Origin: Streptomyces sp. NBC_00461
GTDB lineage: Bacteria > Actinomycetota > Actinomycetes > Streptomycetales > Streptomycetaceae
Assembly (NCBI RefSeq): GCF_036013935.1
Contig: NZ_CP107902.1
Location: forward strand, 1,426,001 to 1,490,000
Direction: 5' to 3'
DNA: 64,000 nucleotides
Shown in pieces: positions 1 through 64,000 of the stretch. The notes under the pieces were generated by a model, which was given only the letters and a program-made list of their open reading frames with translations, searched no databases and was not told the DNA's origin. The position numbers and the translations under genes are program-made. Position 1 is the stretch's first letter; the number at the start of each line of letters is the position of its first letter.

Positions 1-380
1 GGGGAGGCGTTGAGGGCGAGCCAGGCGACGTAGGACGGGTAGGCCTGGCAGCCCGGCAGCGGCTCGTATGCGCGCGTCCGTGCCTCGTCGACGCCGCACG
101 CCGCCGCGAACGGTTCCAGCCGCTCCCCCGCCAGCGCCTCGCCCTCGGCGAGCATCTCGAAGAACGCGGCCGCCTCCGGCTCCCCGGTCGCGCGCTGCGC
201 CAGGTGCAGGAACGCGCGGCGGTCCGCCGGGATCACCCGGCGCTGTTCCAGAGCGAGCGTCGCGAGTGTGTCGCGGGAGGCCTCGCCGCGGGCGATCAGC
301 GGCACGAGTGCGTTGGCCTGCGGGTCCGGGGCGAGCAGCGCGGTGGTCGTCTCCAGCAGTTCCGTGGCCGTACGCGTCAT
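1..380 (-). CDS. TenA/PqqC-fold protein, N-terminal part (runs off left edge)
   Basis: Only the first 126 or so residues are inside the window; the gene continues past position 1. The helical, Ala/Leu/Glu-rich sequence (start MTRTATELLETTTALL) resembles the TenA/THI-4/PqqC group with a haem-oxygenase-like fold, members of which are often labelled transcriptional regulators in Streptomyces. No catalytic residue can be judged from this part. I chose ATG at 380 because GGAGGA lies 4-5 bases upstream; another in-frame ATG is at 392. It is divergent from the decayed rppA-CYP158 cassette. Family assignment is by general resemblance, so the function is open. Confidence 0.55.
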   Translation of the reverse strand, partial: MTRTATELLETTTALLAPDPQANALVPLIARGEASRDTLATLALEQRRVIPADRRAFLHLAQRATGEPEAAAFFEMLAEGEALAGERLEPFAAACGVDEARTRAYEPLPGCQAYPSYVAWLALNAS

Positions 381-566
381 CGCGTCCTCCATGGGTTCCG
401 ATGTGGGACTCCTGGCTTCGACCCTGGCACGGGTCACCGATTCGGAGCAGCCCGACGCGAGATCGTCGCCCGCTCGGGTGATCGTGGACGAACCACCCCG
501 CAGAGGTGAACCACTTTCCGACCTGGGAGCCGCAGGCCTTCCGGACGGCGAAAGCAGGCGCGGTTC

Positions 567-880
567 ATGGCGACTTTGTGCAGACCCGGTTCTGGGCGAA
601 GGCCCGGGTCCCGCCGTCGTCCAGCGGGCGCTCGACGACGCCGAGCTCCTCACCTCGCTGTGCCACCAGCCCACCGACCTGGGCGTCGGATCCCTGCTCT
701 CCAACGGCCTGTTCGGCGACGGGACCGCCTCCGACCTGGACTGCTGCATCATCCACGCCGGCGGCCCGCGCATTCTCGACGACCTCAGCAAGTTCCTGCG
801 GGTCGATCCGCACACCTTCCCGTTCAGCCGGGCCACGCTCACCGAGTACGGCAACATCGCCGGCGCCGCCCGGCTGAAGA
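567..880 (+). pseudogene. rppA: rppA remnant: type III polyketide synthase with several internal deletions
   Basis: Four separate pieces of a 1,3,6,8-tetrahydroxynaphthalene synthase stand in the correct order within about 310 bp, where an intact gene needs about 1.1 kb. They are the N-terminus MATLCRPG (567-590), a helix PAVVQRALDDAELL, the segment SLCHQPTDLGVGSLLSNGL, and the active-site region HAGGPRILDDL through LTEYGNIAGA. The first piece is in a different frame from the others; the rest share one frame, which stays open into the downstream P450. The catalytic-cysteine segment, which in full-length RppA lies between the second and third pieces, is gone, and so is the C-terminus. The His and Asn motifs remain. 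The product cannot be active. Comparison is with remembered RppA sequences. Confidence 0.85.
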
Positions 881-897
881 GACGGAGTGAGTACGGC

Positions 898-2112
898 ATG
901 ACCGAAGAAGCCCTCACCGAGACAGTCCCGCCGATCCGGGACTGGCCGGCCCTCGACCTGACGGGCGTCGACTTCGACCCGGTGCTCACCGAGCTGATGC
1001 GCGAGGGCCCCGTCACCCGTATCCGGCTGCCCGACGGCGAAGGCTGGGCCTGGCTGGTCACGCGCCACGACGACGTGCGCACGGTGACCGACGACCCGCG
1101 CTTCAGCCGCGAGGTGGTCATGGACCGGCCGGTCACCGCGCCCGCCCCGCACTTCATCCCGCAGCGCGGCGCCATCGGCTTCCTCGACCCGCCGGACCAC
1201 ACCCGGCTGCGCGGCTCGGTGGCCGCGGCCTTCACGGCCAAGGGCGTGGAGCGGGTCCGCGAGCGATCACGGCGCATGCTGGACGAACTGGTCGAGGAGC
1301 TCCTCCAGGACGGCCCGCCCGCCGACCTCACCGCGGCGGTCCTCAGCCCCTTCCCCATCGCGGTGGTCTGCGAGCTGATGGGTGTCCCGGCGGCCGACCG
1401 GCACGCCATGCACACCTGGACCCAGCTGATCCTGTCCTCCTCGCACGGCGCGAAGGTCAGCGAGAAGGCCCAGCACGACATGGGCGCGTACTTCGCGGAT
1501 CTCATCGGACACCGGGAGGGCAGCTCGGGCGAGGACGTGACGTCGCTGCTCGGGGCCGCCGTCGGCCGCGCCGAGATCACCCTGGAGGAGGCCGTCGGCC
1601 TCGCCACGCTCGTCCAGATCGGTGGCGAGGCGGTCACCAGCAACAGCGCCCAGATGTTCCACCTCTTGCTGACCCGCCCGGAGCTGGCCGAACGGCTATG
1701 CGACGAGCCGGAGATCCGTCCCAGGGCCATCGACGAACTCCTGCGCTACATCCCGCACCGCGCGGCCGGTCCGCCGCGCATCGCGAGGGAGGACGTGGAG
1801 ATCAGTGGCGTACGGATCCGCGCGGGCGACCCGGTCCACGTGTCGTACCTGGCCGCGAACCGCGACCCGGAGGTCTTCCCCGACCCGGAGACGATCGACT
1901 TCCTGCGCGCCCCGAACCCCCATGTGTCGTTCGGCTTCGGCCCCCACTACTGCCCGGGCGGCATGCTGGCCCGGCTGGAGTCCGAGCTGCTCGTCGACGC
2001 GCTGCTGGACGGGGTGCCGGGCCTGAAGCTGGCCGTACCGCCGGACCGGGTGCCGCCCTTCAAGAAGGGGGCGTTGATCCGCGGTCCCGAAGCCCTGCCG
2101 GTCACGTGGTGA
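898..2112 (+). CDS. Cytochrome P450, CYP158 family (flaviolin-coupling type)
   Basis: A full-length 404-residue soluble P450. The haem loop FGFGPHYCPGG carries the ligand Cys352, and the ExxR motif is E280-L-L-R283. The I-helix reads GGEAVTSN, with Ala245 and Val246 where most P450s have an acid/threonine pair; this is a known feature of CYP158A2, which couples flaviolin to biflaviolin and triflaviolin. The overall sequence closely resembles S. coelicolor CYP158A2 as I remember it. The ATG at 898 has GGAG 10 bases upstream. It sits between two wrecked pathway genes (rppA remnant before, cupin remnant after), yet no frameshift or stop is visible in it. It therefore either uses a substrate from elsewhere or is newly orphaned. 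Confidence 0.93.
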   Translation: MTEEALTETVPPIRDWPALDLTGVDFDPVLTELMREGPVTRIRLPDGEGWAWLVTRHDDVRTVTDDPRFSREVVMDRPVTAPAPHFIPQRGAIGFLDPPDHTRLRGSVAAAFTAKGVERVRERSRRMLDELVEELLQDGPPADLTAAVLSPFPIAVVCELMGVPAADRHAMHTWTQLILSSSHGAKVSEKAQHDMGAYFADLIGHREGSSGEDVTSLLGAAVGRAEITLEEAVGLATLVQIGGEAVTSNSAQMFHLLLTRPELAERLCDEPEIRPRAIDELLRYIPHRAAGPPRIAREDVEISGVRIRAGDPVHVSYLAANRDPEVFPDPETIDFLRAPNPHVSFGFGPHYCPGGMLARLESELLVDALLDGVPGLKLAVPPDRVPPFKKGALIRGPEALPVTW

Positions 2113-2119
2113 GCGGCCG

Positions 2120-2330
2120 GTGACCGCGACGGAGGGCCTGCTGGTCCCGCAGGGCCACGGCAGGGTCGTCCGGACCCCGGCCCAGCGCGTGACCTTCAAG
2201 GCCACCGGCACCCACTTGCGCACCGCCTCGCCTTCGAGCCGCGGGTGCGCACCTCCGACAACTGGCAGCGCCGGCGGTCGAGTTCGGGCAGCCGGGTGGT
2301 CCGTGCGACACCGGGCACGGTCCCTGTCGG
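2120..2330 (+). pseudogene. Cupin oxygenase (mom-type) remnant
   Basis: The first 34 residues (GTG start at 2120, then TATEGLLVPQGHGRVVRT) match the small cupin protein that normally follows rppA and CYP158 and helps form flaviolin from tetrahydroxynaphthalene. After THLR the frame is lost. A later piece in another frame, AFEPRVRTSDNWQ followed by GSRVVRATPGTV, continues the same protein. The stretch between them, which should hold the cupin metal ligands, is missing, and so is the 3' end. The remnant stops against the convergent acyl-CoA dehydrogenase gene. This is the second deletion-damaged gene of the cassette. Assignment rests on remembered homologues. Confidence 0.75.
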
Positions 2331-2333
2331 GCG

Positions 2334-3560
2334 CTACCGGATCGGCATCCCCGACAACGTGCGCGCGATCACCAGCCGCTGGATCTCACTCGTACCCTCG
2401 AAGATCGTGTAGATCGCGGCGTCACGGTGCATCCGCTCCACCGGGTACTCCCGGGTGTAGCCGTTGCCGCCGAGGATCTGGACGGCCTGGGCCGTGACCT
2501 TCTTCGCGGTCTCGCTGGCGAACAGCTTCGACATGGAGCCTTCGGCGGCCGTGAACTGCTTGCCGTTGACCGCCATCCAGGACGCCCGCCAGACCAGCAG
2601 ACGAGCGGCGTCGATGGACGTCCGCATGTCCGCGAGCTGGAAGGCGACGCCCTGGTTGTCGATGATCGGGCGTCCGAACTGCTCACGGGTCGTGGCGTAG
2701 TCGAGGGCGACCTCGTACGCGGCCCGAGCGGTGCCGACCGCCATGGCGCCCACCGCGGGGCGGCTCGCCTCGAACGTCGCCATGGCAGCGTTCTTCACGC
2801 GCTCACCGCCCGCCTTGGCCCGCTCGCGGGCTCGCGCCAGACGCTCGTCCAGCTTCTCCTTGCCGCCGAGGAGGCAGGAGCCGGGGACGCGCGCGTCCTC
2901 CAGGACGACCTCGGCGGTGTGCGAGGCGCGGATGCCGTGCTTCTTGAACTTCTGGCCCTGGGACAGGCCCGGCGTGTTCGGCGGGACGATGAAGGACGCG
3001 TGGCCCTTGGAGCCGAGCTCCGGGTCGACGACCGCGACGACGACGTGGACGTTGGCGATGCCGCCGTTGGTCGCCCAGGTCTTCGTGCCGTTGAGCACCC
3101 ACTCGTCCTTGGCCTCGTCGTACACGGCGCGCGTGCGCATGGAGGCCACGTCGGAGCCGGCGTCGGGCTCGGAGGAGCAGAAGGCCGCGACCTTGACATC
3201 GTTGGCGTCGCCGTACATCTGCGGGATCCAGGTGCCGATCTGTTCCTCGGTTCCGTTGGCGAGAACGCCCACGGCGGCGAGGCCGGTGCCTACGATCGAC
3301 AGGGCGATGCCCGCGTCGCCCCAGAACAGTTCTTCCATCGCCGTCGGGATGCCCAGACCGGTGGGGTCGAAGTACTGCTGGGCGTAGAAGTCGAGGGAGT
3401 AGATGCCTACCTTCGCGGCCTCCTGGATGACCGGCCAGGGAGTCTCCTCACGCTCGTCCCATTCGGCGGCCGCGGGGCGGATGACGTCGGCGGCGAAGCC
3501 GTGCAGCCAGTCCCGGACCTCCCTCTGTTCGTCGTTGAGCTCCATGGTGAACTCGGCCAT
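2334..3560 (-). CDS. Acyl-CoA dehydrogenase
   Basis: A 408-residue FAD-dependent acyl-CoA dehydrogenase that would introduce the alpha,beta double bond in acyl-CoA, in fatty or branched-chain acid breakdown. The C-terminal signature [11 protein letters not shown] contains the glutamate expected as catalytic base, and [11 protein letters not shown] and [10 protein letters not shown] are family blocks. Between the beta and C-terminal helical domains is a charged stretch rich in Arg, Lys and Glu (around residues 220-240) that is longer than in many relatives. Start ATG at 3560 follows GGAGGGG; a longer frame upstream lacks such a site. It is divergent from a TetR gene, and inverted repeats in the gap suggest that regulator controls it. 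Substrate range is not readable. Confidence 0.93.
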
Positions 3561-3588
3561 GTCCCCTCCAGCGGCGGTGCCCTCTATT

Positions 3589-3625
3589 GTTACTAGCGGT
3601 AACCCGAGTCTGTTACCCACGGGTA
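3589..3625. promoter_or_regulatory. Candidate TetR operators between acyl-CoA dehydrogenase and its regulator
   Basis: GTTAC-N5-GTAAC (3589-3603) is a perfect inverted repeat. A second one, TACCC-AC-GGGTA (3614-3625), follows 10 bases later and shares the GTTACC start. Both lie in the 172-bp divergent gap. Their symmetry and place fit operators for the TetR protein encoded at 3733, but binding is inferred. Confidence 0.5.
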
Positions 3626-3732
3626 GGAAAAGTCAACTCCCGATGCCGGGTCGGCAGCCCGTTCGATGCAGAGGGCATGTTCAGTGTTATTTTGCGCAGG
3701 CATCACCGAATTGGCACGGGCGGGGAGAGCTC

Positions 3733-4377
3733 ATGGACACCACACAGCGGACCGAGCAGCAACGGTCCGCCGACCGACGTCGGCGCGAACTGCTGGAGGC
3801 AGCCGACAGGGTGGTGCTGCGCGACGGCCCTCAGGCCTCGATGAACGCCATCGCGGCTGAGGCAGGGATCACAAAGCCGATCCTGTACCGCCACTTCGGC
3901 GACAAGAGCGGACTCTACGCCGCGTTGGCCAAGCGGCACACCGACGCCCTGCTGAACTCCCTCCGGGCGGCCCTCGACGCCCCCGCGGACCGGCGGGAAC
4001 GGGTCGAGGCCACACTCGACACCTACCTCGCGGCGATCGAGACCCGTCCGCAGGTGTACCGCTTCCTGATGCATCCCGCGGAGGGCAGCCCGACCGGCGA
4101 CCAGGGCTTCGACGTCGGCAAGCACGCGATTCCGCTGCTGAGGCGCATGGGCGAGGAGTTGGCGCAGGTCATCGAGGACCGGCTGGATCTGGGGCCGGAG
4201 GGTCAGCGGCTGGCCCGGGTGTGGGGACACGGGATAGTCGGCATGATGCACGCGGCGGGCGACTGGTGGCTGGGGGAACGTCCGTGCTCCCGGGCCGAGT
4301 TGGTGCGGAGCCTGGCCGATCTCCTGTGGGGACGGCTGGCCGCTGCGGGGGACAAGGTCGGCGGCCCGGGGTTCTGA
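3733..4377 (+). CDS. TetR-family regulator
   Basis: A 214-residue repressor-type protein. The N-terminal helix-turn-helix (about residues 18-65) contains SMNAIAAEAGITKPILYRHFGDKSGLYAAL, close to the TetR consensus; the C-terminal two thirds should bind the ligand, possibly an acyl-CoA given the neighbour. Start ATG at 3733 follows GGGGAGAG. It is divergent from the acyl-CoA dehydrogenase gene, so the simplest model is repression of both through the repeats at 3589-3625. The ligand is unknown. Confidence 0.88.
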   Translation: MDTTQRTEQQRSADRRRRELLEAADRVVLRDGPQASMNAIAAEAGITKPILYRHFGDKSGLYAALAKRHTDALLNSLRAALDAPADRRERVEATLDTYLAAIETRPQVYRFLMHPAEGSPTGDQGFDVGKHAIPLLRRMGEELAQVIEDRLDLGPEGQRLARVWGHGIVGMMHAAGDWWLGERPCSRAELVRSLADLLWGRLAAAGDKVGGPGF

Positions 4378-4423
4378 CGGCTGCGTTTGCGGCTGAGGGC
4401 CGGTGGGGTCGACGTCGTCCACT

Positions 4424-4963
4424 TCACCGGCGCCAGGAGGCTCGCCTCACCTGTCGCATCAGGCGGCTGTGGCGCCGACCCGTCAGGCGGTCGGCGTAGA
4501 CCTTGCCCTCCACGTGATCGCACTCGTGCTGCAAGCATCTGGCAAAGAATCCCGTGCCGTGGACCGTCACCGGCTCCCCGGTGACGGTGAAGCCCTCCAC
4601 CACCGCGTGGTCGTGGCGCTCCGTCCCCGCCTCCAGGCCCGGCAGGGACAGACAGCCCTCCGGGCCCCGGATCACCACTCCGTCGGCCTCCACCAGCCTC
4701 GGATTCACCACATGTCCCAGGTGGCGGACCTCGTCGTCGTCCGGGCAGTCGTAGACGAACACCCGCAAGGATTCACCGACCTGGTTGGCCGCCAGACCGA
4801 CGCCCTGCGCCGCGTACATCGTGGCGAACAAGTCCTCCACCAGGGCGGCCAGTTCGGGACCGAAGTCGGTGACCTCCTCGCACGGGGCGTGCAGGAGCGG
4901 GTCCCCGAGCAGGGTGAGGGGCCGGACACGCCCGCGGGTGCCCGGAATGGAGCCGTTTCGCAT
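4424..4963 (-). CDS. def: Peptide deformylase
   Basis: Removes the N-formyl group from nascent proteins. All three family motifs are present in the 179-residue protein: GVGLAANQ (motif 1), EGCLSLPG (motif 2, metal Cys) and QHECDHVEG (motif 3, HExxH with two metal His). The C-terminal end (GRRHSRLMRQVRRASWRR) is strongly basic. ATG at 4963 has only a weak ribosome site; the reading frame extends further upstream to 5026, so the start is less sure than the function. Streptomyces carry several deformylase genes, so this is probably one of a set. It is convergent with the tetR gene and divergent from murT. Confidence 0.93.
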   Translation of the reverse strand: MRNGSIPGTRGRVRPLTLLGDPLLHAPCEEVTDFGPELAALVEDLFATMYAAQGVGLAANQVGESLRVFVYDCPDDDEVRHLGHVVNPRLVEADGVVIRGPEGCLSLPGLEAGTERHDHAVVEGFTVTGEPVTVHGTGFFARCLQHECDHVEGKVYADRLTGRRHSRLMRQVRRASWRR

Positions 4964-5077
4964 GGCCGCAAGGGTACGGCGGTTCGGGACGGTGAATGGA
5001 TCTCGATAGGCTGAGGTCCACACCACGTTGCCGTAAGGCTCCAGGCGCGGCGCGTACGCAAGGAGGATCGAGAACTG

Positions 5078-6316
5078 ATGGCAGGCAACTCGGACCCGCT
5101 CACGCCGCGGGCCAAGCTGGCCGTGACCGCGGGCAAGGCGGTCGCGGCGGCATCACGCGCCGCCGGGCGCGGCAGCGGTTCGGTGATCGGCGGCCGGGTG
5201 GCGCTCAAGCTCGACCCCGACCTTCTCGCGCGGCTCGCCCAGAACCTGGACGTCACGCTGGTCTCGGCGACCAACGGCAAGACCACGACGACCCGGCTGA
5301 TCGCCGAGGCGCTGCGCGCCGCGGGCCCGGTCGTGTCCAACGCGCTCGGCGCCAACATGCCCGCGGGCATCACCTCGGCGCTCGCCGGCAGCTCGGACGC
5401 CCGGTTCGGTGTGATCGAGGTCGACGAGAAGTACCTCGCCGGCGTCGCCCGGGACACCGACCCGAAGTGCATCGCGCTGCTGAACCTCTCGCGCGACCAG
5501 CTCGACCGCGCCGCCGAGACCCGCATGCTCGCGGAAGCCTGGCGCGAGGGGCTCGCGGGATCGAAGGCCGTCATCGTCGCCAACGCCGACGACCCGCTGG
5601 TGGTGTGGGCCGCGTCCTCCTCCCCCAATGTGATCTGGGTCGCCGCCGGGCAGATGTGGAAGGACGACGCCTGGTCCTGCCCGTCCTGCGGCGGCGTGAT
5701 GCAGCGGCCCGGCGACGACTGGTTCTGCGGTGAGTGCGGCTTCCGGCGGCCCACGCCGAGCTGGGCGCTGCGCGGCGACCACGTCCTCGACCCCCACGGG
5801 TCCGCCTGGCCCATTCATCTCCAGCTGCCCGGCCGCGCCAACAAGGCGAACGCCGCCAGCTCGGCCGCCGTCGCCGCCGTCTTCGGCGTACCGCCGCAGG
5901 TCGCCCTGGAACGCATGTACCAGGTGCAGGCCGTCGCCGGACGCTACGACGTGGTGCAGTTCCAGCAGCGCGACCTCCGGCTCCTGCTCGCCAAGAACCC
6001 GGCGGGCTGGCTCGAAACGTTCAGCCTGATCGATCCTCCGCCCACCCCGGTGATCCTTTCCGTGAACGCGCGCGGCGCGGACGGCACCGACACCTCCTGG
6101 CTGTGGGACGTCGACTACACGCGCCTGGCCGGCCACCCGATCTGTGTGATCGGCGACCGGAAGCTGGACCTCGCGGTGCGTCTGGAGGTCGCGAACCAGC
6201 ACTTCCAGGTCTGCGACGACCTGGACCAGGCGGTGCAGATGTGCCCGCCGGGCCGGATCGAGGTCATCGCCAACTACACCGCGTTCCAGGACCTGCGCCG
6301 CCGCGTCGGCAACTGA
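5078..6316 (+). CDS. murT: Lipid II isoglutaminyl synthase, MurT subunit
   Basis: MurT with GatD amidates the D-glutamate of lipid II, a step needed for normal peptidoglycan cross-linking. The 412-residue protein has the Mur ligase ATP-binding loop SATNGKTTTTRL (about residue 63), a Mur-ligase central domain, and a four-cysteine zinc ribbon SCPSCGG...WFCGECGF (about residues 206-226) typical of MurT. The C-terminal DUF1727 domain runs to the end. Start ATG at 5078 lies 11 bases after AAGGAGG. gatD follows after 17 bases, in the usual operon order. No odd feature was seen. Confidence 0.95.
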   Translation: MAGNSDPLTPRAKLAVTAGKAVAAASRAAGRGSGSVIGGRVALKLDPDLLARLAQNLDVTLVSATNGKTTTTRLIAEALRAAGPVVSNALGANMPAGITSALAGSSDARFGVIEVDEKYLAGVARDTDPKCIALLNLSRDQLDRAAETRMLAEAWREGLAGSKAVIVANADDPLVVWAASSSPNVIWVAAGQMWKDDAWSCPSCGGVMQRPGDDWFCGECGFRRPTPSWALRGDHVLDPHGSAWPIHLQLPGRANKANAASSAAVAAVFGVPPQVALERMYQVQAVAGRYDVVQFQQRDLRLLLAKNPAGWLETFSLIDPPPTPVILSVNARGADGTDTSWLWDVDYTRLAGHPICVIGDRKLDLAVRLEVANQHFQVCDDLDQAVQMCPPGRIEVIANYTAFQDLRRRVGN

Positions 6317-6333
6317 CCACTCGGAGGACACAA

Positions 6334-7062
6334 GTGAGCGACAACAGCCTGCGGGTCGTCTGGATCTACCCCGACCTGCTCAGCACGTACGGCGACCAGG
6401 GCAACGTCCTGGTCGTGGAGCGCCGGGCCCGGCAGCGCGGCCTGGACGTGGCCCGCCTGGACGTGCGCAGCGACCAGCCGATCCCGACCTCCGGTGACAT
6501 CTACCTCATCGGTGGCGGCGAGGACCGTCCGCAGCGGCTCGCGGCCGAGCGGCTGCGCCGGGACGGCGGTCTGCACCGGGCCGCCGAGAACGGCGCGATC
6601 CTCTTCTCGGTGTGCGCCGGCTACCAGATCCTCGGCCACGAGTTCATCAACGACCTCGGCCAGCGCGAGCCCGGCCTCGGTCTGCTGGACGTGGTCTCGG
6701 TGCGCGGCGAGGGCGAGCGGTGCGTCGGTGACGTGCTCGCCGACATCAACCCGCACCTCGGCCTGCCCCCGCTGACCGGCTTCGAGAACCACCAGGGCGT
6801 CACCCACCTCGGTCCGACGGCCCGCCCCTTCGCCAATGTCCGCCTCGGCAACGGCAACGGCACGGGCGACGGCACGGAGGGCGCGTACAACGACACGGTC
6901 TTCGGTACGTACATGCACGGCCCGGTGCTGGCCCGCAACCCGCTGATCGCGGACCTGCTGCTGAAGCTGGCACTCGATGTGAACGCACTGCCTCCGACCG
7001 ACGACCGCTGGTACGAGGCGCTGCGCAACGAGCGCATCTCGGCTGCTCAGCAGCCTGCCTGA
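6334..7062 (+). CDS. gatD: Lipid II isoglutaminyl synthase, glutaminase subunit GatD
   Basis: A class I glutamine amidotransferase (242 residues) that supplies ammonia to MurT. The nucleophile cysteine is in FSVCAGYQILG, and the expected histidine is in GTYMHGPVLARNP. GTG at 6334 is the start, with CGGAGG 9 bases before it. The gene follows murT closely and is almost certainly co-transcribed. A short Gly/Asn/Thr stretch (about residues 170-185) precedes the histidine block and varies between species. Confidence 0.95.
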   Translation: MSDNSLRVVWIYPDLLSTYGDQGNVLVVERRARQRGLDVARLDVRSDQPIPTSGDIYLIGGGEDRPQRLAAERLRRDGGLHRAAENGAILFSVCAGYQILGHEFINDLGQREPGLGLLDVVSVRGEGERCVGDVLADINPHLGLPPLTGFENHQGVTHLGPTARPFANVRLGNGNGTGDGTEGAYNDTVFGTYMHGPVLARNPLIADLLLKLALDVNALPPTDDRWYEALRNERISAAQQPA

Positions 7063-7250
7063 GGCCGGGCACGCGGTGTGCGGGAACCAGCCCGTCTGAC
7101 GGCGCGTCCGCACAGCTGAGCGGGGTCGTCCAGCAGGCGGACGCACGGTACGGCCCCGCCCCCTCCTGCCGTTATGGTGGCGGGGTTCGAGCCGGACAGC
7201 GCGGTCCGGTCCCGTGCCACGTTCAATAGCTGAGAAGGTTTTTTCGGGCT

Positions 7251-8276
7251 ATGCGCATTGGTGTCCTCACGTCCGGCGGCGACTGTCCCGGCCTGAACGC
7301 CGTCATCCGGTCCGTCGTGCACCGTGCCGTGGCCGACCACGGTGACGAGGTCATCGGCTTCCGGGACGGCTGGAAGGGCCTCCTGGAGTGCGACTACCTC
7401 AAGCTCGACCTCGACGCGGTGGGCGGCATCCTGGCCCGCGGCGGCACCATCCTCGGCTCCTCCCGGGTCCAGCCCTCCCATCTCCGGGACGGCGTGGAGC
7501 GGGCCAGGGGACATGTCGAGGAGCTCGGTCTCGACGCGATCATCCCCATCGGTGGTGAGGGCACGCTGAAGGCCGCCCGGCTGATGTACGACGCCGGCCT
7601 GCCGATCGTCGGTGTCCCGAAGACCATCGACAACGACATCGCCGTCACCGACGTCACGTTCGGCTTCGACACGGCCGTCGGCGTCGCGACCGAGGCCCTG
7701 GACCGGCTGAAGACCACCGCCGAGTCCCACCAGCGCGTCATGGTCGTGGAGGTCATGGGCCGCCACACCGGCTGGATCGCCCTGCACTCCGGCATGGCGG
7801 CCGGCGCCCACGCCATCGTCGTACCGGAACGGCCCTTCGACATCGAGGAGTTGGCCCGGAAGGTCGGCGAGCGGTTCGAGGCGGGCAAGCGGTTCGCCAT
7901 CGTCGTCGCGGCCGAAGGGGCCAAGCCGAAGGCCGGGTCCATGTCGTTCGACGAGGGCGGCAAGGACATCTACGGTCACGAGCGCTTCGCCGGGATCGCC
8001 AACCAGCTCTCCATCGAGCTGGAGGAGCGGCTGGGGAAGGAAGCGCGGCCGGTCATCCTGGGGCATGTGCAGCGGGGCGGCACGCCGACCGCGTACGACC
8101 GGGTGCTCGCCACCCGTTTCGGCTGGCACGCCGTGGAGGCCGTGCACCGGGGCGAGTTCGGCAAGATGACCGCACTGCGCGGCACGGACATCGAGATGGT
8201 GTCCCTGGCGGAGGCGGTCGAGACGCTGAAGACGGTGCCGGTGGAGCGGTACGACGAGGCGGAATGCGTCCTCTAG
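7251..8276 (+). CDS. pfkA: 6-phosphofructokinase
   Basis: Phosphorylates fructose 6-phosphate in glycolysis. The 341-residue protein has the nucleotide-binding start LTSGGDCPGLNA, the GGEGT loop, the catalytic PKTIDNDI and the substrate block MGRHTGW. The glycine in GGEGT is the residue expected in ATP-users; PPi-dependent enzymes carry aspartate there, so ATP is the likely donor. Streptomyces has several copies, and this position next to murT-gatD matches what I recall as pfkA3. The ribosome site (GAAGG) lies rather far from the ATG. Confidence 0.95.
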   Translation: MRIGVLTSGGDCPGLNAVIRSVVHRAVADHGDEVIGFRDGWKGLLECDYLKLDLDAVGGILARGGTILGSSRVQPSHLRDGVERARGHVEELGLDAIIPIGGEGTLKAARLMYDAGLPIVGVPKTIDNDIAVTDVTFGFDTAVGVATEALDRLKTTAESHQRVMVVEVMGRHTGWIALHSGMAAGAHAIVVPERPFDIEELARKVGERFEAGKRFAIVVAAEGAKPKAGSMSFDEGGKDIYGHERFAGIANQLSIELEERLGKEARPVILGHVQRGGTPTAYDRVLATRFGWHAVEAVHRGEFGKMTALRGTDIEMVSLAEAVETLKTVPVERYDEAECVL

Positions 8277-8432
8277 CACGTCGCTCGGCGCGTCACCTCG
8301 TGCGCCGCTTCGTACGCCACTGATCTTGTACGGAATTGAAGAGTCCGCCCCCGGTCGCAGCAGCGGCCGGGAGCGGTTCTAGTCTGGGTCCGGACAGACA
8401 GCGCACAACCCCCACGAATCAGGAGCCGTTGG

Positions 8433-9383
8433 ATGGATCACAGCGGGCACGGCATGACCATGGATCTGCCGCCGTTCACGCTGGGGCGGGGTCTTCAGTG
8501 GTCGGCGGACCCGTTCTTCCTCGTGGCCTGCCTGGTGGGGCTCGCGCTGTACGCGTACGGCGTCGTACGGCTGCGACGGCGCGGTGACAAGTGGTCGCCG
8601 GCGCGGACGGTCTCGTTCGTCCTCGGTGTGCTGACCATCGGGCTCGTGATGTGCACGAAGCTGAACGACTACGGCATGGTCATGTTCAGTGTGCACATGG
8701 TGCAGCACATGATCATCAGCATGCTGTCGCCGATCCTGATCCTGCTCGGCGCCCCGGTCACCCTCGCGCTGCGTGCGCTGCCGACCGCCGGGAAGGGCCG
8801 CAAGGGTCCGCGTGAGCTGCTGCTGATGCTGCTGCACAGCCGGTACATGCGGATCATCACGCATCCGGCGTTCACCATCCCGCTGTTCATCGCGAGCCTG
8901 TACGCGCTGTACTTCACGCCGATCTTCGACTCCCTGATGGGCTCCAGGACGGGGCACATCGCGATGATGGTGCACTTCCTCGCCGTGGGTGTCGTGTTCT
9001 TCTGGCCGATCATCGGGGTCGATCCCGGGCCGCAGCGGCCGGGTTATCTGATGCGGATGCTGGAGCTGTTCGCGGGCATGCCGTTCCACGCGTTCTTCGG
9101 CATCGCGTTGATGATGGCGTCGACGCCGATGGTGGAGACGTTCAGGAACCCGCCCGCCTCGCTCGGCATCGACGCGCTCTCCGACCAGACCGCGGCCGGC
9201 GGCATCGCCTGGGCGTTCAGCGAGGTGCCCTCCGTCCTGGTGCTGCTCGCGCTGCTGTTCCAGTGGTACGGATCCGAGCAGCGGCAGGCCAAGCGCTCGG
9301 ACCGGGCCGCCGATCGCGACGGCGACAAGGAACTCGAGGCATACAACGCCTATTTGGCCTCATTGAACGCACGCGGCCGTTGA
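8433..9383 (+). CDS. CtaG-like cytochrome c oxidase assembly membrane protein
   Basis: A 316-residue integral membrane protein with about seven to nine hydrophobic segments and the look of the caa3_CtaG family, linked to copper delivery to cytochrome oxidase. The N-terminus begins MDHSGHGMTM, a His/Met cluster that could bind copper. Further histidines sit in VHMVQHM and MVHFLAV inside membrane segments. The tail after the last segment is charged. ATG at 8433 follows AGGAG by 7 bases. Neighbours are not respiratory genes, so the role is by family only. Confidence 0.85.
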   Translation: MDHSGHGMTMDLPPFTLGRGLQWSADPFFLVACLVGLALYAYGVVRLRRRGDKWSPARTVSFVLGVLTIGLVMCTKLNDYGMVMFSVHMVQHMIISMLSPILILLGAPVTLALRALPTAGKGRKGPRELLLMLLHSRYMRIITHPAFTIPLFIASLYALYFTPIFDSLMGSRTGHIAMMVHFLAVGVVFFWPIIGVDPGPQRPGYLMRMLELFAGMPFHAFFGIALMMASTPMVETFRNPPASLGIDALSDQTAAGGIAWAFSEVPSVLVLLALLFQWYGSEQRQAKRSDRAADRDGDKELEAYNAYLASLNARGR

Positions 9384-9450
9384 AGGCTTCGCCATTCGGA
9401 AGCATTCAGTAGCATGAAGTGCATCGGGGGAACCGCACGGGGGAGCGGTA

Positions 9451-10914
9451 ATGACACTTCGCGCATTTATGCAAGGAGCCGGGAAATCGGCGATCGGTAA
9501 GATCGCCGTCCTGCTCGTTTTCGTTCTGGCGCTCAGCGGCTGTGACCGAAGTGCGCCACTGCTCATGGTGAAGGCGGTGGCCGCGGGGGTGCCTTCTCTC
9601 GCGCCTTTCTTCGACGAGAGCGGCGGTCTGGGCCATGACGCGGTGGTCAGGTCGCAGGCCGTGCAGGAGGCCGTGCACGGGAGTCTGCAGCAAGGGGACA
9701 CACCAGGCCTGTACGGGGGCACGAGGAAGCCGACCATCTGCGACGTCAAGCAGCTCAAGGCCTTCCTCACGGACCCCGTGAACCGGCAGAAGGCGCAGGC
9801 CTGGGCGACCGCACTGGACATCACCACGGCCGGGATCCCGGAATATCTGGACCGGCTCACTCCTGTTCTCCTGCGTCACGACACTCTCGTACAGAACCAC
9901 GACTACAAAAAGGGAAAGGCCGTCCCCTACAACTCCTTGCTCCAGGCGGGAATCGCCGTTCTCGTCGATGAACAGGGACTTCCGGCTGTGAAGTGCTCGT
10001 GCGGAAATCCACTCCGCCCCTTCACGGACGACACGAACAGGATTTCGGTCAAGTTCGAGGACGGCAACAGCAAATGGCGGGGATACCGGCCCTCCTCCGT
10101 GGTGGCCGTGCGGCCCGCGCCACGGAGTATGGAGCGGCTCGCCCTGGTCGATGTCGACGATCCCGGCCGGGGCATCGACCGGCCGGTCGGCACGACGGGC
10201 GGACACGACCAGACCTTCGACACACGCAAGCAGCGTGCGGTGCCCGACCTCGCCGGGACCACGTTCGGGGACGCGAGCCGACGGCTGGCCGACAAGGGGC
10301 TGGCGGTCGGGTACGACGAGAAGGAGCGGCCGCCCGACGACGCACGGGTGACGGCATCGGACCCGCCGACGGGGACCGAGCTCGGGTTCGGGGAGTACGT
10401 GACGCTGAGCGTGGCCGGCGGGACGCCGGGAGGCACGTCCGGGGGGAGGTCCGGGGGAACGTCCGAGGGGTCGACCACTCCCCCGGCGCCGCCTTCGACC
10501 TCCGGGCCGCCGTCCACCGCACGGCCGGCCTCCCCGTCCTCCCCGTCGCCACCGTCCTCGCCATCCTCTCCGTCGTCACCGTCGTCACCGTCGTCACCGT
10601 CCGCCCCGTCGAGCAGCGGGGCGGGGCCCTCGTCCTCCCCGCCGACGTCGAGCGCACCGCCCAGCTCCAAGGCGCCCCCGTCGAGTGAGCCGCCCGGTTC
10701 GCCGCCGACGACGGCCAGGTCGTCCCCGGCCGGCGATCCGGTCACCAGCAGCGCACCGCCACCCAGCGCTCCGGTCACCACGAGCGCCCGGCCGCCCGAG
10801 ACCGTGAGCGCCCCGGCCACGAGCTCTCCGGCCACCAGCGAGCCGCCGGCGAGCAGCGCCCCCGCCACGGGTGAGCCCGCGCTTTCGGGGCCCGCCTCGA
10901 TCGTCATCACGTAG
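9451..10914 (+). CDS. Exported lipoprotein with DUF6777-like and PASTA domains and a Ser/Pro tail
   Basis: A 487-residue lipoprotein: the signal peptide ends in the lipobox LALSGC. Residues about 35-220 form a globular domain resembling the Streptomyces DUF6777 family. Around residues 265-325 is a PASTA-like domain (AVPDLAGTTFGDASRRL ... SDPPTGTELGFGEYV), a fold that in other proteins senses peptidoglycan fragments. The last 160 or so residues are almost only Ser, Pro, Thr, Ala and Gly, a wall-spanning or linker type of tail, coded in part by a CGTCGTCAC triplet repeat. The kinase gene starts 27 bases downstream, so lipoprotein and kinase may form one sensory unit; that is inference. Confidence 0.8.
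   Translation: MTLRAFMQGAGKSAIGKIAVLLVFVLALSGCDRSAPLLMVKAVAAGVPSLAPFFDESGGLGHDAVVRSQAVQEAVHGSLQQGDTPGLYGGTRKPTICDVKQLKAFLTDPVNRQKAQAWATALDITTAGIPEYLDRLTPVLLRHDTLVQNHDYKKGKAVPYNSLLQAGIAVLVDEQGLPAVKCSCGNPLRPFTDDTNRISVKFEDGNSKWRGYRPSSVVAVRPAPRSMERLALVDVDDPGRGIDRPVGTTGGHDQTFDTRKQRAVPDLAGTTFGDASRRLADKGLAVGYDEKERPPDDARVTASDPPTGTELGFGEYVTLSVAGGTPGGTSGGRSGGTSEGSTTPPAPPSTSGPPSTARPASPSSPSPPSSPSSPSSPSSPSSPSAPSSSGAGPSSSPPTSSAPPSSKAPPSSEPPGSPPTTARSSPAGDPVTSSAPPPSAPVTTSARPPETVSAPATSSPATSEPPASSAPATGEPALSGPASIVIT
10571..10597. repeat. Three tandem CGTCGTCAC units
   Basis: A perfect 9-bp tandem repeat (three copies) inside the Ser/Pro-rich tail of the PASTA lipoprotein, coding Ser-Ser-Pro. The unit is a multiple of three, so copy-number change would lengthen or shorten the tail without a frameshift. 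Confidence 0.85.
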
Positions 10915-10941
10915 CGCCCCGCAGAACCCGGGAGTCACCGG

Positions 10942-12792
10942 ATGCATTCAGGATCACCGACGTCGGGAGTGGGCCGGGTCATCGCCGACCGTTATCTGCT
11001 GCTGAACCGGCTCGGCAGCGGCGGCATGGGCCGTGTGTGGCTCGCCCACGACCAGAGACTCGCCTGCGAGGTCGCGCTCAAGGAGATCGTGTTCCGGGAT
11101 CCGGAGCCCGCCGGGGACGAGCGGGAGGCCCGGGTCGCCCGCGCCCGTGCGGAGGCCCGGTACGCGGCGGGGCTGCGCGGCCATCCGCACGTGGTGACGG
11201 TGCACGACGTGCTGGAGCACGAGGGGCTGCCGTGGATCGTCATGGAGTACGTGGCGGGCGCCGTCGACCTGAAGGAGCTGGTCGAGACGCGCGGGCCGCT
11301 CGCGCCCGCCGAGTGCGCCCGCGTCGGGCTCGCCGTACTGGACGCGCTGACGGCCGGGCACGAGCGCGGTGTCATGCACCGGGACGTGAAACCGGCGAAC
11401 ATCCTGCTCGCGCCGGACCGCACCGGGGCGCCGTACGGCCGCATCCTGCTCACCGACTACGGCATCTCGGTGCAGCCGGACGCCGGGGAGACCCGGTACA
11501 CGTTGGCGTCCGTGCTGGTGGGGACGTCGGGCTATCTGGCGCCGGAGCGCGCCACGGGCGGGTCGCCGACCCCGGCCGCCGATCTGTTCTCGCTGGGCTG
11601 CACGCTCTACCACGGCGTCGAGGGCCGGGGCCCCTTCGAGCGCGAGTCGCATCTCGCGGAGGTCACCGCGGTCGTCATGGAGGAGCCGCGTCCGACCGTG
11701 CGGGCCGGCGCGCTGGGCCCCGTACTGCAGGCGCTGCTGGTGAAGGATCCGGGGCGGCGGCCGTCCGCGACGGAGGCGGAGGCGGCGCTGTCGCGGATCG
11801 TCACGTCGCAGGCCGAGGCGTACGCCCGTACGCAGACCGACCTCGGTTCGCAGCCGCCCTGGGCCACGATGTCACCCGGGACGCCCCCTTCCCCTCCTCC
11901 GCCCGGCCCCGGGCCGGACGGCTTCGGGCCCGTCGTCGTGTCGTCGGCGCCCGCCCACCGCCGCAGCGAGCTGCCGCGGGTCCTGCGGGCCGTCATCGCC
12001 GCCTGTCTCGGCCTGGTGCTGGCGCTGGGCGGCGTCTGGTACGCCACGGCGCACCAGAAGAGCGGCGGCGACGGGACCGAGTCGTCGCCGTACGGCACGG
12101 CCGTCGGGCTCGCCCGGCCGCTCAAGGACGGGGAGTGCGTGCTCGCGGACTGGCCGGGCTCGGCGCGTTTCCAGGGCACGCCCCGGCTCGCGCCGGATCC
12201 GACCTGTACGGACAGGGCTCCCGACGGGCAGGTGATGGCGTTCGTGGCGGCGGCGTCGGTGGATGAGGCACGCAGGCTGGGGCCGGCCCGGTGCGAGCAG
12301 CGGACGCAGGAGATCCGGGAACGGCTGGCCGATGTCCGCAGCGTCGCCGTCGTGCCGACACAGGCCGGTTTCGACACCGCGGGACGGCGCACCGCCTGTC
12401 TGGTCCTTGGCGCGCACGGGCCGGTGTACGGGCCGCTCGGCGACCGGCGGAAGGTCGGCACGGCCTTCGCCGACACGGCGAACATGCAGCGGCGCGACTG
12501 TCTCCGGATCCCTTCCAACCGGGACGCCCGCCTGGCGTCCTGCGCCGGCCCGCACGACGAGCAGGTGCTCGGTTTCACCCGGCTGGGCAAGGGCGTCACG
12601 CTCGCCCGAGCCCGTACCGAGTCGGACGCGTCGTGCGCGAAGGACGTGCCGCCGAGCGACTACGGCTTCGACCCGTCGGTCTACACGGCGGGCTCCTGGA
12701 CCAGCGCGGGATCGTGGAAGTCGGGCACGCATTTCGTCGTCTGCACCGTCCGGAAGCAGAACGGGGGCACCATGGAGGGGGACGAATCCTGA
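10942..12792 (+). CDS. Membrane Ser/Thr protein kinase (PknB-type)
   Basis: A 616-residue eukaryotic-type kinase. The N-terminal catalytic domain (about 15-285) shows LGSGGMGRV (P-loop), Lys47 in VALKEI, HRDVKPANILL with Asp148, DYG at 172-174 (in place of the common DFG), and GTSGYLAPE. A Pro-rich linker leads to one membrane segment near 351-373. The external part (about 374-616) contains several cysteines and is not PASTA; the PASTA module sits on the lipoprotein encoded just upstream. Start ATG at 10942. This split of sensor and kinase over two genes is worth noting. Targets are unknown. Confidence 0.92.
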   Translation: MHSGSPTSGVGRVIADRYLLLNRLGSGGMGRVWLAHDQRLACEVALKEIVFRDPEPAGDEREARVARARAEARYAAGLRGHPHVVTVHDVLEHEGLPWIVMEYVAGAVDLKELVETRGPLAPAECARVGLAVLDALTAGHERGVMHRDVKPANILLAPDRTGAPYGRILLTDYGISVQPDAGETRYTLASVLVGTSGYLAPERATGGSPTPAADLFSLGCTLYHGVEGRGPFERESHLAEVTAVVMEEPRPTVRAGALGPVLQALLVKDPGRRPSATEAEAALSRIVTSQAEAYARTQTDLGSQPPWATMSPGTPPSPPPPGPGPDGFGPVVVSSAPAHRRSELPRVLRAVIAACLGLVLALGGVWYATAHQKSGGDGTESSPYGTAVGLARPLKDGECVLADWPGSARFQGTPRLAPDPTCTDRAPDGQVMAFVAAASVDEARRLGPARCEQRTQEIRERLADVRSVAVVPTQAGFDTAGRRTACLVLGAHGPVYGPLGDRRKVGTAFADTANMQRRDCLRIPSNRDARLASCAGPHDEQVLGFTRLGKGVTLARARTESDASCAKDVPPSDYGFDPSVYTAGSWTSAGSWKSGTHFVVCTVRKQNGGTMEGDES

Positions 12793-12805
12793 GGAGGGTG
12801 TTGCG

Positions 12806-12976
12806 ATGCCCGGTTCTGCGGACAGTTCTACGAAAGTGATGGGGGCCGTCACCGTCGGCGGTCTCGTCGTCGTGACCGCCTACACGGTGGCGCTCGGCTC
12901 CAACGGCTGGCTGTGGTTCGGCTGGGTCGTGCTGGGCCTGCTCACCCTCGGGGTGGTGGCGACCCGCAGTACGTGA
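12806..12976 (+). CDS. Small two-segment membrane protein
   Basis: A 56-residue protein beginning MPGSADSSTKVMGAV with two hydrophobic segments separated by LGSNGWLWFG. GAGGAGG lies just upstream of the ATG and overlaps the end of the kinase gene, so it is probably the last gene of that operon. The function is not recognised. Its stop is 3 bases from the stop of the convergent histidine kinase gene. Confidence 0.72.
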   Translation: MPGSADSSTKVMGAVTVGGLVVVTAYTVALGSNGWLWFGWVVLGLLTLGVVATRST

Positions 12977-12979
12977 CGC

Positions 12980-14194
12980 TCACTCCCCGGTCAGCCGCCC
13001 GGCCGAGTGCACGCCCGGCTGGTACTTCGGCAGCCGGGCGGTGATCTTCATGCCCGCGCCGACGGCGGTCTCGATGACGAGCCCGTAGTCGTCGCCGTAG
13101 ACCTGGCGCAGCCGGTCGTCGACGTTGGACAGCCCGATGCCGCCCGAGGGGCTGATCTCGCCGGCGAGGATGCGGCGCAGCAGGCCGGGATCCATTCCGG
13201 CGCCGTCGTCCTCGATGACGACCAGGGCCTCGGCCCCGGCGTCCTGTGCGGTGATGCTGATGTGGCTCTTGCCGGCGGGCGCCGACTTGCCCTCCAGGCC
13301 GTGTTTGACGGCGTTCTCGACGAGCGGCTGCAGGCACAGGAAGGGCAGGGCGACCGGCAGCACCTCGGGGGCGATCTGCAGGGTGACGGAGAGGCGGTCA
13401 CCGAAGCGTGCCCGCACGAGCGCCAAGTAGTGGTCGATGGCGTGGAGTTCGTCCGCGAGGGTGGTGAAGTCGCCGTGCCTGCGGAACGAGTAGCGGGTGA
13501 AGTCGGCGAATTCCAGAAGGAGTTCGCGGGCCCGCTCGGGGTCGGTACGCACGAACGAGGCGATCACGGCGAGCGAGTTGAAGATGAAGTGCGGGGATAT
13601 CTGGGCCCGAAGCGCCTTGATCTCGGCCTCGATCAGGCGGGTGCGGGACTGGTCGAGGTCGGCCAGTTCGAGTTGGACGCTCACCCAGCGGGCGACCTCC
13701 CCGGCGGCGCGGACGAGGACGGCGGACTCGCGCCGGGCGCAGGCGACGAGTGCGCCGTGCACGCGGTCGTCGACGGTGAGCGGGGCGACGACCGCCCAGC
13801 GCACCGGGCAGTCCGGGGTGTCGCAGGTGAGCCGGAAGGCCTCGCCGCGGCCGGTCTCCAGCGGCCCGGCGAGGCGTTCCATGATCTCGGTGCGGTGGTG
13901 GTCGCCCACGCCGTCCCAGACCAGGACCTCCTTCCGGTCCGTCAGGCACAGCGCGTCGGTGCCGAGGAGGGTGCGCAGTCTGCGGGCGGACTTGCGGGCG
14001 GTCTCCCCCGTCAGGCCCGCCCGCAGCGGCGGCGCGGCGAGGGAGGCGGTGTGCAGGGTCTCGAAGGTGGCGTGCTCGACGGGGGTGCCGAGGCCCCCGA
14101 GGCTCTCGGGGCGGGCCGTGCGCCTGCCGAGCCAGAACCCGGCGGCCAGCAGTGGCAGGACGGCCACGCACAGACCGGCGAGGAATCCGCTCAT
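12980..14194 (-). CDS. LytS-type sensor histidine kinase
   Basis: A 404-residue kinase of the LytS/HPK8 group. It has one N-terminal membrane segment (residues 3-24), a GAF-like middle (about 45-200), then the phospho-acceptor block ISPHFIFNSL and the ATPase boxes QPLVENAVKHG, DDGAGMD and GGIGLSNV. Unlike classic LytS it lacks a multi-pass membrane sensor domain; Cys residues near LTCDTPDCPVRW lie in the GAF-like part. The ATG overlaps the stop of the symporter gene by ATGA, so the genes are translationally coupled. The partner is the LytTR regulator at the front of the same operon. The signal is probably related to the transported acid. Confidence 0.9.
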   Translation of the reverse strand: MSGFLAGLCVAVLPLLAAGFWLGRRTARPESLGGLGTPVEHATFETLHTASLAAPPLRAGLTGETARKSARRLRTLLGTDALCLTDRKEVLVWDGVGDHHRTEIMERLAGPLETGRGEAFRLTCDTPDCPVRWAVVAPLTVDDRVHGALVACARRESAVLVRAAGEVARWVSVQLELADLDQSRTRLIEAEIKALRAQISPHFIFNSLAVIASFVRTDPERARELLLEFADFTRYSFRRHGDFTTLADELHAIDHYLALVRARFGDRLSVTLQIAPEVLPVALPFLCLQPLVENAVKHGLEGKSAPAGKSHISITAQDAGAEALVVIEDDGAGMDPGLLRRILAGEISPSGGIGLSNVDDRLRQVYGDDYGLVIETAVGAGMKITARLPKYQPGVHSAGRLTGE

Positions 14195-15903
14195 GCCTTC
14201 GCCTCCGCCCGCAGCGCCTCCGGCAGATGGAAGCGCGCCAGAATCGCCTCCGTCCCGCTCGGCACCCGCCCGGGGGTGGCCAGGGACACCAGCACCATGG
14301 TGAGGAAGCCCAGCGGCACCGACCAGAGAGCGGGCCAGGCGAGCAGCGCGTGCAGCGTGCCGGTCCCCGGGAGGCCCGCCATGGTCACGGCCACGGCCAC
14401 GAACGCGGAGCCGCCGCCGATCAGCATCCCGGCGGCCGCGCCCGGCGGGGTCAGCCGGCGCCACCAGATGCCGAGAACCAGCAGCGGGCAGAAGGACGAC
14501 GCGGACACGGCGAAGGCCAGCCCCACCGCGTCGGCGACCGGCAGCCCGCCCACGATGGCACTGGCGGCGAGCGGAACGGCCATCGAGAGCACCGTCCCGA
14601 GCCTGAAGTGCCGTACACCGCGCGTCGGGAGGACGTCCTGGGTGAGCACTCCGGCCACGGCCAGGGTCAGTCCGGACGCCGTGGACAGGAACGCGGCGAA
14701 GGCGCCGCCCGCGACCAGCGCGCCGAGCAGGTCGCCGCCGAGGCCGCCGATCATGCGGTCGGGCAGCAGCAGGACGGCGGCGTCCGCGTCGCCGGTGAGG
14801 GTGAGTTCGGGGGTGTAGAGCCGGCCGAGGGCGCCGTAGAGGGGCGGCAGGAGGTAGAAGGCGCCGATCAGGCCGAGCACGGCGACCGTGGTGCGGCGGG
14901 CGGCGACGCCGTGCGGGCTGGTGTAGAAGCGGACGACGACGTGCGGCAGGCCCATGGTGCCGAGGAAGGTGGCGAGGATCAGCCCGTAGGTGGCGTACAG
15001 CGGGCGTTCCTCGCGGCCCGTCTCCAGGGAGGTCGACATGCCGCCGTTGGTGCCCCGGTCGGCCCTCGGGACGGGGGCGCCCTCGGCGAAGGTCAGCCGG
15101 GTGCCGGCCTCGATGCGGTGGGTGCCGGCGGGGAGGCGGATCCGCCGCTCGTCGTGCGAACGGCCGTCGATCGTGCCGCTCGCCGTCACGGTGAGCGGGC
15201 GGTCGAGGGTGAGGTCGAGGCCGTCGTCGACGCGTACGACGCGCTGCTCGCGGAAGGTCGCCGGCTCCTCGAAGGCATGCCTTGGTGCCCCGTCGCCCTG
15301 CCAGGCGAGGACCAGGAAGAGCGCGGGGACGAGCAGCGCGGTCAGCTTGAGCCAGTACTGGAATGCCTGCACGAAGGTGATGCTGCGCATGCCGCCCGCG
15401 GCGACGGTCGCGACCACGACGAAGGCCACGATCAGCCCGCCGAGCGACTGCGGCGCACCGGTCAGCACCGTCAACGTCAGCCCGGCGCCCTGGAGTTGGG
15501 GCAGCAGATACAGCCAGCCGACACCGACGACGAACGCCCCGGCCAGCCGTCGTACCGCGTAGGAGGCGAGGCGGGCCTCGGCGAAGTCGGGCAGTGTGTA
15601 GGCGCCGGAGCGGCGCAGCGGGGCGGCGACGAACAGGAGGAGGACCAGATAGCCGGCCGTGTAGCCGACGGGGTACCAGAGCATGTCGGGGCCCTGGACC
15701 AGGACCAGGCCGGCGATGCCCAGGAAGGAGGCGGCGGAGAGGTATTCGCCGCTGATGGCGGCCGCGTTGAGGCGGGGCCCGACGGTGCGGGAGGCCACGT
15801 AGAAGTCGGAGGTGGTGCGGGAGATGCGCAGGCCGAACGCGCCGACGAGGACCGTGGCCACGACGACGAGGGCGACGGCGGGGACGGCGTAGCTGGAATT
15901 CAT
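14191..15903 (-). CDS. Sodium:solute symporter (acetate/monocarboxylate type)
   Basis: A 570-residue SSS-family transporter with about 13 hydrophobic segments, similar to ActP/MctC, which take up acetate, pyruvate or propionate. Family blocks include SGEYLSAASFLGIAG near residue 50 and GLPHVVVRFYTSP. Between segments five and six there is a hydrophilic stretch of about 100 residues (roughly 205-305) predicted to be outside. It is preceded by a DUF485 gene, the usual small partner, and followed by a LytS kinase, which resembles pyruvate-sensing kinase/transporter pairs known in enterobacteria. GAGGA precedes the ATG. Substrate is inferred. Confidence 0.88.
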   Translation of the reverse strand: MNSSYAVPAVALVVVATVLVGAFGLRISRTTSDFYVASRTVGPRLNAAAISGEYLSAASFLGIAGLVLVQGPDMLWYPVGYTAGYLVLLLFVAAPLRRSGAYTLPDFAEARLASYAVRRLAGAFVVGVGWLYLLPQLQGAGLTLTVLTGAPQSLGGLIVAFVVVATVAAGGMRSITFVQAFQYWLKLTALLVPALFLVLAWQGDGAPRHAFEEPATFREQRVVRVDDGLDLTLDRPLTVTASGTIDGRSHDERRIRLPAGTHRIEAGTRLTFAEGAPVPRADRGTNGGMSTSLETGREERPLYATYGLILATFLGTMGLPHVVVRFYTSPHGVAARRTTVAVLGLIGAFYLLPPLYGALGRLYTPELTLTGDADAAVLLLPDRMIGGLGGDLLGALVAGGAFAAFLSTASGLTLAVAGVLTQDVLPTRGVRHFRLGTVLSMAVPLAASAIVGGLPVADAVGLAFAVSASSFCPLLVLGIWWRRLTPPGAAAGMLIGGGSAFVAVAVTMAGLPGTGTLHALLAWPALWSVPLGFLTMVLVSLATPGRVPSGTEAILARFHLPEALRAEAKA

Positions 15904-15913
15904 CGGTCCTCGT

Positions 15914-16309
15914 TCATCGGTCCTCGACGAGGCGGACGAAGTCCCGTTCGTTGCGCTCGGCGCGCCGTACGTACCACAGGGCGAGCAGGACCATCGGGAC
16001 GTAGAGGCAGAAGCCGAGGACCAGCCATTGCAGGCGGCGGGCGTCCGGCATGGCGGCGAACACCAGCGGCAGCGGGCCGATCAGCAGGCCGAGGAAGGCG
16101 AACACGGCCAGTGCGGCGCGGAGTTGGCTGCGCATCAGGGAGCGGACGTAGGTGTGGCCGAGGGTGGTCTGCTCGTCGATCTCGGTGCGCGGGCGGTAGT
16201 AGCCGGAGGCGGGGTACCGCCCGCGCGAGCGAAGCCCGGCACGCGGAAGGGTGCGGCGGGGCGGGCCGGTGACGACGACGCGCCGCTCGGCGGGGTCCTG
16301 GCTGGGCAC
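15914..16309 (-). CDS. DUF485 membrane protein, symporter partner
   Basis: A 131-residue protein with two membrane segments (about 75-125) and an Arg-rich N-terminal part. DUF485 proteins regularly precede ActP/MctC symporters, here 10 bases upstream. GTG at 16309 starts two bases after the stop of the LytTR gene, and its ribosome site lies inside that gene, so the three genes form one operon. Its biochemical role is not established. Confidence 0.8.
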   Translation of the reverse strand: MPSQDPAERRVVVTGPPRRTLPRAGLRSRGRYPASGYYRPRTEIDEQTTLGHTYVRSLMRSQLRAALAVFAFLGLLIGPLPLVFAAMPDARRLQWLVLGFCLYVPMVLLALWYVRRAERNERDFVRLVEDR

Positions 16310-16311
16310 GG

Positions 16312-17064
16312 TCAGGGCCTCCTCATCAGCAGGTCCCGCAGTTCGCGCGTGTGGCGGCGGCTGACCTGGAGTTCCTCGCCGCCGACCAGGACGCTCACCG
16401 TGCCCGCGTCCAGGCGGAGTTCGCCGACGTGACGCAGGGCGACGAGGTGGCGGCGGTGGATGCGGACGAAGCCGCGGGAGCGCCAGCGCTCCTCCAGGGT
16501 GGACAGCGGGATCCGTACGAGGTGGCTGCCCCGGTCGGTGTGCAGGCGGGCGTAGTCGCCCCTGGCCTCGACGTGCGTGATGTCGCCGACGGCGACGAAG
16601 CGGGTCACACCGCCGAGTTCGACGGGTATGTGGTCGGGGTCGGGTTCGTGCACGGGGATGCGCGGGGCGGTGGTGCCGGTGAGTTCGGCGGCTCGGCGGA
16701 TCGCCTCCGCGAGGCGTTCCCTGCGGACCGGCTTGAGCACGTAGTCGACGGCCTTGAGGTCGAAGGCCTGCACGGCGAAGTCCTCGTGGGCGGTGACGAA
16801 CACGACCAGCGGCGGCTTCGCGAACCCGGTCAGCAGCCGGGCGAGGTCGAGGCCGTCGAGGCCGGGCATGTGGATGTCGAGGAAGACGACGTCGATCGCC
16901 TCCGGCCCGCCCGGACCGGACTCCAGCGCCCGGTTGATGCGGCGCAGCGCCTCGGTGGCGTCGCCGGCGCCCTCCGCGCCGGCGATGCGGGGATCGGCGT
17001 TCAGGAGATAGAGCAGTTCCTCCAGTGAGGGGCGTTCGTCGTCGACGGCGAGGGCGCGCAGCAT
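16312..17064 (-). CDS. LytTR-family response regulator
   Basis: A 250-residue regulator. The receiver domain (1-120) has the acidic pair DDE near the start, phospho-acceptor Asp in VVFLDIHMPG, Thr in VFVTAHED and Lys in YVLKPV. The C-terminal LytTR DNA-binding domain (about 150-248) shows VGDITHVEARGDYARLH and GFVRIHRRHLVAL. It is the first gene of the operon with DUF485, symporter and kinase, and likely drives that operon. No -35/-10 pair was evident to me. Confidence 0.92.
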   Translation of the reverse strand: MLRALAVDDERPSLEELLYLLNADPRIAGAEGAGDATEALRRINRALESGPGGPEAIDVVFLDIHMPGLDGLDLARLLTGFAKPPLVVFVTAHEDFAVQAFDLKAVDYVLKPVRRERLAEAIRRAAELTGTTAPRIPVHEPDPDHIPVELGGVTRFVAVGDITHVEARGDYARLHTDRGSHLVRIPLSTLEERWRSRGFVRIHRRHLVALRHVGELRLDAGTVSVLVGGEELQVSRRHTRELRDLLMRRP

Positions 17065-17141
17065 GAACCCGGAGTGTAGGTGGAATCAGCACGCCAGGAC
17101 ATGTGCCGGGCGTGGACGTTCCTGCTGGATACAGTGCCGAC

Positions 17142-17627
17142 ATGAACAGCAGGCCCGCGCCGTTCGACCAGACCGACCGGAAGATCATCAACGCGCTCAT
17201 GGTCAACGCCAGGACGAGCTTCGCCGAGATCGGTGCCGCCGTCGGGCTGTCCTCCACGGCCGTCAAACGGCGCGTGGACCGGCTGCGCGAGACGGGCGTG
17301 ATCACCGGGTTCACGGCCACGGTGGAGCCGTCGGCGCTCGGCTGGCGCACGGAGGCGTACGTCGAGGTGTACTGCGAGGGCGCGGCCCCGCCTCGACGGC
17401 TCGCGGAGGTGGTCCGCAACCATCCGGAGATCACGGCGGCGATGACGGTGACCGGCGGCGCGGACGCGCTGCTGCACGTGCGGGCGCGGGACGTGGACCA
17501 CTTCGAGGAGGTGCTGGAGCGGATCCGCGTCGAGCCCTTCATCCGGAAAACGATCAGCGTGATGGTGTTGTCCCATCTGCTCCCGGAAAGCCCGGAGGCG
17601 GGCGCCACCCAGCCTGCTCCCGAATAA
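17142..17627 (+). CDS. Lrp/AsnC-family regulator
   Basis: A 161-residue Lrp-type protein with a winged helix at the N-terminus (TDRKIINALMVNARTSFAEIG ... SSTAVKRRVDRL, split here for length) and a C-terminal RAM-type ligand domain (VTGGADALLHVRARD). Such proteins form octamers and sense amino acids. The gene lies directly upstream of ddaH-rocD, and three inverted repeats fill the gap, so control of arginine-derivative breakdown is the likely job. Start ATG at 17142; a clear ribosome site is lacking. Confidence 0.9.
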   Translation: MNSRPAPFDQTDRKIINALMVNARTSFAEIGAAVGLSSTAVKRRVDRLRETGVITGFTATVEPSALGWRTEAYVEVYCEGAAPPRRLAEVVRNHPEITAAMTVTGGADALLHVRARDVDHFEEVLERIRVEPFIRKTISVMVLSHLLPESPEAGATQPAPE

Positions 17628-17638
17628 ACATCCGGATG

Positions 17639-17705
17639 CGCAGCACAGCTGCGCCGGACCGGCCGAAGACGCAGCATTCCTGCGCGGACACGCAATTCTT
17701 GTTGC
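17639..17705. promoter_or_regulatory. Operator array ahead of ddaH: two CGCAG-N5-CTGCG sites plus a third half-conserved site
   Basis: Two perfect inverted repeats of identical form, CGCAG-N5-CTGCG, are centred 31 bp apart (17639-17653 and 17670-17684). A third, GCAA-N6-TTGC (17692-17705), is centred about 21 bp further. Spacings near three and two helical turns put the sites on one DNA face, as expected for an Lrp octamer. Binding is inferred. Confidence 0.6.
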
Positions 17706-17780
17706 TTGTCGCGCGTCTGGGTCACTTCCTACCTTGGTGTCAACCCTCATCGACACCCCAGGAAGCGGAGGAACCCCTCT

Positions 17781-18593
17781 GTGTCCGACTCCCGTGTGCC
17801 GCGTCGGCGGCGCTTCCTCGTCTGCGAACCCAGACATTTCGCCGTGCAGTACGCGATCAACCCCTGGATGCAACCCGACGCCCAGGTCGACGTGGATCTG
17901 GCCCATCAGCAGTGGCAGGCGCTGATCGGCGCCTACCGGGCCCACGGCCACAGCGTGGACGCCGTGGAGCCCGCCCCCGGCCTCCCGGACATGGTCTTCG
18001 CCGCGAACTCGGCGGTCGTCGTGGGCGGCCGCGTCTTCGGCTCGCTCTTCCACGCGCCCGAACGGCGCCCGGAGTCCACGTTCTACGACACGTGGTTCAA
18101 GAGCGCCGGCTTCGACGTCCACCGGCCCGAGTCCGTCTGCGAGGGTGAGGGCGACCTGGTCTGGACGGGCCGCTACGTCCTGGCCGGCACGGGCTTCCGT
18201 ACGACCCGCGAGGCGCACCGCGAGGTGCAGGAGTTCTTCGGCCACCCGGTGATCAGCCTGACCCTGGTGGACCCGCGCTTCTACCACCTGGACACGGCGC
18301 TGTTCGTCCTCGACGACGACAACGTCTCCTACTACCCGGAGGCGTTCTCGCCGGGCAGCCGGGAGGTGCTCGCGCGGCTCTACCCGAACGCCGTGCTCGC
18401 CACCGCCGAGGACGCGATGGCCTTCGGCCTCAACTCCGTCTCCGACGGCCGCCACGTCTTCATCGCGCCCCAGGCCGAGGCGCTCACCTCCGCCCTCACC
18501 GACCGCGGCTACGTCCCCGTCCCCGTCGACCTGTCCGAGTTCCGCAAGGCGGGCGGGGGCATCAAGTGCTGCACTCAGGAGATCCGTTCATGA
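17781..18593 (+). CDS. ddaH: Dimethylarginine dimethylaminohydrolase
   Basis: A 270-residue member of the guanidino-group modifying superfamily, expected to hydrolyse methylated arginines to citrulline and methylamines. Evidence: N-terminal FLVCEPRHFAVQYAINPWM, PDMVFAANSAVV, the active-site His in YHLDTALFVL, and the C-terminal catalytic cysteine in GGGIKCCTQE (263/264). Start GTG at 17781 follows GGAGGA at a distance of 9 or so bases. The stop overlaps rocD by ATGA, so products may feed ornithine metabolism. Arginine itself as substrate cannot be excluded. Confidence 0.88.
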   Translation: MSDSRVPRRRRFLVCEPRHFAVQYAINPWMQPDAQVDVDLAHQQWQALIGAYRAHGHSVDAVEPAPGLPDMVFAANSAVVVGGRVFGSLFHAPERRPESTFYDTWFKSAGFDVHRPESVCEGEGDLVWTGRYVLAGTGFRTTREAHREVQEFFGHPVISLTLVDPRFYHLDTALFVLDDDNVSYYPEAFSPGSREVLARLYPNAVLATAEDAMAFGLNSVSDGRHVFIAPQAEALTSALTDRGYVPVPVDLSEFRKAGGGIKCCTQEIRS

Positions 18594-19810
18594 CCGCTCC
18601 CGTCACCACGCGTACGTCCGCCGACCTGATCCGCGCCGAGGAGCCGGTCCTGGCGCACAACTACCACCCGCTGCCCGTGGTGGTCGCCCGCGCCGAGGGC
18701 ACCTGGGTCGAGGACGTCGAGGGCCGCCGCTACCTCGACATGCTGGCGGGCTACTCGGCCCTCAACTTCGGTCACCGCCACCCGGCCCTGATCGAGGCGG
18801 CCCACCACCAGCTCGACCGCCTGACCCTCACCTCGCGCGCCTTCCACAACGACAAGCTCGCCGAATTCGCCGAGCGGCTGGCCGAGCTGACCGGCCTGGA
18901 CATGGTGCTGCCCATGAACACGGGCGCCGAGGCGGTGGAGAGCGCCATCAAGGTGGCCCGCAAGTGGGCGTACGAGGTCAAGGGCGTCCCCGCCGACCGG
19001 GCGACGATCGTGGTCGCCGCGGGGAACTTCCACGGCCGAACGACGACGATCGTCAGCTTCTCTACGGACGAGACGGCACGGGCGGGCTTCGGCCCCTTCA
19101 CCCCGGGCTTCCGGATCGTGCCGTACAACGACCTGGCGGCGCTGGAGGCGGCGGTCGACGAGACGACGGCCGCCGTGCTCATCGAGCCCATTCAGGGCGA
19201 GGCGGGTGTCGTCATCCCCGACGACGGCTATCTGGCCGGCGTGCGGGAGCTGACCCGCCGCGAGGGCTGCCTGTTCATCGCGGACGAGATCCAGTCCGGG
19301 CTCGGCCGTACGGGCCGCACCCTCGCCGTCGAGCACGAGTCGGTCGTCCCCGACGTGCTGCTGCTGGGCAAGGCGCTCGGCGGCGGCATCGTCCCGGTCT
19401 CCGCGGTGGTCGCCCGCCGGGACGTGCTCGGTGTGCTGCGCCCGGGCGAGCACGGCTCGACGTTCGGCGGCAACCCCCTGGCGGCCGCGGTCGGCACGGC
19501 CGTCGTGGAACTGCTGGAGACGGGCGAGTACCAGCGCCGGGCGACCGAGCTGGGCGTGGTCCTGCGCGGCGGCCTGTCCGCCCTGGCCGGCAAGGGCGTC
19601 ACCGGCTTCCGCGCGCGTGGCCTGTGGGCAGGCGTCGACATCGACCCGTCCATCGGCACCGGGCGCGAGATCGGCGAGCGGCTCCTTCGGGAGGGGGTCC
19701 TCGTCAAGGACACCCACGGCTCCACGATCCGGCTGGCGCCACCGCTGACGATCACCGGGGAGGAGCTCCGGTCGGCGCTGGGAGCACTGGAGCGGGTTCT
19801 GGGTTCGTGA
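18590..19810 (+). CDS. rocD: Ornithine aminotransferase
   Basis: A 406-residue class III aminotransferase that moves the delta-amino group of ornithine to 2-oxoglutarate, giving glutamate semialdehyde. Typical blocks are MNTGAEAVESAIKVARKW, FHGRTTTIVSFS, EPIQGEAGVVIP, FIADEIQSG and the PLP lysine in LLLGKALGGG. It overlaps ddaH by 4 bases. A long perfect hairpin follows the stop. The pair with ddaH and the Lrp gene forms a compact arginine-derivative utilisation unit. Confidence 0.93.
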   Translation: MTAPVTTRTSADLIRAEEPVLAHNYHPLPVVVARAEGTWVEDVEGRRYLDMLAGYSALNFGHRHPALIEAAHHQLDRLTLTSRAFHNDKLAEFAERLAELTGLDMVLPMNTGAEAVESAIKVARKWAYEVKGVPADRATIVVAAGNFHGRTTTIVSFSTDETARAGFGPFTPGFRIVPYNDLAALEAAVDETTAAVLIEPIQGEAGVVIPDDGYLAGVRELTRREGCLFIADEIQSGLGRTGRTLAVEHESVVPDVLLLGKALGGGIVPVSAVVARRDVLGVLRPGEHGSTFGGNPLAAAVGTAVVELLETGEYQRRATELGVVLRGGLSALAGKGVTGFRARGLWAGVDIDPSIGTGREIGERLLREGVLVKDTHGSTIRLAPPLTITGEELRSALGALERVLGS

Positions 19811-19814
19811 CCCC

Positions 19815-19859
19815 GGTGGGGAGTGGGGGCGGCCGGACCCTGGCCCCCCACTCCCCACC
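19815..19859 (+). terminator. 15-bp perfect hairpin after rocD
   Basis: Arms GGTGGGGAGTGGGGG (19815-19829) and its exact complement (19845-19859) with a 15-base loop, 5 bases after the rocD stop. There is no T run, as is common for Streptomyces terminators. Confidence 0.8.
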
Positions 19860-19937
19860 GATCCCCCAGCCGGTGCCCGAAGGGTGAAGACTGGGTCAAG
19901 AGGTGGTAGACCACTCTCAGCGACAGAGAGGTCGGCC

Positions 19938-22400
19938 GTGGGCACTCACGAGGAGCAGGACGTCGCCCGGCAGCGGTTCGACGTGGCCGATGCCGTGCCC
20001 TTGTTGCTCGACGCACGGGGTGTGGTGGCCAGCTGGACGCGGGACGCCCAGCGGCTGCTGAGGTATACGGCCGCCGAGGTGGTGGGCACCGGGGTCGCCG
20101 GGCTGCTGCACGACGAGGACGCCGCGCGGCTGCCCGAGCTGGCCGAGCGGTGCCGCAGGGACGGCGGCTGGGCGGGGCTGCTGACCGCGCGCCGCAGGGA
20201 CGGGCAGCAGGTCAAGCTCATGGTGCGGGTCACTCCGGCCTCGGAGCTGGGAGGCGCCCGGCGCTGGCTGGTGCTGCTGTGTGAGATGGCCGGGGCTCGG
20301 GGCTGGGACATGAGCCGCTCGGTGCTGGAGCAGATGGTCACGGGATCACCCGTCGGCATAGCGATCGTGGACGCGAATCTGCGCTGTGTGTGGTCGAACG
20401 CGGCACTGGAGCAGTTCGGCGGCGGCGCCGCCGGTGAGCGGCTGGGGCGGCGGATGTCGGAGATCCAGCCGGGCCTGGACTCCGAGGCCATCGACGCGCA
20501 GATGCGGCGGGTGCTGGAGACCGGCGAGCCGGTGTTCGGGTACGAGCAGGTGGGCCAGGTGCGCTCGGCGCCGCACCGGGAGACGGCGCACATGCTGTCG
20601 TTCACCCGCCTGGAGGACGACCACGGCCACCCGATGGGCGTGTACTACACGGTCGTCGACATCACCGAGCGCCATCGCGCCCGGCAGCGGCTGGCCCTGC
20701 TCGACCGGGCCGGTGAGCGCATCGGCCGCACCCTCGACATCGTGCGGACCGCGCAGGAGCTGGCAGACGTCGCCGTGCCGGACTGCGCCGACTTCGTCTC
20801 CGTGGACCTGCTGGAGTCCGTGCTGCGGGGCGCGGAGCTGGCGGCCGGGCCGCTGAGCGCCACGGACCCGGTGCCGTTGCGGCGCGCCGGGCACCAGTCG
20901 GTGAACCCGGGCGCCCCGGAGGCGGCCGTGCGGGTCGGCGAGGTGGCCGCGTATCTCCCCGGATCGCCCCCGATCCATTGTCTGGCCACGGGCAGCTCCT
21001 GGCGTGAGGAGCGCCTCGATCCGCTCGCCAAGGCGTGGGCCGCCAACAGTTTCGGCGGCCGGGAGGCGACCTTCCTGGAGCTGGGGCTGCACAGCGTGAT
21101 GATCGTGCCGATCCTGGCGCGGGGCGTCACCCTGGGCGTCACCACCTTCTTCCGGCGCAGGCGTCAGGAGCCGTTCGACGAGGACGACCTGAGCCTGGCC
21201 GAGGACCTCGTGTCACGGGCGGCGGTCTGTGTGGACAACGCCCGCCGCTACACCCGCGAGCGCAACGCCGCGCTGGTGCTGCAGCGCAGCCTGCTGCCGC
21301 GCCGGCTGCCCGAGCAGAACGCGGTGGAGGTGGCCGCCTGCTACCGGCCGGCCGACGAGCTGACCGGCCTCGGCGGCGACTGGTACGACCTCATTCCGCT
21401 GTCCGGCGCGCGCGTCGCCCTGATCGTGGGCGAGGTCCCGGGCCACGGCATCGACGCCGCCGCGGCCATGGGCCGCCTCCGCACCGCCGTACGCACCCTC
21501 GCGGCGCTCGATCTGCCGCCGGAGGAGGTACTCGCGCACCTCGACGACCTGGTGGCGCGGACGGCCCGCGAGGAGGGCTTCGAGCCGGACGCGCCGGGGG
21601 ACGCCGGCATCCAGGTCGCCGGTTCGGGTTGTGTGTACGTCGTCTACGACCCCGTCGACGGGCAGTGCACGATGGCCGCCGCGGGCCATCCCGCGCCCGC
21701 CGTGGTCATGCCCGACGGCAGTGTCAGCTTCGTGGACCTCCCGCAGGGGCCGCCGCTCGGCGCCGGCGGCCCGCCCTTCGAGGCGGTGGAGCTGGCCCTC
21801 GCGGCGGGCAGCACGCTGGCCCTGCACACCGACGGGCTGCTGGCCCGCGAGGACCAGGACTGGTCCGTGGACGCGGACCGCGACCGGCTGCGCCGGGCCC
21901 TGGAGCGCGTCGAGCCCTCGCTCGACCTGCGCTGCCGGGCCGTGGTCGACGCGCTGGTGCCCGCCCGCCCGCACGACGACGTGGCCCTGCTGATGGCCCA
22001 CACCAGGCTGCTGGGCGCGGACCAGGTCGCGGACTGGGACCTGCCCGCGGATCCCGCCGTCGTCGCCGACGCCCGCAAGGAGGCCGCCCGGCAGCTGGCC
22101 GAGTGGGGCCTGGAGGAACTGGTCTTCACCACGGAACTCGTGGTCAGCGAGCTGGTCACCAACGCCATCCGGTACGCCGAGGGCCCCATCCGGCTGCGCC
22201 TGATCAGGGAACGGGCCCTGATCTGCGAGGTCTCCGACGGCGGCGCCACCGCACCCCATCTGCGCCATCCGCGCACCACGGACGAGGGCGGCCGGGGACT
22301 GCTGCTGGTCTCCCAGCTGACCCAGCGCTGGGGTACCCGTTTCGTACCCGAGGGAAAGGTGATCTGGGCCGAGCAGTCCCTGGAGGAGACTCCGGCCTGA
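19938..22400 (+). CDS. PAS-GAF-PP2C phosphatase with C-terminal anti-sigma-type ATPase domain
   Basis: An 820-residue cytosolic regulator. Two PAS domains (about 15-110 and 130-250), a GAF domain (about 255-435), a SpoIIE/RsbU PP2C phosphatase domain (about 445-680) and a HATPase domain (about 690-815, ELVVSELVTNAIRYAEG and DEGGRGLLLVSQL) follow in order. One protein thus could both phosphorylate and dephosphorylate anti-sigma antagonists. In the PP2C part, the usual GDVxGHG metal motif reads GEVPGHG (Asp to Glu), while GGDWYD, HTDGL and DDVALL are kept. I chose GTG at 19938 because AGAGAGG is 6-7 bases upstream. The sigma factor it serves is not nearby. Confidence 0.88.
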   Translation: MGTHEEQDVARQRFDVADAVPLLLDARGVVASWTRDAQRLLRYTAAEVVGTGVAGLLHDEDAARLPELAERCRRDGGWAGLLTARRRDGQQVKLMVRVTPASELGGARRWLVLLCEMAGARGWDMSRSVLEQMVTGSPVGIAIVDANLRCVWSNAALEQFGGGAAGERLGRRMSEIQPGLDSEAIDAQMRRVLETGEPVFGYEQVGQVRSAPHRETAHMLSFTRLEDDHGHPMGVYYTVVDITERHRARQRLALLDRAGERIGRTLDIVRTAQELADVAVPDCADFVSVDLLESVLRGAELAAGPLSATDPVPLRRAGHQSVNPGAPEAAVRVGEVAAYLPGSPPIHCLATGSSWREERLDPLAKAWAANSFGGREATFLELGLHSVMIVPILARGVTLGVTTFFRRRRQEPFDEDDLSLAEDLVSRAAVCVDNARRYTRERNAALVLQRSLLPRRLPEQNAVEVAACYRPADELTGLGGDWYDLIPLSGARVALIVGEVPGHGIDAAAAMGRLRTAVRTLAALDLPPEEVLAHLDDLVARTAREEGFEPDAPGDAGIQVAGSGCVYVVYDPVDGQCTMAAAGHPAPAVVMPDGSVSFVDLPQGPPLGAGGPPFEAVELALAAGSTLALHTDGLLAREDQDWSVDADRDRLRRALERVEPSLDLRCRAVVDALVPARPHDDVALLMAHTRLLGADQVADWDLPADPAVVADARKEAARQLAEWGLEELVFTTELVVSELVTNAIRYAEGPIRLRLIRERALICEVSDGGATAPHLRHPRTTDEGGRGLLLVSQLTQRWGTRFVPEGKVIWAEQSLEETPA

Positions 22401-22468
22401 TCCGGGGACCCGCCCGAATGTCACAAGGGGTGGGAAAATAGCGTGAACCCGGCGGTGAGGCGGTGGCC

Positions 22469-23698
22469 ATGAACGATGCGGCGATCGACTACGCGGGGGT
22501 GTTCCAGTGTCTGCCGGGCATGGTGGCGCTGCTGACCCCCGAGCTGGTGTACGCGGACGCCAACGAGGAGTTCCTCCGGTCGTCCGGGCGGGCCCGCGAG
22601 CAGGTGGTCGGCCGCTATCTGTTCGACGTCTTCCCGGACAACCCGAACGACTCGGCGGCATCCGGTATGCGCAATCTGGCGGCCTCGCTGCAGCGGGTGC
22701 TGGAGACCGGCCGGCGCGACGCCATGGCCCTGCAGCGCTACGACGTGGAGAACCCCGAGCGGCCCGGGGTGTGGGAGGAGCGCTACTGGAGTCCGGTCAA
22801 CGCGCCGGTGCTCGGGCCGGACGGGAAGGTGGCGCTGCTGGTGCACCGCGTCGAGGAGGTCACCGAGCTGATCAGGGCGCGGGGCGGGCGCGTCGGCAGC
22901 CGGGGCCGGGTGCTGGAGGCGGAGCTGTACACCCGGGCGCGCGAACTGCAGGAACTCAACGAGCGGCTGCGGCAGGCGCATGCCCGCGAGCGCGAGGTGG
23001 CCCTCGCGCTGCAGGAGGCGATGCTGCCCGCCCCCCGGCAGGTCGGCCACCACCACGCGGCCGTGCGCTACCGGCCCGCCGTCGGCGCGCTCAACGTGTG
23101 CGGTGACTGGTACGACCTCGTCGACCTGGTGGGCGGCGACCGCATCAGCGTGGCGGTGGGCGACGTGGTCGGGCACGGTCTCGCGGCCGCGTGCGCCATG
23201 GGCCAGCTGCGCAGCGCCCTGAGCGCCGCCTCGCGCGTGGCCGACGGCCCGGCCCAGGCGCTGAACGTGCTGGGGCGGTACGCGCACGTGGTCGACGGCG
23301 CCGAGTCCGCCACCGTCGTCACGACGTTCATCGACTTCGACGAGCGGACCATCACCTACAGCAGCGCCGGGCATCCCCCGCCCGTCCTCGTCCATGCCGA
23401 AGGCCGTGTCGAGTTCCTCGACCAGGCCACCGACCCGCCGCTCGACGCCGAGGCCGACCCGGCCCCCAGACCGCAGGCCCGCACGGAATATGCGGCGGGT
23501 GCCGTCCTCGCCCTGTACACGGACGGCCTGATCGAACGCAGGGACGAGGACATCGACACCGGCCTGGCACGTCTCGCCGACGCCCTCGGCCGCCACCGCG
23601 GTGCGGGCCCCGAGGTCCTCGCGGACGCGGTGCTCCTGGAGCTGCTGTCGCCGGTGGGCGCCACCGACGACACCGCCCTGGTCATCGTGCAGCTGTGA
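22469..23698 (+). CDS. PAS-PP2C (SpoIIE/RsbU-type) phosphatase
   Basis: A 409-residue protein with an N-terminal PAS domain (about 8-130), a coiled-coil linker (about 145-180, RARELQELNERLRQAHARE) and a PP2C domain with canonical metal motifs: CGDWYDLV, VGDVVGHGLAA, YTDGLIERRDED and ATDDTALVIV. It lies 68 bases after the larger phosphatase gene. Unlike that protein it has the standard Asp in GDVVGHG. ATG at 22469 follows GAGG by 9 bases; an in-frame GTG at 22463 is too close to that site. Confidence 0.88.
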   Translation: MNDAAIDYAGVFQCLPGMVALLTPELVYADANEEFLRSSGRAREQVVGRYLFDVFPDNPNDSAASGMRNLAASLQRVLETGRRDAMALQRYDVENPERPGVWEERYWSPVNAPVLGPDGKVALLVHRVEEVTELIRARGGRVGSRGRVLEAELYTRARELQELNERLRQAHAREREVALALQEAMLPAPRQVGHHHAAVRYRPAVGALNVCGDWYDLVDLVGGDRISVAVGDVVGHGLAAACAMGQLRSALSAASRVADGPAQALNVLGRYAHVVDGAESATVVTTFIDFDERTITYSSAGHPPPVLVHAEGRVEFLDQATDPPLDAEADPAPRPQARTEYAAGAVLALYTDGLIERRDEDIDTGLARLADALGRHRGAGPEVLADAVLLELLSPVGATDDTALVIVQL

Positions 23699-23841
23699 CC
23701 GGGCGGAACCGATCCGGACAGAGCGGCACCGAGCAGAGGGGGCGGCGTGTACGCAAGGGCCGGGAGCCTGCCAGCAGTTGGGCGTGATCGAGCCATGAAT
23801 TCGCATCCGGTTGCTGTCTACCGGCCGGTAACTGGAGGCTG

Positions 23842-23979
23842 GTGCCGCAGTTGTCCCCCCGCTCGCGACGCGGCATCCCGCCGTGTTCCGGCGAACTGCG
23901 CCTGCACATACACTGGCAGCCCCACGACACGCCGGTTGACCTGCTGGAACGCGGCGGCACAGGCGATCCGCCGGAGTGA
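23842..23979 (+). CDS. Possible 45-residue protein ahead of plsC
   Basis: GTG at 23842, three bases after GGAGG, opens a 45-codon frame with good third-position GC that ends 12 bases before plsC. Its end reads LRLHIHWQPHDTPVDLLERG, which looks protein-like, but I recognise no family. It may be a real small gene or the 3' end of a decayed one. The rest of the 293-bp gap (23699-23991) holds nothing I can name. Confidence 0.3.
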   Translation: MPQLSPRSRRGIPPCSGELRLHIHWQPHDTPVDLLERGGTGDPPE

Positions 23980-23991
23980 GGAGCGACCCCT

Positions 23992-24717
23992 TTGTTCTAC
24001 TACGTGCTCAAATACGTGTTGTTGGGACCACTGCTGAGACTGGTTTTCCGGCCTCGTATCGAAGGACTCGAACACGTACCGGCAACGGGTCCGGCCATCG
24101 TCGCCGGCAACCATCTGTCGTTCTCGGACCACTTCCTGATGCCGGCGATCCTCAAGCGCCGCATCACCTTCCTCGCGAAGAAGGAGTACTTCACGGGGCC
24201 CGGTATCAAGGGCCGCCTCACCGCGACGTTCTTCCGCAGCGCGGGGCAGATCCCGGTGGACCGCACCGGCAAGGAAGCGGGCCAGGCCGCGATCCGCGAG
24301 GGCCTCGGCGTTCTGCGCAAGGACGAGCTGCTCGGCATCTACCCGGAGGGCACCCGCTCGCACGACGGCCGCCTCTACAAGGGCAAGGTCGGCGTCGCCG
24401 TGATGGCACTCAGGGCACAGGTCCCGGTGATTCCCTGCGCGATGATCGGCACCTTCGAGGCACAGCCCCCCGGCAAGGTGATCCCGAACCTCCACCCCGT
24501 CGTCATCCGCTTCGGCAAGCCCCTCGACTTCTCCCGCTACGCCGGCATGGAGAACGAGAAGGCGATCCTGCGGGCCATCACCGACGAGATCATGTACGCG
24601 ATCCTGAAGCTGTCCGAGCAGGAGTACGTCGACGAGTACGCCGCCGTCGCCAAGGCTCAGCAGGCGGAGCAGGAGCGCGCGAAGGAGCGCCGGTTCCCGC
24701 GGATGCCGCTGCGATAG
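23992..24717 (+). CDS. plsC: 1-acyl-sn-glycerol-3-phosphate acyltransferase
   Basis: A 241-residue membrane-associated acyltransferase that makes phosphatidic acid. The HX4D catalytic motif is NHLSFSDH; YPEGTRSHDG is the phosphate-binding block; an N-terminal amphipathic/hydrophobic helix (FYYVLKYVLLGPLL) would anchor it. The start is the rare codon TTG at 23992, chosen because the family begins MFYYVLKY here and GAGGAG lies 10-12 bases upstream. A strong hairpin follows the stop. Confidence 0.92.
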   Translation: MFYYVLKYVLLGPLLRLVFRPRIEGLEHVPATGPAIVAGNHLSFSDHFLMPAILKRRITFLAKKEYFTGPGIKGRLTATFFRSAGQIPVDRTGKEAGQAAIREGLGVLRKDELLGIYPEGTRSHDGRLYKGKVGVAVMALRAQVPVIPCAMIGTFEAQPPGKVIPNLHPVVIRFGKPLDFSRYAGMENEKAILRAITDEIMYAILKLSEQEYVDEYAAVAKAQQAEQERAKERRFPRMPLR

Positions 24718-24735
24718 GGCGGGCAGAGCAACGGA

Positions 24736-24769
24736 TGAGGGGCGGCCGGAGTGTTCCGGCCGCCCCTCA
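24736..24769. terminator. 15-bp perfect hairpin between plsC and tap
   Basis: TGAGGGGCGGCCGGA (24736-24750) and its exact complement (24755-24769) with a 4-base loop, placed between two convergent stops. It can serve both strands. Confidence 0.88.
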
Positions 24770-24786
24770 CTTCGTTCAACTGCCGG

Positions 24787-26382
24787 TTACGGCTTGGGCG
24801 TTGCGTGCGGGGTGCACGTCACGTCCTGGGTGTCCAGCTTGCCGGTGAGCAGGTAGCTGTCGACCCGAGGGTTGATGCACGGGTTGACGAGACCGGTCAC
24901 ACCGTGCGAGCCCGCGTCCTTCTCGGTGATCAGGCGGGAGCCCTTGAAGCGCTTGTGCAGTTCGACGGCGCCGTCGTACGGGGTGGCGGCGTCACGCGTG
25001 GACTGCACGATCAGGACCTGCGGCAGCCCCTTGTGCGTCTTGACGTCCACGGGGCTGGTCTGCTTGACCGGCCAGGTGGCGCACGGCAGGTTCAGCCAGG
25101 CGTTGGCCCAGGTCATGAACGGGTACTTCTTGTTCAGCTCGGTGTTGTCGCGGTCCCACTTCTTCCAGCTGGTGGGCCACTTGACGTCCGTGCACTCGAC
25201 GGCCGTGTAGACGGCGTTGCCGTTCTCCGCGCTGATGTTGCCCGCGGTGTCCGACAGGTCCGGGGCGGCGGCGTCGACCAGCGCCTGGGTGTCACCGGCG
25301 ACGTACTTGCTGAAGACCGTCGCGACCGGCACCCACGAGGAGTCGTAGTACGGGGCGCTCTGGAAGAACCCGATCAGCTCGGCCGGGCCGACGACCCCGC
25401 CGATGGGGTTCTTCTTGGCGGTGGCGCGCAGTTCGAGCCACTTCGCCTGTACCGCGGCGCGCGTGGTGCCGAGGTGGAAGGTGGCGTCGTTGGCGGCGAC
25501 CCAGTCCTCCCAGTCATTCCAGCGGCCCTCGAAGGCGACGTCCTGGTCCAGGTTGGCCTGGTACCAGATCTTCTCCCGCGAGGGGTTGACCACGCTGTCC
25601 ACGATCATGCGGCGCACATGGCCAGGGAACATCGTGCCGTAGACGGCGCCGATGTAGGTGCCGTAGGAGACGCCCAGGTAGTTGAGCTTCTTCTCGCCGA
25701 GCGCGGCACGGATCACGTCCAGGTCGCGCACGGTGTTGGGCGTGGTCATCTGCGCGAGCATCGCCTTGCCGCTGCGCTCGGCGCACCCGTCGGCGTACTC
25801 GCGGGCCAGCTTGCGCTGGGCCAGCTTGTCGGCCTCGGAGTCCGGCACCGGGTCCGCCTTGGGCGCCTTCACGAACTCCTGCGGGTCGATGCAGGAGATG
25901 GGCGCGGAGTGGCCCACGCCGCGCGGGTCGAAGCCCACGAAGTCGTACGCCTTGGCCGTGTTGGCCCAGATCGGGTTCTTGGCGGTGACCCGGGTCGGGA
26001 AGCGCATGCCGGAGGCGCCGGGGCCGCCGGGGTTGTAGACGAGGGCGCCCTGACGCTCCGCCTTGGTGCCGGTGTTGCCGATGCGGTCGACGGCGAGCTT
26101 GATCTGCTTGCCGTACGGCTTGGCGTAGTCGAGCGGGACGCTGACCCAGCCGCACTGGATCGGCTTGGCGAACCCCCAGTCGGCGGGGCAGTCCTGCCAG
26201 TCGATGCCGACCGCGGCGGCCCGCTGGGCGGCGATGGTCTCTCCGCGCGCCTCGCGGTCCTGTCCGTGCCGCGAGCCGGAGCTCGCGCTGGCACTCGGCG
26301 CCGCGACGGCGCCGGCTATGAGTGCGGCCGTGACGAGCGCTCCGGCCGAGCCGAGCGCCGCAACCCGCCTGTTCCGTCTCAT
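24787..26382 (-). CDS. tap: Secreted tripeptidyl aminopeptidase (S33 family)
   Basis: A 531-residue exported serine peptidase that removes tripeptides from protein N-termini. The signal peptide (MRRNRR then a hydrophobic stretch to ASASS) is evident. The alpha/beta-hydrolase triad can be placed: Ser in GVSYGTYIG, Asp in QSTRDAATP and His in DAGSHGVTG. The oxyanion region is YNPGGPGASG. ATG at 26382 follows GAGGG; a start 36 bases further out has no better site. The gene is convergent with plsC and lies beside the urease operon, as I recall for SCO1230. Confidence 0.93.
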   Translation of the reverse strand: MRRNRRVAALGSAGALVTAALIAGAVAAPSASASSGSRHGQDREARGETIAAQRAAAVGIDWQDCPADWGFAKPIQCGWVSVPLDYAKPYGKQIKLAVDRIGNTGTKAERQGALVYNPGGPGASGMRFPTRVTAKNPIWANTAKAYDFVGFDPRGVGHSAPISCIDPQEFVKAPKADPVPDSEADKLAQRKLAREYADGCAERSGKAMLAQMTTPNTVRDLDVIRAALGEKKLNYLGVSYGTYIGAVYGTMFPGHVRRMIVDSVVNPSREKIWYQANLDQDVAFEGRWNDWEDWVAANDATFHLGTTRAAVQAKWLELRATAKKNPIGGVVGPAELIGFFQSAPYYDSSWVPVATVFSKYVAGDTQALVDAAAPDLSDTAGNISAENGNAVYTAVECTDVKWPTSWKKWDRDNTELNKKYPFMTWANAWLNLPCATWPVKQTSPVDVKTHKGLPQVLIVQSTRDAATPYDGAVELHKRFKGSRLITEKDAGSHGVTGLVNPCINPRVDSYLLTGKLDTQDVTCTPHATPKP

Positions 26383-26521
26383 ATCCCTCAAGTGGGACCT
26401 CCCCCTTCGTCCTTGCAATTGGTAGGGGGATCCTTTCGGCTGTGAAGTCTCCGAGGACAGGGGTCGTTGACCTTCTTTACCAATCCGATAAACGGAGATG
26501 ACGGTCCCGCTCAGCGGAGAT

Positions 26522-27276
26522 TCAGCCGAGAGCGGCGAGCGCCTCGTCCAACACCCGCCGCAGCCGCAGGGCGTCGGTGGCCACGGCGCTCACGAGCACG
26601 GCGGGCCCGGCGAGCGGCACAAGCGCGGCCCCCTCGCCCAGCACCCGGGCCGCCACCGGCTCCGCCCCGAACTCCGGCCGTACGACGACGAGTTGCCCCA
26701 CGGCCCGATGTCCGCCCAGCACGGCAGGACCGTCCCAGCCGCCCGGCGCTCCGGGTCCACAGGCCAGTTCCTGGTCGAGCAGGGTCCGCCCCTCGACCCG
26801 CACGGTAAGACGACTGGTCAGCCGCCCGGGTTCCTCGCCGACCCGCCCGAGCACCTGTTCCTCTCGCAGCACGAGCCGCGCGCCGGCTCCGAGCTCGGCT
26901 CGCGTCGTGACGTACAGATCGCTGCCCTTGGCGGAGATCAACTGCTCGGGCAGCCACTCCAGTTCCGCCTCGTCGGCGACGTCGAGCCGCACGTCGTAGT
27001 GTGCCTCGCCCTTCGCCTGTCCGGGAAGCGCGATGGTGGCGGCGGCCGACCCGACACGCAGCCGCGCCCCGCGCTCCACCCTCGCCTCCACCGCGAACCG
27101 GTCCCCGCCGAGGGGCCCGCTCATCGCCCCGACGAGCATGACCCGCGCCTCGGCGCCACTCCCCCGCGTCCGCCGCAGCGCGAGCGGCCCGTCCCCCTCC
27201 AGCGCGGGAAGGGCCGTACCGCCCCTGCCGTCGTCCCGGGCGACGATCCGAGCGGTGGCCCGTACTCCGCTCACGA

Positions 27277-27280
<4 letters not shown>
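26522..27280 (-). CDS. ureD: Urease accessory protein UreD
   Basis: A 252-residue UreD/UreH, the scaffold that binds apo-urease and recruits UreF and UreG for nickel insertion. Sequence is beta-rich and fits the family ([15 protein letters not shown] is a typical block). GTG at 27280 overlaps the ureG stop by 4 bases; a second GTG lies six bases in. It is the last gene of the operon. No ureE is present, which is common in Streptomyces. Confidence 0.88.
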
Positions 27281-27960
<680 letters not shown>

Positions 27961-27983
27961 GGAGCGGCTCCTCTTGTTCCTTC

Positions 27984-28046
27984 TTCGGTGCACTCGTGTC
28001 TGTCTTTCCTTCGGTGCACTCTCGGCTGTATTTCTTCGGTGCGCTC
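27984..28046. repeat. Three TTCGGTGCACTC-type direct repeats
   Basis: Copies at 27984-27995, 28010-28021 and 28035-28046 (the last has GCGCTC) recur every 25-26 bp in the ureF-ureG gap, with T-rich spacers. They lie just upstream of the ureG ribosome site. Confidence 0.75.
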
Positions 28047-28060
28047 TCAGCACGGGTCCG

Positions 28061-28156
28061 GCCCGTTCAGCCCGTCCGGCGTTTGAGGACGAGGCCGTTC
28101 AGGCCGAAACGGGGGTCAGGGGGCGGAGCCCCCAGGGTCGGGACGGGAAGGGGCGA
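28061..28156. repeat. Interspersed intergenic repeat between ureF and ureG
   Basis: This roughly 95-bp block (GTCCGGCGTTTGAGGACGAG, then GCCGAAACGGGGGTC and hairpin GGGGGCGGAGCCCCC) is a sequence I recognise as recurring between genes in many Streptomyces genomes. It holds several short inverted repeats. It separates ureF from the rest of the operon by 211 bp. It has no coding content. Confidence 0.65.
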
Positions 28157-28171
28157 AGGGGGCGAACACAC

Positions 28172-28846
28172 CTACGAGGCGAACAACCGGACGCCCCAGG
28201 CGGCATGCAGCTCGGCGGCGATCTCCAGCAACGGCGCCGAAGCCGCGGGCAGTGCATCGACCCCCGCCTCGGCAACGACCCCCGCCGCCTCCACCGCCCG
28301 ATCCGCGACGCGATCCATCTCGGGCGCCAGCCGCGCGAGCACGCGCGTGGCGTCGAACGGATCAAGACTCAGCAACCGCACGGTCGCGCTCGCCGGCCCG
28401 CTCACACTCTCGTACGCCGCGCAGTAGGCCGCGTCCTCGGCCCCCAGCCCCGCCGCCCGAGCCGCAAGCCCCAACACCACCGGCTGATGCGCCCCCTTGG
28501 GGAACTCCCTTGCCACGGCGTCGAGTTCGTCCGCGGGCCAGGTCGCCCGAGCGGCCCGCATCAACTGCCGTCCGAGCTTGCGCGCAGCGAGCCGCAGCGC
28601 GGGCGACGGCGTGCGGGCATCCGCGGCCGCGTCGAGTTCCACGGGATCCACGCCGAGCGCGGCAGCCGCGGCCAGCGAGGCCGCGACCAGACCGGCCGTG
28701 TGCAACCGCCCCCGGCAGAAGCTCTCCAGGCTCGCGTCCCCGGTGATCCGCCCGGCCTTGACGGCCGCCTCGGCCCCGCCGGAGTGCGCGTGGCCGCCGG
28801 CGGGAAAGCGCCCGTCGGCCAGTACGAGAAGTGCTGCCCGCGACAT
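28172..28846 (-). CDS. ureF: Urease accessory protein UreF
   Basis: A 224-residue all-helical UreF, which acts with UreD and UreG on apo-urease. Family signs include the N-terminal LLVLADGRFPAGGHAHSGG and the GxVSGPA-like block YESVSGPASATVRLL. ATG at 28846. It follows ureC by 61 bases and is followed by an unusually long gap with repeats before ureG. Confidence 0.9.
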   Translation of the reverse strand: MSRAALLVLADGRFPAGGHAHSGGAEAAVKAGRITGDASLESFCRGRLHTAGLVAASLAAAAALGVDPVELDAAADARTPSPALRLAARKLGRQLMRAARATWPADELDAVAREFPKGAHQPVVLGLAARAAGLGAEDAAYCAAYESVSGPASATVRLLSLDPFDATRVLARLAPEMDRVADRAVEAAGVVAEAGVDALPAASAPLLEIAAELHAAWGVRLFAS

Positions 28847-28907
28847 CAGGACCACTCCGCCGGAAGGGTCAGAAGAGTCACAGGAGTCGGAGAAGTCGGA
28901 GGAGTCA

Positions 28908-30629
28908 TCAGAACAGGAAGTAGCGCTGGGCCATGGGCAGTTCGACGGCGGGCGCCGCCTCGACGAGTTCCCCGTCGATGTGCACGGCGAAGCTGTCGGG
29001 ATCGACCTGCACCCGTGGCCGCGCGTCGTTCTCGCGCATGTCGGCCTTGGTGACCCCGCGCGTCGACTCGATCGCGACGAACCGCTTGCCGAGCGAGAGC
29101 CGCTCCGGCAGCCCGTCCTCGATGGCGAGCGGTGCCACGAAGTTGAAGGAGTTCGCGGCGGGCGCCCGCCCGATCGCCCCGTACATCGGCCGCGGCAGAA
29201 TCGGCTGCGGCGTCGGGATCGACGCGTTGGCGTCGCCCATCTGCGCGTACGCGATCTGCCCGCCCTTGATGACGAGGTGCGGCTTGACGCCGAAGAACGC
29301 CGGCTCCCACAGCACCAGGTCGGCGAGCTTGCCGGTCTCCACCGATCCGACCTCGTGCGCAAGACCCTGCGCGAGGGCCGGATTGATCGTGTACTTGGCG
29401 ACGTAGCGCCGTACCCGATGGTTGTCGGCACGCCCGTCGCCCGGCAGCGCACCCCGGCGCCGCTTCATCACATGGGCCGTCTGCCAGGTCCGCATGACGA
29501 CCTCGCCCACGCGCCCCATGGCCTGGGCGTCCGACGAGATGATGGAGATCGCGCCCAGGTCGTGCAGTATGTCCTCGGCCCCGATGGTGGACGGCCGGAT
29601 CCGCGACTCGGCGAAGGCCAGGTCCTCCGGCACCGCCGCGTTGAGGTGGTGGCACACCATCAGCATGTCGAGGTGTTCCTCGGCCGTGTTGACGGTGAAG
29701 GGCCGCGTCGGGTTGGTCGAGCTGGGCAGCACGTGCGGCTCGGAGACGACGGTCATGATGTCCGGCGCGTGCCCGCCGCCCGCACCCTCGGTGTGGTACG
29801 CGTGGATGCCGCGCCCCGCGATGGCGGCGAGCGTGTCGCCCACGAACCCGGCCTCGTTGAGCGTGTCCGTGTGGATGGCGACCTGTACGCCGGTCCGGTC
29901 CGCGACCGTCAGCGAGGCGTCGATGACGGCAGGCGTCGAACCCCAGTCCTCATGCAGTTTCAGGCCGAGCGCGCCGCCGCGGATCTGCGACAGCATCGCC
30001 TCGTGCGAGACCGTGTTGCCCTTGCCGAGGAACCCGATGTTGAGCGGGTACTGCTCCATCGCCTCCAGCATCCGCGCGAGATGCCACGGACCGGGCGTCA
30101 CCGTCGTCGCCTTCGACCCCTCGGCCGGTCCCGTGCCACCGCCCACCAGCGTGGTGACACCGGCGGACAGCGCCTCGTCGGCGATCTGCGGGCAGATGAA
30201 GTGGACGTGCGCGTCGATGGCACCGGCGGTCACGATCCGCCCGTTGCCCGCGATGACCTCGGTCTCGGGCCCGATGACGAGGTCCGGGTGGACGCCGTCC
30301 ATGGTGTCGGGGTTGCCGGCCTTGCCGATGCCGGTGATCCGGCCGTCGCGGATGCCGATGTCGGCCTTGACGATGCCCCAGTGGTCGATGATCACGGCAC
30401 CCGTGATCACCGTGTCGGGGGTGCCGTCGGCGCGCGTGGCACGCGACTGGCCCATGGATTCGCGGATGACCTTGCCGCCGCCGAACACGGCCTCGTCACC
30501 GGCGAGTCCGGGACCGCCGGAACGATCCTCCTCGATCTCGATCAGCAGATCGGTGTCGGCGAGCCGGATGCGGTCGCCGGTGGTCGGGCCGAACAGGTCG
30601 GCGTACGCGGCGCGCGAGATCTCAGGCAT
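28908..30629 (-). CDS. ureC: Urease alpha subunit
   Basis: The 573-residue catalytic subunit hydrolysing urea to ammonia and carbamate. Nickel ligands are recognisable in order: [12 protein letters not shown] (two His), the carbamylated Lys in GLKLHEDWG, His in [10 protein letters not shown], His in [12 protein letters not shown] and Asp in [10 protein letters not shown]. The active-site flap His is in MVCHHLN. Length is normal. ATG at 30629 has GGAGGT eight bases upstream and overlaps the ureB end by 8 bases; the in-frame GTG at 30638 overlaps that ribosome site. Confidence 0.97.
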
Positions 30630-30933
30630 CGAGGGCACCTCCGGTCTCGCCGCGCAGGCCGGGCACCACGCGGGCGCCGGCGAGCGGAACGAGTTCGACG
30701 TCTACGGGGATGCCGGGCTCGAAGCGCACGGCCGTACCGGCGGCGATGTTGAGCCGCCTGCCGCGCGCGGCGGCCCGGTCGAAGTCCAGACCGGGGTTGG
30801 CCTCGGCGAAGTGGTAGTGGGAGCCGACCTGGACGGGCCGGTCGGCGGCGTTGAGGACGGTCAGCCGGATGACCTCGCGGCCCTCGTTGTACACGACGGG
30901 CTCGTCCGCGAACAGGATCTCGCCGGGAATCAT
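30622..30933 (-). CDS. ureB: Urease beta subunit
   Basis: A 103-residue structural subunit: [19 protein letters not shown] and [18 protein letters not shown] are near-invariant UreB blocks. It overlaps ureC and follows ureA by 9 bases, so the three subunits are translated together. Confidence 0.96.
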
Positions 30934-30942
30934 CGGGGCACC

Positions 30943-31245
30943 TCAGACGATCGGGTCGTGGACGGTGACGAGCTTGGTGCCGTCGGGGAAGGTCGCCTCG
31001 ACCTGCACGTCGTGGATCATCTCCGGGATGCCGTCCATGACGTCGTCGCGGGTGAGCAGTTTGCGCCCGGAGGACATGAGCTCGGCGACCGTACGGCCGT
31101 CACGGGCGCCTTCGAGGATGTGGGAGGTGATCAGCGCGACCGCCTCGGGGTGGTTGAGCCTGAGTCCACGGGCCCGGCGCTTCTCGGCCACGTCGGCCGC
31201 CACGTGGATGAGCAGCCTCTCCTGCTCGTGCGGTGTCAGTTGCAC
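30943..31245 (-). CDS. ureA: Urease gamma subunit
   Basis: A 100-residue subunit with [32 protein letters not shown] and [23 protein letters not shown] at 31245 follows GAGGTGG. It is the first gene of ureABCFGD, transcribed leftward. The upstream 88 bases to the TetR gene must hold the promoter. Confidence 0.96.
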
Positions 31246-31333
31246 GTCCCACCTCACAGTCCTCGCTCCGGACCGTGCGGGGTCCGGTTGCCTCAGCCCC
31301 GGGGCAAAGTCCCTGGTGGCGTGGATCGAGAGG

Positions 31334-31984
31334 CTAGTTGGACCGGGTTTCAAGCACGTTAACCGAGTTGTGATCCCGCACGCTCATCAACGCCCGCAGA
31401 CCGTCGCGCAGGACGTCGGCCGGCATCGGCCCGAAGAGGGCCTGCTGTGCGAGGAAGCCCATCGCTGACGCCATCATCGTGCGGGCCACGTGGTCCGGGG
31501 CCACGTCCGGCCGCATCGTCCCCGCGTCCTGGTACGCCTGCACGATCCGCGCCCAGGCCTCCTGCACACCGCCGTAGCCGTCGCGCAGAAGGGCCGCCAG
31601 CTCGTCGTTGCGGAGTGTCTCCGTCCACACCTGGACGACCAGGCGCGGGAAGGCGGGCCGCCCGTCCACGGTCACGGACTCCTTGGTGGAGAGGACGCGG
31701 CTGAGGACCGAGGCGACCAGGAGGTCCGGGGGCGGGGGCGGGCTGCTGCGGGCCGCCTCCTCGAAGCCCTCATGGACCTGGCCGAGCACCTCCCCGACGA
31801 TGGCCGCGATGAGCTCCTCCTTGCCGCTGAAGTAGCGGTACACGGCCCCGGCGGACAGATCGACCTCCTTCAGCACGTCCTGCATGGACGTGGCGTGGAA
31901 TCCGTTGCGGGCGAAGCAGCGGGCGGCGCCGTCGAGGATCTGCCGGCGGCGGGCGTCGAGGTGTTCCTGGGATACGCGGGCCAT
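31334..31984 (-). CDS. TetR-family regulator
   Basis: A 216-residue TetR protein with the helix-turn-helix [38 protein letters not shown] (quoted here as pieces [14 protein letters not shown] and [16 protein letters not shown]). The C-terminal domain resembles TetR_C groups of efflux repressors. ATG at 31984. It is divergent from the membrane protein gene at 32136, and two copies of a 19-bp element occupy the gap; it most likely represses that gene and itself. Confidence 0.88.
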
Positions 31985-31996
31985 GGTTCCCAAATT

Positions 31997-32071
31997 AAAA
32001 CGAACATTCCTTCTTGACAAGGCGCACGGACGGCGGGACGGTGGAGACACCCAAAACGAACGATCCTTCTT
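31997..32071. promoter_or_regulatory. Twin 19-bp operator candidates and a TTGACA box
   Basis: AAAACGAAC-N2-TCCTTCTT occurs at 31997-32015 and again at 32053-32071, differing only in the two middle bases. Each is a degenerate palindrome (AACGAAC against AAGGATC/AAGGAAT). TTGACA at 32014-32019 overlaps the first copy and could be a -35 box for the rightward gene. Placement on both sides of the promoter fits repression by the neighbouring TetR protein. Confidence 0.55.
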
Positions 32072-32135
32072 TTTATTCTCGCTCCCGCTCCCGCTCCCGC
32101 CCCCCTCCCGCTCTCGATCCCGGAAAGGGAACCCC

Positions 32136-33149
32136 ATGCCCACCGACTCCGCTACGCCCACGAAGGCGCACCGCCGACGTCTGATCGCGGTCGTCGTCCT
32201 CGTCCCGGTGCTCGCCGCACTGGCGCTGTGGGCCTTCGCCTGGCCCGCCGCCCGCACCGCACCCCGCGACCTGCCGCTCGGCGTGGCCGGCCCCCCGGCC
32301 GCGACGGCCCAGCTGGAGAGGCAACTGGGGCAGAAGGAGGGCGCCTTCGAGATCCACCACTACTCCGACGAGACCGCGGCCCGCCACGCCGTCGAGGACC
32401 GGACCGTATACGGCGCGGTGGCCGTGACGCCCCAGGGGCCCGAACTGCTGACCGCGTCGGCCGCGAGCCCGATGGTCGCGCAGCTGCTGCGGCAGGCGGT
32501 GGGAGAGCAGGCCTCGGCCGCCGGCACGCAGATCCGTACGGTCGACGTCGTGGCCGCCCCGGCGAACGACCCCCGTGGCGCGGCACTGAACTCCAGCGTG
32601 CTGCCGCTCGCCCTGGCCGGGATCGCGGCGGGCGCGGTGGTGACCATGCTCGGGCTGCGCGGCGTCCGCGCCGTGGCCGCCCTGGTCGTTTCCGCCGGCC
32701 TGGTGGGCGTGGCCGCGGCCTGTATCGCGCACAGCTGGCTCGGGGTGCTCACCGGCGACTGGTGGGCGGAGGCCGCCGTGCTGGGCCTGTCGACACTGGC
32801 CGTGAGCGGCGCCGTCGCCGGGCTAGCCGCCCTTCTCGGCCGGGCCGGCCTCGGGATCGCCTCCGGCGTCGTGATGCTGTTCGGCAACCCTTTCTCCGGC
32901 GCGGCGTCGGCCCCGCAGATGCTGCCGGAGCCGGTCGGCGCGATCGGGCAGTGGCTGCCACCGGGCGCGAGCACGACCCTGCTCCGCTCGGTGTCGTTCT
33001 TCGACGGCGCGGCGGCGACCGGCCCCGTCCTGACACTCACCTGGTGGGCCGTGCTGGGCCTGGGCGCCGTACTGCTCGGCCAGGCGCTCAAGGCGCGCGC
33101 CAGGACGGGCGAGCCGGCCGCCGAGCGGGAGCTCGCCCGCGTCGGCTGA
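32136..33149 (+). CDS. Multi-pass membrane protein, YhgE/ABC-2-like
   Basis: A 337-residue protein with one N-terminal membrane segment (about 15-38), an outside domain (about 40-145) and about six further segments. This layout resembles ABC-2/YhgE-Pip type export proteins without an ATPase. ATG at 32136 follows GGAAAGGGA. Control by the divergent TetR gene is likely, as for drug or membrane-stress exporters. No substrate can be named. Confidence 0.72.
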
Positions 33150-33169
33150 TCGCCCGTCATATCCGACCG

Positions 33170-33211
33170 ACCGTGCATCCCCGCTGTAGCGGACGGGGGT
33201 GCACGGTCTTT
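33170..33211 (+). terminator. Hairpin with T run after the membrane protein gene
   Basis: ACCGTGCATCCCCG (33170-33183) pairs with 33194-33207 with one G-T wobble, 10-base loop, then CTTTT. A classical rho-independent form. Confidence 0.8.
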
Positions 33212-33262
33212 TCGTCTATTACGAGGGATCCGCATCCGCCTCTTGTGCAAGGGATCCGTCTC

Positions 33263-33550
33263 CTACGAGGGACCCGGCCCCCGATGGTGCGCGGCGATGC
33301 CGAAGCGCTGCTGTTCGCGGGGAGCGGACGCCGCCTCGCGGACGGTGGAGACCGAGCTGATCACCTGGTCCTCGGCCGGCTCCTGGATCTCCTGGAGTTC
33401 CTCGAGTCGTGCGAGGTCAGCGGCGGAGACAAGGGCGACGAGGGGCTTGCCATGCCGCGTCACGACGACGCGCTCACCGCCGTACACCACCCGGTTGATC
33501 AGGTCGGCGAGCTCAGCCCTGGCTTGCGTCACCGGAATCTCGTAGGCCAT
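33263..33550 (-). CDS. Phd/YefM-type antitoxin without visible toxin
   Basis: A 95-residue protein whose first 60 residues are a Phd/YefM fold: [44 protein letters not shown]. The tail (about 60-95) is longer than usual and unlike a toxin-binding helix I know. No RelE/Doc-like gene adjoins it; downstream is the convergent terminator. The start is 63 bases from the divergent clpP start, so both promoters share that gap. Confidence 0.8.
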
Positions 33551-33613
33551 GCCCCCATCATAACGTCACGTACGTCCTGTACATTTTTTACAGACGCCGA
33601 AGGAGGGGCACCC

Positions 33614-34249
33614 ATGACCCGACCGACCGCCCGCTATGTCCTGCCCGAGATCACCGAGCGCACGAGCTACGGGCACAAGTCGCTGGATCCGTACTCGAAG
33701 CTGCTGGAGGAGCGGATCGTCTTCCTCGGGACGCAGGTCGACGACACCTCGGCGAACGACGTGATGGCGCAGCTCATGTATCTGGAGCACAAGGACCCGG
33801 ACCGGGACATCGCGCTGTACATCAACTCGCCCGGCGGCTCGTTCAGTGCCATGACGGCGCTCTACGACACGATCCAGTACGTCACCTGCGACGTGGCGAC
33901 GACCTGTCTGGGGCAGGCGGGTTCCTCCGCCGCGGTGCTGCTGGCCGCCGGCACGCCGGGCAAGCGGTTCGTGCTGCCGGGCGCCCGCGTGGTGATCCAT
34001 CAGCCGTCGCTAGCCGAGCCCGTCGAGGGGCAGGCCAGCGATCTGGCCATCCAGGCCGAGGAGTTGACGCGGATGCGCTCCCGCCTGGAGGAGATGCTCG
34101 TACGGCACACGGGACGCAGCGCGCAGCAGGTGAACGCGGACATCGAGCGGGACAAGATCCTGGATGCCCAGGGAGCGGTGGAGTACGGGCTGGTGGACCA
34201 GATCATCCCCAGCCGCCGGACCACCCTCGCCCCGCCCACCGGTCGGTGA
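33614..34249 (+). CDS. ATP-dependent Clp protease proteolytic subunit (ClpP3 type)
   Basis: A 211-residue serine protease subunit. The catalytic Ser is in [15 protein letters not shown] (GQAAS consensus), His in VVIHQPS and Asp in DIERDKIL; all three are present. The start [15 protein letters not shown] is typical of Streptomyces ClpP3, whose genes usually pair with clpP4; here no second clpP follows, only a 102-residue protein. AGGAGGGG precedes the ATG. The spacer carries the AT-rich palindrome TGTA-N7-TACA, a possible operator. It likely assembles with ClpP subunits encoded elsewhere. Confidence 0.92.
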
Positions 34250-34256
34250 GCGCCCG

Positions 34257-34565
34257 GTGCTCCCGCCCGAACTTCCTCCGCTGCCCGCTCTCACGCGCGC
34301 CGAGGGAGAGCTGATCGACCGTTACCTCGACGTGGTCGACCTGCTCGGCCGTATCAATCCGGCGCACGAAGGGGACACGTATCGCGGACTGCGTGCCGCG
34401 CAGGCTCTGGTGAGCCAGGCGGCGGCGCTGCGCGACGCGCTGGCGCTGATGCACCGTCGGGGCGAGAACGAGTTGCACGCCCCGACTCTGGGACGCGCCC
34501 TCAGGGTGCTGGACGGCGAGCGGCGCACGGCCAGGGTCACCCTGCCGCCCCACACCCCCAGTTGA
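34257..34565 (+). CDS. Helical protein following clpP, unknown function
   Basis: A 102-residue mostly helical protein starting at GTG 34257, 7 bases after clpP. It contains RYLDVVDLLGRINPAHEGD and ALRDALALMHRRGENELHA. The close spacing and the terminator after it indicate an operon with clpP. I know no characterised relative. Confidence 0.62.
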   Translation: MLPPELPPLPALTRAEGELIDRYLDVVDLLGRINPAHEGDTYRGLRAAQALVSQAAALRDALALMHRRGENELHAPTLGRALRVLDGERRTARVTLPPHTPS

Positions 34566-34577
34566 AGCGGGTTCGAC

Positions 34578-34617
34578 CGGTCCGGACACCTCGCCGCGGC
34601 GCGAGGTGTCCGGACCG
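34578..34617 (+). terminator. 17-bp perfect hairpin ending the clpP operon
   Basis: CGGTCCGGACACCTCGC (34578-34594) and its exact complement at 34601-34617 with a 6-base loop, 12 bases after the stop. Confidence 0.88.
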
Positions 34618-34954
34618 ACGTTCAAACGGACCAAACGGCGTACCGCCTTTTGGTGGACGCGAGGCTCCCTTTTCGGGGCCGTCGGAGTTGCGCAACGCGC
34701 GTGGCCCGAGGGCGGAATGATGCGTTCCGCCGCTGGTCCGGGGCTCGTCGGGGGCCTCAACATCCGTTCGAACACAGGGGTGTCCACCCGAACGGGTGAG
34801 TGGTGAGTAACAACACAAAGTCACGGTTCCATTGGGTTTTTCTGACTTCTGTAGGTGAAGATCCCTGTCTGACGACAAGACCCCGCCACAGCGGCGGGGC
34901 GATCCGGGCGGACGCCGAGTCCTGCCGCCGCACGGATGACCGGTCGACAGGAGT

Positions 34955-35121
34955 GGATCGGCAGGAGTGGAGGACCCAGGCAAGACGGGTCGCCGGAACG
35001 GCCGTCTCCGTAGGGAGACGCCGGGTCGAGCAGCCCTTGGGGTGAAGCCGCGTCAGCGGCCGGGCAACTTCGCCAGCCCGAATCCGACAGGTCATCCTTC
35101 ACAGGCGGCTGACGAAGGGTT
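34955..35121 (+). promoter_or_regulatory. c-di-AMP (ydaO/yuaA) riboswitch
   Basis: The leader of the NlpC/P60 gene contains the hallmark pieces of this riboswitch: GGAGTGGAGGACCCAGGCAA, GGGTGAAGCCGCG, CGGCCGGGCAAC, and CAGCCCGAATCCGACAGGTC followed by ATCCTTCACAGGCG. The class is known ahead of cell-wall hydrolase genes in Actinobacteria, turning them off at high c-di-AMP. The exact 5' edge is uncertain; hairpin CCCCGCC-N5-GGCGGGG lies further upstream (about 34882-34900). The earlier part of the 560-bp gap (34618-34900) holds the promoter and no gene I can see. Confidence 0.82.
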
Positions 35122-35125
35122 GCGC

Positions 35126-35599
35126 ATGTCTGCGCTCAATCGTGTCCCGTCGCTGATGGCCCGGGCCGGCACGGCCTCGGCGCTCACCATCGCCGCCGTG
35201 GGCGGCTCCATCGTGGTCCCGGGTGTCGCTTCCGACGCCGCGGCCGCCACGCCCGCGACGAAGGCACTTCAGATCGCGGCCTCCAAGAAGGGTTCCCCGT
35301 ACAAGTGGGGCGCCTCGGGGCCGCGCAGGTTCGACTGCTCAGGGCTCACGCTGTACTCGTTCAAGAAGGCGGGCAAGAAGCTCCCCCGGACGGCTGCCCA
35401 GCAGTACAACAAGTCCCACCACATCTCCTCGAAGAGCCGCAAGGCCGGAGACCTCGTGTTCTTCCACTCGGGCTCCAGCGTCTACCACGTGGGCATCTAC
35501 GCAGGGAAGGGGAAGATCTGGCACGCCCCGAAGACCGGGGACGTCGTGAAACTGCAGAAGATCTGGACCAACAGCGTTTGGTACGGCCGGATCAGCTGA
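35126..35599 (+). CDS. Secreted NlpC/P60 peptidoglycan hydrolase
   Basis: A 157-residue exported endopeptidase cutting cell-wall stem peptides. A signal peptide covers residues 1-41 (ending SDAAAA). The catalytic Cys is in RRFDCSGLTLY, the His in YHVGIYAG and the third residue in WHAPKTGD. It is a bare catalytic domain without wall-binding repeats. Control by the upstream c-di-AMP riboswitch is expected. A terminator hairpin follows. Confidence 0.92.
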   Translation: MSALNRVPSLMARAGTASALTIAAVGGSIVVPGVASDAAAATPATKALQIAASKKGSPYKWGASGPRRFDCSGLTLYSFKKAGKKLPRTAAQQYNKSHHISSKSRKAGDLVFFHSGSSVYHVGIYAGKGKIWHAPKTGDVVKLQKIWTNSVWYGRIS

Positions 35600-35603
35600 C
35601 TCT

Positions 35604-35647
35604 CCCGCGGGGGCGACGCCGACCTGACAGGCCGTCGCCCCCGCGGG
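35604..35647 (+). terminator. Hairpin after NlpC/P60 gene
   Basis: CCCGCGGGGGCGACG (35604-35618) pairs perfectly with 35633-35647; loop 14 bases; starts 4 bases after the stop. The rest of the gap to 35824 shows no gene. Confidence 0.85.
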
Positions 35648-35824
35648 GCCTTCCACGGGCTCGGCACACAGCCGAGGGGGAAACCCCCGCCGCCCTGCCG
35701 CCGGAGCCCTCACCGCGCCCTGACGGCCCCTCTGGACGGGGCCGGGGCACCACGGGCCGTGTCGCCACGCTCTCGCTTCCGCTCTCGCTTTTCGCCCCTC
35801 GCGGCCGCGCCGTGCACCTCGGCG

Positions 35825-36283
35825 CTAGGGCTCCTGCTGTCCCGCTGCCCGCACCGGCTCGGCCGGGACGGTCCACGGAAGTTCGATGGACACCGTCTTG
35901 CCGCCCTCCCGGGTGGGACGCACCCGGAGCCTGCCACCGCACTCGGCCGCCAGCCAGCGGACGATCACCATGCCCCGGCCGTTGTCCTGCTGGACGGCGG
36001 CGGGCAGCCGTTTCGGGAGACGGGGATGACTGTCGGTGACGCCGATGCGGAGCTGTTCGTCATGGTGGAGCTCGACGTCCACCGTGAAGGTGGGTGACAG
36101 CCCGAAGGTGTGCTGTACGGCGTTGGTGGCGAGTTCGGAGACGATGAGCCGGATGGTCTCGGAGGTTTCCGTGCCCGCCGGCAATCCCCATTCCGCCAGC
36201 GTGTCGACCACGTAGCCGCGGGCCGCGGCAACCGAGGCGGGATCGCTCGGCAGAGTGACGGATGCTTCCAGATGGTCTGCCAT
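35825..36283 (-). CDS. Anti-sigma-type ATP-binding protein (HATPase)
   Basis: A 152-residue RsbW/SpoIIAB-like protein: N-box LIVSELATNAVQH and G-box NGRGMVIVRWLA are clear. In Streptomyces such genes regularly stand divergent from an XRE-DUF397 pair, as here. The function of the set is tied to developmental control in the cases known (abaA- and bldB-related loci), so a regulatory role in differentiation is plausible, not shown. Confidence 0.86.
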   Translation of the reverse strand: MADHLEASVTLPSDPASVAAARGYVVDTLAEWGLPAGTETSETIRLIVSELATNAVQHTFGLSPTFTVDVELHHDEQLRIGVTDSHPRLPKRLPAAVQQDNGRGMVIVRWLAAECGGRLRVRPTREGGKTVSIELPWTVPAEPVRAAGQQEP

Positions 36284-36409
36284 GGCGCGGTCGTCCCTTT
36301 CCCACGGGACCGGAGTCCGACACGGAGCGGATGGTTCGAGTACGGTCCCGGACTGGTGCTTCGTCGCCAGAGTGCCATTACCGCAGACGTCACGGGTGGC
36401 GATCCACCA

Positions 36410-36425
36410 AGATATGCATATATCT
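36410..36425. promoter_or_regulatory. AT-rich inverted repeat in the HATPase/XRE divergent promoter
   Basis: AGATAT-GCAT-ATATCT is the only AT-rich inverted repeat in the 213-bp gap. It could be an operator for the XRE protein or contain a -10 region. Confidence 0.4.
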
Positions 36426-36496
36426 GTCGCTCAAAGCGGTGAACTCTGCGACGGGAGACCGTATTGGGGTGGCCCGGAGGGAGTAAGGAGTAACGC

Positions 36497-37357
36497 ATGC
36501 AGCACGGTCCCGCGGTGCGCCGCCGGAAGCTGGGTGCCGAACTGCGTGCGTTACGCACGAGTGCGGGGCTCACAAGTGGTGAGGCGGCCCGGCTCGTGGG
36601 CTGGCACCAGTCGAAGGTGAGCCGGATCGAGACCGGCGCCAGCGGGGTGAAACCGGCCGATGTGCGGTTACTCCTGGACGCCTACACCGTGTCGGACGCC
36701 CAACTCCGTGAGTTGCTGATGGTGTTGGCGGGCTCCGACGAGGGAGGCGGCCGGCACCACTGGTGGCACGCCTATCGGGGGGTACTGCCCCCGACCTACC
36801 GCGATTTCATCAGCCTGGAGTCCCAGGCGAGCGCAATGAGCACGCTGGAGACGTCCGTCGTACCCGGCCTGTTGCAGACGCCCGAGTACGCACGTGAGGT
36901 GACCCGTGCGGCGGTGGGCGGGCTGGACGACGAGCGGCTGGACGCCCTGGTCGAGGTGCGCCTGGCCAGGCAGGACGTGTTGCGCGCGGACCGGCCGTTG
37001 GAGCTGAGCGCGGTGCTGGACGAGGCTGTGCTGCGGCGCGAGATCGGCGGCCCCGACGTCATGGCGAGACAGCTGCGACAGCTCATCGAGGCGGCGCGTC
37101 TGCCTCAAGTGCGGCTTCAGGTACTGCCGTTCGCTGCCGGTGCCCATGTCGGCGTCACCGGGCCTTTCGTAATCTTCTCATTTTCGAGCACTTCTGATCT
37201 GGACGTGGTTGTTCTCGACCACTTGACGAGTAGCCTCTACCTCGAGCGGAAAGAAGACCTCCGGGCCTATACCGAGGCCTTCACCGCCCTTCAGTCCCAC
37301 GCCCTTTCGCCCGAGGACTCGTTGGATCACATCGCCGCAATAAGTGACGGCGCGTAA
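36497..37357 (+). CDS. XRE-family regulator with DUF5753 domain; two TTA codons
   Basis: A 286-residue DNA-binding protein: helix-turn-helix at about 15-70 (SGEAARLVGWHQSKVSRIETG) and the DUF5753 domain over the rest (ETSVVPGLLQTPEYAREV, LPFAAGAHVGVTGPF). Codons 19 (36551) and 58 (36668) are TTA, the rare leucine codon read only by the bldA tRNA in Streptomyces, so its translation is probably limited to late growth. AAGGAG precedes the ATG by 8 bases. The DUF397 gene follows by 9 bases. Confidence 0.92.
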   Translation: MQHGPAVRRRKLGAELRALRTSAGLTSGEAARLVGWHQSKVSRIETGASGVKPADVRLLLDAYTVSDAQLRELLMVLAGSDEGGGRHHWWHAYRGVLPPTYRDFISLESQASAMSTLETSVVPGLLQTPEYAREVTRAAVGGLDDERLDALVEVRLARQDVLRADRPLELSAVLDEAVLRREIGGPDVMARQLRQLIEAARLPQVRLQVLPFAAGAHVGVTGPFVIFSFSSTSDLDVVVLDHLTSSLYLERKEDLRAYTEAFTALQSHALSPEDSLDHIAAISDGA

Positions 37358-37366
37358 GGAGGCACC

Positions 37367-37594
37367 ATGTCCGTACTGCCTCGGAACGTACCTTCCAGTA
37401 CCGATCTGCACGACGTGCGGTGGCTGCGCAGCAGTTACAGCACGGGTGCGAACAACTGCGTGGAGACGGCACTGCCGCACTCCGGCCCCTGGGCCGGGCT
37501 CCTCGCCGTGCGCGACTCCAAGGACCCGGCCGGGCCCGCCCTGCTCGTCTCCCCCGGGAGCTGGACGGAGTTCACGGCCGCGTTCAAGGGCTGA
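37367..37594 (+). CDS. DUF397 small regulator partner
   Basis: A 75-residue DUF397 protein: DVRWLRSSYSTGANNCVETA is the family signature, then VRDSKDPAGPALLVSPGSW near the end. Such proteins follow XRE-DUF5753 regulators and modulate them. AAGGAGG precedes the ATG. Confidence 0.9.
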   Translation: MSVLPRNVPSSTDLHDVRWLRSSYSTGANNCVETALPHSGPWAGLLAVRDSKDPAGPALLVSPGSWTEFTAAFKG

Positions 37595-37623
37595 TCAGTT
37601 CCGATCAGGCCTGATCAGTTCCG
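37591..37623. repeat. Direct repeat and palindrome between DUF397 gene and bioF
   Basis: CTGATCAGTTCCG occurs at 37591-37603 and 37611-37623; between them GATCAGGCCTGATC (37603-37616) is a perfect palindrome. It begins in the DUF397 stop codon and may end transcription from both sides. Confidence 0.6.
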
Positions 37624-37655
37624 CATCGTGCGGCACACGGCCGTGTCACGCCGAC

Positions 37656-38783
37656 TCATGGTCGCGTCTCGCCGATCACATCTACAGCGCGTTCGATCTG
37701 TGCCTCGGAGAGGTCCGCGCGAGCGGTCAACCTGAGCCGTGAGATGCCGTCGGGCACGGAAGGAGGACGGAAGCAGCCCACGGCAAGGCCTGCCGTACGG
37801 CAGTCGGCGGCCCATTGCAGGGCCTCCTCCGGGGACGGCGCGCGCACGGAGACGACCGCGGCGTCCGGGCGTACCGCCTCGTGACCCGCGGCGGTCAGGC
37901 GGGCGTGCAGCTCGGCCGCCACCGTGCGTGCCCGCGCCGCCCGCTCCGGCTCACGACGCAGCAGTCTGAGGGCCGCCAGGGCCGCCCCGGCGGCCGCCGG
38001 GGCGAGGCCCGTGTCGAAGATGAACGTCCGGGCCGCGTTGACCAGGTGGTCGATGACCCGGGCGGGGCCGAGGACGACACCGCCCTGGCTGCCGAACGAC
38101 TTGGACAGCGTGGCCGTCACGACGACGTCGTCGGCGCCCGCGAGGCCGGCCGCGTGCGGGGCGCCCCGGCCGCCGTCGCCGAGGACGCCGAGCCCGTGCG
38201 CGTCGTCGACCAGCAGTCCCGCGCCGCGCTCCCGGCACGCCTCGGCGAAGGCGGCCAGCGGTGCGGCGTCCCCGTCCACCGAGAAGACCGTGTCCGAGAC
38301 GACGACCGCCGTGCCCTCGTGCGTCCTGAGCGCCTTGCGCACGGCGTCCGGGTCGGAGTGCGGCACGACCTGAGTGGCGCCCCGGGCCAGCCGGCAGCCG
38401 TCGATCAGTGAGGCGTGGTTGCCCGCGTCGGAGACGATCAGCGAGCCGTGCGGGGCCAGGGCCGTGACAGCGGCGAGGTTGGCCGCGTACCCCGAGGAGA
38501 AGACCAGGGCCGCCTCGAAACCGCAGAATTCGGCCAGCTCGCGCTCCAGCTCGATGTGGAGTTCCGTCGTACCCGTCACGAGCCGGGACCCGGTCGAGCC
38601 GCCGCCCCAGGTCCGCGCGGCCGCCGCGGCGCCCTCGGCGACGGCGGGATGGTGGGCCAGCCCCAGGTAGTCGTTGCTCGCGAGGTCCAGCAGCGGGGAG
38701 CCGGCCGGGCGCGGCCGCAGGGTTCGTACGAGTCCGGCGCGACGGCGCAGCTCCGCCTGTTCGTCGATCCAGCCGAACGCCAT
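37656..38783 (-). CDS. bioF: 8-amino-7-oxononanoate synthase
   Basis: A 375-residue PLP enzyme joining pimeloyl thioester and alanine, the first committed step of the biotin ring pathway. Visible: [37 protein letters not shown] and the PLP lysine in [20 protein letters not shown] precedes the ATG. It is divergent from bioBAD with 147 bases between, where GTGTG-N6-CACAC (38845-38860) is a weak operator candidate. Confidence 0.94.
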
Positions 38784-38930
38784 GGCTCCTCCGGGGCTTT
38801 TGTAGGCAGTGGACAGACACTAGCCGGACGGGTCGCACCCCATGGTGTGGCAATACACACACGTCGAAGTGCCTCTGTTGTTCAATCTCTCCTTGGCCGG
38901 GAGCGCTTCCGTAAGACAGGATCGGCTCTC

Positions 38931-40121
38931 ATGGACCTGCTGAACACGCTGGTGGACAAGGGGCTTCGGCGCGAGCTGCCGACCCGCGAGGAGGCTCTGG
39001 CCGTCCTCGCCACTTCCGACGACGACGTGCTCGATGTGGTGGCCGCGGCCGGAAAGGTACGCCGGCACTGGTTCGGCCGACGGGTGAAACTCAACTACCT
39101 CGTCAACCTGAAGTCGGGGCTGTGTCCCGAGGACTGCTCGTACTGCTCCCAGCGGCTCGGCGCCGACACCGGCATCCTGAAGTACACCTGGCTCAAGCCC
39201 GACCAGGCCTCCGAGGCGGCCGCCGCCGGCCTGGCCGGCGGCGCCAAGCGGGTCTGTCTGGTGGCGTCCGGGCGTGGCCCGACCGACCGTGACGTGGACC
39301 GGGTGGCGGGCACCATCAAGGCGATCAAGGAGCAGAACGAGGGCGTCGAGGTGTGCGCCTGCCTCGGTCTGCTCTCCGACGGCCAGGCCGAGCGGCTGCG
39401 TGAGGCGGGTGCGGACGCCTACAACCACAACCTGAACACGTCCGAGTCGACGTACGGGGACATCACGACCACGCACACGTACGCCGATCGGGTGGACACG
39501 GTGCAGAAGGCGCACGCGGCCGGGCTGTCGGCCTGCTCCGGTCTGATCGCCGGCATGGGCGAGAGCGACGAGGACCTGGTGGACGTGGTCTTCTCGCTGC
39601 GCGAGCTGGACCCCGACTCGGTTCCGGTCAACTTCCTGATCCCGGTCGAGGGCACCCCGCTGGCCAAGGAGTGGAACCTCAGCCCGCAGCGCTGCCTGAG
39701 GATCCTGGCGATGGTGCGGTTCGTCTGCCCGGACATCGAGGTGCGCATCGCCGGCGGCCGCGAGGTGCATCTGCGCACCATGCAGCCGCTCGCCCTGAAC
39801 CTGGCCAACTCGATCTTCCTCGGCGACTACCTGACCACCGAGGGCCAGACCGGCAAGGCCGACCTGGACATGATCGCGGACGCCGGGTTCGAGGTGGAGG
39901 GCACCGACCAGGTGACCCTGCCGGAGCACCGGGCGAGCGCGCGGGGCGGCTGTGGCTCGCACGAGAGCGCGGGCTGCGGTTCCCACGAGGGTGCGGGGTG
40001 CGGTTCCCACGGGGACGAGGACGGTGGCGTCTGCGGTACGGCGGCCTCGGCCGAGCCGCGCACCGACCTGGTCGCCGTCCGCCGCCGCGGTGCCGGAACG
40101 GACCTCGCGCCCAATGCCTGA
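38931..40121 (+). CDS. bioB: Biotin synthase with a Cys/His-rich C-terminal repeat tail
   Basis: A 396-residue radical SAM enzyme inserting sulfur into dethiobiotin. The CxxxCxxC cluster site is [10 protein letters not shown]. The conserved core ends near residue 335 ([11 protein letters not shown]); normal BioB is about 320-350 residues. The remaining tail has three copies of GCGSH(E/G) and a further VCG, i.e. Cys and His in register, coded by three 24-bp repeats. This tail might hold a metal or iron-sulfur cluster; that is inference. ATG at 38931. bioA overlaps its end by 8 bases. Confidence 0.94.
39948..40019. repeat. Three 24-bp tandem repeats inside bioB
   Basis: Units at 39948-39971, 39972-39995 and 39996-40019 each code GCGSH plus three residues. 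Differences are mostly silent or in the last three residues, so the Cys and His are kept. Confidence 0.85.
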
Positions 40122-41394
40122 CCTGCCCGTCTCCGAGCTGCTCGAGCTGGACCGGCGGCACGTCTGGCATCCGTACGGCCCCATGCCCGGCCGTGTCGAA
40201 CCGCTCGTCGTCGAGGCGGCGAGCGGGGTCCGGCTGACGATGGCGGACGGCTCGGGCGAGCTGGTGGACGGGATGTCGTCCTGGTGGTCGGCGATCCACG
40301 GCTACAACCACCCGGTACTGAACGAAGCGGCGCGCGAGCAGCTGGGCCGGATGAGCCATGTGATGTTCGGCGGACTCACCCACGAGCCCGCCGTACGCCT
40401 GGCGAAGCTCCTTGTCGACATGTCGCCCGACGGTCTGGAGCATGTCTTTCTCGCCGACTCCGGTTCGGTGTCGGTCGAGGTCGCCGTCAAGATGTGCCTG
40501 CAGTACTGGCGTTCGCTGGGCCGGGGTACGAAGCAACGCCTCCTGACCTGGCGGGGCGGCTACCACGGCGACACCTGGCAGCCCATGTCGGTGTGCGACC
40601 CCGAGGGCGGGATGCACGAGCTGTGGACCGGCGTACTGCCGCGCCAGGTGTTCGTGGACCCGCCCCCGGTCGAGTACGAGGAGTCGTACGCCGAGCAGTT
40701 GCGCTCGGCGATCGAGCGGCACGCCGACGAACTGGCCGCCGTGATCGTCGAGCCGGTGGTGCAGGGCGCGGGCGGGATGCGGTTCCACTCCCCCGCGTAT
40801 CTGCGGGTGCTGCGCGAGGCGTGCGACGCGCACGACGTGCTGCTGGTGTTCGACGAGATCGCGACCGGGTTCGGCCGTACGGGCGCCCTGTTCGCGGCCG
40901 GGCACGCGGCCGTGACGCCTGATGTCATGTGCGTGGGCAAGGCCCTGACCGGCGGTTACCTGACGATGGCGGCGACGCTGTGCACGGCTCGCGTGGCCGA
41001 CGGCATCTCGCGCGGCGAGGTCCCGGTCCTCGCCCATGGCCCGACCTTCATGGGCAATCCCCTGGCGGCGTCCGTCGCCTGTGCGTCGATCGAGTTGCTG
41101 CTCGGCCAGGACTGGCTCGGCGAGGTCAAGCGGATCGAGGCGGGCCTGCGGGACGGGCTGGCGCCCGCGCACGCGATCCCCGGCGTGCGGGACGTGCGCG
41201 TCCTCGGCGCCATCGGGGTCGTACAGCTGGACCATGACGTCGACATGAAGGCCGCCACGGACGCGGCCGTGCGCGAGGGCGTGTGGCTGCGGCCGTTCCG
41301 CGACCTGATCTACACGATGCCGCCGTACGTCACCGGTGACGCGGACGTGGCACGGATCGCGCGCGCGGTGTGCGCGGCGGCACGGGAGGGATGA
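40114..41394 (+). CDS. bioA: Adenosylmethionine-8-amino-7-oxononanoate aminotransferase
   Basis: A 426-residue class III aminotransferase that makes 7,8-diaminopelargonate using SAM as amino donor. It begins [13 protein letters not shown], a BioA hallmark, with [21 protein letters not shown]-type block [26 protein letters not shown] and the PLP lysine in [10 protein letters not shown]. The ATG at 40114 lies inside the end of bioB. Confidence 0.95.
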
Positions 41395-41396
41395 GC

Positions 41397-42113
41397 ATGT
41401 CGATCCTGGTGATCACCGGCACGGGCACGGAGGTCGGCAAGACGGTCACGACCGCCGCGGTCGCCGCCGCAGCGCTCGCCGCCGGACGGTCGGTGGCCGT
41501 ACTCAAGGCGGCCCAGACGGGCGTACGACCGGACGAGCCCGGGGACGCCGCCGAGGTCGCGCGGCTCGCGGGTGCCGTCACGGCGACCGAGATCGCCCGC
41601 TATCCCGAGCCCTTGGCACCGGGCACTGCCGCACGGCGGGCCGGAATGACTCCGGTGCGTCCGCACGACGTCGCCGAGGCCGCCGCCAAGCTGGCCACCG
41701 AGCACGATCTGGTGCTGGTGGAGGGGGCGGGTGGGCTGCTCGTCCGGTTCGATCCGGCGGGCGGGACCCTGGCGGACGCGGCGGAGCTGCTGCGGGCGCC
41801 GGTGCTGGTCGTGGCGTCGGCGGGACTGGGCACGCTGAACACGACGGAGCTGACGGCACGCGAACTGCGCTTGCGAAGGCTCGACTTGGCCGGAATCGTG
41901 ATCGGCAGCTGGCCCGACTCCCCCGATCTGGCCTCGCGTTGCAACGTCGCGGACCTGCCGGAGGTGTCCGGCGCCCCGCTGCTCGGCGCGCTGCCCGCCG
42001 GAGCGGGAGCGCTGGCACCCGCCGACTTCCGTGCGGCGGCACCGAGTTGGCTGGCGCCGCGACTGGACGGGATGTGGGACGCGGAGGCTTTCCGCGTGCG
42101 GGAGGCGCCTTAG
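41397..42113 (+). CDS. bioD: Dethiobiotin synthetase
   Basis: A 238-residue ATP-dependent carboxylase closing the ureido ring. P-loop TGTGTEVGKTVTTAA, LKAAQTG and EGAGGLLVRF are visible. Two ATGs compete: 41391 overlaps the bioA stop but abuts the GGGAGGG site, whereas 41397 lies at a normal 6-base distance, so I chose the latter. It completes bioBAD. Confidence 0.94.
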   Translation: MSILVITGTGTEVGKTVTTAAVAAAALAAGRSVAVLKAAQTGVRPDEPGDAAEVARLAGAVTATEIARYPEPLAPGTAARRAGMTPVRPHDVAEAAAKLATEHDLVLVEGAGGLLVRFDPAGGTLADAAELLRAPVLVVASAGLGTLNTTELTARELRLRRLDLAGIVIGSWPDSPDLASRCNVADLPEVSGAPLLGALPAGAGALAPADFRAAAPSWLAPRLDGMWDAEAFRVREAP

Positions 42114-42175
42114 GGCATGGGCGCGGGCGCCTTATGCCATGGGCTCAGGGGGCCATGGGGCATGGGCTCGGGGGC

Positions 42176-42703
42176 TCACGCCTTCGGCAGCGCCCGCATG
42201 GCCGCCTTGGCGAGGCGGTCGGCCGCATCGCAGGACTTCTTGTCGTCGAACCCGTCGGGGCCCAGGAACCAGACCCTCAGGGCCGGGTCGGCCTTCCCGG
42301 ACTCGCCGGCCGGATCCGTCGCGCCCGTCGTGTCGATGGATATCTGGCAGCCCTGGAACTGTATGAGCCGCCGCGCGCGAAGGCCTCCGACCGTTGTCTG
42401 CTCCGCGTCCTCCATCACGTAGTAACTGCCCATCTGGAGCTTGCCGTCGGCGGCCCCGTCGACCGGCGCCGTCCAGTCGCAGTCGTCGCTCGCGCCTGCC
42501 GGGGAATCGCTCTCCAGCTTCTTCACGCCCAGGAGCTTGGCCATGGTGTCCTCGGGCAGGAGCGTGCACAGATTGGTGCCCTTGAGCTGTCGCGCGCCGA
42601 TGGGGCCCGAGTCGTCGCTGGACGAGCCGGAGCCGTCGCACGACACGACCGCCGAGAGGCACAGCAGCGTCGGCAGGGCGAGGACAACGGGACGAAGGTG
42701 CAC
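42176..42703 (-). CDS. DUF3558-like lipoprotein
   Basis: A 175-residue exported lipoprotein: hydrophobic signal ending in the lipobox LSAVVSC, then a Ser/Asp-rich spacer and a domain with paired cysteines (NLCTLLPED, DDCDWTAP, FQGCQIS, KSCDAADR) resembling DUF3558. GTG at 42703 is preceded by AGGGGG; a longer start at 42733 lacks a ribosome site. The gap to bioD holds imperfect repeats of CATGGGCTC(A/G)GGGG. Confidence 0.75.
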   Translation of the reverse strand: MHLRPVVLALPTLLCLSAVVSCDGSGSSSDDSGPIGARQLKGTNLCTLLPEDTMAKLLGVKKLESDSPAGASDDCDWTAPVDGAADGKLQMGSYYVMEDAEQTTVGGLRARRLIQFQGCQISIDTTGATDPAGESGKADPALRVWFLGPDGFDDKKSCDAADRLAKAAMRALPKA

Positions 42704-42834
42704 AGCAACCCCCTGAACAGGCGTGTTTTTCACGCCAGTTGATCAATGGACCCCGGCTTGCAGATCATAGGGCGAGATGCCGGAAACCACTCGAAATTTC
42801 GATGGTCGGGCAGGGCAGGGCAGAGCAGGCCGGG

Positions 42835-43935
42835 TCAGCGGACGCCGAGCGGGCCCGGCGTCCGCCGTGTGATCGCCGCTCCTTCGTCCGCGGTGTCGTC
42901 GGCCAGTGCCCGGACCAGTCCGTGGTCGGGGGACAGTCGGCAGACGGGGTCGGTGCGGGCGGCGTCGCCCGTGAACGCGTGCGCCTGGCAGCGGCAGCCG
43001 CCGAAGTCCTCGTCGCGGCGGGAACAGCCGCGGCAGGGTTCGGCCATCCAGTCCGTGCCGCGGTAGCGGCCGAACGCCGGGGAGTGGTCCCAGATCCAGG
43101 CCAGGGGATGGTCGCGGATGTTCGGCGGGTCGAGGCCCGGCAGTGAGGCCGCGGCCGGGCAGGGCAGGACGGTGCCGTCCGGGGTGACGGTGAGCGAGAC
43201 CGCGCCCCACCCGCCCATGCACGGCTTGGCCACACCGTCGAAGTAGTCGGGGACGACCCAGACCAGGTCGGGGCCGTCCGGCGTGAGGCGCTCCCGCCAC
43301 CGGTCGACGGCGTCCCGGGCCCGGGCCAACTGGTCGCGGGTGGGCAGGAGCGCGGTGCGGTTGAGCAGACCCCAGCCGTAGAACTGCGTGTTGGCGAGTT
43401 CGATGCGGTCCACGCCCCAGGACAGGCCCAGCTCGATGAGGGCGTCGACCGCGTCGAGGTTCTCGCGGTGCAGGACGACGTTGAGGCCCAGCGGGAGACC
43501 TGCGGCCCGTACGAGCGTGGCGGCTTCTTCCTTCTCGGCGAAGGACCGGCGTCCCGCGATCCGGTCGGAGGCGTGCGGGTCGGAGTGCTGGACGGACAGC
43601 TGGACGCTGCGCAGCCCGGCGGAGACGAGCGCGGACAGCCGGGCCCCGTCCAGGCCCACGCCGCTGGTGACCAGCTGCGTGTAGATCCCGGCGGTCTCGG
43701 CCGCGGTGACGATCTGCTCCAGATCGCGGCGCAACAGCGGCTCGCCGCCCGAGAGATGGGTGTGGACCACGCCGAGCCCGCCCGCCTGGCGCATCAGGTC
43801 CGTCCACTGTGCCGTGGTCAGCTCGCGTGAACGGCGCGTGAGTTCCAGCGGGTTGGAGCAGTAGCCGCAGTGGAGCGGGCAGGCATGAGTGAGTTCGGCC
43901 AGCAGGGCCCAGGGGCGGGCGGGCGCGGTGGTCAT
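42835..43935 (-). CDS. pqqE: PQQ biosynthesis radical SAM enzyme PqqE
   Basis: A 366-residue radical SAM/SPASM enzyme that forms the carbon-carbon bond between the Glu and Tyr of PqqA. The first cluster motif is CPLHCGYCSNP; C-terminal SPASM cysteines appear in PCMGGW, PCPAAA, CRGCSRRDEDFGGCRCQAHAF. It overlaps pqqD by ATGA. It ends the operon. The C-terminal tail after residue 345 is variable. Confidence 0.95.
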   Translation of the reverse strand: MTTAPARPWALLAELTHACPLHCGYCSNPLELTRRSRELTTAQWTDLMRQAGGLGVVHTHLSGGEPLLRRDLEQIVTAAETAGIYTQLVTSGVGLDGARLSALVSAGLRSVQLSVQHSDPHASDRIAGRRSFAEKEEAATLVRAAGLPLGLNVVLHRENLDAVDALIELGLSWGVDRIELANTQFYGWGLLNRTALLPTRDQLARARDAVDRWRERLTPDGPDLVWVVPDYFDGVAKPCMGGWGAVSLTVTPDGTVLPCPAAASLPGLDPPNIRDHPLAWIWDHSPAFGRYRGTDWMAEPCRGCSRRDEDFGGCRCQAHAFTGDAARTDPVCRLSPDHGLVRALADDTADEGAAITRRTPGPLGVR

Positions 43936-44201
43936 CGCAGCCAGCCCTCCTCGCGCAGCCGTCCGAGGAAGTCAGGGATGTCGGTCGCCACGGAGGAGCC
44001 GGGGAAGCGTTCGGCCAGTTCGTCGACGATGTCGCGCACGCTGCGGGTGCCGTCGCACAGGGCGACGACCGTACCGGCGCTGCCCTTCAGGACGACGACA
44101 CGCTCGGGAAGGAGCAGCAGGTCGGTGCCGCGGGCATGGTCGTGCCGCAGGACGATGCCGGGCGCCGGCACGGGTCGCCAGTCGGTCGTCGCCGCCGTCA
44201 C
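43932..44201 (-). CDS. pqqD: PqqA-binding chaperone PqqD
   Basis: An 89-residue RiPP recognition protein that holds PqqA for PqqE. It shows PGIVLRHDHARGTDLLLLPE and ALCDGTRSVRDIVDELAERF. GTG at 44201 overlaps the pqqC stop, and its own stop overlaps pqqE, so all are coupled. Confidence 0.93.
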   Translation of the reverse strand: MTAATTDWRPVPAPGIVLRHDHARGTDLLLLPERVVVLKGSAGTVVALCDGTRSVRDIVDELAERFPGSSVATDIPDFLGRLREEGWLR

Positions 44202-44968
44202 CCGTGCTCCCTGCGACCCGCCTGGTCCACGGCGTCGAGCAGCGACCACAGCACGTCGCACTTGTGGCGCAGTGCGGCCACGGCACGCTCCTGGTCGTCC
44301 CGGGTACGGGCCCAGCCGAGCACGAGGCCGAGTGCCTCGCCGCTGTCGCGCCGGCCTTGGGCGACACGGGTGCGGAAGTAGGTGAGGCCGTGGGGTTCGA
44401 TCCACGGGTAGTGGCGTTCGAAGGCCTCGATGCGGGTGCGCATCAGGTCCGGGGCCGACAGTTCGGTCAGCGACGCGGCGACGGCTTCGAGGACCGGGCG
44501 CAGCCGGCAGAAGTTGACGTATCCGTCGACCGCGAGCCGTACGCCCGGCAGCACGATGTCGGCGCGCAGCAGCGTCTCCCGGTCCAGGCCGGCCGCCTCG
44601 CCCAGCCGCAGCCACCGCTCGATGCCGCCCTCGCCCTCCTGCTGCCCGTCGTGGTCCTGGATGCGGCGCAGCCACATGCGGCGCAGCGCGGGGGTGGCCA
44701 GCTTGGCGGTGATCAGGGCGTCCTTGACGGGGATGTGGCGCTGGTAGTGGAAGCGGTTGGCGATCCAGCGGCGGAGTTCGTCCCGGCTCAGATCGCCGCT
44801 GTGCATACGGAGGTTGAAGGGGTGGGAGTCGTGGTAGCGCTCCTCGCCCACCGCGCGCAGTCGCGCCTCGAACTCCGCGGGGCTCCAGGGCTCCGCGAGC
44901 GGGGCGGGTGCCGTACCGGCGGGGCCGGTACCGGTGCCGTATTCGCGATGCACGGCTGCCGTGTTCAA
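44198..44968 (-). CDS. pqqC: Pyrroloquinoline-quinone synthase PqqC
   Basis: A 256-residue cofactorless oxidase catalysing the last step of PQQ formation. Family blocks: RYHDSHPFNLRMHSG, ANRFHYQRHIPVKDALI, RIQDHDGQQEGEGGIERWL and HALT-like LTYFRTRVAQGRRDS. TTG at 44968 overlaps the pqqB stop (TTGA) with GGAG 8-9 bases upstream; GTG at 44953 is an alternative. Confidence 0.95.
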   Translation of the reverse strand: MNTAAVHREYGTGTGPAGTAPAPLAEPWSPAEFEARLRAVGEERYHDSHPFNLRMHSGDLSRDELRRWIANRFHYQRHIPVKDALITAKLATPALRRMWLRRIQDHDGQQEGEGGIERWLRLGEAAGLDRETLLRADIVLPGVRLAVDGYVNFCRLRPVLEAVAASLTELSAPDLMRTRIEAFERHYPWIEPHGLTYFRTRVAQGRRDSGEALGLVLGWARTRDDQERAVAALRHKCDVLWSLLDAVDQAGRREHG

Positions 44969-45864
44969 AGCTCGATCTCCATCCCGTCGGACGCCACCTC
45001 GATGCCCAGCCGTGCGAGCCGCTTGTGCTCGGGCGCCGCCGGGTCGACGAGGGGGTTGGTGTTGTTGAGGTGCGTGTAGAGGCACCGGGCGGAGAGACGC
45101 GCGAGGCGCTCGGCCGTTCCGTCCGGTCCTTCGATGGGCAGGTGGCCCATGCCGGTGGCGGTGCGGTCGGAGATGCCCGTGCGGCAGGGCTCGTCGTCGT
45201 CCCAGAAGGTGCCGTCCACGATGACGCAGTCGGCCTCGGCGGCGGCCTGCTGGAAGTGGTCCGGCCAGGCGGCCAGGGCGGGAGCGTAGAGCGCGGTCGT
45301 GCCGGAGGCGGGGTCGTACAGGCGCAGCGCCACCACCCATGCCTCGTCGTCCGGGGCGTCGGCGGCGTACCGCGGGCGCTTGCCCGACACCGGGATGCCG
45401 CTGATCTGCACGCCCTGCGTACCGCGCTCCAGCGGCGCCGCGCCGCGCCGCGGCAGTGGTCGCCAGGTCACGGAGGTGTACGGCGCCAGCACGTCGTCGA
45501 GGCACAGTCGCTCCAGGAGCGCCTGCCGGACCGGGGCGGTGGCGATCACCTGGAGGCTGTCGGCCTCGCGGAGCCGTGCGATGCCGAGGGTGTGGTCGAG
45601 TTCGGCGTCGGTGAGGACGAGTCCGGCGACCGGTGTCTGCCGGGGGCCGGGTCCCGGGTGGAGTTCGGTCCGGGCTTCGATCTGGTCGCCGATGTCGGGT
45701 GTCGCGTTGACGATGTACCAGCGGCCCTCGTCGGTCCGTACGGCGAGGGAGGCGTGGCGGCGGCGCCGGCGCGGATGTGCGCGCGCCCCGGAACATCCGG
45801 GGCACGCGCAGTTCCACTGCGGGATGCCGCCGCCTGCGGCGGTGCCGAGTACCAGCAGCAGCAT
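44965..45864 (-). CDS. pqqB: PqqB, metallo-beta-lactamase-fold oxygenase
   Basis: A 299-residue protein hydroxylating the Tyr-derived part of the PQQ precursor. LGTAAGGGIPQWNCACPGCSGAR is the family start (quoted in part), DAELDHTLGI gives the metal His/Asp, and GMGHLPIEGPDGT and YTHLNNTNPL are conserved ends. It lies 8 bases after pqqA. Confidence 0.95.
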   Translation of the reverse strand: MLLLVLGTAAGGGIPQWNCACPGCSGARAHPRRRRRHASLAVRTDEGRWYIVNATPDIGDQIEARTELHPGPGPRQTPVAGLVLTDAELDHTLGIARLREADSLQVIATAPVRQALLERLCLDDVLAPYTSVTWRPLPRRGAAPLERGTQGVQISGIPVSGKRPRYAADAPDDEAWVVALRLYDPASGTTALYAPALAAWPDHFQQAAAEADCVIVDGTFWDDDEPCRTGISDRTATGMGHLPIEGPDGTAERLARLSARCLYTHLNNTNPLVDPAAPEHKRLARLGIEVASDGMEIEL

Positions 45865-45872
45865 GGCGCCGG

Positions 45873-46013
45873 CTAGCGGGAGCTGAGGGAGTAGGCGGTG
45901 ACTTCGAGCGCGGTGTCGACGACCTCGTAGTCGGGCGTCTGCCAGGTGGCCCGGTCGGTCTCCTTCGAGGGGATCTGCTCGACCGGCTTGAGCTGCTGTG
46001 TGGCTTCGTTCAT
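45873..46013 (-). CDS. pqqA: PQQ precursor peptide PqqA
   Basis: A 46-residue peptide, MNEATQQLKPVEQIP to EVTAYSLSSR. The Glu and Tyr that become PQQ are in EVTAY, separated by three residues as required. The peptide is longer at its N-terminus than the 22-24 residue PqqA of proteobacteria; the leader presumably binds PqqD. The processing protease gene (pqqF/G) is not in the window. AGGA lies 11 bases before the ATG. Confidence 0.92.
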   Translation of the reverse strand: MNEATQQLKPVEQIPSKETDRATWQTPDYEVVDTALEVTAYSLSSR

Positions 46014-46053
46014 GCGTGGCACGTCCTTTCAGTGGGGGGATCTCCGGGCGGGG

Positions 46054-47214
46054 TCATCTGATGGACACGCGGAGGATCTTGTCCTTGCCGTATCCGGCGT
46101 CGCTGGTGCCGAGCCACAGTTCGTCCGAGCCGGGCACCTTCGCGATGCCGCGCAGGCGGCCGAACTGGCCGGCGTAGAAGTCGACCGGCTTGCCGACGCG
46201 CTCACTGTTCCCGTCGATCGGGATGCGCCACAGCCGCTTGCCGCGGAGGCAGGAGACGTAGAGGACGTTGTGCACGACGGCGATCTGCGCGGGCACTCCC
46301 CCCGACCCGGGGGCGAAGACGACGCTCGGGTCGGTCAGGCCCTTGCGGCCGCAGGAACCCTCGCAGGTGGGCCAGCCGTAGTTGCCGCCCGGCTTGATGA
46401 GGTTGACCTCGTCCCACGTCTGGTCGCCGATCTCCGCCTCCCACAGGTGGCCGTTGCTGTCGAAGGCCAGGCCCTCCGGATTGCGGTGCCCGTAGCTGTA
46501 GACGCGGTTGCCGAACGGGTTGCCCGGGGCCGCGGCGCCGGTCCTGGTGATCCGGAGGATCTTTCCGTTGAGCGACTTCTTGTCCTGCGCGAGCTTCGGC
46601 TGATAGGCCTCGCCGGTCGAGACGTAGAGGTATCCGTCGGGGCCGAAGACGATCTGTCCGCCGTTGTGGTTCCCGATCCTCTTGATACCCGTGATCAGTG
46701 TCTTGTAATGGCTGAGCGACTTGCCGTCGTAGTCCATGCGGACGATGCGGGTCTCAGTTCTCGTGGTGTGCACGAAGAACACCTGCTTGTCCGTCTTGCC
46801 GTTCCAGGTCGGTGACGGAGCGACACCCAGCAGACCGCCGGGGCCGTCGTCATAGGGCTCGGGGACGGTGTACGGCACCTCGCCGACCCTCTTCTTGGTG
46901 CCGTCGCGGTCGAGGCGGAAGACCTGGGAGTCGAGTCGCTGGGTCACCAGTGCCGAGCGTCCGTCCGGCATGAAGGTGATGTCCCAAGGCGTCTGCCATC
47001 CCGTGGAGACGGTGGTGACGTCGGCCGGTGCGCCGCTGTCGGTGGCGTCGGTGGCGTCAGCGGTGTCCATGACGGCGATCTCGGCCGAGGTGGGCGCCGC
47101 CGCGGCCGCGGGCGCCGGCTGCGAAAGACCGGCCGCGAGCAGTGCGGCCGAAACGGCGAGCGAGGCGAGGACGAACCGGGCGGGACGCCGCACCCAGCGG
47201 CGTGGATCTGTCAT
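46054..47214 (-). CDS. Exported PQQ-dependent aldose sugar dehydrogenase
   Basis: A 386-residue secreted six-bladed quinoprotein. The signal peptide covers about residues 1-40 (RRPARFVLASLAV to APAAAAA). Key pieces of the soluble glucose dehydrogenase family are WDITFMPDGR, GLLGVAPSPTW, the catalytic His in RIGNHNGGQIVFGPDG, and GHRNPEGLAFD. Cys pairs in CEGSCGRKG suggest extracellular disulfides. It precedes pqqA by 40 bases in the same direction, so enzyme and cofactor genes probably share a transcript. Sugar preference is unknown. Confidence 0.92.
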   Translation of the reverse strand: MTDPRRWVRRPARFVLASLAVSAALLAAGLSQPAPAAAAAPTSAEIAVMDTADATDATDSGAPADVTTVSTGWQTPWDITFMPDGRSALVTQRLDSQVFRLDRDGTKKRVGEVPYTVPEPYDDGPGGLLGVAPSPTWNGKTDKQVFFVHTTRTETRIVRMDYDGKSLSHYKTLITGIKRIGNHNGGQIVFGPDGYLYVSTGEAYQPKLAQDKKSLNGKILRITRTGAAAPGNPFGNRVYSYGHRNPEGLAFDSNGHLWEAEIGDQTWDEVNLIKPGGNYGWPTCEGSCGRKGLTDPSVVFAPGSGGVPAQIAVVHNVLYVSCLRGKRLWRIPIDGNSERVGKPVDFYAGQFGRLRGIAKVPGSDELWLGTSDAGYGKDKILRVSIR

Positions 47215-47536
47215 GCGACACCCTTCGTCGTGCCTTGAGTGAGCCGTCGTGGTGCGGCGTGTCCACATGGCCGCGAAAAGCAGGGTATTTCCCGGATGTC
47301 GCCATGCTCTGCATTGAAATCATGACGATGGGCGCCCGATCTGCCATTCGGATGAGCCATGGGGGTGAGGCGCGGACGCGGACGGATGCGGGGTGGCCGG
47401 TCTGCGCCGCTCAATCGCGCGGCCCCTTCGAGCAAGTGGCCTACAGTGCAAGGGACTTGACGATGGACTTGACGATGAGCAGGCCCGGCGGGGGCGCCTT
47501 CCACGAGGCCGCGTGTCCGGCCACGGAAGGAGCGCG
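47215..47536. other. Gap between the sugar dehydrogenase and a small Tat leader gene
   Basis: About 320 bp with the promoter of the leftward PQQ operon and no gene I accept. It contains GGACTTGACGAT twice in perfect tandem (47453-47476). Confidence 0.5.
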
Positions 47537-47752
47537 ATGCGTCCCGTCCGCCCAACTCGCCGTGTTCTTCTGACCGGTGGCCTCGCAGCCGTCGCCGCCG
47601 CCGTCGCATCACCGGTCGCCGCCGCCGCTCCCACGCGGAGACCGTCCGTCGCACCGGCGGCCGGTTCCATCCCCCTCCGCCGGACAGCCGCAACCGGGCG
47701 TGACGCCGCAGGAGGGGGTGCGAGGGGCCCGTACGGGGGACAATCGCGGTAA
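47537..47752 (+). pseudogene. Tat signal peptide with a short tail, probably truncated exported protein
   Basis: ATG at 47537 follows GGAAGGAG. The 71-residue product begins PVRPTRRVLLTGGLAAVAAA, a twin-arginine leader ending near SPVAAAAP, then only about 40 low-complexity residues before the stop. No enzyme domain follows. It looks like the front of a larger secreted protein that lost its body, but a tiny exported peptide is possible. Confidence 0.5.
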
Positions 47753-47777
47753 GGAACATCCTGTCAGGGAGGTCCTC

Positions 47778-48500
47778 ATGCCGCTGTCGTCACCCGGTGC
47801 CACCAAGGTGGCGCGGGATCCCGTGCACCACCCGCTGTTCGCCCGGTTCTACGCCCGGGTCAGCGTGGGGGCCGAGACCCGGATGGGCATGGGCGCCGTC
47901 CGCGACCGGCTCCTGACCGGGCTGTCCGGGCGGGTCATCGAGATCGGCGCGGGCAACGGCCTGAACTTCGCGCACTATCCGGGCACCGTCTCGGAAGTCG
48001 TCGCACTCGAACCCGAGCGCCGGCTGCGGCAGTTGGCCGTCGAGGCCGCGCTGCGCTCCCAGGTGCCCGTGGATGTCGTGCCGGCGGCCGCGGAGGCACT
48101 GCCCGTCAAGAGCGAGGCCTTCGACGCGGCGGTGGTCTCGCTGGTGCTGTGCAGTGTGCGGGACGTGCCGCGGGCGCTGGCCGAGCTACGGCGTGTGCTG
48201 CGACCCGGTGGAGTCGTACGGTTCTTCGAGCACGGCCGGGGTGGCGGGCCGGCGATGACCTTCACCCAGCGCGCCCTGGACCGCACACTGTGGCCGCCGC
48301 TCAACGGCGGCTGCCATCTGGCCCGCGACCCGATCGCCGCGCTGCGGGACGCCGGATTCGAACTCGGCCCCTACCGGCGGGTGCTGATGCCGGAGACGGG
48401 GCCGAAGCTGCCCACCTCGTACTGCGTGCTCGGCACGGCGTGGCGGCCGCAGGTCAGGGATGCCGAGGGCGATGCCGGGGACCCGGCCGCGAAGAAGTGA
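47778..48500 (+). CDS. Class I SAM-dependent methyltransferase
   Basis: A 240-residue methyltransferase of the Methyltransf_11 type: SAM motif VIEIGAGNGLNFAHYP, acidic end VVALEPE, LPVKSEAFDAAVVSLVLCS and LRRVLRPGGVVRFFEHG. GGGAGG precedes the ATG. It resembles phosphatidylethanolamine/ubiquinone-type methyltransferases; the acceptor cannot be told. Confidence 0.85.
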   Translation: MPLSSPGATKVARDPVHHPLFARFYARVSVGAETRMGMGAVRDRLLTGLSGRVIEIGAGNGLNFAHYPGTVSEVVALEPERRLRQLAVEAALRSQVPVDVVPAAAEALPVKSEAFDAAVVSLVLCSVRDVPRALAELRRVLRPGGVVRFFEHGRGGGPAMTFTQRALDRTLWPPLNGGCHLARDPIAALRDAGFELGPYRRVLMPETGPKLPTSYCVLGTAWRPQVRDAEGDAGDPAAKK

Positions 48501-48514
48501 TCACGGCCGGCTGA

Positions 48515-48889
48515 TCACACCGTCCATTGCCGCAGCTCCGCCGCGATGTCGTACACCGAGGCCTCGCCGCTCTTGACCAGACGGGCCAGTTCGCGGACCT
48601 GCACGGGCGAGGTGGTGACCTTGAGGCCGCTGGCGACCAGGTAGGCGTACGCGACGGCGGAGGCGAACAGCGCGTTCGAGCGCTCCAGCGCCGGGACGTG
48701 CAGGAGGAGCTGGAGCAGCGAGGCCGCACGCGCGTGCGGGCTGTCGTAGACGGGGACGTCGAATATCTCCGCCTCGTGGCGTGCGACCGCGGCGACCAGG
48801 GCACCCCAGTCGGTGACCTGGGGGTCCCCTGGCGTGTTCTGTTCGGCGAGCATGAGGAGCCAGGCGAGGTCGATTCTGAGATGACTCAA
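48515..48889 (-). CDS. Fic/Doc-family toxin component
   Basis: A 124-residue helical protein of the type annotated in Streptomyces as a Fic-family toxin component. Core pieces are HEAEIFDVPVYDSPHARAASLLQLLLH and SNALFASAVAYAYLVASGLKV, in which the Doc-like HPFxDGNGR loop is not conserved, so AMP-transfer or kinase activity is doubtful. It follows the ribbon-helix-helix antitoxin gene by 4 bases. Confidence 0.72.
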   Translation of the reverse strand: MSHLRIDLAWLLMLAEQNTPGDPQVTDWGALVAAVARHEAEIFDVPVYDSPHARAASLLQLLLHVPALERSNALFASAVAYAYLVASGLKVTTSPVQVRELARLVKSGEASVYDIAAELRQWTV

Positions 48890-48893
48890 GGGA

Positions 48894-49136
48894 TCAGTGA
48901 CGACCTTCGTCGCGCCCGGCCTCGCGGTCCGTCTCGAACTCCTCCGCGAAGACGGCCTCGTACTGCTTCATGAAGTCGGCGGCGGCCTCGACGAACGTGT
49001 GGCCCACCTCGCCGGTGTCCTGTCTGACCAGCTCTTCTATATAGCGATTGACGCTCACGCCGCGGGCCAGCGCACGCTCGCGGGCGGCGCGGGCGGTGCC
49101 TTCGTCCACTCGTACGTTCAACTGGGTCTTCGCCAT
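48894..49136 (-). CDS. Ribbon-helix-helix antitoxin
   Basis: An 80-residue protein: TQLNVRVDEGTARAARERAL and GVSVNRYIEELV form a CopG-type DNA-binding ribbon-helix-helix; the acidic C-terminal half would cover the toxin. Repeated GCTAGCACC elements start 9 bases before its ATG and are the likely autoregulatory site. Confidence 0.85.
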   Translation of the reverse strand: MAKTQLNVRVDEGTARAARERALARGVSVNRYIEELVRQDTGEVGHTFVEAAADFMKQYEAVFAEEFETDREAGRDEGRH

Positions 49137-49138
49137 AC

Positions 49139-49167
49139 CTAGAAGCTAGCACCAAGGCGCTAGCACC
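49139..49167. promoter_or_regulatory. Toxin-antitoxin operator candidate
   Basis: GCTAGCACC is present at 49145-49153 and 49159-49167, 14 bp apart, with a third CTAG at 49139. CTAG is rare in high-GC genomes, and the cluster abuts the antitoxin start, as expected for a CopG-type site. Confidence 0.5.
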
Positions 49168-49335
49168 GACAAGAGGCCCCCGACGGGTGGAGAGTGCCCC
49201 TTACACCGGCATCAGGGGCACGACCTGGGGTGGAGACCCGCCCGCACTCACGGAGGATTTCGACTGTGGGCCGGATCACACTACGCTCGGCCGGGACGAA
49301 GGAGTCCGTACGTCCACGTGAGCGAGGAGGCAGCC

Positions 49336-50199
49336 TTGTCCACACCTGCTGCGGAGCAGGCCCGGGGCCATGCGTCGGCCGACGGGATCGCGGCCCGCGC
49401 CCGCGGTCTGACCAAGGCGTACGGCTCGGGCGAGACAACCGTGCTGGCCCTCGACTCGGTGGACGTCGACATCGCGCGCGGCCGCTTCACCGCGGTCATG
49501 GGGCCCTCGGGTTCCGGGAAGTCCACGCTGATGCACTGTCTGGCGGGCCTCGACACGGTGTCGGCCGGCCAGGTGTGGCTCGGCGACACCGAGATCACCG
49601 GGCTGAAGGACCGCGAGCTGACGCGTCTGCGCCGGGACCGGATCGGCTTCATGTTCCAGTCGTTCAACCTCATTCCGACGCTGAACGCGGCCGAGAACAT
49701 CACCCTGCCCATGGACATCGCGGGCAAGAAGCCCGACGAGAAGTGGCTGGACCAGGTCATCGACACGCTGGGGCTGCGCGACCGGCTGAAGCACCGGCCC
49801 GCCGAGTTGTCGGGCGGTCAGCAGCAACGCGTGGCCTGCGCGCGGGCGCTGGCCTCCCGGCCCGAGCTGATCTTCGCCGACGAGCCGACCGGCAACCTCG
49901 ACTCGCGGGCCGGCCTGGAGGTTCTCGGCTTCCTGCGGGATGCCGTCGACCAGCTGGGCCAGACCGTCGTGATGGTCACTCACGACCCCGGCGCCGCCGC
50001 CCACTCCGACCTGGTGGTCTTCCTCGGGGACGGGCGCATCGTCGACGAGATGGAGCAGCCGTCGGCGGAGGCGGTGCTGGAGCGGATGAAGCGGTTCGAC
50101 GTGATCCGCAGCAAGTTCGAGGGCGACGGCGCCCCCTCCGACGGCGTGACCGGTACCGACGTGCCCCTCGACACCCTCGACACCTTCGACAAGGACTGA
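49336..50199 (+). CDS. ABC transporter ATPase (LolD/MacB type)
   Basis: A 287-residue ATPase: Walker A GPSGSGKSTL, Q-loop FMFQSFNL, signature LSGGQQQRV, Walker B LIFADEPTGNLDSR and switch His in VTHDP. TTG at 49336 has AGGAGG 6 bases upstream; GTG at 49318 is in frame but poorly placed. The tail carries a repeat-like DTLDTFDKD. It pairs with the FtsX permease 3 bases downstream. Confidence 0.93.
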   Translation: MSTPAAEQARGHASADGIAARARGLTKAYGSGETTVLALDSVDVDIARGRFTAVMGPSGSGKSTLMHCLAGLDTVSAGQVWLGDTEITGLKDRELTRLRRDRIGFMFQSFNLIPTLNAAENITLPMDIAGKKPDEKWLDQVIDTLGLRDRLKHRPAELSGGQQQRVACARALASRPELIFADEPTGNLDSRAGLEVLGFLRDAVDQLGQTVVMVTHDPGAAAHSDLVVFLGDGRIVDEMEQPSAEAVLERMKRFDVIRSKFEGDGAPSDGVTGTDVPLDTLDTFDKD

Positions 50200-50202
50200 A
50201 CC

Positions 50203-52770
50203 GTGCTGAAGGCGACGCTCCGCAGCTTCCTCGCCCACAAGGGGCGGCTGCTGCTCTCCGCGCTGGCGATCGTGCTGTCCGTGGCGTTCGTCGCGGGCAG
50301 CCTGATCTTCTCCGACACGGTCACCCGCACCTTCGACCGGCTGTTCGCCTCCACCTCCGCCGATGTGACGGTGGAGCCGAAGGAGGACCTCAAGTCGCAG
50401 GTGCCGACGGGGGCGGTCGACACCGTGCCCGCCTCGCTCGCCGCCCGGGTGGCGAAGGTCGACGGGGTCGCGTCGGCGCACCCGGACGTGAGCGTCCAGA
50501 ACATCACGGTCGTCGACAGCAGGAACAAGTCGGTCGGGCCGACCACCGGCGCGCCCACCATCGCCTCCGACTGGTACCTCACCGCCCGCAGCCCGGTGAA
50601 GCTGACCTCGGGGCACGCCCCGCACGGCCGCGGCGAGGCGCTCCTGGACGCCGACACCGCCGACAAGAAGCACGTGCGGATCGGCGACACCCTGACCGTG
50701 CTCGCCCAGCCGGGCAGCTTCCAGGTCGAGATCGTCGGCATCGCCACCTTCACCACGACCAACCCGGGTGCGGCCCTGGTCTTCCTCGACCCGAAGACGG
50801 CCCCGACACAACTGCTCGGCTCGGCGGGCAAGGCGACCAGTATTTCGGTGGACGCGGCCAAGGGCGTGAGCGACGCGACGCTCAAGAGCCGGGTCACCGC
50901 CGCGGTCGGCACCCGCGGCCACGACATCAAGACCGCCGACGAACAGGCCAAGTCGGCCGCGCAGGACCTCGGCGGATTCCTCGACGTCATCAAGTACGTG
51001 ATGCTCGGCTTCGCCGGGATCGCCGTCCTGGTCGGCGTCTTCCTGATCGTCAACACGTTCTCCATGCTGATCGCCCAGCGCACCCGTGAACTCGGACTGC
51101 TCAGGGCCCTCGGCGCGGACCGGCGCCAGGTGCGGCGGTCCGTGCTCACCGAGGCTCTTCTGCTCGGCCTGGTCGGCTCGACGCTGGGCCTCGCCGTGGG
51201 CATCGGGCTCGCGGCCGGGCTGATCAAACTCATGGGCACGTTCGGCATGAACCTCAAGACCGCGGAGATGGTGGTCGGTTGGGGCACCCCGGTGGCGGCG
51301 TACGTCGTCGGGATCGGCGTCACCTTCGTCGCGGCGTACCTCCCGGCCCGGCGCGCGGCGGGTGTCTCGCCCATGGCCGCACTCGCGGACGCCGAGATCG
51401 CCGGTGTGGGGCGGCCGTTGCGGACGCGGGCGATCGTGGGCTCGGTGGTCGGAGTGCTCGGCGCCGCGGCGCTCGTCGGCTGTGCCACCGCGTCGAAGAC
51501 GGCCTCGGCGGCCTCCCTGCTGGGGCTCGGCGTCGTCCTGACGCTGATCGCGACCGTGATCGCGGGCCCGATCCTCGTCCGCCCCGTCATCCGGGTCCTC
51601 GGCGGGGCCTTCCCCGCCCTGTTCGGCCCGGTCGGCCGCATGAGCCAGCGCAACGCGCTGCGCAACCCGCGCCGCACGGGTGCCACCGCGGCCGCCCTCA
51701 TGGTGGGCCTGGCCCTGGTCGGCGGCATGTCGGTGGCCAGCGCCTCCATGTCCAAGTCCTTCGACCAGCAGATCGACAAGACCCTCGGCGCCGACTTCAT
51801 CGTCCAGAACAGCAACTTCGTGCCGTTCTCCCAGGAGGTCACCGACAAGGTGCGCCACACGAAGGGCGTGGGGGACGTGGTGCGGCAGCGGTTCACCCCG
51901 ATCGCCGTACGGCTGCCGGACGGCAAGCGCGTCAAGACGACCGCCGCTGGCTACGGCGACGGGGTCGACGACGTCGCACACGTGACGTACGCGGCCGGAA
52001 ACACGGCGGCGGCGCTCGCGGACGGCAACATCGCCATGGACGTCGAGTTCGCGAAGGACCACCACGTCCGGATCGGCAGCACGATCCCGGTCGAGTTCCC
52101 CGCCGGACGGAAGACCACCCTCAAGGTCGCCGCCCTCACCGACCAGGGCGGCGCCAACGGGTTCGGGATGCAGGGCGGGCTCTTCGTCGGTCTCTCGACG
52201 ATCGAGAAGTACGTCCCGGGCGGCCAGGACTCCGCGCTCTACGTCAACGCCGCCCCCGGCACCAGCCCCGACCAGTTGCGCTCCCGCCTGGAGAAGACGC
52301 TCGACCCGTACCCCCAGGTCCAGGTCCGCGACCAGGCCGACTACAAGAAGCTGGTGCACGACCAGATCGCCGTACTGCTCTATCTCGTGTACGCGCTGCT
52401 CGGGCTGGCGATCATCATCGCGGTGCTCGGCGTCGTCAACACCCTTGCCCTGTCAGTCGTGGAGCGCACTCGGGAGATCGGACTGCTGCGGGCCATCGGG
52501 CTCGCCCGGCGGCAGTTGCGCCGGATGATCCGGCTGGAGTCGGTGGTGATCGCGGTGTTCGGCGCGGTGCTGGGCCTGGCACTGGGCCTGATCTGGGGCG
52601 TGTGCACCCAGCAGGTGCTGGCGCTGCAGGGCATGAAGGCGCTCGCGATCCCGTGGACCACGATCGCCGCGGTGGTGGTCGGTTCGGCGGTGGTGGGCAT
52701 CGTGGCAGCACTGCTGCCGGCGTTGCGTGCATCCCGCATGAATGTGCTGGCGGCCATCGCGCACGAGTGA
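50203..52770 (+). CDS. Large FtsX-family ABC permease
   Basis: An 855-residue permease with N-terminal membrane anchor (about 15-40), an external MacB-like domain (about 45-255), a first FtsX block (about 260-390), two more segments, another anchor and external domain (about 490-710), and a second FtsX block (about 715-850). FtsX marks are TRELGLLRALGADRRQVRRS and its repeat TREIGLLRAIGLARRQLRR. Such two-repeat proteins act alone with a LolD-type ATPase, exporting peptides or lipoproteins, or resisting antibiotics. GTG at 50203. Confidence 0.92.
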   Translation: MLKATLRSFLAHKGRLLLSALAIVLSVAFVAGSLIFSDTVTRTFDRLFASTSADVTVEPKEDLKSQVPTGAVDTVPASLAARVAKVDGVASAHPDVSVQNITVVDSRNKSVGPTTGAPTIASDWYLTARSPVKLTSGHAPHGRGEALLDADTADKKHVRIGDTLTVLAQPGSFQVEIVGIATFTTTNPGAALVFLDPKTAPTQLLGSAGKATSISVDAAKGVSDATLKSRVTAAVGTRGHDIKTADEQAKSAAQDLGGFLDVIKYVMLGFAGIAVLVGVFLIVNTFSMLIAQRTRELGLLRALGADRRQVRRSVLTEALLLGLVGSTLGLAVGIGLAAGLIKLMGTFGMNLKTAEMVVGWGTPVAAYVVGIGVTFVAAYLPARRAAGVSPMAALADAEIAGVGRPLRTRAIVGSVVGVLGAAALVGCATASKTASAASLLGLGVVLTLIATVIAGPILVRPVIRVLGGAFPALFGPVGRMSQRNALRNPRRTGATAAALMVGLALVGGMSVASASMSKSFDQQIDKTLGADFIVQNSNFVPFSQEVTDKVRHTKGVGDVVRQRFTPIAVRLPDGKRVKTTAAGYGDGVDDVAHVTYAAGNTAAALADGNIAMDVEFAKDHHVRIGSTIPVEFPAGRKTTLKVAALTDQGGANGFGMQGGLFVGLSTIEKYVPGGQDSALYVNAAPGTSPDQLRSRLEKTLDPYPQVQVRDQADYKKLVHDQIAVLLYLVYALLGLAIIIAVLGVVNTLALSVVERTREIGLLRAIGLARRQLRRMIRLESVVIAVFGAVLGLALGLIWGVCTQQVLALQGMKALAIPWTTIAAVVVGSAVVGIVAALLPALRASRMNVLAAIAHE

Positions 52771-53279
52771 GGGAATCGCGGCGCGTTCTCAAGTCCCTTG
52801 CCGGTGAGGAGAGTTCATGCCGCCTCCGTTGCGCTTCGGTGCCGGCCCGGTCAGCCCCGCGCCCGCCGACGATCGGACCTCGACGGCAACCTGCCAGGCG
52901 CACCGCTACGCCCGGCCGGCGGACGCTTCACACCCACGCGGGTCGAAACACGTCGCGCGTTCGAGGGGCCCGGCCCGGCCTTTCCCGCGCCGGTTCACCC
53001 CACGGCGCTCGCCCCAGGCACCCCACGCCCCCCGGCCCGGGAGCCGGCTGCCCCGGCGCCTTGGGGAAGCGTGTGGCCCCGTTCCAGAGGCCGGTCATCA
53101 GCGAGCCGTGCCAGTGCCGCAGGAGGTCGGTGCCGCAGCAGGAGCACGGCCGGGCCGCCTGTTCGTCTTCGTCGACCCGCTCGGGGTGGAGCGTGACGCG
53201 AACGGCCCGGCCACCCAGGTGGCGTACCCGCCGGGTGGAAAGCATGCGGTGTGACGTGGACTCTGCCCGGAGCCGATGC
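52771..53279. other. Region without an assignable gene
   Basis: About 510 bp. A plus-strand frame from ATG 52817 (after GAGGAG) to 53254 and a minus-strand frame over 52928-53281 both show high third-position GC and overlap, so they cannot both be real. The minus frame codes a zinc-ribbon-like RPCSCCGTDLLRHWHGS. I recognise neither. It lies between the permease and a DNA ligase remnant and may be decayed DNA. Confidence 0.4.
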
Positions 53280-53486
53280 ATGACCACGCCCGTGCCTGAG
53301 TCCGACCTGCGGCCGGGCTGGGCGGGCGAGCCGAAGGTCGATGGCCACCGGACCGTGCCGTGACGGACCGAGGACAGCGTCCGGCTGCAGTCGCGTACCG
53401 GCCGCGACGTCACCACGCTCCGGATGGACCTGGCCGTGGCCGCCACGCGCCTGCCGCCCGGCGTGGTCCTGGACGGCGTTATGTGA
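53280..53486 (+). pseudogene. ATP-dependent DNA ligase fragment with internal stop
   Basis: In one frame: GWAGEPKVDGHRTVP, a TGA, then DSVRLQSRTGRDVT and ATRLPPGVVLDGVM, then a stop. EPKVDGHR is the nucleotidyl-transfer motif KxDGxR of ATP-dependent ligases; LQSRTGRD and VLDG are the next conserved blocks. Only about 65 codons of a gene of 900 bp or more remain, and the in-frame TGA breaks it. Confidence 0.78.
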
Positions 53487-53581
53487 CCTGTGGGGGTGTC
53501 TCAGCCCCAAGGTGTCTCAGGCGGCGCAGCTCCCATGGCCGAGACGTGACGGGCGTCGCGGCCATGTGCCGCAGCGGCAGC

Positions 53582-53920
53582 TCAGAGGTGGCCGTCCAGG
53601 AACTTCCGTACCTCGGTGGTGGTCATGGGCCCCGTGCCGTGCGCCACCGCCTCTCCCTCCTTCAGCAGGACGTAGGACGGGGCTCCGGTGATCCCGTATC
53701 GCTCGGTCGCAGCCGGACAACGCGTGATGTCGGCGCGGACGGCCGTCAGGCGGCCCATGTAGTCGTCGGCGATGCCACCCACGACGAGGTCCATCACCCG
53801 GCAGGGCTCGATTGCCTTGGGCCATGTCCCGGTGAAGTACGCGAGGACCGGAACCGCGCTCATCCCGAGGATGAAATTGAACTCCGCGTCCTCACGGGGT
53901 CGGTGAACCCGCTTCGTCAT
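53582..53920 (-). CDS. Thioredoxin-like protein lacking the first active-site cysteine
   Basis: A 112-residue thioredoxin fold: VPVLAYFTGTWP, VRADITRCPAATERYGITGAPSYVLLKEG, and KFLDGHL at the end. The usual WCGPC reads WPKAIEPC: the resolving Cys is present but the nucleophile position is Ile, with three extra residues. Similar variants occur in other Streptomyces as I recall, so this is a stable subfamily. Disulfide reduction is unlikely; binding or chaperone action is possible. AGGAG precedes ATG 53920. Confidence 0.82.
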   Translation of the reverse strand: MTKRVHRPREDAEFNFILGMSAVPVLAYFTGTWPKAIEPCRVMDLVVGGIADDYMGRLTAVRADITRCPAATERYGITGAPSYVLLKEGEAVAHGTGPMTTTEVRKFLDGHL

Positions 53921-54194
53921 GGAAGCTCCTGACTTCACGTTCCGTCATTCCACCCCCATCATCCCTCGCGCGGTGTGCCAGGCCGGCCCGGTCGGTCGTC
54001 CGGTTGACCTGCCGGAAGGGAGACACGGGGCGCATCGTCCACCGGATCCAGTCGAGCCGTATCCGCCACCGCGCTTCTCAGAGACAGGGCCCCGACGGGC
54101 TTCCCGAGGCGTTGTCTGGTCTTCACGTCAACCCCTGGTCTCAGCGGATTCCTGGACCGCTCGCGGACGCGGTCGTGGACGGTCGAAGTACGCG

Positions 54195-55334
54195 TCAGCC
54201 GACCCGAAGACCGACCGCCAGCGTCAGTTCAAGGACCCGGTGTGGCGATGCGAGATCCGGAAACAGCTCCCGCAGCTGCGACACCCGGTACCGGACCGTC
54301 TGGGGATGGACGAACAACGCCGCCGCCACCTCGTCCCGCCTGCCCTGGTGCAGCAGCCACGCCCGCAACGTCTCCTCCAGCCGCCGTGCGGTCGCGACGG
54401 GCAAGGTCCGCAACGGTGCGAGGGCTCGGGCACGCAGGTCTGCGTACGCGTCCGCGTCGGCGCTCAGCACCAGCTCGGGCAGGTGGTCCTCGGTGTCGCG
54501 AATGTCAGAGGAGAGGGAGCGCGCGCGTACGGCTCGTGCGTACGAGGCGGACGCACGAGTCCATGGCCGGGCCGGGCCGACCACGGCGGTGCGGTCGGTC
54601 AGCTGCCGCAAGAGATGTGATCGGTCGGCATCGGGGACCAGCAGCACACCGGTGGCGTCCGGCAGATCGTCGAGGACGAGGGTGCTCGGGTCGAGCGCAC
54701 GGTAGGCAGGCCGGGCCTGGGCGGCGGGCAGCAGGACCGCGGTCAGCGAAACCGGAGGCTGCCACCCGGCCCGTTGAGCAGAGGCCAGCAGCACGTCCGG
54801 GCTCGCGCCGGCGAAGAGGTCGCGGGCCAGGTGTTCCAGGTGGCGCTCCTGGGCCCTGCCCCGGGCGGCCAGTTCGTCGGCGTGGCCCGCGGCGCTCGCG
54901 GCGGAGAGCTCGTCGATGTACGCGAAGGTCAGCTCGGCGAACTTGGCGACCTCGGCGGCGGGCAGACCTGCGGGTACGGCACCCGCTGCCAGGCATCGCC
55001 AGGCCACGCGGGCGCCGACGCGGTAGGCGCTGAGCAGAGCGTCCATCGAACGGCCGTCTCGCACCTCGCCGCGGCCCAGCTCGTAGGCCGCGTCACCGGC
55101 GTCGCCGCCTGTGGCGTTCCCGCTCGCGAGGTCCAGGTAGTGCCCCAGGGCGGTGCGGACGGCTCGGCGGATGGTGGCGCCCATGCGGCCCGAAAGGGCG
55201 TTGGCGTAGGGAGGGACCTCGTCGATGATCGCCTGGACGACCTCGTCGGCGGTGGTCTTCAGCACGGCCCGAAGTGCGGTGACGGTCGTCTCATCCAGGG
55301 CCAGTTCGCTGGCCCTCCGGATTGCATGGCTCAC
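54195..55334 (-). CDS. PucR/CdaR-type regulator
   Basis: A 379-residue regulator with the C-terminal PucR helix-turn-helix (ARRLEETLRAWLLHQGRRDEV ... FVHPQTVRYRVSQLRELF, given in pieces) and an N-terminal helical sensor domain. GTG at 55334 follows AGGGA. It is divergent from a reductase/desaturase operon, with two perfect inverted repeats in the gap, one overlapping its own ribosome site. Control of lipid desaturation is the likely role. The 53921-54194 gap after it has no gene I can identify. Confidence 0.88.
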   Translation of the reverse strand: MSHAIRRASELALDETTVTALRAVLKTTADEVVQAIIDEVPPYANALSGRMGATIRRAVRTALGHYLDLASGNATGGDAGDAAYELGRGEVRDGRSMDALLSAYRVGARVAWRCLAAGAVPAGLPAAEVAKFAELTFAYIDELSAASAAGHADELAARGRAQERHLEHLARDLFAGASPDVLLASAQRAGWQPPVSLTAVLLPAAQARPAYRALDPSTLVLDDLPDATGVLLVPDADRSHLLRQLTDRTAVVGPARPWTRASASYARAVRARSLSSDIRDTEDHLPELVLSADADAYADLRARALAPLRTLPVATARRLEETLRAWLLHQGRRDEVAAALFVHPQTVRYRVSQLRELFPDLASPHRVLELTLAVGLRVG

Positions 55335-55338
55335 GTTT

Positions 55339-55390
55339 TTGTTCCCTGCGAACAATTCTGCCGACCAGATTTACGTCCTGCGGTCAGGAC
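55339..55390. promoter_or_regulatory. Two inverted repeats in the PucR/desaturase divergent gap
   Basis: TTGTTC-N5-GAACAA (55339-55355) overlaps the ribosome site of the PucR gene. GTCCTG-N4-CAGGAC (55375-55390) lies nearer the reductase gene, flanked on both sides by TTTACG. Both are perfect. Confidence 0.55.
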
Positions 55391-55421
55391 TTTACGCCTT
55401 GAGGCGCAGCAAGCTGGAGTC

Positions 55422-56477
55422 ATGACGAGTGCAGCCCTCCGCAGCAGGGCGTGGAAACTGCTGGAGATGGTCACGACGCCGCTGCTGCCGTCGGACTACC
55501 TCGACCTGGTCAGCCCGTTGCGCGCGGGCGCTGACCTGCGTGGGCGCATCGAGGCCGTGCACCCCGAGACGGGTGACGCCGCGACCATCGTGATCAGGCC
55601 GGGACGGGGCTGGCGCGGCCACACGGCCGGTCAGTACGTGCGGATCGGGGTCGACGTCGACGGGGTGCGCCTGTGGCGTGCCTACTCGCTCACTTCACCG
55701 GCAAAGCGCCAGGACGGCCGCGTCACGATCACCGTGAAGGCGATCCCGGACGGCAAGGTCAGCAACCACCTGGTCCGCAGGACGAGACCGGGCACGCTGA
55801 TCCAGCTCGACCAGCCGACCGGTGACTTCGTGCTGCCGCAGGCCAAGCCCGCCAAGGTGCTCTACCTGACGGCCGGCAGCGGCATCACGCCGGTGATGGG
55901 CATGCTGCGCGACACCGAGTTGGACGACGTCGTCATGGTCCACTGCGCGCCACAGCCGCAAGACGTGATCTTCCGCAATGAACTGCACGACCTGGTCGCG
56001 GACAAGAAGCTGCGGCTCACCGAGGTGCACACCGACACAGACGGCATGCTCGACATCGCCCGTCTCGACGAACTCGTGCCCGACTGGGCCGAGCGCGAGA
56101 CCTGGGCCTGCGGGCCCGCGGGCCTGCTCGACGCCGCCGAAAAGCACTGGAGCGAGCACGGCGTACCAGAGCGTCTGCACACCGAACGCTTCCGCCCCAG
56201 CATCGTCGTCGCCGGCGACGGCGGCGAGGTCACATTCAGCGCCACCGGCAAGACCGTCGACGCGGACGGCGCCACGCCGTTGCTGGACATCGGCGAGGAA
56301 GCCGGCGTGCTCATGCCCTCCGGGTGCCGCATGGGCATCTGCTTCGGCTGCGTCACGCCGCTCAAGGCGGGCGCCGTCCGCGACCTGCGCACCGGCGAGA
56401 TCACCGAGGCCGAGCCGGGCGTCCTCATCCAGACCTGCGTGTCCGCCGCGGCGGGCCCCTGCGACATCGACCGGTAG
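55422..56477 (+). CDS. Ferredoxin reductase with C-terminal 2Fe-2S domain
   Basis: A 351-residue electron-transfer protein: FAD domain (LWRAYSLTSPA), NAD(P) domain (LYLTAGSGITPVMGML, TWACGPAGLLD) and a plant-type 2Fe-2S domain (SGCRMGICFGCVTPL ... IQTC). It passes electrons to the desaturase encoded 7 bases downstream, the pairing known for mycobacterial DesA3 with its reductase. ATG at 55422. Confidence 0.93.
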   Translation: MTSAALRSRAWKLLEMVTTPLLPSDYLDLVSPLRAGADLRGRIEAVHPETGDAATIVIRPGRGWRGHTAGQYVRIGVDVDGVRLWRAYSLTSPAKRQDGRVTITVKAIPDGKVSNHLVRRTRPGTLIQLDQPTGDFVLPQAKPAKVLYLTAGSGITPVMGMLRDTELDDVVMVHCAPQPQDVIFRNELHDLVADKKLRLTEVHTDTDGMLDIARLDELVPDWAERETWACGPAGLLDAAEKHWSEHGVPERLHTERFRPSIVVAGDGGEVTFSATGKTVDADGATPLLDIGEEAGVLMPSGCRMGICFGCVTPLKAGAVRDLRTGEITEAEPGVLIQTCVSAAAGPCDIDR

Positions 56478-56484
56478 GAGCACC

Positions 56485-57603
56485 TTGACCGCCATCGACC
56501 CCACCGCCCACCTGACCGCGGAGCAGATCGAGGAGCTCGGCCGCGAGCTGGACGCAATCCGCGACGAGGTGATCGCCGCCCGCGGCGAGAAGGACGCCGC
56601 CTACATCCGCAAGGTCATCTCGGCGCAGCGCAAGCTCGAGCTGGTCAGCAGGGGCGTACTGCTGTTCTCGATCTTCCCGCCCGCGTGGCTGATCGGCACC
56701 GCCGGTCTGTCCGTGGCGAAGATCATGGACAACATGGAGATCGGTCACAACATCCTGCACGGCCAGTGGGACTGGATGCGAGACCCGAAGATCCACTCCA
56801 CCACCTGGGAGTGGGATCACGTCTCGCCGTCCGAGCAGTGGAAGCACTCGCACAACGAGCTGCACCACACGTACACCAACGTGATCGGCAAGGACAACGA
56901 CCTCGGCTACGGCATCATGCGCGTCGACGAGGACCAGAAGTGGCACCCCTTCCACCTCGGCCAGCCGCTGTGGAACTTCCTCAACGCCTGCTTCTTCGAG
57001 TACGGCATCGCGGCGTACGACCTGGAGCTCGGCAAGAACCTGCACAAGCGCCGCCGCAAGAACCCGGAGTTCCGCGAGCGGGCCAAGGCCGTGGGCCGCA
57101 AGATCCGCAAGCAGGTGCTCAAGGACTACGTGATCCACCCGCTGCTGTCGGGCCCGTCGTTCCTCCCCACGCTCGCCGCCACGTTCACCGCGAACCTGGT
57201 CCGCAACATCTGGTCCCACTCGGTGATCATGTGCGGGCACTTCCCCGAGGGCGTGCAGGTCTTCGAGCGCCGGTCGATCAAAGGCGAGACGCGCGGCCAG
57301 TGGTACCTGCGCCAGATGATGGGCTCGGCGAACATCAGCGGCAGCAGGGCCATGCACTTCATGACCGGCAACCTGTCGCACCAGATCGAGCACCACCTGT
57401 TCCCGGACCTGCCGAGCAACCGGTACGCCGAGGTCGCGGTGAAGGTGCGCGCGCTGTTCGAAAAGTACGAGCTGGAGTACGTCACCGGACCGCTGCCCAA
57501 GCAGGTGTTCTCCGCGTGGCACAAGGTCTTCCGGCTCTCGCTGCCGAACAAGAAGGCCACGGTCCAGACGCCGGACCGCGAGCAGGAGCTGGTCGCGGCC
57601 TGA
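56485..57603 (+). CDS. Membrane fatty acid desaturase
   Basis: A 372-residue di-iron desaturase. Three His boxes are present: HNILHG, HSHNELHHT and HQIEHH; hydrophobic segments lie near 60-85 and 215-245. The start TTG at 56485 has TAGGAG 4 bases upstream, overlapping the reductase stop. It would introduce a double bond in acyl chains, for membrane fluidity. No terminator was clear in the following 128 bases. Confidence 0.94.
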   Translation: MTAIDPTAHLTAEQIEELGRELDAIRDEVIAARGEKDAAYIRKVISAQRKLELVSRGVLLFSIFPPAWLIGTAGLSVAKIMDNMEIGHNILHGQWDWMRDPKIHSTTWEWDHVSPSEQWKHSHNELHHTYTNVIGKDNDLGYGIMRVDEDQKWHPFHLGQPLWNFLNACFFEYGIAAYDLELGKNLHKRRRKNPEFRERAKAVGRKIRKQVLKDYVIHPLLSGPSFLPTLAATFTANLVRNIWSHSVIMCGHFPEGVQVFERRSIKGETRGQWYLRQMMGSANISGSRAMHFMTGNLSHQIEHHLFPDLPSNRYAEVAVKVRALFEKYELEYVTGPLPKQVFSAWHKVFRLSLPNKKATVQTPDREQELVAA

Positions 57604-57731
57604 TCGCCGGTACTGGTTCGGATCTTTCGGCCGTGCCGGCGCCACCGCCGGGTTCGGTGAGATCCGGTGCGGACGGTGGGCGGAGTGTAGACGTGCTGGA
57701 AGGCGGTGACGCGTCACTGGCCGACGGGCCG

Positions 57732-58442
57732 TCAGAAGTCGTACGGCTTCTTGGTGCTCCAGTTCAGCACGTCGGCCTCGTTCCAGCTGAACTGCGGCTT
57801 GTGGCCCTTGGCGTCGACGGAGTAGAAGGGGCCGGTGCGACCGTCCGTGCCGCGCAGCGCGATGGCGAACGAGTGCGCCGTGTGGTTCTTCGAGCCGTAG
57901 TCGAAGAGGTTCACCGCGCTGTATGCCCTGCCTCCGGGCTGGAGCGTGATGTGCTTGTCGCCGCCCGGGTTGTCCTTCTTCGAGTGCGGCAGTGCGGCGC
58001 CGTCGACGTCCTCGCCGAGCTTCACGGCCGGGTACGAGGTGACCCAGCATGGCTTGGTGCCCTCGTTCGACGCGGTGACCAGCAGGTGGTCGCCCTGCTG
58101 ACCGGCGAACCGGTGCACCGCGGTGACCAGCATCTCGTCTCCGCGGCACTGCTGGGCGCCGGCCGTCGTGCCCGCGCTCGCGACCTCGTCCGTCCCGCCC
58201 GAGGCGGTCGCCGGGAGTGCCCCCTCCTTGGTGTCACCAGCGTTGTTGGCCTGCTCCGTGCTGCCCTTGCCGTCCCTGTCGGACGCGGACCGGCTCTGCG
58301 CGGTACCAGCGGCGTGGCCGCCGTCCGCTGCCTTCGAGCCGTCGTCGGCGCCGCCGCAGGCGGTCAGGCCCAGCGCCAGCGCGGCGGTGACGGCGGCCAG
58401 GGTGGCGGAACGGGTGGTACGGCGGGCACGGTGCGTGGTCAT
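57732..58442 (-). CDS. DUF4232-type lipoprotein
   Basis: A 236-residue lipoprotein: signal ending LALGLTAC, a Ser/Gly/Asp-rich spacer to about residue 95, then a DUF4232-like domain (QCRGDEMLVTAVHRFAGQQGDHLLV, KPCWVTSYPAVKLG; given in pieces). Role unknown; such proteins are abundant on Streptomyces surfaces. Confidence 0.8.
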   Translation of the reverse strand: MTTHRARRTTRSATLAAVTAALALGLTACGGADDGSKAADGGHAAGTAQSRSASDRDGKGSTEQANNAGDTKEGALPATASGGTDEVASAGTTAGAQQCRGDEMLVTAVHRFAGQQGDHLLVTASNEGTKPCWVTSYPAVKLGEDVDGAALPHSKKDNPGGDKHITLQPGGRAYSAVNLFDYGSKNHTAHSFAIALRGTDGRTGPFYSVDAKGHKPQFSWNEADVLNWSTKKPYDF

Positions 58443-58917
58443 GATGAAAGGTCCCCCATGGTCTGTCAGGACGCGGCACCTCCCCTGCTCCCGCAGGGCG
58501 ACCGGCCGCCTCGACTGTTTCGCTGCACCCCGTGAGATGACGCGCGGGCGGGCGTAGTTCAGTCGGGTCTGTCCGCATTCGGTAACAGGGCAACTGGGCG
58601 CAGGCACACCGGTGTTCACGCCGCGCCCGTCAGCGGGGCGGCGCCTCCGGCTGCTGCGGCACAGGGGAGGCCACCAGATGCTCCTGCCCCGTCCGCGGAA
58701 CGGTTCGCCGGCGGTCCACCACGCACGCGCCCCCCGGCAGACGCCGGTGATGTCACGCCGAAGCCCGGCCACGCCCCACAGGTCGCCGAGCCGCACTCCG
58801 CTGTAACGGGCAACGCGTCCGGCTACGGCGGCAGACCGAGCAAGCCTGTCCCCCGCTCGGTTCCCGGGCAGGGAAACCCGTTCGCCAGACCGGCGATTGC
58901 TCTGCTTGGCTCGCCCC
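58443..58917. other. Gap without an assignable gene
   Basis: About 475 bp holding the promoter of the leftward lipoprotein gene. A Pro/Ala-rich plus-strand frame is open over much of it but I found no start codon with a ribosome site. Nothing else is seen. Confidence 0.5.
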
Positions 58918-59337
58918 ATGAGTGATCTTCGCATCCGCCACGCCGCCCTCTCGGACATCGACACAGTGCTGCAGTTCTGGCGCGACGCCGCGGAAGGAAC
59001 GAGTATCAGCGACGACCACGACGGAGTGGCCCGACTCATCACACGAGACCCCGAAGCCCTGCTCCTCGCAGAGCGCGACGGCCTCCTCACCGGAACCGTC
59101 ATAGCCGGCTTCGACGGATGGCGATGCTCCGCCTACCGACTCGCCGTACACCCGGACCACCGCCGGCTGGGCATCGCCACCGCCCTGCTGGACGCAGCAG
59201 AACAACGATTCGCCGCCCTCGGCGGACGACGCGTCGATGCCATGGTCCTGGAAGCCAACGAACAGGCACACCACACGTGGACAGCGGCTGGATACCATCG
59301 CGAGGACCACTGGCGACGCTGGGTCAAGCCGCTGTAA
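58918..59337 (+). CDS. GNAT-family N-acetyltransferase
   Basis: A 139-residue acetyltransferase: SAYRLAVHPDHRRLGIATALLDAAEQRF is the acetyl-CoA site (given with R/QxxGxG/A as RRLGIA), and HHTWTAAGYHREDHWRRWVK the end. No ribosome site precedes the ATG, so it may be leaderless. A short copy of its C-terminus follows downstream. Confidence 0.88.
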   Translation: MSDLRIRHAALSDIDTVLQFWRDAAEGTSISDDHDGVARLITRDPEALLLAERDGLLTGTVIAGFDGWRCSAYRLAVHPDHRRLGIATALLDAAEQRFAALGGRRVDAMVLEANEQAHHTWTAAGYHREDHWRRWVKPL

Positions 59338-59375
59338 CCGCCAACCGCCCGGATACTTGTCAGCTGCCAAGACTC

Positions 59376-59432
59376 ATGGTGCTGCGCGCCGAGGACCACT
59401 GTCGGCGCTGGGTGAATCACCTCTCCCACTGA
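59376..59432 (+). pseudogene. Remnant of a second GNAT C-terminus
   Basis: The 18-codon frame MVLRAEDHCRRWVNHLSH matches the end of the preceding acetyltransferase (MVLEAN ... REDHWRRWVKPL) with about 16 codons missing between MVL and the rest. At DNA level GAGGACCACTG-N-CG-CGCTGGGT is shared. It is a duplicate tail after a deletion. Confidence 0.6.
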
Positions 59433-59589
59433 CCAGCTTTGCCGATCCTTTACTATTGCGGGGACGGTTTCGGTCCTCCAATGAAAGGTGTGAGCGTCCG
59501 CCCATGGGCGAGCCTCCCAGTAGTGCACGCAGTACACGACATCGCGCGATCCTTCCGCCCCTGTCCGACGATGGGACGGAGGTGACCCG

Positions 59590-60945
59590 ATGACCGAAGT
59601 GCTCCTCCTGCTGGTGGCGATCCTGCTGTCGCTGGCCTGTGGCGCTTTCGTCGCGGCCGAGTTCTCGCTGACCACGGTCGAGCGGGGCGCACTGGAGCGG
59701 GCGGCGGAGCGCGGCGAGCGGGGCGCTTCGGGCGCCCTGAAGGCCGTGCGGAGTCTGACGTTCCAGCTCTCCGGCGCCCAGCTGGGCATCACCGTCACCA
59801 ACCTGGTCGTCGGCATGCTCTCCGAACCGTCGATCGCGAAGCTCATCGCGGGTCCGCTGGAGGCACTCGGCATCTCGCACTCAGTGGCGAGCTCACTCGC
59901 CCTGGTGCTCGGTACTGCCCTGTCGACCCTGTTCCTGATGGTCGTCGGCGAGCTGGTGCCCAAGAACTGGGCGATCTCCTCGCCGCTGGCCGTCGCCAAG
60001 CGGGTGGGCAACGCGCAGCGCCTGTTCAGCGCGGCCTTCCGCCCCTTCATCAGCCACCTGAACAACACCGCGAACCGTGTGGTGCGCCGCTTCGGCCTGG
60101 AGCCCACCGAGGAGCTGGCCTCCGCGCGCGGCCCCAAGGAGCTGGCGGCGCTGGCCCGGCACTCCGCCAGGGAGGGCGCCCTGGAGGCGGACACCGCCGA
60201 GCTGTTCGTACGGACGCTCAACCTCGCCGACCTGACCGCGGAGAACGTGATGACGCCCCGCGTCCAGGTCATCGCCCTGGAGGTACAGGCGACCTGCGCA
60301 GACGTGGCGAACGCGACCCGGGCGACCGGGCTGTCCCGGTTCCCGGTCTACCGCGGCAACCTCGACTCGGTCGTGGGCACCGCGCACATCAAGGACGTCC
60401 TGGCGATACCGGTCGAACGCCGCACCCGCACCCCTGTCTCCGACCTGATGCGCGAGCCGCTCCTCGTCCCGGAGTCCCTCACCGTCGACCGGCTGCTCGA
60501 CCGGCTCTCCGGCAAGCGCACCATGGCCGTCGTCATCGACGAGTACGGCGGCACGGCGGGCGTGGCCACGCTGGAGGACATCGTTGAGGAGGTCGTCGGC
60601 GAGGTGCGGGACGAGCACGATCCGCACGAGACGCCCGACCTGGCCCCCGCGGGCAGTGACGACGAGGGCCGGTCGCTGTACTCGGCCGACGGTTCGGCGC
60701 GGGTGGACCAGCTCGCGCGCGTGGGGCTGAGGGCGCCGGAAGGACCGTACGAGACGCTGGCCGGTCTCGTGGCGGCGGAGCTGGGCCGTATCCCTGCCGT
60801 GGGTGACCGCGTGGAGGTCGCCGGCTGGCGGCTCGACGTCGTGGACGCCTCGGGGCGCCGGGCCGCGCGGGTGCTGATGCACGCACCGCTGGACGGCGCG
60901 GACGGCCGGGACCACACGATGGACGAGCAGGGGGACGCCCGATGA
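59590..60945 (+). CDS. CNNM/CorC-family membrane protein with CBS domains
   Basis: A 451-residue protein: DUF21/CNNM membrane part (about 1-180; AEFSLTTVERGALERAAERG, GELVPKNWAIS), two CBS domains (about 200-330; VMTPRVQVIAL, DEYGGTAGVATLEDIVEE) and a CorC_HlyC domain (about 350-440). Relatives move or sense Mg2+. GGAGGTGA precedes the ATG. A 29-codon frame at 59503-59593 ends on its start codon. The next gene overlaps by 4 bases. Confidence 0.92.
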   Translation: MTEVLLLLVAILLSLACGAFVAAEFSLTTVERGALERAAERGERGASGALKAVRSLTFQLSGAQLGITVTNLVVGMLSEPSIAKLIAGPLEALGISHSVASSLALVLGTALSTLFLMVVGELVPKNWAISSPLAVAKRVGNAQRLFSAAFRPFISHLNNTANRVVRRFGLEPTEELASARGPKELAALARHSAREGALEADTAELFVRTLNLADLTAENVMTPRVQVIALEVQATCADVANATRATGLSRFPVYRGNLDSVVGTAHIKDVLAIPVERRTRTPVSDLMREPLLVPESLTVDRLLDRLSGKRTMAVVIDEYGGTAGVATLEDIVEEVVGEVRDEHDPHETPDLAPAGSDDEGRSLYSADGSARVDQLARVGLRAPEGPYETLAGLVAAELGRIPAVGDRVEVAGWRLDVVDASGRRAARVLMHAPLDGADGRDHTMDEQGDAR

Positions 60946-61955
60946 CCGCCGTACAACTGCTGATCGGCTTTGCGACCCTCGTCGTCAACGCCTTCTTCGT
61001 CGGCGCCGAGTTCGCGCTGATCTCCGTCAGGCGTTCGCAGATCGAACCGTATGCGGAGGAGGGCGACCGGCGGGCGAAGAGCGTGCTGTGGGGTCTGCAG
61101 CACGTGTCCGCGCTGTTGGCGGCCGCGCAGCTCGGCATCACGCTGTGCACGCTGGTGCTGGGTGTGGTCGCGGAACCGGCGATCGCGCATCTGCTGGAGC
61201 CGGTGTTCCACGCCGTGGGCGTGCCGACCGGTGCCGGGCACGCGGTGTCCTTCGTGATCGCGCTGGCTCTGGCGACGTATCTGCACATGCTGCTCGGCGA
61301 GATGGTCCCGAAGAACATCGCGCTCGCGGAGCCGGTGCGCAGCGCGCTGCTGCTCGGTCCGCCGCTGGTCACCCTGGCCCGGGCGCTGCGACCGGTGATC
61401 TTCACGGTCAACGCCTTCGCGAACACCCTGTTGAAGCTGTTGCGGGTGGAGACGAAGGACGAGGTCGCGGCCACGTTCTCGGACGCCGAGCTCGCCCGGA
61501 TCGTGCGGGACTCGGGCGAGGCGGGCCTGATCGACGACCGCGCGCGGGAGCGGCTGAACGACGCGCTGGAACTGGGCCGGCGCCCGGTGCGCGACGTGGC
61601 GCTCCCGCAGGAGAGCGTCGTCCACGCGCGCGTGGGCATCACGCCGGAGGAGCTGGAGCGGCTGTCGGCCGAGTCGGGCTTCTCCCGTTTCCCGGTGGTG
61701 GACGAGGGCCGCCGCATCGTCGGCTACCTGCACGTCAAGGACGCGCTGGACGCCTCCCCCAGGGACGTGCCGTTCCGGGTGCGGGACATGCGGGCCATCG
61801 CACGCGTCCGGGAGAACACACCGCTGGACGACGTGCTCACCGCGATGCGGGGCAGCCGAACCCACCTGGCGGCCGTGCTCGGCGACGACGGCCGGCTGGC
61901 CGGACTGGTGACCATGGAGGACGTGCTGCAGGAGCTGTTCGGGCAGCGGGCGTGA
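60942..61955 (+). CDS. CNNM-family membrane protein with CBS domains, shorter paralogue
   Basis: A 337-residue paralogue: AEFALISVRRSQIEPYAEEGD, GEMVPKNIALAEP, then CBS domains (FSRFPVVDEGRRIVGYLHVKDALD; LVTMEDVLQELFG). It lacks the CorC_HlyC domain. Overlap ATGA with the first gene suggests the two form a hetero-oligomer. Confidence 0.92.
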   Translation: MTAVQLLIGFATLVVNAFFVGAEFALISVRRSQIEPYAEEGDRRAKSVLWGLQHVSALLAAAQLGITLCTLVLGVVAEPAIAHLLEPVFHAVGVPTGAGHAVSFVIALALATYLHMLLGEMVPKNIALAEPVRSALLLGPPLVTLARALRPVIFTVNAFANTLLKLLRVETKDEVAATFSDAELARIVRDSGEAGLIDDRARERLNDALELGRRPVRDVALPQESVVHARVGITPEELERLSAESGFSRFPVVDEGRRIVGYLHVKDALDASPRDVPFRVRDMRAIARVRENTPLDDVLTAMRGSRTHLAAVLGDDGRLAGLVTMEDVLQELFGQRA

Positions 61956-62022
61956 GCCCTCGGACGAGACGACCGGGCCGACCGACCGATGGGTATGGAA
62001 CCGGGTTACCATCTTTTCCGCC

Positions 62023-62880
62023 ATGCAGACGAACCCCACACACACCAGCCTGGTCGCGGTCGGCGACTCCTTCACCGAGGGCATGTCGGACCTGCTTCCC
62101 GACGGCTCCTACCGGGGCTGGGCCGATCTCCTCGCCGGGCGGATGGCCGCCGTCTCCCCCGGCTTCCGGTACGCGAACCTCGCGGTACGCGGCAAGCTGA
62201 TCAGGCAGATCGTCGACGAGCAGGTCGACGTGGCGGCGGCCATGCGGCCCGACGTGATCACGCTGGTGGGCGGGCTCAACGACACGCTGCGACCCAAGTG
62301 CGACATGGGACGGGTACGGGATCTGCTCACCGAGGCCGTCGAGCGCCTGGCCCCGTCCTGCAAACAGCTGGTGCTGATGCGCAGCCCGGGCCGCCAAGGT
62401 CCGGTCCTTGAGCGCTTCCGGCCGCGCATGGAGGAGCTGTTCACCGTCGTCGACGAACTCGCCGCACGGCACGGCGCGGTGGTCGCCGACCTGTACGGAG
62501 CACCGTCGCTCAGCGACCCGCGCCTGTGGGACGTGGACCGGCTGCACCTGACGGCCGAGGGGCACCGCAGGGTCGCCGAGGCGGTCTGGCAGACACTCGG
62601 CTACGACCCCGAGGACGCCGACTGGCACACGCCCATGGCGGCAACGCCGCCTCCGGGGTGGGCCATGCGGCGGGCGGCGGACGTCCGCTTCGCGCGGCAG
62701 CACCTGCTGCCGTGGATCGGCCGCCGTCTGACGGGCCGCTCCTCCGGCGACGGCCGGACAGGCGCCCAGTTCAGCGCTGAGCTGGGCAAAGCCTTCTGGG
62801 TCACCCCTGTGGACGACACAAACCCCGGCCCCGTGACGGGCTGGCGGCGGGTGGGGCTCCAGGGCTTGTCCGATGGGTAG
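62023..62880 (+). CDS. SGNH/GDSL hydrolase
   Basis: A 285-residue cytosolic esterase/lipase-type protein: Ser in VGDSFTEGM, Gly in YANLAVRGK, Asn in GGLNDTL and the Asp/His pair in DVDRLHLTAEGH. The core ends near residue 200; the last 40 residues (after RSSGDGR) do not look like the usual end and may be a frameshifted or extended tail. No substrate can be inferred. A hairpin follows. Confidence 0.88.
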   Translation: MQTNPTHTSLVAVGDSFTEGMSDLLPDGSYRGWADLLAGRMAAVSPGFRYANLAVRGKLIRQIVDEQVDVAAAMRPDVITLVGGLNDTLRPKCDMGRVRDLLTEAVERLAPSCKQLVLMRSPGRQGPVLERFRPRMEELFTVVDELAARHGAVVADLYGAPSLSDPRLWDVDRLHLTAEGHRRVAEAVWQTLGYDPEDADWHTPMAATPPPGWAMRRAADVRFARQHLLPWIGRRLTGRSSGDGRTGAQFSAELGKAFWVTPVDDTNPGPVTGWRRVGLQGLSDG

Positions 62881-62884
62881 GGCA

Positions 62885-62902
62885 ACCCGCCTGCCGGCGG
62901 GT
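62885..62902 (+). terminator. Short hairpin after the SGNH gene
   Basis: ACCCGCC-TGCC-GGCGGGT, 4 bases after the stop, followed by CGTTCCTT. Confidence 0.6.
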
Positions 62903-63029
62903 CGTTCCTTCCGCAGGCAACGGCGGTGGCAACGCCTGGGACAACCCAGCGTCGTGGCCAAGGACACCAGTTGGCTCACCGCCTCTCCCTGGACCTGACG
63001 AGCAGCCGGCCTCTCCGAGCGCATACGGC

Positions 63030-63075
63030 AGCGAGCACGACCGCCTTGCAGAAGCGCAGGGAGGCCGTGCTCGCT
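63030..63075 (-). terminator. 10-bp perfect hairpin after the lectin gene
   Basis: AGCGAGCACG (63030-63039) pairs exactly with 63066-63075; it lies 33 bases beyond the stop of the leftward lectin-type gene. No other gene is seen in 62903-63108. Confidence 0.6.
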
Positions 63076-63108
63076 CCGTGGCCGAACCGCTCAGGGTTCG
63101 GTAGGGAA

Positions 63109-64000
63109 TCAGTCCACGTTCACCGCCTGCCACAGCTGGCTGTCGGCGTTCGTGTCCGTCGACTGCACGAGCTGAGCGCCCGCTGTCGTCGGCGAGCCGG
63201 ACACCGAGAGCAGCTTGCCGCTGTTCACATTCTTGATCTTGTAGTAGCCGTTTCCGGCGGCGGCCAGGGTCCAGTGCTGGTTCGCACCGTTGTTGTCGGT
63301 CCACTGGACGATGGTCGCGCCGTCCGCTGTGGACGCTTGGTAGACGTCCAGCAGCTGACCGCTGTTCTGGTTGACGATCTCGTAGCTGCCGTCACCCACG
63401 GCAACCCACCGCCAGCGCTGGTTCTGCGACCCGGTGTCGTTCCACTGGATGATGTTCGCCCCGGCGGAGGTCGATCCGTCCGAGACGTCGATCGCCTTGC
63501 CGCTGTTCTTGTTGAGGACCTTGTAGAACGCGTTCTTGGAGGGGAAGTGAATGGAGGCGAACGCGTCCAGCGCACAGACGGTGCTGGTAGAGGCCGCGTT
63601 CTTCGTTCCGGTGCACACGACCTTGATCGTGTGGGGACCCGCGGCGAGATCCGTCTTCTCGAACAGCACCGTCTGCTTCGTCACCGTCGAGGCATAGGCG
63701 TCGATGCCCGCCTGCGCGAGGGTGCCGTCGATGTAGACGTCGACCTTCCCCATGTTCGGCTGCTTCATGCTGAGATATCGAACGCCCGAGCCGGTGAACG
63801 AGTACTGGACGTAGTCGCCCGCCCGGCTCGTGTGGTTCTCGGACCCCTTGAAGTCCTGCGCGTCGTTCCAGTTCGACCAGCCGGAGGAGTAGGTGAGAGC
63901 AGAGTCCTTGTCGTCGACGTAGGCCCATCGCTGTCGTACGAGCGACTTCGACGCGGCAGATGCGATCCCCTGGGCGTCCACGACGTAGAGGCGGTAGTCG
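63109..64000 (-). CDS. Secreted carbohydrate-binding protein, C-terminal part with ricin-type lectin domain
   Basis: The last 297 residues of a gene that begins beyond the right edge. Residues near the edge form a CBM-like beta domain (VRYLSMKQPNMGKVDVYIDG, with VVCTGTKN and a second Cys later). Then comes a ricin B trefoil with three QxW repeats: QNQRW, NQHW and SQLW, each after a GxxxxxW/Q loop. Such tails target glycoside hydrolases to polysaccharides; the catalytic part must lie upstream outside the window. Confidence 0.85.
   Translation of the reverse strand, partial: DYRLYVVDAQGIASAASKSLVRQRWAYVDDKDSALTYSSGWSNWNDAQDFKGSENHTSRAGDYVQYSFTGSGVRYLSMKQPNMGKVDVYIDGTLAQAGIDAYASTVTKQTVLFEKTDLAAGPHTIKVVCTGTKNAASTSTVCALDAFASIHFPSKNAFYKVLNKNSGKAIDVSDGSTSAGANIIQWNDTGSQNQRWRWVAVGDGSYEIVNQNSGQLLDVYQASTADGATIVQWTDNNGANQHWTLAAAGNGYYKIKNVNSGKLLSVSGSPTTAGAQLVQSTDTNADSQLWQAVNVD

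Follow-up and report, generated by a model that had tools for sequence, protein, structure and literature searches.

A partly decayed operon, probably a former flaviolin operon, around a CYP158A2-like cytochrome P450 in Streptomyces, and the recurrent loss of rppA and a momA-like gene beside such P450s

The window analyzed here is the whole 64,000-nucleotide stretch G000:C1:1426001-1490000 (strand +) of a 10.37 Mb, single-contig Streptomyces genome, of which we examined the first 8 kb. At its start, an open CYP158A2-like cytochrome P450 gene lies between the remains of rppA, which codes for a pigment-producing enzyme, and those of a momA-like cupin gene, with the following features:

375..566, strand +: upstream leader, common to intact rppA loci (window 375-587 is 86% identical to the leader plus rppA start of locus L036)
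567..890, strand +: rppA pseudogene, placed by aligning its DNA pairwise with intact rppA genes; doubles as an open frame of 107 codons, ATG 567 through TGA 888-890
567..587, strand +: fragment 1, the rppA start, approximately rppA nt 1-21 (MATLCRP; last 3 bases ambiguous), from pairwise DNA alignment
592..653, strand +: fragment 2, rppA nt 222-284, with a single base missing between 609 and 610, from pairwise DNA alignment
654..724, strand +: fragment 3, rppA nt 504-574, following a 219-bp loss that takes out Cys138, from pairwise DNA alignment
725..868, strand +: fragment 4, rppA nt 779-922, following a 204-bp loss and including the codons for His270 and Asn303, from pairwise DNA alignment
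875..890, strand +: native rppA 3' end including the stop codon TGA 888-890, following a 121-bp net loss, from alignment to L037
898..2112, strand +: CYP158A2-like cytochrome P450, open, 404 aa, from homology; carries the substitutions N65D, V291A and L293P, with one codon deleted from the PHRNAVGL loop and one inserted close to the C-terminus
2120..2322, strand +: momA-like (cupin) pseudogene surviving as two pieces, 2120-2225 and 2226-2322; 103 bp are lost internally and the 3' part is missing
2334..3560, strand -: acyl-CoA dehydrogenase-like gene, a conserved neighbor used as tree marker; its best NCBIfam matches are acyl-CoA dehydrogenases, every one below its cut-off

The leader, which is the probable promoter and ribosome-binding region of rppA, was aligned with a query starting at position 375, and the similarity may extend further upstream. 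No mobile element was noticed on reading window positions 1-3600 by eye. The gene order resembles that of the Streptomyces coelicolor rppA operon sco1206-1207-1208, given in PMC4573997 as THN synthase, CYP158A2 and SCO1208, from which the window differs in that both rppA and the momA-like gene are inactivated, and in that the P450 is altered at Asn65 and in the 289-294 loop.

An earlier note on this DNA had read positions 567-880 as an rppA gene that internal deletions had cut down to fragments in their original order, a reading that both protein and DNA comparisons bear out, except that the remnant extends to 890, at the end of its native stop codon. In a phmmer comparison, window 565-897 matches the S. 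coelicolor THN synthase (1u0m) with an E-value of 1.6e-34 in three in-order pieces, covering residues 88-103 (weak alone, with an i-Evalue of 4.5), 175-202 and 268-318, and the Pfam model Chal_sti_synt_C scores 28.1 bits on the remnant against a cut-off of 27; the similarity to type III polyketide synthases, whose absence the note had named as grounds for discarding its reading, is thus clear. Each junction could be placed, as the note had proposed, by alignment with intact rppA genes (1065 bp), for which we used those of L036 (Streptomyces sp. NRRL S-646), L037 and L069. The placement rests on pairwise DNA alignments, as a MAFFT alignment of the window with its relatives misplaced the fragments and was set aside, and coordinates are given for L037, with which L036 agrees except at the last join.

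In this alignment, the leader (447-566) is followed by rppA nt 1-18 at 567-584, an ambiguous stretch at 585-591 (CCCGGTT, corresponding to rppA 187-193), rppA 222-239 at 592-609 and 241-284 at 610-653, one base having gone from a CCCC run between 609 and 610. Positions 654-724 then correspond to rppA 504-574 and 725-868 to rppA 779-922, followed by a second ambiguous stretch at 869-874 (rppA 1003-1008) and the end of rppA at 875-890. DNA identity to intact rppA is 0.89-0.96 in the blocks 610-653, 654-724 and 725-868. In total, 324 of 1065 bp are left, with segments of 168, 28, 1, 219, 204, 80 and 41 bp missing (741 bp, or 247 codons); the two short ambiguous blocks may be due to chance, and the number of deletion events in rppA is therefore 5 to 7. 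Microhomology at the joins, judged by eye on the alignment, amounts to short matches only (CCC at join 1, a single C at join 2 and approximately GGGA at join 3).

The claim that the catalytic cysteine segment is lost while the His and Asn motifs remain likewise held, as Cys138 falls inside the 219-bp loss and the His270 and Asn303 codons inside the block 725-868. All three residues are present in 77/77 full-length rppA rows used as a yardstick, whereas the remnant lacks a Cys-His-Asn triad in one reading frame, Cys138 being deleted and the frame broken after block 1. Judged from its sequence, window 567-890 is a pseudogene of the THN synthase RppA and not a member enzyme. A search of the window genome found no RppA besides this remnant, the next type III polyketide synthase being 33% identical over residues 65-346. 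Taken alone, the rppA remnant is ordinary deletional gene decay, caught midway.

An assembly or sequencing error in the window genome, for which only the caution of the earlier note speaks, is an extremely unlikely explanation of the remnant, because a separate, slightly diverged database sequence (P0046) carries the same joins at 98% identity with substitutions of its own, and related loci carry different deletions of rppA. This 574-aa protein, which represents a cluster of 18 member sequences and lies on a contig of 12,271 bases, is identical to the fused window frame discussed below at 563/574 residues, across every join. Its P450 part shares N65D and L293P with the window but retains Asn289, and the one-codon loss at position 289 in the window is therefore probably later.

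The native ATG at 567 (MATLCRP) is out of frame with blocks 2-4 following the net loss of 197 bp in the first region, and the 121-bp net loss in the last region returns the native stop codon to the frame of this ATG, producing the open 107-codon frame. The RppA frame of blocks 2-4 is in turn open into the P450, as the earlier note had stated, and forms ORF 268-2112. The note had also considered it odd for random decay that the later junctions keep the frame, a point that is not supported. While the main losses, of 219 and 204 bp, are divisible by 3, as is the 168-bp loss if the first loss is truly split, the net losses of 197 and 121 bp in the first and last regions are not; intact L036 rppA has one alternative frame without stops and another with 9. 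We simulated random deletions and scored an outcome as open when translation from the native ATG either reached the P450 start or fused with the P450. This held for 43% of runs in which the same five deletion lengths were placed at random, for 46% of those with four random deletions and a further 1-2 bp, and for 87% of those with one random deletion. As an open frame is expected this often by chance, frame-keeping was dropped as evidence.

It is very improbable that ORF 268-2112 yields a P450 in which an RppA-derived stretch serves as a functional extension of the N-terminus. The frame is open, and P0046 is predicted as a single protein; however, its pieces lack most of RppA and would not be expected to fold, the P450 match in the named loci mostly starts at the native ATG position without any extension, and such a fusion arises in a proportion of 0.157 of simulations with four random deletions and 0.214 of those with a single one. 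Gene callers may thus join rppA remnants onto the P450, as in the case of P0046, which calls for caution.

We consider it rather unlikely, although less so than the fusion, that the remnant acts as a translation relay, in which ribosomes initiating at the former rppA ATG translate the short frame and then restart at the P450, with selection for P450 expression keeping the remnant open. An open upstream frame that ends at the downstream start is present in the window, where ATG 567 and TGA 888-890 share a frame and the gap from the native TGA to the P450 ATG is 7 nt, identical to that in L036. Furthermore, all five broken loci found to keep the native ATG are open to the P450 start (the window over 107 codons, L111 over 134, L082 over 29, G342 over 8 and G159 over 358), the stop overlapping the P450 start codon in L111, G342 and G159. 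The three S. coelicolor genes are described as apparently translationally coupled in PMC4573997, and short intergenic distances are reported to favor translational coupling in general in PMC10666635. Against this, the simulations leave the frame open in 43-87% of cases by chance, for which reason the relay is retained as a mere rival; on visual inspection, each of the three reading frames near the P450 either terminates in the vicinity of the P450 start or runs on into the P450, and L062, G381, G234, G200, G241 and G199 manage without an rppA start.

The gene that follows the P450 in intact relatives is a momA-like cupin of 173 aa. Its S. coelicolor counterpart SCO1208 is called a P450 homologue in PMC4573997 and its product a cupin in PMC10879549; in our judgment, the length of 173 aa is a better fit to the cupin label. 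Searching the window genome with momA recovered the remnant pieces (residues 1-40 and 71-104) and otherwise matches of 36-37% identity only. Across the loci sampled, rppA and momA are lost together: an intact momA adjoins the P450 in 78/78 rows with intact rppA, and is missing or cut in 10/10 rows in which rppA is lost (intact momA thus being absent in 10/10 against 0/78). Cupins of the momA type, 48-54% identical, are found elsewhere in the genomes of L082, G234 and G381, and no other above 42% identity was found in the remaining rppA-lost genomes in a search across all 10, apart from remnants.

These rows come from two samples, with one genome per species, and since all loci were selected through similarity of the P450, retention of the P450 as such proves nothing. 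The named loci are the best 80 of 250 P450-bearing relatives; the second sample is a fixed draw of 392 Streptomyces genomes, in which P450 places at E-values up to 1e-150 were compared by eye with the approximately 150 RppA places listed and with the best RppA E-values, with DNA being fetched for the doubtful ones, such that further cases of rppA loss among the 392 genomes may have been missed. Intact rppA was defined as at least 330 aligned residues with no stop, beside the P450; the tally of 104 obtained with the RppA query includes L001, a homologue of 28% identity. The labels of G314 and G159 for rppA and momA were set by hand, their stretches being clipped, and as G314 duplicates L039 with identical rows, the 78 intact rows are 77 distinct ones.

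Intact rppA lies beside the P450 in 77 of the best 80 (of 250) named loci, the exceptions being L111, L082 and L062. In L111, rppA residues 1-22 and 244-351 survive in a single frame; L082 has a remnant of 29 codons, and in L062 the 3' tail alone is left. At least six further rppA-lost loci besides the window, G342, G381, G234, G200, G241 and G199, were found among the matches listed for the 392 genomes. In G342 (L157, reverse strand), the ATG and a few further codons are all that is left of rppA immediately 5' of the P450 start, forming a frame of 8 codons that ends in a TGA overlapping the P450 ATG, and in the other five rppA is nearly or wholly gone. In G159 (L156, approximately positions 1245-2318), indels displace the rppA reading frame over nt 89-385, after which it is restored, with momA intact and Asn65 kept, which would represent either a very recent loss or a sequencing error. 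The reverse loss is seen in L171, L172 and L173 (G239, G228 and G280), where rppA and momA are intact and the P450 is missing from the locus. The earlier note had suggested related strains as a source of intermediate forms, and none of the window's own remnant was found in the best 80 of 250 named relatives or the fixed draw of 392 Streptomyces genomes.

Elsewhere in the ten rppA-lost genomes, no RppA above 33% identity was found except in G241, where an RppA of 65% identity lies at G241:C669:19068-20117, while the P450-linked rppA of this genome is lost. A search for short RppA-like proteins gave 45 matches, which are truncated RppAs; 12 were inspected, and many lie on short contigs and were excluded as cases. 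We also observed two RppA-like database proteins, P0036 and P0038, with a stretch that is apparently frame-shifted and then restored, and these may be sequencing errors.

Two trees were used to count the losses. The acyl-CoA dehydrogenase tree, built for 83 of the 89 loci (excluding L038 and L050, which gave no match, and L045, L049, L052 and L110, which were too short), needs 8 changes for 11 broken rows including G159, of which 5 are forced by well-supported branches. The P450 tree, built from 89 rows with codons 65 and 176 removed, requires 5 changes for the 10 lost rows, all of them forced. No separate losses were counted within the G342/L062/L082 group, as these loci cluster in both trees, or for G200 and G241 with G234, as the first two are sisters and G234 is near. 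Judged from both trees, rppA was thus lost at least five separate times among the sampled loci. A single, horizontally spread orphan P450 does not account for this pattern.

The orphan P450s, that is, those left by rppA, have changed in parallel. Among the 78 rows with intact rppA, 172 P450 columns are invariant, and the orphans have changed 5 to 26 of these each (9 in the window), whereas intact rows, when omitted singly, show at most 5 such changes (median 0). Asn65 is replaced in 10/10 orphans (by D in 7, E in 2 and G in 1), where all 78 others have N, and Gln176 is changed in 9/10, the window being the exception; all 10 retain the ELLR motif and the heme Cys. The changed invariant columns are concentrated in the regions assumed to be the substrate-recognition sites (SRS), which hold 39 of the 57 changed columns, compared to 78 of all 172 invariant ones (Fisher p 2e-5). 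Asn65 is hit in 5/5 lineages, and a column hit in all five arose in 15 of 40000 random redraws and, with the redraw confined to the SRS regions, in 115 of 40000. Counted as independent pairs, Asn65 goes in the same direction in 5/5, with a sign-test p of 0.0625 that is the minimum possible with 5 pairs.

Beyond the 78 rows, Asn65 is present in 30/30 further rppA-adjacent P450s, a group in which some species may already be present in the first set, and which includes the P450 of the frame-disturbed L008 (G159). Five more P450s without an adjoining rppA comprise L011, L033 and L014, which are G234, G200 and G241 again, plus G139 (L151), with Asp at position 65, and the CYP158A1-like G250 (L152), with Asn65; CYP158A1 itself has Asn at this position.

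The window P450 has its best solved-structure match in CYP158A2, aligned over the full length with an E-value of 5e-221 for both 1s1f and 1t93. It resembles this biflaviolin synthase (1s1f, 1t93, 5de9) in keeping the heme Cys and ExxR motifs of a CYP158A2-type P450, and differs from it by N65D, V291A, L293P, a codon lost at 289 and a codon gained near the C-terminus. It thus lacks both Asn65 and the PHRNAVGL loop of the rppA-linked members, and has undergone a 3-bp loss and a 3-bp gain without any frame-breaking change.

In light of these comparisons, we read the window as a partly decayed flaviolin operon of the order rppA, CYP158A2-like P450 and momA-like cupin, from which an orphan P450 is left, with a probability of roughly 0.85. 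Several separate internal deletions have inactivated rppA and the cupin gene, such that THN would no longer be made through this locus. Between the two ruins, the P450 stays open behind the old rppA leader and start codon, from which leader it would be expressed. The same partial loss arose several times in the sampled Streptomyces, and the P450, freed of its partners, has changed mainly at probable substrate-recognition positions, Asn65 being replaced each time; its use of substrates may be relaxed or altered.

What has become of the orphan is a separate question. There is close to an even chance that the P450 is also being lost, being open for lack of time, with the changes at Asn65 and in the SRS regions reflecting relaxed constraint. 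The dN/dS values among the P450s of G234, G200 and G241 are high, at 0.52-0.60, where rppA-linked pairs at dS 0.2-0.3 reach 0.45 at most, in line with such decay, although they fit a change of use equally well. The window loop PHR-AAGPPRIA, with the Asn289 codon deleted and L293P, is absent from the 78 rppA-linked rows, where the loop is conserved, and the simulated chance of the window branch acquiring no stop through all of its substitutions is 0.22. The dN/dS of the window P450 itself against L036, L037 and L069 is 0.26-0.34, compared to 0.11-0.13 for those three among themselves, and is raised solely against its own sisters, since rppA-linked pairs at dS 0.2-0.3 average 0.28 (5-95% range 0.13-0.41, n=144), a range that includes these values. 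Several observations, however, argue against decay of the P450. At least 7 deletions have hit rppA and momA (1587 bp), whereas the 1215 bp of the P450 contain none that breaks the frame, and with random placement over the three genes the chance of the P450 escaping them all is approximately 0.019; the heme Cys and ELLR motif are retained in every orphan; and the P450 is open at 10/10 rppA-lost loci, against simulated no-stop chances of 0.055-0.084 each on three longer branches, in a simulation that overstates the case by treating the whole branch as neutral. In addition, Asn65 is replaced in 5/5 lineages.

More tentatively, and short of even odds, loss of the partners rppA and momA may repeatedly make the P450 a new enzyme, with Asn65, mostly Gln176 and nearby substrate-site changes re-aiming it, and with the window and P0046 as an early stage in which the old operon is still visible. 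We lean slightly toward relaxed constraint with some function remaining in the orphan P450, which is possibly repurposed.

Bacterial deletional pseudogenes are typically lost through several internal deletions, as is the case for rppA in the window. Unlike the usual examples, the window locus is one of several in which the genes on either side have been lost and the one between them has stayed. In titles and the openings of abstracts, searched largely outside the subscription literature, we found no publication on P450s of this kind that persist after rppA has gone. Among the sampled loci, rppA and momA have disappeared at least five separate times, and each time the P450 is altered at the same site; this amounts to a natural experiment, which makes testable both the tie of Asn65 to flaviolin coupling and the role of CYP158 enzymes without a polyketide synthase partner.
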